Source: a virus. From it: 21,154 bases of DNA. Every line of letters starts with the position of its first letter. Positions within the stretch are counted from its first letter, which is position 1. The DNA lies in the IMG/VR virus record IMGVR_UViG_3300044733_000950, positions 1 to 21,154 of that record; one strand, given 5' to 3'. The notes below the pieces were generated by a model, which worked only from the letters and a program-made list of their open reading frames with translations, had not been told where the DNA came from and did not search any database. Below, one piece after another: positions 1 to 21,154 of the stretch. A program made the translations under genes and the position numbers.

Positions 1-587
1 CGACGAGCCAAGGCTACGCCTTCTTCAAAAGAATTCATGTACATCTGAGACAACTGTGCATCCTCTTGGCGTTGGTACACTCTTGCCAATACAAAGTATG
101 GCAATAGTGCATGAAAGAATTCGTCAATGTCAATGACTTCACTATCTGTAGTCAACCATGTGTAAACAGGGTTTCTGAAAGCACGAACAGTAATTGGATA
201 CACGGCATCAGGCTTAGCCCACAACTGAATCTTCTTATCCCAAAAAGAAAAGAAATACGGTCGTGAAGGAACATCTGTATTACCAAGCCAAATATCTTCC
301 GCTTGGTTGTAATCAATCAAAGTCAAACGATTACCTGATGTGCTTGAATCCACAATAGAAATAATTTCACGAATATCGCCAATGTCCGCAATCGTGTATT
401 CACGTTGACCAATTACAGTATTGAATGTGTAACTCTCCTGCAAGTACGGCCATCTACGCTCAAGAGAATAAATGCGTTGAAAACCCTCACGAGCAAACTG
501 GTCAATAATGGAGTTGGGCAAATCCTCTGTGTCCAAGTCAGCCATGTTGCGCACCTGTGTACGCAAAGTTGCCAGAGTAATACTCAT
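1..587 (-). CDS. Head-tail connector / neck protein (partial, runs off left edge)
   Basis: About 195 residues are visible from an ATG at 587, and the frame stays open to base 1, so the C-terminus lies outside the window. The N-terminus (MSITLATLRTQVRNMADLDT, then an EGFQRI...ERRWP stretch) and a middle section with alternating aromatic and charged residues resemble the adaptor/neck proteins encoded after capsid genes in many environmental phages. Such proteins sit under the portal and join head to tail. The start overlaps the stop of the upstream small Cys protein (ATGA), and GGGGAGG is a good ribosome site. Its place at the distal end of the portal-scaffold-capsid series supports the role. 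The family assignment is by resemblance and order only. Confidence 0.65.
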   Translation of the reverse strand, partial: MSITLATLRTQVRNMADLDTEDLPNSIIDQFAREGFQRIYSLERRWPYLQESYTFNTVIGQREYTIADIGDIREIISIVDSSTSGNRLTLIDYNQAEDIWLGNTDVPSRPYFFSFWDKKIQLWAKPDAVYPITVRAFRNPVYTWLTTDSEVIDIDEFFHALLPYFVLARVYQRQEDAQLSQMYMNSFEEGVALAR

Positions 588-796
588 TTAGCCTCCCCTT
601 GTGACCTCAGATGACCGATGCAATAATCCGTCCCCTTAGCCTTTGGACCCTCACAGGTGTCCTCATTGGCTATACAACGGTTGCGACCAATGTATGGCGC
701 AGATGGAGCAGCAATCTTTGCTCCCGCTGTTGGGGCTAGGCGGATACCAGATACTGGCTGTCCGTAATAAGAATGGGCAGGTACGGCATTTTTCAT
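584..796 (-). CDS. Small Cys/His protein, possible zinc finger
   Basis: A 70-residue protein. I start it at the ATG at 796 rather than at an in-frame TTG two codons upstream. The C-terminal half carries C41, C48, C59 and H62 (C-x6-C-x10-C-x2-H), with the segment CEGPKAKGTDYCIGHL, which looks like a small treble-clef or zinc-knuckle site. The N-terminal half is Ala/Pro/Gly-rich. It follows the tiny basic virion-region genes, and its stop overlaps the neck protein start, so the two are probably translationally coupled. A variant GTAACAAA box lies 15 nt before its start. Small Cys proteins like this sit near capsid genes in actinobacterial phages. Its exact job is unknown. Confidence 0.6.
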   Translation of the reverse strand: MKNAVPAHSYYGQPVSGIRLAPTAGAKIAAPSAPYIGRNRCIANEDTCEGPKAKGTDYCIGHLRSQGEAK

Positions 797-811
797 ATAC
801 AACTACCCCAA

Positions 812-819
812 TTTGTTAC
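812..819 (-). promoter_or_regulatory. Variant GTAACAAA box before Cys protein gene
   Basis: GTAACAAA followed by TTGGGGTAG lies 15 nt before ATG 796, one base different from the other boxes. It comes just after the GNRA hairpin. Confidence 0.4.
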
Positions 820-822
820 ATA

Positions 823-842
823 TCCCCACCTTTCGGTGGGGA
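823..842 (-). terminator. GNRA-type hairpin between 37-aa gene and Cys protein
   Basis: On the minus strand an 8-bp perfect stem (TCCCCACC / GGTGGGGA) closes a GAAA tetraloop. It lies directly after the stop of the 37-residue gene and before a GTAACAAA box. There is no T-run after it. A processing or partial termination hairpin is therefore more likely than a classical intrinsic terminator. Confidence 0.5.
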
Positions 843-847
843 CAGTA

Positions 848-961
848 TTACATTCCTTTTTTCTTACTTGACTTTTTTCCAGCCATTTTTTTCTTGGCTT
901 TCTTAGCGTCAGCCATACCCTTAGCGGTGTAAGGGAATTCTTTTTTTCCAACCTTTGGCAT
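848..961 (-). CDS. Tiny Lys-rich basic protein (37 aa)
   Basis: The frame from ATG 961 to TAA 848 gives 37 residues beginning MPKVGKKEFPYTAKGMADAK and ending in a Lys-rich tail (KKAKKKMAGKKSSKKKGM). The start overlaps the stop of the preceding gene as TAATG, so it is probably coupled to it. Short basic proteins starting MPKVG-K-xPYT are common in the structural region of uncultured marine and freshwater phages. They may bind DNA or RNA, but no function is established. The 3' end shares an 18-bp direct repeat with the 3' end of the preceding gene, so both proteins finish KKKGM. Confidence 0.6.
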   Translation of the reverse strand: MPKVGKKEFPYTAKGMADAKKAKKKMAGKKSSKKKGM

Positions 962-1101
962 TAGTACATTCCTTTTTTCTTAGATGACTTTGATTTGCTA
1001 CTCTTCTTGCCACCCTTAGTTGGCGGGTAGGTAGAAGTCTTTGTGCCAGCCTTAGGAGTTGCATCCGCATGGCTAGAAAGAATTGAATATTTAACTGGCA
1101 T
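961..1101 (-). CDS. Tiny Ser/Lys-rich basic protein (46 aa)
   Basis: I start this at ATG 1101, with AAAGGAGC eight bases upstream, not at the longer upstream frame. The protein is 46 residues: MPVKYSILSSHADATPKAGT, then a Ser/Lys-rich tail ending KKKGMY. It is strongly basic and probably disordered. It follows the decoration-like gene and is coupled (TAATG) to the 37-residue gene. The matching tails of the two proteins suggest a local duplication or a shared function such as nucleic-acid binding in the capsid. No family is recognised with confidence. Confidence 0.55.
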   Translation of the reverse strand: MPVKYSILSSHADATPKAGTKTSTYPPTKGGKKSSKSKSSKKKGMY

Positions 1102-1161
1102 TATTGCTCCTTTGAAATAGGGGAGTGAGCCCGAAATGCCCACTCCCCCAGATTCAATTAC

Positions 1162-1575
1162 TTACTTACGGTAGATGGACACCGTGTTTGCTGCAGTGAA
1201 TACTGCAACGAACGACGCTGACGATGCTGCTGCAACGGTTGCTGAACCCACAAGGGTTACACCCGAAGCACCTGCAGTCAACGTGATTGCATGTGTTGAA
1301 GCAGCAAGGTTCACAACTGAGAATCGGAAACTTGAACCGACACCCTCATCTGTAAACGCTGCACCCAACTCTGCACCAGTTGGAGTTGTCAACGCACGAC
1401 CCGATGTTGGGGTCATGGTGTAAACAACTTCTGCTGCACCAGCGAGTGTTGCTGCTGATTGAGTGGTCCCAGCATCGGTTGCTGCAACTACAGTTACTCG
1501 CTCTTCTTTTGCTGCCCATGTTTCAAGACGCTTGCGTGTTACGGCACCGTCTGTGTCATTTGCTAATAGTGGCAT
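1162..1575 (-). CDS. Capsid decoration / head-fibre-like protein
   Basis: A 137-residue protein very rich in Ala, Thr, Ser and Val, starting MPLLANDTDGAVTRKRLETW. The C-terminal half is predicted to be all beta, with short alternating strands (GVTLVGSATVAAASSASFVA and a final TVSIYRK). It lies 28 nt downstream of the major capsid gene, where phages usually encode capsid decoration or head-fibre proteins, and it has a good AAGGAG site 9 nt before the ATG. A different ATG five bases upstream opens only a five-codon frame and is ignored. The role rests on position and composition. No catalytic motif is visible. Confidence 0.55.
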   Translation of the reverse strand: MPLLANDTDGAVTRKRLETWAAKEERVTVVAATDAGTTQSAATLAGAAEVVYTMTPTSGRALTTPTGAELGAAFTDEGVGSSFRFSVVNLAASTHAITLTAGASGVTLVGSATVAAASSASFVAVFTAANTVSIYRK

Positions 1576-1603
1576 TTCATTTTCTCCTTGTTAGTTAGTG
1601 GTC

Positions 1604-2548
1604 TTAGGCGGTCTTTGCCGTGAGTTTGCCCTGCTTCGCACGGTTGCGACAGGTCAAGTTGCCGTAGCACATGATGAGCGCATAGCGAGCATCGGTGTCT
1701 TCTGGCTTGATGAAGTCCGTCTGAGCGAACCACTTGTTGCTGTGACCTACCAAGGTGAGGTACTTCGTGTTGAGGAAGTAGAACACACCAGCGGTGCAAT
1801 GCACGTCGTACATTACAGGAGCAGCCTTGAACAACAGGTTCTGGAATCCAGCATCTGCGGTCTTAGTGTCTGTGTAACGTAGGTTTGGCTGAAGCAATGC
1901 TTCGTACTTCTCAAACAAAGTTTGAGTTGTCAACATCGTGTCCGGGTGGTCATTACCAACCGAAACGCTGTTGTAAGCGGTGCTCATTTGTGCAAGAGTC
2001 AACGCAGTTGCGGTGTTCTCTTCATATGAACGCCAGAACTCGTTGCCTGCTGTTGCTGAGTTGATGCCACCAGCGGTGTTGCCGGTCTCAACCAAGTTTC
2101 CAAGGCCGTTCCAGTCTTTTCCGCTGTTGCCAGTTCCGTCACCAAAGAACATTTGGTTGAACGATTCACGCATTGACTCTTCTGCCTGCATAATCTTGGC
2201 TTCGAGCAAGTTGATGATTTCTTGTTCACCGTTGTTCTTGGCTTCTTCAATACCGCTGATTGCGATGGATGCAGCGTACTGCTTCCATTCGTACTCAGCA
2301 GCCGAGATTCCCTCTTGTGGTGTCAAGGACAACGAATCATATCCGCTGTACGAGGCAACAGTTGAGTTCTTGCCGTAGATGAGTGGTTCAACAATCTTTG
2401 TTCCACCGTTGAGCATGCGAATGCGGCCCTTGTCCATCAACTGGTAGGTCAAAGGACGTGCGGTGAACACGTTGTCGGTAAGTTGCGAACGGTAGTTCGC
2501 AAGTGTGGTTGAGAGCAACTGGTCAAAGTTGCTGTTGGCTGATGCCAT
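1604..2548 (-). CDS. Major capsid protein (HK97-fold type)
   Basis: A 314-residue protein that should form the icosahedral shell. It follows the portal and scaffold genes and precedes a decoration-like gene, the standard capsid order. The N-terminal part (LTDNVFTARPLTYQLMDKGR, then NGGTKIVEPLIYG) and the long acidic helix around residues 100-130 (a spine-helix-like stretch with EEAKNNGEQEIINLLEAKI) match the major capsid proteins of many uncultured phages. The ATG at 2548 has AAGGAG eight bases upstream. The normal length and lack of an N-terminal protease-cleaved domain fit use of a separate scaffold. The C-terminus (about 270-314) is basic. Confidence 0.85.
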   Translation of the reverse strand: MASANSNFDQLLSTTLANYRSQLTDNVFTARPLTYQLMDKGRIRMLNGGTKIVEPLIYGKNSTVASYSGYDSLSLTPQEGISAAEYEWKQYAASIAISGIEEAKNNGEQEIINLLEAKIMQAEESMRESFNQMFFGDGTGNSGKDWNGLGNLVETGNTAGGINSATAGNEFWRSYEENTATALTLAQMSTAYNSVSVGNDHPDTMLTTQTLFEKYEALLQPNLRYTDTKTADAGFQNLLFKAAPVMYDVHCTAGVFYFLNTKYLTLVGHSNKWFAQTDFIKPEDTDARYALIMCYGNLTCRNRAKQGKLTAKTA

Positions 2549-2572
2549 GATGATTTCTCCTTAAATAGAACG

Positions 2573-3358
2573 CTAAACGCTTAGTTGCCGTTTGGCGGCT
2601 TCAAATGCGTCTCGCAATGATGTGATTGGTTTTGCTGATACATCTGCAGTCTTTGATGTTGCACCACTAGAAACAACTGATGCCTGACGCTTAGCCTCTG
2701 TGACTTTCACCTTCTCTTCATCTCGTTTAGCAATTTGCTTACGAGCAGAAAGTGATTGGTCATAAAGACGGTCAAACGCAATTTGTTTGTAGACAGATTC
2801 CAAATCAGTTGAACCCGTGGCTAACGCCTTGGCAACAACTTCATTAGCATCAAAATCTTCTCCGTATCGATTTTGAAGAGACTGCACCTTCCGTTCCAAC
2901 TCACTCAATGCTTTATCTTGTTCAAAAGCCTGAATGCGTTGTTCCAGTTGTCGGTACTGCTTTTCAACAGGGTCTTGCCACAGGTCTTCATCTTCTGAAG
3001 GTGTCTGTGCCACACCGTAATGTTGTGAAAGCAGGCTTAAAGTACCCTGAGGGTCATTCTGCAAGGCTTCCTGCAGAGCGGTCCCAAACTGTACCTGTCT
3101 CCTTTGCTCACTGAGTTCCTGTGTCTTGCGGGTATAGTCCGCCTGACGCTGGTATCCAGAAAGCGCCTCTCGGAGTGGCACACGAACTTCTTCACCATCA
3201 ACTTGAACAGAAACATACTTGTCTCCGAACTCGTCAACAGGAAGCAAGTCAATTTGCTCCTCGGTTAAGGCTTCAACTACATCCCCAACTTCTACAGATT
3301 GTCCTAGGTCTTCTAGGGTCTCTTCGGCTGTGACTTCATTGCTATTTATATCGCTCAT
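2573..3358 (-). CDS. Capsid scaffolding protein
   Basis: A 261-residue protein with an acidic N-terminus (about residues 1-45), a central part containing DGEEVRVPLREALSGYQRQA, a long charged helix or coiled coil (about 80-215), and a short basic C-terminus ending FEAAKRQLSV. Acidic, coiled-coil, Gln/Glu-rich proteins encoded between portal and major capsid genes are the scaffolds that guide procapsid assembly, and the basic tail commonly docks on the capsid protein. The start at 3358 has a strong GGAGGA site. A GTAACGAA box lies 39 nt upstream, farther than at other genes. No protease active site is visible. Confidence 0.75.
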   Translation of the reverse strand: MSDINSNEVTAEETLEDLGQSVEVGDVVEALTEEQIDLLPVDEFGDKYVSVQVDGEEVRVPLREALSGYQRQADYTRKTQELSEQRRQVQFGTALQEALQNDPQGTLSLLSQHYGVAQTPSEDEDLWQDPVEKQYRQLEQRIQAFEQDKALSELERKVQSLQNRYGEDFDANEVVAKALATGSTDLESVYKQIAFDRLYDQSLSARKQIAKRDEEKVKVTEAKRQASVVSSGATSKTADVSAKPITSLRDAFEAAKRQLSV

Positions 3359-3397
3359 TTAAGAGTCCTCCGTGGGTTGCTCTATTGATAGGGTTTA

Positions 3398-3405
3398 TTC
3401 GTTAC
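3398..3405 (-). promoter_or_regulatory. GTAACGAA box between portal and scaffold
   Basis: GTAACGAA overlaps the portal stop codon. The next start (3358) is 39 nt away and has its own strong GGAGGA, so spacing here differs from the other copies. Confidence 0.4.
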
Positions 3406-5276
3406 ATTCCCGGCGGCATTCCACCTTGCTGTGATAACAACGCCAAGATTTCTGGTGGCAACGAACCCCCACCCATTTGCTCCACTCCAGCCTCAGAAGG
3501 TAATCCCTGTGGTGGCATACCTTGTGCCATCATTCCTTCTGGCATCATTCCCTCTGGAGGCATTCCACCATCAGGTGGCATTGCCTCAGGTGGCATTGCC
3601 TCAGGTGGCAACGTTCCCTGTGGGGATATTGGCTGTGCTGGCATCTGTGGTTGCATAATAAACGAAGCAGCAGAACGAATACCGAAACCATACTGCAACA
3701 CATAGTTAGCCAACTTAGGCATATCAATAATTCCCGCAGAAGCAAACGGTGCCATCGCATCAACAACCTGCATTGCCATCTGACGACGGAATGACTCGTT
3801 GACCGGCTGAGTTGACCCACCTTCTACCTCAAAGTCAAACTCACCCTTGATGTAGTCCTTGTCAAATTCCAACCAAAGTGGTTCAGCCTCTGAACCTTGA
3901 ATCCGTACAGCCTGCTCACCCGTGAGATACTGCTGAGCAAGCATGATAAGACGCTTAGCAATCTCAGCAATACTCAGTTCAATGATTGCCAACTTCTCTG
4001 ATGAACGAGCATTAGCGTTGTCCTGAATAATGCCAGCCTCAGTCGCTGTGCGCCTGATTTCTGGCAAACCACCACGCATGTATTCGGAGATACCCGATAC
4101 ACGGTCAATGTCACCAGAGATTAGACTTGACTGGTTGTAGAACTCTGGCGGGCTAATTACTGCTGGCATTGGTCCAACAACACTTGCAATGCTTTCTTCT
4201 GAAATCACAGGAACCATCACATTGTCCTCGTCGGACTCAAGTGCTGCACGACCATCAGCGTCAAAGGCTGATTCCTTGTACAGCCACTTGCGTGAGAACC
4301 GTTTACGGTGGTTCATCATCTGTGTACGAGTCTGGTTGAGTTCCTGCTGTAGAGGCTCTATTGCTTCTAGTTCTCCCATTGGGTAGAAGTGTTCAGGAAT
4401 GTCGTAGTTGCGAATCATCACAAACGGATGACCATAAGCAAAAGGAATCTTTGTTGGTGGAATCAAGAACTTGTCTGTGCCATCACAGAACACCGACATG
4501 GTGTTTCTGTCAATGTCGTACCATTCCCAGATTTCAACATATGAATCATTTGGGTCAGTTGAACGACGAGGTGAATAACCATCTTGACCGTACTTTGAGT
4601 AATGCGAAGGAGATGCTTCTTTACGGGCTGTGGAGTTGTAGCGCTTGTCCTTCTTTATTTCTGGCAAAGGGCGACGGATACGTTGTGCAATCCATTTAAT
4701 GTCGTGCATGTTTGTGGCATCCGGGTCAACAAAAATATCAAACATTGAGACACGCTCCACAAATGGGCGGTCTTCTTTGATAATCATGTTTGACTCAACA
4801 CCAGACTCAACACGGTCTTCGGCTAGTTCGTCAAAGTTGTCAAAGGTTGGAACTGTTTCATCTGCAACCATTTCTTCTTCAATAAAACGGTATCCAGTTT
4901 TAATCCAACCATGACCACAGATAAGCATGTCTTTTACTGCACGACGCAGTTCCTTTTGGCAGTCAAAGTGTCTCCACCAATAGTTGATGATTGCTTCTGT
5001 GACAACAGCCTTGTCGCTATCTTCGTAGCGACGAGCGCTAACTGAAATCTTTGGATAGTTGATAGAAACAGATGGTGACACAACGTTGATTGTGGCAAAA
5101 GCAATGTTTACCAACAAACGGTCTTCCTCTGAAACACCCTTGTACTGCTTGCCACGGTACATGTCAATCATGCGTCGCCATACTTCGTCATGGGCTTCCT
5201 CATGGCGCCAACGACGTGACTGTTCCAACTTGTCACGGTACTGCTTGAGTATTTCACTATTTGCTGTGCGTGCCAT
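3402..5276 (-). CDS. Portal protein
   Basis: A 624-residue protein starting at ATG 5276, which overlaps the preceding stop as TAATG; a longer TTG frame from 5303 is less likely. It should form the dodecameric ring through which DNA enters the head. The N-terminal section (about 1-110) has HDEVWRRMIDMYRGKQY and DRLLVNIAFATINVVSPSVS, and the centre has PFVMIRNYDIPEHFYPMGEL and a stretch ending QTRTQMMNHRKRFSRKWLY, as in portals of podovirus/siphovirus type. The last 80 residues are an unusual Pro/Met/Gly-rich tail with PPEAM repeats. Its order between the terminase block and scaffold confirms the role. Confidence 0.87.
   Translation of the reverse strand: MARTANSEILKQYRDKLEQSRRWRHEEAHDEVWRRMIDMYRGKQYKGVSEEDRLLVNIAFATINVVSPSVSINYPKISVSARRYEDSDKAVVTEAIINYWWRHFDCQKELRRAVKDMLICGHGWIKTGYRFIEEEMVADETVPTFDNFDELAEDRVESGVESNMIIKEDRPFVERVSMFDIFVDPDATNMHDIKWIAQRIRRPLPEIKKDKRYNSTARKEASPSHYSKYGQDGYSPRRSTDPNDSYVEIWEWYDIDRNTMSVFCDGTDKFLIPPTKIPFAYGHPFVMIRNYDIPEHFYPMGELEAIEPLQQELNQTRTQMMNHRKRFSRKWLYKESAFDADGRAALESDEDNVMVPVISEESIASVVGPMPAVISPPEFYNQSSLISGDIDRVSGISEYMRGGLPEIRRTATEAGIIQDNANARSSEKLAIIELSIAEIAKRLIMLAQQYLTGEQAVRIQGSEAEPLWLEFDKDYIKGEFDFEVEGGSTQPVNESFRRQMAMQVVDAMAPFASAGIIDMPKLANYVLQYGFGIRSAASFIMQPQMPAQPISPQGTLPPEAMPPEAMPPDGGMPPEGMMPEGMMAQGMPPQGLPSEAGVEQMGGGSLPPEILALLSQQGGMPPGM
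3571..3610 (-). repeat. 15-bp tandem repeat in portal C-terminal tail
   Basis: The unit TCAGGTGGCATTGCC (plus-strand reading) occurs at 3571-3585 and 3586-3600, with a partial third copy at 3601-3610. In the portal protein it encodes repeated PPEAM units inside a Pro/Met/Gly-rich tail. Copy number could vary by slippage without breaking the frame. Confidence 0.85.
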
Positions 5277-5476
5277 TAGTCTTCCTTCTGTCCTTCGTGC
5301 CAACCAATATGGTTATCAAGTTTGCTACCAATCTTGTCAACTTTATTTCCAATCATTTTGAGCAAGATTCGACCTTCTTCGTGTTGCTCGGTATTCTCTT
5401 TCCGCAGCCTTTGCAGAACGACCACGAGGGGTCCCGATATGATTGCAACAGCAATCGGTACCCATACCACCTCCAT
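5276..5476 (-). CDS. Small membrane protein with coiled coil, DUF2746-like
   Basis: A 66-residue protein with one N-terminal membrane segment (about residues 3-22, VVWVPIAVAIISGPLVVVLQ), then a basic RLRK stop-transfer patch, and a charged helix with RKENTEQHEEGRILL, KVDKIGSKLDNH and IGWHEGQ. This layout (one membrane helix, NTEQH, a heptad-rich helix, final DxHxxWHE) resembles the DUF2746 membrane proteins of mycobacteriophages and other actinophages, recalled from memory. It would be anchored in the host membrane with the coiled coil in the cytoplasm or periplasm. Its stop overlaps the portal start. The ribosome site is weak, and a GTG two codons later could also serve as the start. Its role is unknown; a lysis accessory function is possible. 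Confidence 0.6.
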   Translation of the reverse strand: MEVVWVPIAVAIISGPLVVVLQRLRKENTEQHEEGRILLKMIGNKVDKIGSKLDNHIGWHEGQKED

Positions 5477-5477
5477 C

Positions 5478-5705
5478 TCAAATCCAACGACTTCCGACAG
5501 GCTCGGCGTTAATACCGGCTTCTTTGGCTACACGGACTTGCTCATCTGCACGCTCTTTAACAGTTGGGCCGTGAAAGTCTTCTTGACCGTAGGTAAACCC
5601 AAGGCGAACTGACTTAATATGGCATTTGAAACAAATTGAACCACGACGAGGCAATTCATCTGCTTCAAAAGTCGTCAAACACTCTAAACAGCGGAATTCT
5701 TTCAT
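5478..5705 (-). CDS. Small zinc-ribbon protein
   Basis: A 75-residue protein with a clear zinc ribbon: C6-x2-C9 and C25-x2-C28. A conserved-looking segment GFTYGQEDFHGPTVKERADE and a C-terminal AGINAEPVGSRWI follow. Proteins with this same tail are common in uncultured marine and freshwater phage contigs next to terminase or portal genes. Metal binding is well supported and function is not; a packaging or DNA-binding accessory role is possible. Its start codon has almost no Shine-Dalgarno. A GTAACGAA box ends 14 nt before the ATG and overlaps the stop codon of the large terminase. Confidence 0.7.
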   Translation of the reverse strand: MKEFRCLECLTTFEADELPRRGSICFKCHIKSVRLGFTYGQEDFHGPTVKERADEQVRVAKEAGINAEPVGSRWI

Positions 5706-5719
5706 AACTATAAACCCAA

Positions 5720-5727
5720 TTCGTTAC
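5720..5727 (-). promoter_or_regulatory. GTAACGAA box before zinc-ribbon gene
   Basis: GTAACGAA on the minus strand overlaps the terL stop codon and ends 14 nt before the ATG at 5705. It is followed by TTGGGTTTATAG. No good ribosome site is present. Confidence 0.5.
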
Positions 5728-7310
5728 TCTCGTACATTAAAAGCGCCAATCGGGGTACGAGGTTCCTCTTTTTCACGGATAAGGAACTTTTCCCACCAAC
5801 CCAAAGTATTACGGACCGGTTCTGCGTCAACCCGATATTCAGGCAACCAAACATATTTCAACATCTGATTAGTGATTGCCAGAGACATAACACGGTCGTC
5901 GTGAGGTGAGCCATGCATCTTGCCATTGGCTTGACGAATAAAAGTCCTGAGTTCTCCAATTGAATTCTTGTCATGAACATGAACGCTTTCATCACGGATT
6001 GCAGCGTTCAGTTCGTCAATAGCCAAAGGCTTAGAAACAGATGTTGTTCTCCAACCCATAGTCTCACTAATCTTTGGGCTTCTACTATTCATCTTCCTTT
6101 GACGATACAGGTTCCTGTACCCAATACGTTGTAAACCTTTAATCGTGGTCAGACCGTGGTTGTTTGACTCAACCCCAACCAAAGCATGATTGTAGTAATA
6201 ACCCAAAGCCCTAAGAACCTCTTCACCAAAAACGTCTGGGTCAACATGCCCATGCCAATGGGCAACCAGAAGACCTGTGTTAGCGGAAATCACATGAGCA
6301 GAACTGTAGTCACCATGCCCTAGACCTTCAGCGACGTCAGCCCCAACAACATAAATTTGCTGTCTGTCTGGGAACTCCCAGATTGCCAACTCACCACCAT
6401 CTGCAATGAATGTGTAGTTATTTTTACCCATCTCGTTCTTCAGATAACCACGGTCAGGTTCAATGAGTTCAATTGCTCTAAGAGCATCAAGGTCAAACAC
6501 AGGGCGACCAGAGCGGATAAAGGCTTCTTCAGCATTGTCCGGGTATTCCTGTGCCAACTGCCAGTCAGGAAGGTCACGTTTTTTTGCTTCATACCAATCC
6601 TCATCACGGTCTCCAGCAGACCAAGGGAAAAATACACCAGTAAATCGGTTGTTGCCAGTCTGCGAACCAACCCACAGTTGATGAAAGATATTGCCCTCAC
6701 CGTTGGCTGTACTCAAACAAATAACACGACCACCAACGTCAGCAATAGGTTCAATGGATGCCCACGCTTCTTCAGCGTTGGGCAAGAACGCCATTTCGTC
6801 AATGATTACCCGATACACAGACTCACCACGAGCAGGGTCATTTCCAGATGGTAAAGACTCAATTGCAGAGTCATTAGCAAACACCATCTTCAACTGGTTG
6901 TCTGAGAGTAGGTCTGGTCCACGCACACGCATCCACGCAGGAAGCATCTTGTATCCATATTTAGTCTTCTGCAACAACTTGGATGCTTCACGTTCGGTAC
7001 GTGAAAGCATGACCGTAAAGCGGTCAGCCCAAAAGAATGTTTCCCAGAATGTAAATGCAGCAGCCAGAGTAGAGAACCCAATCTGTCGTGCTTTCAGAAC
7101 AATGCTGTAGCGAGAGTCAATCCAGACTCTTACGGTTTCTTCTTGTGCTTCACGCAAGACAAACTTGATACGACCCCGCTCAGGGTGTCGAATCATCCAA
7201 TGGGTAGAACAAAAGTGTGAAAATGCAACCACAAGTTCATCTGTGGTCGCACCTTCACTACCTTTGCATTTTCTCCACTCCTTCTCATTGAGAAGGTCAG
7301 TGAGTTCCAT
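5724..7310 (-). CDS. terL: Terminase large subunit (packaging ATPase and nuclease)
   Basis: A 528-residue protein with the full two-domain layout. The N-terminal ATPase has a Walker A variant KARQIGFST (73-81), Walker B VIIDE (168-172) and a coupling motif LSTAN (199-203). The C-terminal RNase H-like nuclease has GADVAEG (acidic D325), VGVESNNHG (E381) and GSPHDDRVMSLA (D471/D472). It should cut concatemeric DNA and pump it through the portal. The start overlaps the preceding gene as TAATG. It is separated from the small-terminase-like gene by about 4 kb of fibre, surface and membrane-protein genes, which is unusual. Confidence 0.95.
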   Translation of the reverse strand: MELTDLLNEKEWRKCKGSEGATTDELVVAFSHFCSTHWMIRHPERGRIKFVLREAQEETVRVWIDSRYSIVLKARQIGFSTLAAAFTFWETFFWADRFTVMLSRTEREASKLLQKTKYGYKMLPAWMRVRGPDLLSDNQLKMVFANDSAIESLPSGNDPARGESVYRVIIDEMAFLPNAEEAWASIEPIADVGGRVICLSTANGEGNIFHQLWVGSQTGNNRFTGVFFPWSAGDRDEDWYEAKKRDLPDWQLAQEYPDNAEEAFIRSGRPVFDLDALRAIELIEPDRGYLKNEMGKNNYTFIADGGELAIWEFPDRQQIYVVGADVAEGLGHGDYSSAHVISANTGLLVAHWHGHVDPDVFGEEVLRALGYYYNHALVGVESNNHGLTTIKGLQRIGYRNLYRQRKMNSRSPKISETMGWRTTSVSKPLAIDELNAAIRDESVHVHDKNSIGELRTFIRQANGKMHGSPHDDRVMSLAITNQMLKYVWLPEYRVDAEPVRNTLGWWEKFLIREKEEPRTPIGAFNVRE

Positions 7311-7579
7311 TATGCCTTCTTAGCGGCTACTTTCTTGGCTGCAATCTTTTTAGGACTTGCACCAAATGCTGCATCAATTTCATCTTTGGTGAGAACACCA
7401 TCAATGCTTGCCTTGGCAAGACCCTCTGCAACCTTGAAGATGGAAACTGCGCCAGCAATCAATGCTGACTTCCATACTTCCAAGTCAGGAGCGATAACCG
7501 CAGCACCAGTCACCACGCCGAGGGCGTTGGTGAGGAAAAGTGCAACAATTCTGCCTGCAATATCTTTTGCCTTATTCAT
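7310..7579 (-). CDS. Holin-like small membrane protein
   Basis: An 89-residue protein. Hydrophobic segments lie at about 10-30 (IVALFLTNALGVVTGAAVIA) and 36-50 (VWKSALIAGAVSIFKVA). Next comes an acidic loop DGVLTKDEIDAAFG that looks EF-hand-like, and a Lys/Ala tail (KKIAAKKVAAKKA). Two short membrane segments and a basic C-terminus fit small actinophage holins, which form membrane pores that release lysin. The start at 7579 has AAGGAG and lies inside the end of the upstream membrane-protein gene; the stop overlaps terL. The lysin candidate is far away, in the other arm at 19304, so the holin call is by composition only. Confidence 0.5.
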   Translation of the reverse strand: MNKAKDIAGRIVALFLTNALGVVTGAAVIAPDLEVWKSALIAGAVSIFKVAEGLAKASIDGVLTKDEIDAAFGASPKKIAAKKVAAKKA

Positions 7580-7739
7580 TGTTCTCCTTGAACATTACGC
7601 CGAGTAAATGGATTATCACGGCTATTACGGTGATTCCCCAACCCAAAACCTTGGTTTGCCCAGACAGCGTAATAAGCACCATACCGGTGCCTGCAAGTGT
7701 CCAAGTCAAAGCATGGATTTCGGATAGGAGTTTCTTCAC
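7572..7739 (-). CDS. Small two-helix membrane protein, holin candidate
   Basis: A GTG-started frame of 55 residues (7739 to TAA 7572). It has a basic start (MKKLLSEIHA) and two membrane segments (about 10-27, LTWTLAGTGMVLITLSG, and 31-50, VLGWGITVIAVIIHLLGVMF), and ends KENNE. Its end overlaps the start of the 89-residue membrane protein. There is no good Shine-Dalgarno, but a GTAACGAA box followed by TTGGG ends 13 nt before the GTG, matching the other box-led genes. Paired small membrane proteins are typical of phage lysis cassettes (holin/antiholin), but nothing here proves that. Confidence 0.55.
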   Translation of the reverse strand: MKKLLSEIHALTWTLAGTGMVLITLSGQTKVLGWGITVIAVIIHLLGVMFKENNE

Positions 7740-7752
7740 GCTAATAGCCCAA

Positions 7753-7760
7753 TTCGTTAC
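7753..7760 (-). promoter_or_regulatory. GTAACGAA box before small membrane-protein gene
   Basis: GTAACGAA overlaps the stop of the Thr-rich gene and ends 13 nt before the GTG at 7739. It is followed by TTGGGCTATTAG, close to the copy before 5705. Confidence 0.5.
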
Positions 7761-9292
7761 GGTCTACGTGAAGACACAGCAATGGCTGTAGCACCAGCGG
7801 CTACGGCAATTAGGGTGCGACGGGTATCTACTGGCACAGCAGAGCCAAGTGGAACGTAGTCGCCAAAGTCGTCAGAGAAAATGTCAATGGTGTCCTCAAA
7901 TGCCTGTCGCACCTCTACGGGTGCGGACTGAACAGCCTCTGTGACCGCAGTCTTTTCCTCTTCGCTTATCTCTGCCACATCCAAGGACTCAAAGATTTCA
8001 ACAGCCTGCTGTGGGGTCACAACTAACAACACCTCTGGGCTGGTCGCCAAAGCGACAGCCTGCTCAGGGGTAGGTGGTTCTTCCTGTGCCAGAATCTGCT
8101 CAACAACCTGCTCAACCTGCTCAGGGGTTAACTCTTCTAAGGCTGTCTGAAGTTCTTCCACGGTTGTGGCTTCAGCAATCAAAGCCTCTACTTCCTCGTC
8201 AGCCAATGGCTCTGAATCTGGCTCTAAATTTGGCTCTAAATCTAGTTCTACTTCCGGTTCTACCGTTGTGCTAGTCTCTTCAGGTGCTTCAGATGTTGTG
8301 GTCACTTCCTCAGTTGTTGTGGTCACTTCTTCAACTGTCGTGGTTGTTTCTTCTGGAAGCGTCTCCTCTGGAATGGTTTCCTCTACTGTCGTTGTTGTGG
8401 TGCCTGTCTCGGTTATCTCTGGCTCTTCAGGAACGGAAGGCTCAACAGGTTCTGGCTCAACTATTTGAGGCTGTGTAACTGGTGTCGGAACTTCTGGTGG
8501 TTCTGTTGTGGTCGTTGTTGATTCTGTTGTTGTTGTTTGGGGTACGGAAGTACTGGTAGTAGTTGAACTAGTTGTTGTCTGAGGAATACTTGTACTTGTT
8601 GTTGTAGTAGTCGTGGTTGACGACGTTGTAGTCGTCGTACTTGTCGTCGTTGTCGTATTTGGCACCGTCGTTGTGGTTGTCGTAGTTGAAGTAGACGTTG
8701 TGGTCGTCGTTGTACTCGTACTTGATGTTGAGGTTTCTGGAACTGTCGTAGAAGTAGTGCTGGTGACAGGGACAGTCGTTGACGGGACAGTAGTAGTAGT
8801 TGTCGTCGTTGTTGGGGTCGTGGATGTTGTTGTAAATTCCCATAGTGAAAGATTGCTTATCTGTAAGTGACCCGGCGCACAGCAGGTATCAGTTGAATAT
8901 TGTCTAAATGTGAATATATCATCAGCATCTACGGGCACAGTCAAAGACCCTGATGCATTGTTCTGTTGTGTAAGCAATGTGTATACACCGTTTATTCCGT
9001 ATTGCGGTGGGTCGTAGGACCAACCATCATTGGTCCAATACGACCAATCAAAAGAAACACTATTGACACCTTCTGGAATTGTGGTCTCAATCTTTGTCCA
9101 ATGAGGTTGACCAGCGCAACCACCTTGGTCTGGACCAGTAATAAGAATTGAGTCCTCTACAACCTCAACAGAACCTGAGGTAGCACATGACTGAGATGCT
9201 GTCCAATCTCCAAGTGCGTCTGCTTTTGCGACGGTAGACCATAATGCTAGTAATGCTACGGGTAGAAAAACTAGCCAGCGTGAGTGTGGCAC
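7757..9292 (-). CDS. Secreted Thr-rich surface protein with C-terminal membrane anchor
   Basis: A 511-residue protein from GTG 9292, which directly follows the upstream stop; a longer TTG frame from 9337 would spoil the signal peptide. Domains in order: signal peptide (SRWLVFLPVALLALWSTVAKADA); a Cys-containing beta domain of about 110 residues (WTKIETTIPEGVNSVSFDW, then WTNDGWSYDPPQ); a Thr/Ser/Val stalk of about 130 residues; an acidic Glu/Pro region; a helical domain with VEELQTALEELTPEQVEQV and TPEQAV repeats; and a C-terminal hydrophobic segment with a terminal SSRRP. This layout resembles cell-wall proteins of Acidimicrobiia-like hosts. It may be a captured host gene or a glycan-binding virion/surface protein. 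It lies downstream of the tail fibre. Confidence 0.65.
   Translation of the reverse strand: MPHSRWLVFLPVALLALWSTVAKADALGDWTASQSCATSGSVEVVEDSILITGPDQGGCAGQPHWTKIETTIPEGVNSVSFDWSYWTNDGWSYDPPQYGINGVYTLLTQQNNASGSLTVPVDADDIFTFRQYSTDTCCAPGHLQISNLSLWEFTTTSTTPTTTTTTTTVPSTTVPVTSTTSTTVPETSTSSTSTTTTTTSTSTTTTTTTVPNTTTTTSTTTTTSSTTTTTTTSTSIPQTTTSSTTTSTSVPQTTTTESTTTTTEPPEVPTPVTQPQIVEPEPVEPSVPEEPEITETGTTTTTVEETIPEETLPEETTTTVEEVTTTTEEVTTTSEAPEETSTTVEPEVELDLEPNLEPDSEPLADEEVEALIAEATTVEELQTALEELTPEQVEQVVEQILAQEEPPTPEQAVALATSPEVLLVVTPQQAVEIFESLDVAEISEEEKTAVTEAVQSAPVEVRQAFEDTIDIFSDDFGDYVPLGSAVPVDTRRTLIAVAAGATAIAVSSRRP
8485..8845 (-). repeat. Low-complexity Thr/Ser/Val-codon tract
   Basis: On the plus strand this reads as irregular repeats of GTTGTNGTN-type triplets. 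On the coding strand they are ACN/AGT/GTN codons for Thr, Ser and Val with interspersed VPxTT units. It forms the stalk of the secreted surface protein. Apparent plus-strand frames through it are poly-Val/Leu shadows. Confidence 0.85.
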
Positions 9293-9293
9293 A

Positions 9294-9473
9294 TCAGGCT
9301 TCAGGCGACCATTCGGTAGCCGTGTTACCTTCAGCAACCCACGCTAGGTACTCTGCATAATCAGAGTTGGCAGGGTCAATCGGAATAGATGAACGAGAAC
9401 CATCTGGGTTGGTTCTAAAAATACCAACCAACTTTTCATCAGTAGTTCTTGTAAAATATATATATTCAATCAT
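9294..9473 (-). CDS. Tail-fibre assembly chaperone-like protein (59 aa)
   Basis: A 59-residue protein from ATG 9473 (overlapping the tail-fibre stop as TAATG) to TGA 9294: MIEYIYFTRTTDEKLVGIFR, then TNPDGSRSSIPIDPANSDYA and a segment EYLAWVAEGNTATEW. The IPxDxANxDYxEYLAWxxEGN pattern is frequent in short proteins encoded just after phage tail fibres, where related proteins act as fibre chaperones or small structural parts. The tight coupling to the fibre gene supports an assembly role. The next gene starts one base after its stop. Confidence 0.6.
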   Translation of the reverse strand: MIEYIYFTRTTDEKLVGIFRTNPDGSRSSIPIDPANSDYAEYLAWVAEGNTATEWSPEA

Positions 9474-10753
9474 TACAACTCCGAACTAAAATCAAGACCA
9501 GATGCAGAGTCCTGTGCCTCACACCATAAAAACTCACCATTAGTAGAGTTATTTACAGACACAGTATTGAATCCGATTGCACCTGCTCGCTGATTTTGAT
9601 TGTCAAAACCAGAAACACCACGGTCAGTCAAACTACTATTCAGCAAGGCTACAGCAGCCCCTTTTATTGTGATAGTAGGTAATGTTCGCATTGTCGTTGG
9701 TATGGAAACAATTCCGCCTCTACAGTTTGTGTTACCGCTTCCAACAGCATGATAGAGAAGTGAATAACCTTGAAGCCTAATAAAGTAACGTTGACATTTG
9801 AGAAGCGTTGTGGCGTAATTCTCAAACTCAAATGGTGTAGCAACAGAACCAGCCTCTAACTGGATGCCAGTCACCTGCCAGTAGTTGTTGATAGCGGAAG
9901 CAAGGTTGGTTTGACCGACAACACGATTAGCGTTCGTATTCGCTGCCCAAGTTGTGTTGAGTGTCCCTGATGTGTAAGTTGTTCCAGCACCAAGCCAAAA
10001 GTTGCATCCAAGAGCCGCAGCGTTGCTGTTAGTGAAAGCACCAGTTGTATCTGCAGGGAAAGTGATGGTTTTCTTTTCCCATGTTGCTGAAGCAGAAACA
10101 GTGTATGAAGCAGATACCTGACGAGTGTTATTGTAATCAAACAATTCAAGAATGTAAGTTCCTGTTACATTTGATTTGACCCAAAACGAAACACTGAATT
10201 GTTTTGCTGAGGATGTTCCTTTTAAGAACTGTTGAACATTTTGACCTTCAAGGTATTGATGTACTGAAACAATGTCGCCAGCAGCAGGTGACGCATCAGC
10301 AGTAGTGCAAAGCATCTTTACCGAATTACGCAAACCTGAACCTGTAGGCGCATCTGTTTCCAAACTTTGAGTCCATGTTCCCATTGATGAAACGGTTGTG
10401 CTGATTCTGTCAGCCGTGTAATAACCAGTAGTAGTGATGCTTGCTGTTGATGTTCCTCGTTGTGCAACCTGCATAGCACCATTGATAACCACGTTACGGT
10501 TCGTTTGCGGGTCAACCCACGCAACACCATTCGTGACACCACTATCAGCAACCAACACCTGACCATTCGACCCAACAGCCTGACGAGCAACAGTATCTGC
10601 CGCCGTAGCAACAATCAAATCACCCTTAGCATCAACAATAGTTGAATTTATCTTTAGGTCAACTTCTGTTTTTACAGCAGTGAAGTTTGCGTTAACTTCC
10701 GTAGCAACAGCAGGAGTGCCGTTAACGAAAGTGTTTGGAATAGTTAAAGCCAT
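9473..10753 (-). CDS. Tail fibre / receptor-binding protein
   Basis: A 426-residue protein. The N-terminal anchor-like segment (IPNTFVNGTPAVATEVNANF, then TAVKTEVDLKI) is followed by a stem with IVDAKGDLIVATAADTVARQ. A carbohydrate-binding-like beta domain comes next, with RNVVINGAMQVAQRGT, FSVSFWVKSNVTGTYILEL and YWQVTGIQLEAGSVATPFEF, then NYATTLLKCQRYF. These NGAMQVAQRG and QLEAGSVATPFE landmarks are typical of phage fibre and tip proteins that recognise host glycans. The last 90 residues probably form the variable receptor tip. The ATG at 10753 has a GTAACGAA box 14 nt upstream and a GAGGG that can act as ribosome site. Confidence 0.8.
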   Translation of the reverse strand: MALTIPNTFVNGTPAVATEVNANFTAVKTEVDLKINSTIVDAKGDLIVATAADTVARQAVGSNGQVLVADSGVTNGVAWVDPQTNRNVVINGAMQVAQRGTSTASITTTGYYTADRISTTVSSMGTWTQSLETDAPTGSGLRNSVKMLCTTADASPAAGDIVSVHQYLEGQNVQQFLKGTSSAKQFSVSFWVKSNVTGTYILELFDYNNTRQVSASYTVSASATWEKKTITFPADTTGAFTNSNAAALGCNFWLGAGTTYTSGTLNTTWAANTNANRVVGQTNLASAINNYWQVTGIQLEAGSVATPFEFENYATTLLKCQRYFIRLQGYSLLYHAVGSGNTNCRGGIVSIPTTMRTLPTITIKGAAVALLNSSLTDRGVSGFDNQNQRAGAIGFNTVSVNNSTNGEFLWCEAQDSASGLDFSSEL

Positions 10754-10767
10754 ATTAATACCCTCAG

Positions 10768-10775
10768 TTCGTTAC
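10768..10775 (-). promoter_or_regulatory. GTAACGAA box before tail fibre gene
   Basis: GTAACGAA directly follows the TAG stop of the upstream gene and ends 14 nt before ATG 10753. It is followed by CTGAGGGTATTAAT. Confidence 0.5.
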
Positions 10776-11123
10776 CTAGCCCCAATAAGCCTGTTGACCG
10801 ACAAGGGCAACAGTTCCTGTTGAGTCTGGGAAAGTAATAGTTCGGTCAGCAGTAGGGTCTGTAACTGTCAGAAATGTTTCAAAAGCGTTATCTGTTGAAC
10901 CTTCAAAACGAATTTGATGACCAACAGGCAATTCAATACCATGAATCAAAACAGGGTTAGAACCACCAGCATTCAAACCAATAACAGCAATGCTTGCAGC
11001 AAGATTGCTTGCAGTTACTTTCTTTGATGTTGGCGTACCCGCTGGGTCGTCAACAATCAAAAACAGGTCATCTGAAGTTACTGATGTTACAGCATCCAGT
11101 TGTGTGATTTTCTTATCAGCCAT
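10776..11123 (-). CDS. Tail-associated virion protein (115 aa)
   Basis: I start this at ATG 11123 (GGAGAT upstream), two codons inside a TTG frame. The 115 residues start MADKKITQLDAVTSVTSDDL and contain FLIVDDPAGTPTSKKVTASN near the N-terminus. Near the C-terminus they contain ETFLTVTDPTADRTITFPDS followed by TGTVALVGQQ. Both blocks are common in fibre-adjacent proteins of environmental phages, where the first part is a trimerising or attachment domain and the second a beta-repeat stem. It overlaps the preceding gene by 8 nt and directly precedes the tail fibre gene. It is probably a short fibre or baseplate/tip component. Confidence 0.6.
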   Translation of the reverse strand: MADKKITQLDAVTSVTSDDLFLIVDDPAGTPTSKKVTASNLAASIAVIGLNAGGSNPVLIHGIELPVGHQIRFEGSTDNAFETFLTVTDPTADRTITFPDSTGTVALVGQQAYWG

Positions 11124-11415
11124 TACCAATCTCCATCAACGCAAACGACGTTCCATCTTCTAAGAGCAAATCGTTACCATCTTCAAGTTCTAGGTTGCTA
11201 AAAAAAAAATCTGGGTCAGACCAAAAAGCATTGGCTAAGTCGCCAAGTGTAGTTCCCGGTGCTCCAGAATCAACATAATATTGATATTCCAATGTTCCAC
11301 GGTAAGCCAATCCAGTTGCAGACCAATGGGCGTACAGCAAGTCGCCAAGCGTCTTACCTGCATCCGGATACAAATCAACCAATGCTGTGTACATTGCGTC
11401 GTTAGTTGTCGCCAT
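11116..11415 (-). CDS. Probable virion protein with two internal repeats (99 aa)
   Basis: A 99-residue protein of unrecognised family. Two related blocks are visible: KTLGDLLYAHWSATGLAYRG at about residues 21-40 and TTLGDLANAFWSDPDFFFSN at about 55-74. They share TLGDL-x-x-AxWS and are probably a short helical repeat. The C-terminus (LELEDGNDLLLEDGTSFALM) is a short beta-type tail seen at the ends of many phage fibre-region proteins. The FFF is encoded by a run of ten T on the coding strand. It overlaps its neighbours on both sides and sits upstream of the tail proteins, so a tail or head-completion role is inferred. Confidence 0.55.
   Translation of the reverse strand: MATTNDAMYTALVDLYPDAGKTLGDLLYAHWSATGLAYRGTLEYQYYVDSGAPGTTLGDLANAFWSDPDFFFSNLELEDGNDLLLEDGTSFALMEIGNG
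11200..11209 (-). repeat. Ten-T homopolymer inside a coding region
   Basis: Plus strand has ten consecutive A, giving GAT then ten T on the coding strand (DFFF). Loss or gain of one T would lead to a stop within a few codons, so slippage would truncate the 99-residue protein at its repeat boundary. Confidence 0.9.
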
Positions 11416-11542
11416 AATCCCTCACCTCAAACACAGCCATCTTCGGCTGTGCCTTATCATCAATCCCGCACGCTGGACAAATCCAATGTGTTGCCACAGG
11501 TGGATACTCTTCGCCACACTCAGGACATTCGACCAAGGTCAC
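11402..11542 (-). CDS. Tiny zinc-ribbon protein (46 aa)
   Basis: A GTG-started frame, 11542 to TAA 11402, coupled to the small terminase stop as GTGA and overlapping the next gene start by 14 nt. The protein starts MTLVECPECGEEYPPVATHW and carries C6-x2-C9-x12-C22-x2-C25, a textbook zinc ribbon, followed by DDKAQPKMAVFEVRDYGDN. AAGG lies six bases before the GTG. Function is unknown. Its place between the DNA-recognition subunit of the terminase and virion genes suggests a nucleic-acid-binding helper. Confidence 0.65.
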   Translation of the reverse strand: MTLVECPECGEEYPPVATHWICPACGIDDKAQPKMAVFEVRDYGDN

Positions 11543-11973
11543 AATGCCTTCAAGTGTGTACGTTGAGCCTTCTCTCGTTCCGCTACCGCAACGATTAAAG
11601 AATCCAACTCAGCATCAGAAAGTTCTGCTGCTTTCTTATTAGACTGAACCGTTACCGTAGGCGGAGCCATACGGTTCGTAGCCTGCAAATACAACTGTGC
11701 AGACTTGGTATCACCATCAAGAGCCTTGGCATACAAAGTGTCTAGGAGTCTCTGAGTGCGCTCAGGAGACCCCTGAACTTCGTCCACCGCCGTTTTCCAC
11801 TGGCTGACGAAGACTTCCTTTTTTTCCCAACGGCGAAGCGTTGTGACATTGACACCGAGATGGGCGGACATTTTTTCCTTTGATGGTGGTACACGTTCCG
11901 ATGGTGCGGTGCACAACCAATCTAGGTACTCCTGTTGCTGTGATGTTAGCGTGAGTTCTTCGTTCTGTTTCAT
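11539..11973 (-). CDS. terS: Terminase small subunit-like HTH protein
   Basis: A 144-residue protein. An N-terminal helical segment (LTSQQQEYLDWLCTAPSERV) leads into a helix-turn-helix at about 30-57 (SKEKMSAHLGVNVTTLRRWE). A second helical domain follows (FVSQWKTAVDEVQGSPERTQ, LLDTLYAKALDGDTKSAQLY), then an acidic C-terminus. This is the architecture of phBC6A51-type small terminases, which recognise the packaging site and load the large subunit. It is the first leftward gene. Its start has no Shine-Dalgarno but has a GTAACGAA box 14 nt upstream. It is not adjacent to terL. A transcription regulator is the alternative. Confidence 0.65.
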   Translation of the reverse strand: MKQNEELTLTSQQQEYLDWLCTAPSERVPPSKEKMSAHLGVNVTTLRRWEKKEVFVSQWKTAVDEVQGSPERTQRLLDTLYAKALDGDTKSAQLYLQATNRMAPPTVTVQSNKKAAELSDAELDSLIVAVAEREKAQRTHLKAL

Positions 11974-11987
11974 TGGTAATAAGCCGT

Positions 11988-11995
11988 TTCGTTAC
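11988..11995 (-). promoter_or_regulatory. GTAACGAA box before small terminase gene
   Basis: GTAACGAA ends 14 nt before ATG 11973 and is followed by ACGGCTTATTACCA. It is the leftward member of the inverted pair in the divergent region. Confidence 0.5.
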
Positions 11996-12040
11996 AACCA
12001 CTGTGAGTGGTTCCATACCCACTAAGAGTTATGTAACGAA
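11988..12040. promoter_or_regulatory. Divergent control region with nested inverted repeats
   Basis: Between the two arms, TTCGTTACA (11988-11996) and TGTAACGAA (12032-12040) form a perfect 9-bp inverted pair, so one GTAACGAA box faces each arm. Inside them AACCACT (11996-12002) and AGTGGTT (12006-12012) form a 7-bp inverted repeat with a GTG spacer. This is where divergent promoters and a shared operator are expected. No canonical -35/-10 pair was convincing. Confidence 0.55.
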
Positions 12041-12041
12041 T

Positions 12042-12065
12042 GGGGGGAAGGGTAGGGATGGGGGG
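12042..12065 (+). promoter_or_regulatory. G-quadruplex motif in divergent region
   Basis: Four G-runs (12042-12047, 12050-12052, 12055-12057, 12060-12065) are separated by two-base loops AA, TA and AT. This meets the usual intramolecular G4 pattern with very short loops. It immediately follows the rightward GTAACGAA box. The block ATGGGGGGAAGG occurs twice (12040-12051, 12058-12069). Confidence 0.6.
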
Positions 12066-12080
12066 AAGGACAGAACTGTT

Positions 12081-12107
12081 CAACCTCGCTCCTGAGAGCG
12101 AAGGTTG
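12081..12107 (+). promoter_or_regulatory. Bulged-A hairpin before the first rightward gene
   Basis: Outer 5-bp stem 12081-12085/12103-12107, single unpaired A at 12102, inner 6-bp stem 12086-12091/12096-12101, loop CTGA. There is no T-run, so it is not a standard terminator. Its topology is identical to the hairpin at 19815-19841. It ends 35 nt before the ATG at 12143. Confidence 0.6.
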
Positions 12108-12142
12108 CCTAATAGGCTGAAGACACAGGTTAAGGAACACAC

Positions 12143-12406
12143 ATGGCAAAGACAGCAGCATGGCAACGTAAAGAAGGCAAGAACCCCGCAGGCGGTCTCA
12201 ACGCCAAGGGGCGTGCATCTTACAAAGCACAGACGGGTGGAACCCTAAAACCACCTGTGTCAGCCAAGCAAGCAAAGAAGTCACCCAAGTCTGCTGCACG
12301 TCGCAAGTCGTTCTGTGCACGAATGGGTGGCATGCCCGGACCAATGAAAGACTCCAAAGGTCGACCAACCCGCAAAGCACTAGCGTTAAAGAAATGGGAC
12401 TGCTAA
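12143..12406 (+). CDS. Small basic protein, DUF6321-like
   Basis: An 87-residue, Lys/Arg-rich protein with KTAAWQRKEGKNPAGGLNAK, GRASYKAQTGGTLKPPVSAK and RRKSFCARMGGMPGPMKDSK blocks and a C-terminal LALKKWDC. This set of blocks matches a family found in many marine and freshwater phages that I recall as DUF6321. The function is unknown; a nucleic-acid-binding or virion-associated role fits the charge. It is the first rightward gene, has AAGGA ten bases before the ATG, and its stop overlaps the next start (TAATG), forming a three-gene operon of basic proteins. Confidence 0.75.
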   Translation: MAKTAAWQRKEGKNPAGGLNAKGRASYKAQTGGTLKPPVSAKQAKKSPKSAARRKSFCARMGGMPGPMKDSKGRPTRKALALKKWDC

Positions 12407-12585
12407 TGGCAACCAAGAAGTCAGGTGTAAACGCCGCAGGCAACTACACCAAACCAGAAATGCGCAAACGTCTGTTCAATAAAATTAAAGCAGGCTCAAA
12501 AGGTGGAGACCCCGGTGAGTGGTCAGCCCGCAAAGCACAACTATTAGCAACCCAATACAAAAAGGCTGGCGGGGGATACAAGTAA
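12406..12585 (+). CDS. Small basic protein with SARKAQLLA motif (59 aa)
   Basis: I start this at ATG 12406, which overlaps the upstream stop as TAATG, rather than at the frame opening at 12394. The 59 residues contain KPEMRKRLFNKIKAGSKGGD, PGEWSARKAQLLATQYKKAG and a final GGYK. The (K/R)IKAG-x-KGG-x-x-G-x-WSARKAQLLA-x-x-Y pattern is a widespread family of tiny basic proteins in phages and large DNA viruses, possibly DUF5872, but I am unsure of the number. The helical, basic character suggests DNA or RNA binding. It overlaps the next gene in the same way. Confidence 0.7.
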   Translation: MATKKSGVNAAGNYTKPEMRKRLFNKIKAGSKGGDPGEWSARKAQLLATQYKKAGGGYK

Positions 12586-12839
12586 TGGCACTTGCGAAGT
12601 CACAGCAGTCACTCAAAAACTGGGGTGCAGAGAAATGGCGTACCTCAGACGGTAAACCAGCCAAACGAAAAGGTGGCACAACACGCTACCTGCCAGACGC
12701 TGCATGGGACAAACTAACACCAGCCCAAAAGGCTGCAACCAACCGCAAAAAGATAGGCGCATCCAAGCGGGGTAAGCAATTCGTAGCCAACACACTTGCC
12801 GCAAAAGCAGCAGGTAAAGCAGCACGTAGCAAAAAATAA
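12585..12839 (+). CDS. Small basic protein (84 aa), phage family of unknown function
   Basis: Start at ATG 12585 (TAATG overlap with the previous stop). The upstream extension in the same frame has no ribosome site. The 84 residues contain SQQSLKNWGAEKWRTSDGKP, GTTRYLPDAAWDKLTPAQKA and ATNRKKIGASKRGKQFVANT and end in a Lys/Ala-rich tail. The WGxxKWRTSDGKP...RYLPxxAWxxLTPxxKAATNRKK pattern recurs in marine virus proteins of unknown role. Together with the two preceding genes it forms a cassette of small basic proteins closed by an intrinsic terminator, so the trio is probably co-expressed. Confidence 0.7.
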   Translation: MALAKSQQSLKNWGAEKWRTSDGKPAKRKGGTTRYLPDAAWDKLTPAQKAATNRKKIGASKRGKQFVANTLAAKAAGKAARSKK

Positions 12840-12866
12840 GATAAAACCTATATTATATAAGGAAAA

Positions 12867-12899
12867 GGTACCCTATTTGTCTATGGGTGCCCCCTTTTT
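12867..12899 (+). terminator. Intrinsic terminator after the basic-protein operon
   Basis: GGTACCC (12867-12873) pairs with GGGTGCC (12885-12891; one G-U), with an 11-nt loop, followed by CCC and a five-T run at 12895-12899. It lies 27 nt after the stop at 12839. Confidence 0.7.
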
Positions 12900-13112
12900 G
12901 GAAAATGAGTTCTACGGCTCTGACTAGAATCCATCCATCGAAGTGACGGGTGCACGGGCCACCTACCTCCCTACCCTCTTGTGACTTCAGAACTGCACGA
13001 ATACAGGGCAATAATGCGCCCAATGCGTAGAACCAATAATGCGCCCATGCCATTAGTGAAACAATGGTGCGCCGATAAGAACGGTGCTTGACTAACAAAG
13101 GTAGGTAAGCCT
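12900..13112 (+). other. Non-coding stretch with a 13-bp direct repeat
   Basis: No convincing gene is present here. AATAATGCGCCCA occurs at 13010-13022 and 13035-13047, a 25-bp period. Short frames on both strands lack ribosome sites. A promoter for the following module is expected here, because a terminator lies upstream, but no clear -35/-10 pair was identified. The second repeat copy could be a regulator site. Confidence 0.5.
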
Positions 13113-13268
13113 ATGAGTGATGCAATGCGTGAATACATTGAGCGTTGTAATCGTATTGGTAGCCGTGTGAATGGTGCAGTGGTTCGCATTATCGCACGCC
13201 GTACTGGTGAAGACACAAGTTGGTATGACGCAAGCGTTTGCACCAATGAGTGTTGCGATAAGCATTAG
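13113..13268 (+). CDS. Small hypothetical Cys-containing protein (51 aa)
   Basis: The frame from ATG 13113 to TAG 13266-13268 gives 51 residues starting MSDAMREYIERCNRIGSRVN and ending with a Cys cluster (C43, C47, C48 plus C12). AAGGTAGG lies about 9 nt before the start. A basic helix (VVRIIARRTG) precedes a loop with W37 and the Cys cluster, so metal binding is possible but not a known pattern. It stands alone: a terminator is upstream and the first palindrome downstream. No family is recognised. Confidence 0.5.
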   Translation: MSDAMREYIERCNRIGSRVNGAVVRIIARRTGEDTSWYDASVCTNECCDKH

Positions 13269-13290
13269 TTGTTACTTAGTACCAACGCAT

Positions 13291-13312
13291 AACTGAGACA
13301 GTTATCTCAGTT
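13291..13312 (+). promoter_or_regulatory. Palindromic element copy 1
   Basis: AACTGAGA (13291-13298), spacer CAGTTA, TCTCAGTT (13305-13312). It is 22 nt after the 51-residue gene. A short hairpin AGTGA-GTAA-TCACT follows at 13324-13337. It is part of a six-copy set. Confidence 0.75.
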
Positions 13313-13383
13313 GTGCTTTGGCTAGTGAGTAATCACTCGGCGTGTTACCGACTAACACAAATACAAACACAAGGAGAGCCATC

Positions 13384-13896
13384 ATGGCAACGAAAGCAAA
13401 GCAAGTAAAGAAGACAACAGCGTTCTACACGCAACACAGCCAACTCATAATCAAGGGTTCACACCTTGTCATTGACGGTTGGTTAGGTGCAGGTAAGGAA
13501 GCAATTAGTAAGAAGATGAGCGCAAGCGATTATGCATTGCACTCATTGTCACCATCACTCAAAGGTGAAGCACGATATTCAGAGACAACAATTCGCACCG
13601 AAGTTGGTGTTGCAATTCGTGCTCTGAAGAAGTACAAGACCATTGAGAAAGTGAAAGACGCATTGACCGAAGAAGTGGCAAAGCGTGGTGGCAACTTCAG
13701 CACCGAGAGTTGGGCATCAGTCAAGTACATGCTCAAGGGCACTGGTCAGCGAGAAGCAGGCGAGAGCAAGAACAAGAAGAAGAAGAGTGCAAAGCGTGTT
13801 GAGACAACCGTTCTACGCAAGAAGATGAAAAATGCTGGAGTTCCACAGCGTTACATTGACTTGACAGTGTTCATCATTGAGAACGAAGGCAAATAA
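13384..13896 (+). CDS. Hypothetical basic protein (170 aa)
   Basis: I choose ATG 13384, with AAGGAG about 8 nt upstream, over an ATG at 13342 without one. The 170 residues are Lys-rich: HSQLIIKGSHLVIDGWLGAG near the N-terminus, a helical centre (TTIRTEVGVAIRALKKYKTI), a very basic stretch KNKKKKSAKRVETT at about 130-145, and a C-terminal helix GVPQRYIDLTVFIIENE. It could bind nucleic acid, but no known fold or motif is recognised. Its stop codon lies inside palindrome copy 2. A CA-rich, unstructured leader precedes it. Confidence 0.6.
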   Translation: MATKAKQVKKTTAFYTQHSQLIIKGSHLVIDGWLGAGKEAISKKMSASDYALHSLSPSLKGEARYSETTIRTEVGVAIRALKKYKTIEKVKDALTEEVAKRGGNFSTESWASVKYMLKGTGQREAGESKNKKKKSAKRVETTVLRKKMKNAGVPQRYIDLTVFIIENEGK

Positions 13897-13916
13897 CTGA
13901 GACGGGTATCTCAGTT
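13895..13916 (+). promoter_or_regulatory. Palindromic element copy 2
   Basis: AACTGAGA (13895-13902), spacer CGGGTA, TCTCAGTT (13909-13916). It overlaps the TAA stop of the 170-residue gene. Confidence 0.75.
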
Positions 13917-13917
13917 G

Positions 13918-13989
13918 TAACTCGGTGTGAGTTACCGCAACATTGTGTAGCCCTCTGCATAGTGTTGCGTCATGTTCACACCCGTGAGC
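13918..13989 (+). ncRNA. Three-hairpin structured leader
   Basis: Directly after palindrome copy 2 come three hairpins: TAACTC/GAGTTA (13918-13923/13929-13934); a 15-bp stem 13936-13950/13955-13969 with three G-U pairs and a CCCT loop; and GTTCAC/GTGAGC (13974-13979/13984-13989, loop ACCC). The long stem is much better than chance. It may be a structured 5' leader of the 62-residue gene or a processed small RNA. Confidence 0.5.
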
Positions 13990-14011
13990 AAATACAAAAG
14001 GAGAAACAGAA

Positions 14012-14200
14012 ATGAATTGGTTCGGACTATTCACTATCGGAATGATTGTGGTGCTTGCAGTTTGGGGCTTCGCATTCGAGTTTGGTTACGAGAAAGCAGA
14101 GAAAGATTGGACTATGAGTGATGAGTGGATTGCTCGTCAGGAAATGGAAATGCGTAACTGGAGTAAGTACAACCACCCAACAAACAAGGACTGGAACTGA
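14012..14200 (+). CDS. Small membrane protein (62 aa)
   Basis: A 62-residue protein with one N-terminal membrane helix (about 5-25, GLFTIGMIVVLAVWGFAFEF), then GYEKAEKDWTMSDEWIARQE and a polar, aromatic tail. It should be anchored with its charged C-terminus in the cytoplasm. AAAGGAG lies about 8 nt before the ATG, after a three-hairpin leader. The TGA stop is inside palindrome copy 3. It is the only gene of its unit and comes just before the amidoligase genes. A role in changing the host envelope is possible but only by proximity. No family is recognised. Confidence 0.6.
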   Translation: MNWFGLFTIGMIVVLAVWGFAFEFGYEKAEKDWTMSDEWIARQEMEMRNWSKYNHPTNKDWN

Positions 14201-14216
14201 GATAGTTATCTCACTT
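14195..14216 (+). promoter_or_regulatory. Palindromic element copy 3
   Basis: AACTGAGA (14195-14202), spacer TAGTTA, TCTCACTT (14209-14216, one change). The core TGAGATA/TATCTCA is a perfect palindrome around GT. It overlaps the TGA stop of the 62-residue gene. Confidence 0.72.
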
Positions 14217-14241
14217 CCACTACACAGAAAGAGAAACAGAC

Positions 14242-15057
14242 ATGAATAACCAAGTAGCAATTTTGCGTAGTTTTATCCACCTAATGAACAATGCTGACGA
14301 ATTATCAAAGCATGAACTTCTTCAAGAGTTGGAAGATTTTGCTCGTGATGAACTCAGTGTTCTTCGCCCATACTCAAGTAGTTTCCGTGATTATTTCAAG
14401 TTTGGCCACGGTGTCTACGACAGAGCACCTTTGTATCTCAATCAAAGTGATAGAGGTGACACAGCGTTTACTTATGGCTCACAGCCACCTGTAATGGGGT
14501 TTGAGTTAGAACTAGAAGCAAGCAAGCCAACACCTCATGCACTTGAGTTAGAGGAAATCGCTGCGAATATTCTTTCTTACACGGAAGATGTGATGTGTAA
14601 GCGAGATGGTTCATTGCAACATGGGTTCGAAATTATTTCGCAACCTGCAACATATTTCTACTACGAAAATCATTTCAACTGGAGTTGGCTCAAAGAAGTA
14701 ATCAAATCAGATTTCAAGGTCAATGGAATTGGTGAGCGTGGTTTTCATATTCATATCAACAGGGCTTCATTTGTTGATGAAGCACATACGCAAAGATTTG
14801 CTGACGCAATCGTTGCTGATGTGAAAATGTTTCAGAGATTATCAGTAGATAGTTTCTTTGCACCTGAACACCGTTACTGTGCAACAAGAACTTCCAATCC
14901 AGATGACAGTATTGGTAGATACTGTGCAGTGAACTTATTGCACAGAAATACTGTTGAGGTTCGTTGCTTTGAGCCAGTGCCCACAAAGGGTCAAATTCTA
15001 ACTTACATGCAATACATGTTAGACACACAAGAAAAAACAAAAGGAGAACAGCAATGA
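14242..15057 (+). CDS. Amidoligase-family protein, copy 1
   Basis: A 271-residue protein with the signature blocks of phage amidoligases (COOH-NH2 ligases of the glutamine-synthetase-like superfamily): MGFELELE (85-92), KRDGSLQHGFEIISQP (120-135), GFHIHINR (167-174) and GRYCAVNLLHRNTVEVRCFE (225-244). Such enzymes are predicted to use ATP to join a carboxylate to an amine; Glu, His and Arg in these blocks would bind ATP-Mg and substrate. Residues 1-80 form an unrelated helical N-terminal extension. All blocks recur in the 15511 gene, so the two are paralogues. It starts a three-gene unit; its stop overlaps the next start (ATGA). Substrate is unknown. Confidence 0.8.
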   Translation: MNNQVAILRSFIHLMNNADELSKHELLQELEDFARDELSVLRPYSSSFRDYFKFGHGVYDRAPLYLNQSDRGDTAFTYGSQPPVMGFELELEASKPTPHALELEEIAANILSYTEDVMCKRDGSLQHGFEIISQPATYFYYENHFNWSWLKEVIKSDFKVNGIGERGFHIHINRASFVDEAHTQRFADAIVADVKMFQRLSVDSFFAPEHRYCATRTSNPDDSIGRYCAVNLLHRNTVEVRCFEPVPTKGQILTYMQYMLDTQEKTKGEQQ

Positions 15058-15206
15058 CAAGTAGTTACATCAAGATGCAACTCAAGCAAATCAGAGCAAC
15101 ATTGGATAACGCAGAGACTGATATTCAGTTGTTGCAAGAAGAGAACAAGCGTCTGCTCAAGCAAATTGCAGAACTAACGAAAGAAATGGAGAGCGTAAAT
15201 GAATAA
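15054..15206 (+). CDS. Small coiled-coil protein (50 aa)
   Basis: A 50-residue frame starting inside the stop of amidoligase 1 (ATGA), with AAGGAG upstream. The whole length is helical with a leucine-zipper-like heptad pattern: KMQLKQIRATLDNAETDIQL, then LQEENKRLLKQIAELTKEME. It should dimerise as a coiled coil and could be a partner or scaffold of the amidoligase. It overlaps the next gene by 8 nt. No known family is recognised. Confidence 0.6.
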   Translation: MTSSYIKMQLKQIRATLDNAETDIQLLQEENKRLLKQIAELTKEMESVNE

Positions 15207-15375
15207 GACAACCAAAACAGCATTGTATGCAATGAAGAAAGATGAACTCGTTGAGTTCGCATGGAAGATGGTCAAGGCATACAATCAGTCACAAGAAGAA
15301 CGAGATTACCAACGCAGACTGTTAGAGTTTGCATTGCGTAAAGCAGGTGATGTTCACGCAGAACAAGTTGCGTGA
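15199..15375 (+). CDS. Small helical hypothetical protein (58 aa)
   Basis: A 58-residue frame, ATG 15199 to TGA 15373-15375, overlapping the coiled-coil gene. The sequence is helical and charged: MNKTTKTALYAMKKDELVEF, then AWKMVKAYNQSQEERDYQRR and LLEFALRKAGDVHAEQVA. The Leu/Val positions are compatible with a helical hairpin. It ends the amidoligase 1 unit, and palindrome copy 4 follows 14 nt later. It may be a partner of the coiled-coil protein; no motif identifies it. Confidence 0.55.
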   Translation: MNKTTKTALYAMKKDELVEFAWKMVKAYNQSQEERDYQRRLLEFALRKAGDVHAEQVA

Positions 15376-15389
15376 GCACCGCTCATACA

Positions 15390-15411
15390 AACTGAGACAT
15401 GTATCTCAGTT
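15390..15411 (+). promoter_or_regulatory. Palindromic element copy 4
   Basis: AACTGAGA (15390-15397), spacer CATGTA, TCTCAGTT (15404-15411); the arms extend to 9 bp (15389-15412). A small TGAGC/GCTCA hairpin (15373-15385) lies just upstream, overlapping the stop codon. Confidence 0.77.
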
Positions 15412-15416
15412 TGCGT

Positions 15417-15464
15417 GGGCGAGAGTGCATCAGTATTCCCCTATTTATTGGTGCATTCTCGCTC
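15417..15464 (+). ncRNA. 19-bp hairpin after palindrome copy 4
   Basis: Arms 15417-15435 and 15446-15464 pair over all 19 positions with four G-U pairs, around a 10-nt pyrimidine-rich loop. All changes keep pairing at the RNA level, so it probably acts as RNA. The 3' part of the left arm and the start of the loop read CAGTATTCCC, which also occurs at 19757-19766. No T-run follows. Confidence 0.6.
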
Positions 15465-15510
15465 ATGACATTCCGTTATGAGAAACAAACAACAAACAGA
15501 AAGGGCTATC

Positions 15511-16545
15511 ATGCCACTAAATGACAACATAGAGTACAGAGACTGCTACAACTGTGGTGAAACCATGGATGTAGACGACATGTACGCAAACGAATACGAC
15601 GACAACTTGCGTTGTTGTGATTGCAATAGCGACTACGAGCGTGATTGCGAAGCAGAGTACGAGGCAGAACGAGAGGAACACAATCTCATTCACAGTTACT
15701 CGTACAAGCCGAGTGCAATCTTCCTCAACGACGACGGTCACAAGTCGTACTACGCAACTGTTCCAGATGCAAACTCACGCCGTACATCTTTGTACATGGG
15801 CTTTGAGTTGGAGTTGGAGACAGGTCGTTTCCCAACGAGAGATTGTGCACAGTTTGTGCTTGAGACAATCAACACGGAAAGCAACGACATTGTGTATCTC
15901 AAAGAAGATGGCTCATTGGAAAACGGGTTCGAAATTGTTTCGCACCCAATGACATTGGGCTTTGCAATGGAACACTTTGCATGGGATGGTATTAGTGGTC
16001 TCATCAAGCGTGGTTGCAAATCATGGGATGCAGGTACTTGTGGTCTGCATGTTCACTTGTCACGCTCTGCATTCAGAGACGAGAAGCATCTGTTCAAGTT
16101 CTTCAAGTTGATACTTGATAACGCACCAGATGTGAAGCGTTTCGCAGGTCGTGACAGCGAGCGTTGGGCTAACTTTGACAAGGGTTATTTCCTCAACGCA
16201 TGGAATGAGTACAACGACGATGGCAACTATGTCAGTCGTACCAACGACTCGTTGATGAAGTTTGCAAAGAACGAAAGTCGCAATGACAATCGTTACTGTG
16301 CTGTGAACTTACAGAACCGTCACACCGTTGAGTTGCGTTTCTTCAAGCCATCACTCAACCCTAAGACTGTTCAGGCTGCTTTGCAGTTCTGTGATGCAGT
16401 CTTCAATTACACAGAGACAGAGTGCGACACTAAGAAAGTTATGTCTGGAAACGCTTTGGCGTTTCGTTCATTCCGTTCATGGGTTGCCACGCAAGAGCGT
16501 TACGCCTTGCTCTCTACTCGTATCGCAGAGCGTTGCGATAACTGA
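15511..16545 (+). CDS. Amidoligase-family protein, copy 2, with N-terminal Cys cluster
   Basis: A 344-residue paralogue of the 14242 gene, started at ATG 15511 (AAAGGG upstream) rather than ATG 15478. The N-terminus has C12-x2-C15 and C35, C36, C38, a probable zinc site absent from copy 1. An acidic helix follows. The amidoligase core then has MGFELELE (96-103), KEDGSLENGFEIVSHP (131-146), CGLHVHLSR (177-185) and RYCAVNLQNRHTVELRFFKP (261-280). The His/Arg block is the expected CGLHVH form. An insertion at about 212-258 is missing from copy 1. Predicted ATP-dependent amide-bond formation; the substrate is unknown. It is a single-gene unit between palindromes 4 and 5. Confidence 0.82.
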   Translation: MPLNDNIEYRDCYNCGETMDVDDMYANEYDDNLRCCDCNSDYERDCEAEYEAEREEHNLIHSYSYKPSAIFLNDDGHKSYYATVPDANSRRTSLYMGFELELETGRFPTRDCAQFVLETINTESNDIVYLKEDGSLENGFEIVSHPMTLGFAMEHFAWDGISGLIKRGCKSWDAGTCGLHVHLSRSAFRDEKHLFKFFKLILDNAPDVKRFAGRDSERWANFDKGYFLNAWNEYNDDGNYVSRTNDSLMKFAKNESRNDNRYCAVNLQNRHTVELRFFKPSLNPKTVQAALQFCDAVFNYTETECDTKKVMSGNALAFRSFRSWVATQERYALLSTRIAERCDN

Positions 16546-16561
16546 GACATGTATCTCAGTT
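16540..16561 (+). promoter_or_regulatory. Palindromic element copy 5
   Basis: AACTGAGA (16540-16547), spacer CATGTA, TCTCAGTT (16554-16561), identical to copy 4. It overlaps the stop codon of amidoligase 2 and is followed by a CA-rich unstructured leader. Confidence 0.77.
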
Positions 16562-16610
16562 TCTTTACATCACAAATCAAACAAACAACAAACAAAGAAA
16601 GGAACACAAT

Positions 16611-17627
16611 ATGTGTTTACTAACATTCATTCCTGATTATGTCTCTCCAGACATGGACAGGTTCAGGACAGCAGCGAAAGCAAATCCAGATGGCTTTGGT
16701 TTCGCAATATCAACAGGCAAGAAGATTGTGACTTATCACAGTATGAACTTTGATGAGGTTGCAAACAAGTTCATTGACTTGCGACGAACACACAATGGTC
16801 CTGCAATCTTCCACTTCCGTTGGGCAACCCACGGTAGCGAGACTGTTGCCAACTGTCACCCATTCTTCTTGGGCAAAGACACACAATCAGTCGTTGGTCA
16901 CAACGGCATTCTTCCAGTTGCCATTCCCAAAGGTGATGTACGTTCAGATACGAAAGTGTTTGCACAAGATATCATGCCGGGAGTTGGTGGCATCACTTCA
17001 CTTGATGATGATGATTACTACAAGAAACTAGAAGCATGGGCTACTGGTTCTAAGTTGGTATTCCTCACAGTCAATGAAGATGCCAAGCAAGACTGGTACA
17101 TTCTCAACGAGAAGTCTGGTCATTGGGACAAGGACATGTGGTGGTCTAACTACTCATACGAAGAAGTTGTATACAAGACTTACGGTTCCACTTCATACAA
17201 GTCAAGTGGCAGTCTTTGGGGTTACGACGACTGGGACTATGGCTACAACAAGACCACATACGCTTCGTCGTGGGATAACAAGACTGATGCAGGCTTGTAC
17301 ATTCCTGACTACGACGACGAACTTGAGTATCTTGCAGAAGAGCAGACACAACAGTTTGATGTGTTCACTACGCACATTGACGACAATACGCAACTCATTG
17401 AGTGTTACAACTGTGCTCACGCACACAAGACACCTGCTGGTGTATTGGAAACACATTGTGATGAGTGCGGTGGTTGTCACTTCTGTGGTGCACAGTATCC
17501 ATGTGCATGTTGGTCAGCCATCTATCAGATATACGACCTTGAGGCTTTCAACGAAGATATCTACAATGCAAATGCTGTAGTTGTCCCAGCCAAATCACAA
17601 TCAACCACACACCCAAGTTACTACTAG
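16611..17627 (+). CDS. Class II glutamine-amidotransferase-like protein with C-terminal zinc ribbon
   Basis: A 338-residue protein. After Met removal, C2 would be the N-terminal nucleophile of an Ntn-hydrolase amidotransferase. Supporting blocks are NPDGFGF (25-31), HFRWATHG (68-75, as in GlmS RWATHG), NCHPF (81-85), VGHNGIL (95-101) and SDTKVFAQDI (112-121). Such domains take ammonia from glutamine. The family core ends near residue 165. A Tyr/Trp/Asp-rich linker and a Cys-rich end follow (C265, C268, C283, C286, C289, C292, C298, C300). No synthase domain is fused, so an amidoligase could be its partner. AAAGGAA precedes the ATG. It opens a long unit ending at 19723. Confidence 0.82.
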   Translation: MCLLTFIPDYVSPDMDRFRTAAKANPDGFGFAISTGKKIVTYHSMNFDEVANKFIDLRRTHNGPAIFHFRWATHGSETVANCHPFFLGKDTQSVVGHNGILPVAIPKGDVRSDTKVFAQDIMPGVGGITSLDDDDYYKKLEAWATGSKLVFLTVNEDAKQDWYILNEKSGHWDKDMWWSNYSYEEVVYKTYGSTSYKSSGSLWGYDDWDYGYNKTTYASSWDNKTDAGLYIPDYDDELEYLAEEQTQQFDVFTTHIDDNTQLIECYNCAHAHKTPAGVLETHCDECGGCHFCGAQYPCACWSAIYQIYDLEAFNEDIYNANAVVVPAKSQSTTHPSYY

Positions 17628-17634
17628 GAGAAAC

Positions 17635-17784
17635 ATGAACCAAGAAGAGCGGTACGCATACTACCTCGCTGCATTTCAGCGAGGGTTTGCACAAAACAAT
17701 ATCCGACTGAATGAAGTCACATTTGATGACCTCATTCCTGACTCACTCAAAACAGAAACAAACACACAAGGAGAAAGCAAATGA
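17635..17784 (+). CDS. Small hypothetical protein (49 aa)
   Basis: Start at ATG 17635 with AGGAG six bases upstream, seven bases after the amidotransferase stop; the longer TTG frame from 17581 is rejected. The 49 residues (MNQEERYAYYLAAFQRGFAQ, then NNIRLNEVTFDDLIPDSLKT) are acidic with one amphipathic helix. The stop overlaps the next start (ATGA). No known family is recognised. Its position suggests co-expression with the amidotransferase. Confidence 0.55.
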   Translation: MNQEERYAYYLAAFQRGFAQNNIRLNEVTFDDLIPDSLKTETNTQGESK

Positions 17785-18314
17785 CAACAATCAAACTAAT
17801 CCCATCAACAATGGAATTCGAGGTATCTGTAGATAGTGCCTCAATGCCATCATTGTTCAGTCAGTCAATGGAAACAACCATTATTGAGGAAGTGGAACGA
17901 CATGTAAACGGTCGCATTCCAAATCATCAGTCAGTTGTTGATGATGTGTCTTCAACGATAATGGAAGACCGGGACTACACACGCAAAGTGCGTAACTGGG
18001 TTCTGGAAAGCATTGACTACTCACAGATAATTAGTGAGGTTGGTAGTAATCTTGATTACCAACAACTCATTGACCTAACAGCACCACTGTGGGAGAACGA
18101 AATGTTCTTGCGTCATCTCATGAATAACAACCGTTTCAGGAACTTGGTGAACACTCAAGTACAGGCGAACATCTCCTCAACCTTTGATATCTCCACAATT
18201 AGGGACATGGTTGATGAGAAAGTTGAGCGAGTTACAACCAATCTTTCCAACGAGATTGCAGAGAAAGTGCTCAAGGTTATTCAGAACCGATTGACAGCAG
18301 GTTCAGATGTTTGA
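17781..18314 (+). CDS. Hypothetical helical protein (177 aa)
   Basis: A 177-residue protein, mostly helical and acidic. Visible landmarks are an N-terminal beta-like start (TTIKLIPSTMEFEVSVDSAS), then helices with VVDDVSSTIMEDRDYTRKVR, NRFRNLVNTQVQANISSTFD and EKVERVTTNLSNEIAEKVLK. The last helix has coiled-coil spacing. AAGGAG precedes the ATG, which overlaps the upstream stop. It overlaps the WhiB gene by 8 nt, so the two are probably coupled. No family or catalytic residue is recognised. The repeating pattern of 30-40-residue helical segments might form a structural or adaptor protein. Confidence 0.6.
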   Translation: MTTIKLIPSTMEFEVSVDSASMPSLFSQSMETTIIEEVERHVNGRIPNHQSVVDDVSSTIMEDRDYTRKVRNWVLESIDYSQIISEVGSNLDYQQLIDLTAPLWENEMFLRHLMNNNRFRNLVNTQVQANISSTFDISTIRDMVDEKVERVTTNLSNEIAEKVLKVIQNRLTAGSDV

Positions 18315-18558
18315 GCCTGTGACGATAGACTTTACAGAAGCAAACTGTAAGTCTCAGCCAACTGTGTGGTGGTTTCCAGAATGGCCACCAACCAAACAGA
18401 AAATGAAAGAATGGAAGCAAGCAAAAGCAATTTGCTCTGAATGCTCACTGAAAGTTGAGTGCCTCGCTTACGGCAAGGCAACCAACTCATGGGGCATTTG
18501 GGGTGGTATCACACTAACCAACGGCAAAGCCGACTACAGAAAGAATAAAAAGAAATGA
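18307..18558 (+). CDS. whiB: WhiB-family iron-sulfur transcription regulator
   Basis: An 83-residue protein with the four WhiB cysteines: C14, then C43-x2-C46-x5-C52 (C-x28-C-x2-C-x5-C). The diagnostic G-I-W-G-G turn is at 63-67, followed by a basic tail (KADYRKNKKK) that should contact DNA or the sigma factor. WhiB proteins bind a [4Fe-4S] cluster and act with the primary sigma factor. They are restricted to Actinobacteria and their phages. The best-studied phage member, WhiBTM4 of mycobacteriophage TM4, interferes with host WhiB2 and cell division. Here it is embedded in an overlapping operon and could redirect host or phage promoters. Confidence 0.9.
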   Translation: MFEPVTIDFTEANCKSQPTVWWFPEWPPTKQKMKEWKQAKAICSECSLKVECLAYGKATNSWGIWGGITLTNGKADYRKNKKK

Positions 18559-19082
18559 ACACACCAATCAACTATTCAGAAAAGTTTGGACAAACTCTGC
18601 AAGAGATTGACCAAGCAATAGCAAGCAAAGTAGAAAGCGACACAACAGAACCATTCGACCTAGGCAACACAATGTTATTTGCTGTTGATTATGTCCGTGG
18701 TGAAGTTCCAGCAATCAGAAAGATTGCAGAACACTCTGATGTGTACGAAATGCTTGACGATACATTCAACGCTGTGTTGTTGCTTGACTCTGGTTACAAC
18801 GGCTTTGCTGTTGTTACTTGTGGTTGGGCTGCACCAATCAGGAAAGATGATGATGCAGATGAAATTGCACCATCACAACACCCTGAGCGTAGGCGTGTGC
18901 GTCTCATGACAATGTGCCACAACGGAAAAATGGGTTCTTCTATCCGATTTACGGATGAAGAAGCCGTTACATACGACGAAGGTAACGCAATGGGCTCATT
19001 AGCAAGTGCCATGCAAGACATGTACGACATTGTTCGTGCAATGAAATCAGCATCTATTCAGAATGAAAGGCAACTACCGTGA
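18555..19082 (+). CDS. Hypothetical protein (175 aa)
   Basis: A 175-residue acidic protein, coupled to whiB by an ATGA overlap and to the next gene by GTGA. A beta-rich central section holds FNAVLLLDSGYNGFAVVTCG followed by WAAPIRKDDDADEIAPSQHP, then ERRRVRLMTMCHNGKMGSSI. It ends with a helical segment (ASAMQDMYDIVRAM). The TxGWAAPx...PSxHPERRRVRLxxxV pattern occurs in uncharacterised phage and actinobacterial proteins as far as I recall. The function is unknown; the HPERRR motif suggests phosphate or nucleotide contact but this is only a guess. Confidence 0.6.
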   Translation: MNTPINYSEKFGQTLQEIDQAIASKVESDTTEPFDLGNTMLFAVDYVRGEVPAIRKIAEHSDVYEMLDDTFNAVLLLDSGYNGFAVVTCGWAAPIRKDDDADEIAPSQHPERRRVRLMTMCHNGKMGSSIRFTDEEAVTYDEGNAMGSLASAMQDMYDIVRAMKSASIQNERQLP

Positions 19083-19300
19083 GTAATCGCAAAGATGAAC
19101 CAACCCTTGAGGTGACACTAACTCTTTCTGAGTTACGTGCTGTCGTCAAGTCTCTGGCTATCGGCGTAGACCAACTGGCAAAGAAAACCCAGCGTCTAGG
19201 TGATGGTCGGAGAGCAGACACAACTCATGCAGAGTTGGAAGAACTTCTGTCCGCCAAAGGCGAGATGGAAGAAGTCCTATTGGAAGCACTAAGGGGGTAA
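19079..19300 (+). CDS. Small helical hypothetical protein (73 aa)
   Basis: A GTG-started 73-residue protein with AAAGG upstream, overlapping the preceding stop. It is entirely helical and charged: EVTLTLSELRAVVKSLAIGV, DQLAKKTQRLGDGRRADTTH and AELEELLSAKGEMEEVLLEA. It probably forms a helical hairpin or coiled-coil dimer. The lysin gene starts four bases after its stop. No family is recognised. Confidence 0.6.
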   Translation: MSNRKDEPTLEVTLTLSELRAVVKSLAIGVDQLAKKTQRLGDGRRADTTHAELEELLSAKGEMEEVLLEALRG

Positions 19301-19303
19301 CAC

Positions 19304-19723
19304 TTGTTAGCAAAAATACTTATTTCAGTTTCATTAGGTGTGGGGGGCTTCGTGCCCCCCACTTCTTTTACCAAGCATGACATTCCAGAGCCGGTTGAAA
19401 TCCCTGCCTCTGCCTTGTGTCCTCAGTGGTGGCAAACCGCTGTTGATGCAGGATGGAAACCGTCGCTTCTACCGACACTGGATTATCTGATGTGGCGAGA
19501 GAGTAGGTGCAACGCAAATAGTCACAACACCGCAGACCCAATGGGTGGTTCAAGAGGATTGGTGCAAATCAATGGCTTCTGGACACCATGGTTGGCTTCT
19601 AAGGGCATTGTGAAGCGTTCTGAGGGGCTGTTCGGTCCTTACCGCAACCTCAGGTCAGCACTTGCCATCTACAACTACGCAGACGCCCGATATGACAACG
19701 GGTTTGGTCCGTGGAACTTGTAA
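19304..19723 (+). CDS. Secreted lysozyme / lytic-transglycosylase-like lysin
   Basis: A 139-residue protein started at TTG 19304, with AAGGGGG eight bases upstream; no later start has a ribosome site. The signal-peptide-like N-terminus (LAKILISVSLGVGGFVPPTS) leads to a compact lysozyme-like domain: LPTLDYLMWRESRCNANSHN with a probable catalytic Glu in WRESRC, then GGSRGLVQINGFWTPWL and a C-terminal ALAIYNYADARYDNGFGPW. These are the ES, GLxQIN and AxxxY landmarks of SLT/lysozyme-type muramidases that cut peptidoglycan. It ends the amidotransferase-whiB unit. An intrinsic-terminator-like hairpin lies inside its signal peptide codons. A wall-modifying role other than lysis is possible. Confidence 0.75.
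   Translation: MLAKILISVSLGVGGFVPPTSFTKHDIPEPVEIPASALCPQWWQTAVDAGWKPSLLPTLDYLMWRESRCNANSHNTADPMGGSRGLVQINGFWTPWLASKGIVKRSEGLFGPYRNLRSALAIYNYADARYDNGFGPWNL
19340..19369 (+). terminator. Terminator-like hairpin inside lysin signal-peptide codons
   Basis: A 9-bp perfect stem GTGGGGGGC/GCCCCCCAC (19340-19348/19354-19362) with loop TTCGT is followed by TTCTTTT. It has the form of a strong intrinsic terminator, 36 nt after the TTG start codon. It could attenuate lysin transcription or mark the true end of the upstream operon. Confidence 0.65.
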
Positions 19724-19724
19724 A

Positions 19725-19746
19725 AACTGAGACAGGTATCTCACTT
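19725..19746 (+). promoter_or_regulatory. Palindromic element copy 6
   Basis: AACTGAGA (19725-19732), spacer CAGGTA, TCTCACTT (19739-19746, one change as in copy 3). It begins two bases after the lysin stop. Confidence 0.72.
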
Positions 19747-19753
19747 GTAACCA

Positions 19754-19802
19754 CCCCAGTATTCCCTCTCATTGTCTGCCACAATGGGGGGGAAAGGGGG
19801 GG
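19754..19802 (+). ncRNA. Long G/C-strand hairpin after palindrome copy 6
   Basis: A 14-bp stem (19762-19775/19781-19794, with G-U pairs, loop CTGCC) is extended by four C-G pairs (19754-19757/19799-19802) across a small internal loop. The right arm has two runs of seven G. The left arm carries CAGTATTCCC, shared with the hairpin after palindrome copy 4. Confidence 0.55.
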
Positions 19803-19814
19803 CAAGACACTTCC

Positions 19815-19841
19815 GCACCGTCGCCAATGGGCGACAGGTGC
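19815..19841 (+). promoter_or_regulatory. Bulged-A hairpin before the Cas4-like nuclease gene
   Basis: Outer 5-bp stem 19815-19819/19837-19841, unpaired A at 19836, inner 6-bp stem 19820-19825/19830-19835, loop AATG. The topology is the same as at 12081-12107. The loop and first stem base contain an in-frame ATG (19827) of the downstream gene. No T-run follows. Confidence 0.6.
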
Positions 19842-19868
19842 TCACTTACATCACAGAAAAGAGAAGCA

Positions 19869-20738
19869 ATGCGTATAGAAAACGATAATGGAAGTTCCGT
19901 AGACCGAATCTACATCCGTCAGTCTTGGCTTGGTGACGCACTCATGTGTCCTGAGCGTGCAAGACTGACAGCCCTTTACCCTGAAGAACGTCGTGAGAAC
20001 GACTCAGCGATGATGGGCACAGCAGTACACACAGGCATTGAGTCTGTGTTGAAGAATGAAATCAGCCCAAGCGAAATCGGTGAGCGTTCTGTTTATGCGT
20101 TTCGTTCCAAAGAGTTAGAACTGGAACAGGCTGGCAAGGAAATCAACATTACTAACACCGACCCGAAGAACTGGGACAAGCACATCAACTCAATGGCAGA
20201 AGCATGGACTAGAGATATCTACCCTCATGTTCCATTGGGTGGGATAACAGAGTTCAAGTTTGAGGCAAAGGTTGCTGATGTAGAGAACTCTTTGTGGCAG
20301 TACGAACTTTGGTACGAAGGCACAATGGATTACTTCCACCCGGAAAGTATTTGGGACTGGAAGACTGCGGCTCGAAAGTATTACGAAGCCGAGAAGCAAT
20401 CACAAAACATTCAGTCGTCTGTTTACGCTTGCGCTGCAACCCGACTTGGGTTGATTGATTACACGGTGAACTTCAACTTCGGTGTGATGATTCGTAATGC
20501 TTCATCAACTGGTCAGATAGTGAACGTGACACGCACAGAAGAGCATGACAATTGGATTACAACTCAGACAACATCACTCGTCAATAGCGTACTATTGGCA
20601 CAAGGTCATTTGCCATCACAACGATGGCTCATGAACGACCAGCATCACCTCTGCTCACAGCGTTGGTGTTCAGTCTGGTCAAAATGCAAAGGCTCCATAA
20701 TCGGGGCACAAACTACAGATGCCGAGGAGGCAAACTAA
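19869..20738 (+). CDS. RecB/Cas4-like PD-(D/E)XK nuclease with iron-sulfur cysteines
   Basis: A 289-residue protein started at ATG 19869 (AGAGAAG upstream); an in-frame ATG at 19827 sits in a hairpin and lacks a ribosome site. Motifs: CPERARL with C27, GTAVH (H54), GTMDYF (D154), WDWKTA (D163, K165), Q182-x3-Y186, and C-terminal C262, C267 and C273. One N-terminal and three C-terminal cysteines around a RecB-type core are the plan of Cas4/AddB-like exonucleases with a [4Fe-4S] cluster. It probably resects DNA ends for phage recombination or replication. No CRISPR array or cas1/2 is in the window, so a CRISPR role is not implied. Its stop overlaps the next start. Confidence 0.8.
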   Translation: MRIENDNGSSVDRIYIRQSWLGDALMCPERARLTALYPEERRENDSAMMGTAVHTGIESVLKNEISPSEIGERSVYAFRSKELELEQAGKEINITNTDPKNWDKHINSMAEAWTRDIYPHVPLGGITEFKFEAKVADVENSLWQYELWYEGTMDYFHPESIWDWKTAARKYYEAEKQSQNIQSSVYACAATRLGLIDYTVNFNFGVMIRNASSTGQIVNVTRTEEHDNWITTQTTSLVNSVLLAQGHLPSQRWLMNDQHHLCSQRWCSVWSKCKGSIIGAQTTDAEEAN

Positions 20739-21154
20739 TGGATAAGGACAGAGCAATCATTACCCAAGTGTCAGCAAAGATTTCCGCTGACTTAGTAGAC
20801 AAGAGCGCAGGCACAGCCGAGAAACTCGGTGAGTTCGCACTCTTGTTTGATTCAATCAATAGCATCATGATGGAAACCATCTACGGTGCACAAGCAGAAG
20901 CAACAGCAATTGAGCAGAACAACTACATCGTTGAGAAAATCAAGGAAGAGTTGGGTGCAACACAAGTTGTGACTTCAGCAAGCCCAGCACCATTCACAGG
21001 TGTAACCATTGTTGGCAAGCAACACGGTCCAATTCCAGAGTGGCTCATCAAAGCGTGCAAGCGTGATGGTGTAAGCAAGGTGTACGACAATCGTGACGGT
21101 TTGGAACTCAACCCGAAGCGACCATCCTTCAAGGCAGTAGATGCTGAGAAGGCT
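20738..21154 (+). CDS. Hypothetical protein, possible ssDNA-binding partner (partial)
   Basis: The ATG at 20738 overlaps the nuclease stop (TAATG), with GAGGAGG upstream. 139 residues are visible and the frame is open at the right edge. The N-terminal helical part (TAEKLGEFALLFDSINSIMM) is followed by a Ser/Ala/Pro linker and a domain with IVGKQHGPIPEWLIKACKRD, then GVSKVYDNRDGLELNPKRPS. The HGPIPEWL...VYDNRD...NPKRPxFK block appears in phage proteins encoded beside recombination nucleases, as I recall, and may be single-strand DNA-binding. That assignment is weak. Coupling to the nuclease gene suggests a shared recombination or replication job. Confidence 0.6.
   Translation, partial: MDKDRAIITQVSAKISADLVDKSAGTAEKLGEFALLFDSINSIMMETIYGAQAEATAIEQNNYIVEKIKEELGATQVVTSASPAPFTGVTIVGKQHGPIPEWLIKACKRDGVSKVYDNRDGLELNPKRPSFKAVDAEKA

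Follow-up and report, generated by a model that had tools for sequence, protein, structure and literature searches.

Six copies of a 22-bp dyad stand on the + strand of a single module of this phage, at or close to stop codons. Comparison of related genomes shows how the sites are built, that they stand at stop codons, that one gene (gene A) accompanies them and that half-sites and protein change in concert. We propose that the gene A product is the protein that binds the dyads, and we consider it probable, from these comparisons, that the palindromes are DNA operators through which it regulates its own operon by way of elongation. The window denotes here the whole stretch analysed (21,154 nt).

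Dyad copies in the window and in related genomes

The dyads start at 13291, 13895, 14195, 15390, 16540 and 19725, all on the + strand and all exactly where the original prediction had placed them. The scan of the window gave 12 strand-matches (six places), compared with a mean of 0.04 and a maximum of 2 in shuffles. Allowing up to three mismatches revealed no additional copy in the window and none in its left arm, as had been claimed for that arm. The copies at 14195 and 19725 have TCTCACTT as their right half-site, the other four TCTCAGTT.

13291..13312, + strand: site 1, AACTGAGA-CAGTTA-TCTCAGTT, 22 nt 3' of the stop of gene 13113-13268, with gene A 71 nt downstream
13384..13896, + strand: gene A, lying between sites 1 and 2; its 170-aa product is predicted to be all-helical
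13895..13916, + strand: site 2, overlapping the gene A stop TAA
14195..14216, + strand: site 3, with the variant right half-site TCTCACTT; the TGA that ends gene 14012-14200 lies within it
15390..15411, + strand: site 4, 14 nt 3' of the stop of gene 15199-15375
16540..16561, + strand: site 5, within which the amidoligase gene 15511-16545 ends (TGA)
19725..19746, + strand: site 6, 1 nt 3' of the stop of a lysin-like gene; right half-site variant TCTCACTT

The four copies said to overlap or touch a stop codon resolve into three that overlap one (13895, 14195, 16540) and one that nearly touches it (19725); the other two lie off the stop by 14 nt (15390) and 22 nt (13291). The repeat had also been described as bounding every unit of the module, which holds for six boundaries and fails for several junctions. 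No dyad stands at junctions that are close or overlap (17627/17635, 18307-18314 and 19079-19082, for example) or in the gap 12839-13113 at the left edge of the module, and a GC-rich hairpin of another kind (19340-19362) occupies the junction at 19300. The element is only partly directional, as its arms are symmetric and its spacer is sometimes inverted in relatives (L039 at site 1, L049 and L050 at site 5).

About four to six sites are present per genome, in one module; the relative G010 (39,757 nt) has six exact dyads, every one within the orthologous module. The motif scan of related phages that had been suggested as a check placed the sites at gene ends. Of 98 distinct sites, 90 start between -36 and +6 nt from a stop codon, a range that holds 18% of random positions; the other 8 have no detected stop nearby. 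Distances to start codons are 25-150 nt. The core kept constant in relatives is TGA(T/G)A-N6-T(A/C)TCA, with a fixed spacer length, a free spacer sequence and a half-site consensus specific to the genome group. When spacers of 3-11 were considered in 29 loci found by protein similarity, the window included (an earlier count repeated minus six N6-pattern loci, L050 and L046 among them), the spacer was exactly 6 in 60 of 64 distinct TGATA pairs, 7 in three and 4 in one, and it was 6 in 16 of 22 TGAGA pairs. Reversed-half controls gave 1-3 each (34 loci, including six found by the N6 pattern), and L073 has spacers 6 and 7 mixed. In GAGA genomes the one-sided variant TCTCACTT is kept at sites 3 and 6, with C-C mismatches conserved at both. 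The copy set comprised 131 copies picked by consensus arms, 84 of them distinct, after weak matches from other loci (those of groups D, E and F, mostly with 3 mismatches) had been removed by hand; the per-site lists for the stem, half-site and in-place-change comparisons were hand-picked. Locus counts overstate independence, given near-copies such as L056/L057/L059, L067-L071 and L078/L079.

Gene A and its association with the dyads

An IMG/VR scan with the GATA-type pattern (AACTGATA-N6-TATCAGTT) showed a gene A homologue in 20 of 22 stretches with at least two copies, and in 2 of 57 single-copy stretches. The two multi-copy stretches without it are pieces of 1.6 and 2.0 kb, and the two single-copy stretches with it are pieces of multi-copy contigs. 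Counted by contig, the multi-copy proportion is 20/21, the gene A profile having drawn on some of the scanned contigs; all seven contigs new to the analysis (L113, L117, L128, L141, L143, L164 and L175) carry gene A, with E values of 3e-29 to 8e-24. In the GAGA-type scan gene A was found in 6 of 7 contigs. No gene A match was obtained in the loci of 19 relatives that are without this dyad family, 13 of which cover the whole interval between the left neighbours and the amidotransferase gene; L069 is too short for judging absence. The junction before the amidotransferase gene measures 51-84 nt in 26 dyad-bearing loci versus -13 to 12 nt in 18 dyad-less ones. It is 52 nt (L063/L064) and 47 nt (L081) in carriers of another dyad, which lies elsewhere in the module.

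Protein and sites appear to vary jointly between phages. A residue near the start of a predicted helix of gene A differs with the half-site: the six TGAGA genomes all have TIRT, and the 22 TGATA genomes have Q, L or N at this place and never T, in a comparison of 25 different gene A sequences in which the GAGA/GATA labels were entered by hand and 6 of the 22 GATA genomes had been found via the GATA pattern itself. One or two changes on the tree would suffice for the TIRT/TIRQ split. Between genome pairs with flanks identical at 23 or more of 28 positions, the half-site differed in place at sites 1 to 6 in 6/25, 1/10, 0/13, 40/78, 4/7 and 5/11 pairs, respectively, site 3 thus showing no in-place change. 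Sites 1 and 2 lie in close linkage with gene A. In the recombinants L039 and L099 the gene A sites are of the GATA type and those farther off of the GAGA type. L063 and L081 encode another protein at this part of the module (36% mutual identity, pairwise E 4e-13) and have in common a different dyad, TAAGAC-N-GTCTTA, which occurs in front of that gene, at its stop and ahead of the amidoligase gene. An hhalign comparison of gene A with the L063 protein was not significant (E 0.13).

The AF2 model of gene A has helices at 47-54 and 67-84, and its predicted helix pattern would make the protein HTH-like at most. Searches against Pfam, PHROG, PDB sequences and INPHARED gave no usable match, the best being Pfam Tab2-like_C (E 0.018), an RNA-binding protein domain, and PHROG 11010 (E 0.027), each for one of 12 gene A members; the Pfam search in G010 covered 10 proteins only. 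Foldseek with two models returned nothing below E 1, and the best VIA scores were too low (Z 3.2 for a Mu end-binding subdomain, in the C-terminal part, and 3.1 for a TOG array). Neither family search nor Foldseek nor PDB match thus assigned gene A to a known DNA-binding family. Its helix may resemble the recognition helices of GntR-type proteins.

RNA structure around the sites and competing explanations

The leaders next to several sites were also found to contain predicted RNA hairpins.

13272..13332, + strand: extended RNA hairpin round site 1, 25 consensus pairs, 12 of them changed on both sides in 13 sequences
13924..13982, + strand: a second long hairpin, formed by the RNA of the site 2 leader, with 23 consensus pairs
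15414..15467, + strand: RNA hairpin directly 3' of site 4, 22 pairs
19762..19794, + strand: second hairpin in the site 6 leader, with little covariation and a strand difference not beyond composition

The sense-antisense difference in folding energy was as low in 0 of 390 dinucleotide shuffles for site 4, in 6 of 390 for site 2 and in 17 of 390 for site 1; for site 6 it remained within composition (62 of 330 shuffles), and one pair was changed on both sides across the whole consensus of that leader. Cells changed on both sides numbered 37 at site 1 (32 outside the dyad) and 28 at site 2 (23 outside), totals reached by 0 of 500 shuffles. At sites 1 and 4 the dyad runs on into a longer RNA stem. 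At site 1 this extension reaches at least 4 pairs (G-U counted) in 16 of the 18 rows, and its sequence differs between rows. Counts of G-U versus A-C are biased toward structures predicted with G-U allowed, and the strand test based on shuffles is fairer. A search of the window with Rfam gave 0 matches at the gathering score, and a tRNA search gave nothing. The reading of the GATA-group spacers CUUCGG and CUGCGG as UNCG tetraloops was rejected, as it fails in other groups and for CUGCGA.

The leaders may also have a role as RNA, because those at sites 1, 2 and 4 fold as sense RNA beyond chance. The element could act as RNA, each cistron boundary having a sequence-specific hairpin, bound by host RNases or by a phage protein, perhaps gene A, that processes, protects or times a polycistronic mRNA. 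The folding, the paired changes, which are mostly outside the dyad, the extension of the site 1 stem and the complementary flanks at 2 of 3 sites of the unrelated L081 dyad all agree with this explanation. On the other hand, G-U is absent from the inner five pairs in the 84 distinct copies (picking by consensus arms favours this), the loop is nearly fixed in length and free in sequence, stems at sites 2, 5 and 6 mostly end at 8 pairs, and GAGA genomes have conserved C-C mismatches in sites 3 and 6. Constant half-sites with a fixed spacer length and a free spacer sequence are not explained by RNA alone, and we regard an element acting solely as RNA as rather unlikely. The RNA processing site once listed as a candidate fits the leaders and leaves the constancy of the half-sites unexplained. 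Conversely, the RNA structures are superfluous for a pure DNA operator. We put forward tentatively a dual-code boundary element, in which one 22-bp sequence would serve the operon's protein as a dyad operator and, in several leaders, would also form the apex of structured RNA. With the element on or beside stops, the gene junctions would then bring together the end of translation, the folding of RNA and a gate bound to DNA, and protein and sites would be swapped jointly as a specificity set.

It is improbable that the dyads are operators of a host or other phage protein and gene A only a linked neighbour: association and concerted change fall short of proving binding, but genomes that have otherwise diverged again have gene A together with the dyads, and in L063 and L081 a different dyad is accompanied by a different protein. 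Intrinsic terminators without a T-run, which had been among the candidates, would agree with hairpin-forming elements directly 3' of stop codons. The stems are however short and AT-rich (8 pairs, 2-3 of them G-C), the sites gave 0 terminator-like matches on the + strand (one site has a match on the - strand, 13916-13895), the sequence constraint is far above what a terminator needs and a GC-rich hairpin followed by a T-rich tail exists elsewhere in the phage, making this explanation very unlikely. We give as little credence to recombination or mobility boundaries for exchanging gene units. Units delimited by sites, the recombinants L039 and L099 and the spacer inversions would suit such boundaries, but the sites keep the same orthologous places and gene A has no recombinase similarity in the libraries searched, apart from the Mu end-binding subdomain at VIA Z 3.2.

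Proposed operator and known systems

In the operator model, two facing 5-bp half-sites TGA(G/T)A, 6 bp apart and 11 bp from centre to centre, equal to one helical turn, would form each operator, and we infer that a gene A protein dimer binds it on double-stranded DNA. With operators before gene A, at its end and at most other open junctions of the operon, the protein would regulate both the module and itself. The bound protein would most likely act on elongating RNA polymerase, as a roadblock or polarity gate at gene boundaries, because the sites follow stops in same-strand genes and the leaders have no sigma-70-like promoter (10 such promoters in 12001-21154 versus 11.3 expected, other promoter types being outside this search). 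Phage-polymerase promoters of T7 or N4 type were set aside, as changes in the arms are symmetric and G-U pairs occur in extended stems.

The stoperator-like repressor site put forward originally is partly supported, in that a probable cognate protein, gene A, accompanies the sites, but these are symmetric 22-bp dyads and, in the genomes covered, confined to one module. Cluster A stoperators (L5, TipsytheTRex), as described in PMC9283540, are asymmetric, monomer-bound 13-mers, more than 20 per genome, promoters included, with an orientation tied to transcription. The multiple sites in short intergenic spaces between same-strand genes are alike, whereas here both half-sites of a 22-bp dyad are conserved, and six sites (six exact ones in G010) lie beside stops. 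The Cluster A regulator is phage-encoded with a predicted helix-turn-helix, and its repressor combines an HTH with a stoperator domain; gene A offers a helix pattern only, with no PDB sequence or fold match, the lack of a match being no proof against such domains.

PMC3203893 describes the ESAS of Cluster K mycobacteriophages as imperfect 17-bp inverted repeats with spacers of 4-13 bp, upstream of start-associated sequences that are restricted to the right, non-structural halves. They share inverted repeats, a variable spacer and a group-specific half-site consensus with our dyads, which differ in a spacer nearly always 6 bp long and in being stop-associated, 25-150 nt from starts. The 17-bp Cluster O dyad, in the account given in PMC4351075, has 7-bp inverted repeats and a 3-bp centre, with 34 copies throughout the Corndog genome, about a third of them inside genes. 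Many copies of one short dyad with invariant arms and a variable centre are common to both; the spacer of 6 and the restriction to a single module instead of the whole genome are not.

The probable regulator/site pairs constitute a natural series of 25 protein sequences with several half-site types, including a single instance of a different protein accompanied by a different dyad; the series would let the evolution of DNA-binding specificity be followed in uncultured phages, whose hosts are probably actinobacteria. If the sites act on elongation, they would represent a second, dyad-based solution to what mycobacteriophage stoperators do. A demonstrated precedent for the proposed action is the controller protein C.Kpn2I, which, as summarised in PMC6237814, binds within its own transcribed region and stalls RNA polymerase; it is a different protein, from a restriction-modification system, with its site inside its own gene.

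Dyads in the window and its relatives

The window is the entire IMG/VR virus record (21,154 nt, class linear, a class that often denotes a fragment). Its same-strand genes include those for a WhiB-like protein, from which we presume an actinobacterial host, an amidoligase and a PD-(D/E)XK nuclease, and one further gene matched class II glutamine amidotransferases weakly, below the family cut-off. The original prediction of six palindromes, AACTGAGA-N6-TCTCA(G/C)TT, was borne out by a scan of the window, which recovered these copies and no others:

13291, + strand, 22-bp dyad, site 1
13384-13896, + strand, gene A (170 aa), proposed dyad-binding protein
13895, + strand, 22-bp dyad, site 2
14195, + strand, 22-bp dyad, site 3
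15390, + strand, 22-bp dyad, site 4
16540, + strand, 22-bp dyad, site 5
19725, + strand, 22-bp dyad, site 6

Searching IMG/VR with the exact pattern gave nine stretches on seven contigs, and 47 loci were collected by similarity to the amidotransferase-like protein. Hairpin surveys and a position-aware scan showed dyads of some kind at orthologous places in 28 of the 47, with arms (half-sites) nearly constant inside one genome and different between genomes.

Dyad arms in related loci
GAGA type (TGAGA): L040-L042, like the window
GATA type (TGATA): L043-L051, L083 and others
AGTTGATA: L054, L056-L059, L061
AACTCATA: L066
GTGTAAGA: L063/L064

Locus L039, in which sites 1-3 are of the GATA type and sites 4-5 of the GAGA type, is evidently a recombinant between the two, and L099 resembles it in mixing them. 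The spacer is exactly inverted with respect to related genomes at site 1 of L039 (5709) and at site 5 of L049 (5314) and L050 (8596), which template switching within the palindrome could yield. L087/L088, from the relative G010, carry an open frame of 2662 aa (14524-22512 in window orientation), of which the 918-aa part searched had no match in Pfam.

Gene A and its replacement

The presence of gene A, which sites 1 and 2 flank, tracks that of the dyads. A profile built from 12 homologues matched the loci with this dyad family that span the gene's place and none of the 19 loci without the family, of which 13 include a left neighbour and the amidotransferase gene, L069 is too short to judge and L081 carries another dyad; L046, L055, L066 and L085 have dyads and end short of the place. 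A second scan yielded 79 stretches containing a GATA dyad; 22 of these had at least two dyads, and gene A was found in 20 of the 22, versus 2 of the 57 with one. Seven of these contigs were new and outside the profile (L113, L117, L128, L141, L143, L164, L175), and in all seven gene A has a dyad on either side, of which the downstream one overlaps the gene's stop or begins 1 nt past it.

Gene A evolves much faster than its neighbours: between the window and L040, identity is 94% for the amidotransferase-like protein and 46% for gene A. Two alternative C-terminal tails were seen (window, L044, L054), and domain shuffling is suggested because those of the window and L044 are nearly identical and unlike most relatives'.

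TGAGA half-sites are accompanied by the residues TIRT in gene A (6 genomes) and TGATA by TIRQ, TVRQ, TMAQ, TIRL, TIEL or TIRN (22 genomes), at a position near the start of the domain's longest predicted helix. Since the tree requires just one or two changes for this split, a joint change of half-site and residue is only suggestive. More telling is the replacement of both protein and dyad in L063 and L081, where a different protein, unrelated or very distant to gene A, is found in this part of the module (36% identity between the two). Common to both loci is TAAGAC-N-GTCTTA, which stands at the replacement gene's stop and ahead of the amidoligase gene; a further copy lies upstream of the replacement gene, at a distance of some 730 nt in L063 and about 90 nt in L081. 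This dyad also occurs in L064; the second protein was seen in L063 and L081.

Geometry of the proposed operators and the RNA alternative

The dyads keep close to stop codons and are loosely spaced from starts, with stop offsets of -36 to +6 (in the 70 distinct copies for which a stop was detected) and distances to starts of 25-150 (75 copies). In a wider set, with a stop defined as the end of an open frame of at least 45 codons, 90 of 98 distinct sites lay at -36 to +6, versus 1907 of 10,800 positions drawn at random from the stretch that the first and last sites bound. In several copies the dyad's own left arm forms the TGA stop. In the 29 loci found via protein similarity (window included), 60/64 distinct TGATA pairs and 16/22 distinct TGAGA pairs with spacers of 3-11 had a length of exactly 6, so that the spacer result is upheld when pattern-found loci are left out. 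Spacer sequences vary widely, from CTGCGG to TTTAAT, and we infer that near-fixed length with free sequence reflects the requirement of a dimer on DNA. The arms change in place: genomes with nearly identical flanks differ in half-sites (6/25, 1/10, 0/13, 40/78, 4/7 and 5/11 pairs for sites 1-6).

The sites, their positions and the link to gene A fit a regulator that binds the dyads as operators, at gene junctions within the operon that encodes it. It would act on elongation of transcription, a target favoured because the sites lie inside the transcribed unit and no promoter-like sequence was found at them; stoperators (PMC9283540) and C.Kpn2I (PMC6237814) are precedents. A literature search, with subscription papers mostly outside its reach, found no earlier description of such a system.

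The main rival is a role of the dyad elements in RNA, which may coexist with a DNA operator. In alignments of the leaders, that of site 1 folds as an extended hairpin and those of sites 2 and 4 as the dyad hairpin plus a second long hairpin. Pairing exceeded all 500 shuffles, and also slid versions, in 5/5 measures at site 2 and 4/5 at site 1, the fifth there (further pair types) being reached by 8 of 500. Consensus energies were lower for sense than antisense at site 4 (-57.5 vs -37.4), site 1 (-30.4 vs -16.0), site 2 (-36.0 vs -24.1) and site 6 (-27.8 vs -18.5), as were those of 13/13, 12/13, 13/13 and 11/11 single sequences, respectively. Dinucleotide shuffles gave strand differences as low in 0/390 cases at site 4, 6/390 at site 2 and 17/390 at site 1. 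Since the difference survives this test, the leaders of sites 1, 2 and 4 are selected as sense RNA; at site 6, where it was not beyond the shuffles (62/330 as low), the test weakens the RNA layer.

After site 4 (15380-15481), GTGGGCG can pair in either of two ways, with upstream sequence in the lower part of the dyad hairpin's stem or with downstream sequence in a 22-pair hairpin, a possible switch. At 19340-19371 lies a GC-rich hairpin, GTGGGGGG-CTTCGTG-CCCCCCAC, followed by TTCTTTTAC; several relatives have the hairpin too, and it falls within the listed start of a lysin-like frame, which may really begin further downstream (19377).

Follow-up and report, generated by a model that had tools for sequence, protein, structure and literature searches.

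The stretch of viral DNA analysed here (the window, 21,154 bases) comes from a virus record classed as linear; such records are often fragments, and the window itself covers only part of its genome. The minus strand of the window carries late genes, which encode the major head protein, scaffold, portal, TerL, tail fibre and TerS. The plus strand, from about 13.3 kb, carries the remaining genes, including those for two predicted amidoligases, which we term AL1 and AL2, and for a predicted class II glutamine amidotransferase, GAT. Their ORFs were confirmed on the plus strand at 14242..15057 (AL1, 271 aa), 15478..16545 (AL2) and 16611..17627 (GAT). All three genes are under purifying selection, with dN/dS values of about 0.1-0.27. 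The order of the plus-strand unit is AL1, two small ORFs, AL2, GAT, a 177-aa protein, a WhiB-like regulator and an exonuclease.

The first of the small ORFs (15054..15206, plus strand, 50 aa) overlaps the AL1 stop codon in an ATGA sequence and, like AL1, is close to its copies in two related loci, L013 and L015 (dS 0.08 for the small ORF). The second (15199..15375, plus strand, 58 aa) is conserved, recurring 5′ of AL2 in L017, L040, L042 and other loci. Downstream of GAT, the gene for the 177-aa protein (17781..18314, plus strand), described earlier as coiled-coil, has only weak family matches. The preliminary description of this locus placed it in the same unit as the ligases, but its position proved to be part of the synteny conserved in this phage group, and it does not accompany the pair elsewhere. 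The next gene (18307..18558, plus strand) matches the Pfam Whib family (8.4e-10), and a WhiB-like gene is also present in 62 of 92 other loci that combine an amidoligase with a GAT. Because of this regulator, we infer that the host of the virus is probably an actinobacterium. PADLOC models of known anti-phage defence systems gave no match at 0.01.

AL2 matches Pfam Amidoligase_2 (PF12224) above the cut-off (9.8e-8; 32.6 bits versus 22), and also matches PHROGs 22302, 16683 and 2443. Its translation probably starts at 15511 rather than at 15478, since the sequence AGAAAGGG precedes the later position and provides an SD there, and most relatives begin with MP at that point. In an alignment of 35 homologues, the invariant residues of AL2 are G108, E110, E112, D144, S146, G150, E152, V154 and P157 in the first half, and G189, H191, H193, R225, N277, T283, E285, R287 and F289 in the second. 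Thus, the residues of the G-x-E-x-E, DGS, H-x-H and E-x-R motifs are invariant or nearly so across AL2 proteins. The N-terminus of AL2 is rich in cysteines and resembles a zinc finger. At least two N-terminal CxxC motifs are found in 84 of 102 viral ligases and in 77 of 81 ligases from bacterial genomes, and it is plausible that these zinc-finger-like motifs, present in most AL2-type ligases, reflect a macromolecular substrate or a role in docking. Matches of the AL2 zinc fingers to LIM and RING domains were weak, so we do not claim either identity, and no zinc-finger-type ligase with demonstrated activity was found in this analysis.

GAT begins with MC and contains the sequences RWATHG, NCHPF and VGHNG. 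The preliminary description had pointed to Cys2, RWATHG and VGHNG as hallmarks of class II amidotransferases, and the comparison with 29 homologues bears this out: M1, C2, R70, H97-N98-G99 and D113 are invariant. The protein matches phrog_25883 (1.2e-38), and its profile matches glutaminase domains of GlmS (1xff, 1.4e-8) and, more weakly, PurF. As the Cys2 nucleophile, the Arg, the Asn-Gly oxyanion hole and the Asp are all kept, the assignment of GAT as a predicted class II (Ntn) glutaminase is supported. GAT also has a Cys-rich C-terminal region, as do most viral GATs.

The motifs that the two ligase genes had been reported to share, namely MGFELELE, K-x-DGSL-x-x-GFEI-x-S-x-P, H-x-H and RYCAVNL-x5-TVE-x-R, are indeed common to AL1 and AL2. 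The proteins align by BLASTP over 200 aa with 32% identity (E 5e-25), and comparison of their profiles with hhalign gave an E value of 2.5e-31. These scores, far beyond chance, strongly indicate that AL1 is homologous to AL2, even though AL1 scores below the Amidoligase_2 cut-off (0.042; 14.1 bits versus 22). The profile searches proposed in the preliminary description therefore succeeded in part: AL2 lies above the Pfam cut-off, but AL1 and GAT (GATase_4, 2.2e-4) lie below it. AL1 appears, from its sequence, to be a divergent amidoligase subfamily. It has no zinc finger, and its N-terminus is helical. In the alignment, AL1 copies lack the segment that holds Arg225, invariant in AL2, as well as about 50 residues at the C-terminus and the C-terminal helices. 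The G-x-E-x-E, DGS, H-x-H and E-x-R motifs are kept in the window's AL1, and the sequence around DGS is altered in its relatives in L011 and L210. The earlier view of AL1 and AL2 as paralogues stands insofar as they are homologous, but in a quick tree with long branches AL1 and the L210 protein form their own clade outside all AL2 proteins, which, with due caution about those long branches, rules out a recent duplication of AL2. We also considered whether the -GEQQ in which most AL1 proteins end is a Pup-like tail, and rejected this idea: the DNA there contains a ribosome-binding site and the overlapping start of the gene that follows (AGGAGAACAGCAATGA), and similar ends occur on unrelated ORFs of relatives.

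Structure prediction gave AlphaFold2 models with a pLDDT of 86 for AL2 and of 83 for AL1 (pTM 0.82), from alignments consisting of the window and IMG/VR loci only. The leading PDB matches of the AL2 model in Foldseek were YbdK, glutamine synthetases, glutamate-cysteine ligase, GmaS and PafA (probabilities 0.96-1.00), and those of the AL1 model were glutamine synthetase, YbdK and GmaS. The TM-scores of the ligase models are modest, at about 0.31-0.46 by query length, as expected of distant relatives. The confidence of these matches supports the prediction that both proteins are carboxylate-amine ligases of the GS/GCS fold, in agreement with the amidoligase fold anticipated for them.

The genes for AL2-type ligases and GATs are closely linked. 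In IMG/VR, two overlapping viral sets selected by GAT have a ligase as the gene immediately upstream of GAT at every assessable locus (46 of 46 and 79 of 79). In a ligase-selected viral set, which overlaps the other two, GAT is downstream of the ligase in 77 of 77 assessable loci; one further locus is truncated. Among bacterial genome loci, the order of ligase then GAT is found in 73 of 80, and the other seven comprise three contig ends and four giant Pseudonocardia ORFs. As our searches retrieve relatives of the query, these counts describe this AL2-GAT family, not amidoligases at large. No fusion of the two genes was present among the ORFs searched, so the pair consists of separate proteins. 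Nocardia vaccinii has three tandem ligase-GAT pairs. Many clostridial loci are near serine recombinases, integrases or relaxases, and thus are probably on mobile elements. Exceptions to the pairing are a ligase without a nearby GAT in Clostridioides difficile phage AR1086-1 and a GAT without a nearby ligase in Bifidobacterium phage BP742P1. No recurrent wall-synthesis gene was seen beside the pair in the neighbourhoods examined. An occurrence in a Lokiarchaeal assembly (L086) was considered as an argument against a wall target and dropped, since the neighbouring genes look viral and the assembly may be misbinned. The linkage of AL2 and GAT in phages and mobile elements is thus supported as near-obligate.

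AL1 is distributed differently. Its carriers are the window, L011, L013, L015, L021/L022 and L210, with a fragment in L223, which amounts to about 8 of approximately 99 viral loci (counted as non-identical viral GATs). Between the window and L013, dS is 0.22 for AL1, versus 0.64 for AL2 and 0.70 for GAT. Between the window and L011, dS for AL2 is 0.12, but the AL1 proteins are approximately 40% identical and their dS is near-saturated. These opposite contrasts imply that AL1 moves or recombines independently of AL2. Therefore, of the co-occurrence of three genes proposed earlier, the AL2-GAT part holds, but the trio does not, as AL1 is confined to a small minority of loci and recombines alone. 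The core unit consists of AL2 and GAT, and AL1 is an optional addition to it. The exchange of AL1 between closely related loci is a hint of selection for diversity.

The computed fold, motifs, linkage, selection and AL1 exchange are, in our judgement, probably best explained together if AL2 and GAT form a glutamine-dependent, two-subunit amidoligase that uses zinc-finger docking to amidate an envelope peptide or protein early in infection, with AL1 as an option. In general, class II GATs release the amide nitrogen of glutamine as ammonia, and ligases with the GS fold use ATP to activate a carboxylate. We infer that GAT would hydrolyse glutamine by its N-terminal cysteine and that the ammonia would pass from GAT to AL2, whose GS-like active site would convert a substrate carboxylate and ATP to an acyl phosphate and then to an amide. 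The N-terminal zinc fingers of AL2 would probably serve to dock the partner or a substrate, either a macromolecule or a peptide. The two proteins would be made early in infection, their most likely target in the host would be a protein or an envelope peptide, and the benefit could be that the infected cell withstands a defence or infection by a second phage. AL1 would be an exchangeable second ligase that probably alters the target or acts as a non-catalytic partner.

Several other explanations share parts of this evidence. The pair might amidate a side chain or terminus of a protein, guided by the zinc fingers, for counter-defence or host takeover. The zinc fingers of AL2 and the Cys-rich C-terminus of viral GATs fit this idea, as do the protein-modifying ligase PafA among the fold neighbours of AL2 and the carriage of the pair by phages and mobile elements of diverse hosts; the zinc fingers could, however, simply join the subunits, and small-molecule ligases have the same fold, so we regard this version as possible but on the unlikely side. 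A narrower form, in which a constant catalytic AL2 is steered by a swapped AL1 to host defence or envelope proteins, so that AL1, AL2 and GAT together perform glutamine-dependent protein amidation, strikes us as quite improbable. Whether AL1 is a ligase at all bears on this point. Its loss of Arg225 and the C-terminal helices, the change of K-x-DGS to K-x-ESS in the L011 copy, and the unrelated small ORFs that take its position in relatives without AL1 would suit a pseudoenzyme, regulatory subunit or passenger gene. We give this interpretation a substantial chance while leaning against it, because AL1 retains G-x-E-x-E, H-x-H and E-x-R, its motifs are conserved across a clade that includes the distant phage L210, and its dN/dS of approximately 0.25 indicates a gene that is not decaying.

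It is also conceivable that AL2 attaches an amine or amino acid without ammonia from GAT, which would then act independently. GCL, YbdK and PafA, all fold neighbours of AL2, use amino-acid or lysine amines, and solo ligases and solo GATs do occasionally occur; the near-obligate pairing, with genes that overlap or stand close together across distant lineages, makes such independence unlikely. Production of a hypermodified DNA base finds an argument in the early-gene position in the phage and in nothing else. A relative whose ends overlap by 123 bases, and which could be read through, encodes structural proteins, an AEP-like primase, a DnaB-like helicase, RusA, a lysozyme-like protein and an exonuclease; no base-modifying partner was recognised among the ORFs of this terminally redundant genome, where the genes assigned to replication and recombination are the primase, helicase, RusA and exonuclease, and we consider this explanation hardly credible. 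Finally, the pair could belong to the peptidoglycan modification cassette of phages phiEco32 and LUZ24, and make unusual wall-peptide linkages. The order of amidoligase then GAT is shared, distant profile matches connect phiEco32 gp84 to AL2 and both cassette GATs to GAT (in a search of 12 sequences), and such genes are interpreted as peptidoglycan modification in PMC5498523 and PMC11945000. Yet searches with COOH-NH2_lig (PF14395), GGACT and RimK profiles found nothing in the records of 19 relatives or in Marvin, MEP402 and ctgrD200, three phages that are cultured or complete. As positive controls, phiEco32 was found by all three profiles (by RimK below the cut-off) and LUZ24 by PF14395 and GGACT only, which makes the RimK/ATP-grasp test the weakest. 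Since AL2 also has zinc fingers that the cassette ligases lack, we think membership in this cassette improbable, and favour the two-subunit amidoligase described above.

That amidoligases pair with amidotransferases had been predicted computationally, as the preliminary description stated; PMC10580990 and PMC11318856, each with reference to Iyer et al. 2009, say so. The type of pair is therefore not new, and the window's version is a zinc-finger AL2-GAT with an optional divergent AL1. Phages and bacterial mobile elements widely carry this tightly linked pair, and in the papers considered its function is given as a proposal. The set in phiEco32 and LUZ24 is named a peptidoglycan modification cassette in PMC5498523, which cites Hardies et al. 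2013 and Iyer et al. It has a core amidoligase followed by a class II GAT, as in the window, but adds COOH-NH2 ligase, ATP-grasp and GGCT genes. AL2-GAT is a counterpart of the cassette core but, as these other genes were not found in the 19 relatives searched, it is not that cassette.

Other known pairs are similar to varying degrees. The OM43 (Methylophilales) phages MEP401 and MEP402 have adjacent ligase and GAT genes, described in PMC10580990 as a PF12224 amidoligase and a GATase for which cell-wall or metabolite roles are proposed on the authority of earlier papers. Unlike the window, they have a Gram-negative host and a ligase with a long N-terminal extension, and no AL1 was seen in them. 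The clostridial and actinobacterial pairs, many on mobile elements, share the gene order and the zinc-finger ligases, and some have two ligases before GAT; however, the tandem ligases of clostridia arose by recent duplication, which AL1 and AL2 did not, and the neighbours of these pairs differ from those in the window (e.g. DUF3846, DUF960 and DUF1643). Mycobacteriophage Marvin (cluster S) has an annotated ligase-then-GAT pair, gp105-gp106, that resembles AL2 (33% identity over 92% of AL2 length) and GAT (40% over the glutaminase domain), and shares with the window's relatives the lack of COOH-NH2_lig, GGACT and RimK matches. It differs in that no AL1 was detected beside the pair and gp105 has a C-terminal extension. 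Since the unit is AL2 and GAT alone, and Marvin is culturable, the prediction becomes a two-gene experiment in M. smegmatis.

Arrays of two amidoligase genes followed by a class II glutamine amidotransferase (GAT) gene occur in the clostridial loci L084, L094, L118, L124 and L146, and the two ligases of each array are recent duplicates. Three ligase-GAT pairs stand in tandem in Nocardia vaccinii (locus L082). Relatives of GAT are present on the mycobacterial plasmids NZ_CP025548, NZ_CP015269 and NZ_CP065286, on one of which an amidoligase is annotated next to the GAT relative.

In the Pseudonocardia genomes L079, L083, L115 and L133, one or two amidoligase domains lie inside giant open frames, which measure 3,686 to more than 5,500 codons and extend past the end of the stretch examined. 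The L079 frame also encodes a PP2C-like and a trypsin-like domain, and none of these four frames has a GAT in the same frame as the amidoligase.

Unrelated ORFs of the operon share the C-terminal ending -GEQQ or -GEQK (positions 15040-15057 in the window, and in the loci L010, L012, L016, L018 and L020), because the stop overlaps the Shine-Dalgarno sequence and start of the next gene.

In L232, a relative of the window's phage, a DnaB-like helicase adjoins a primase (7738-8673) that matches the AEP model of the TOTE conflict system.
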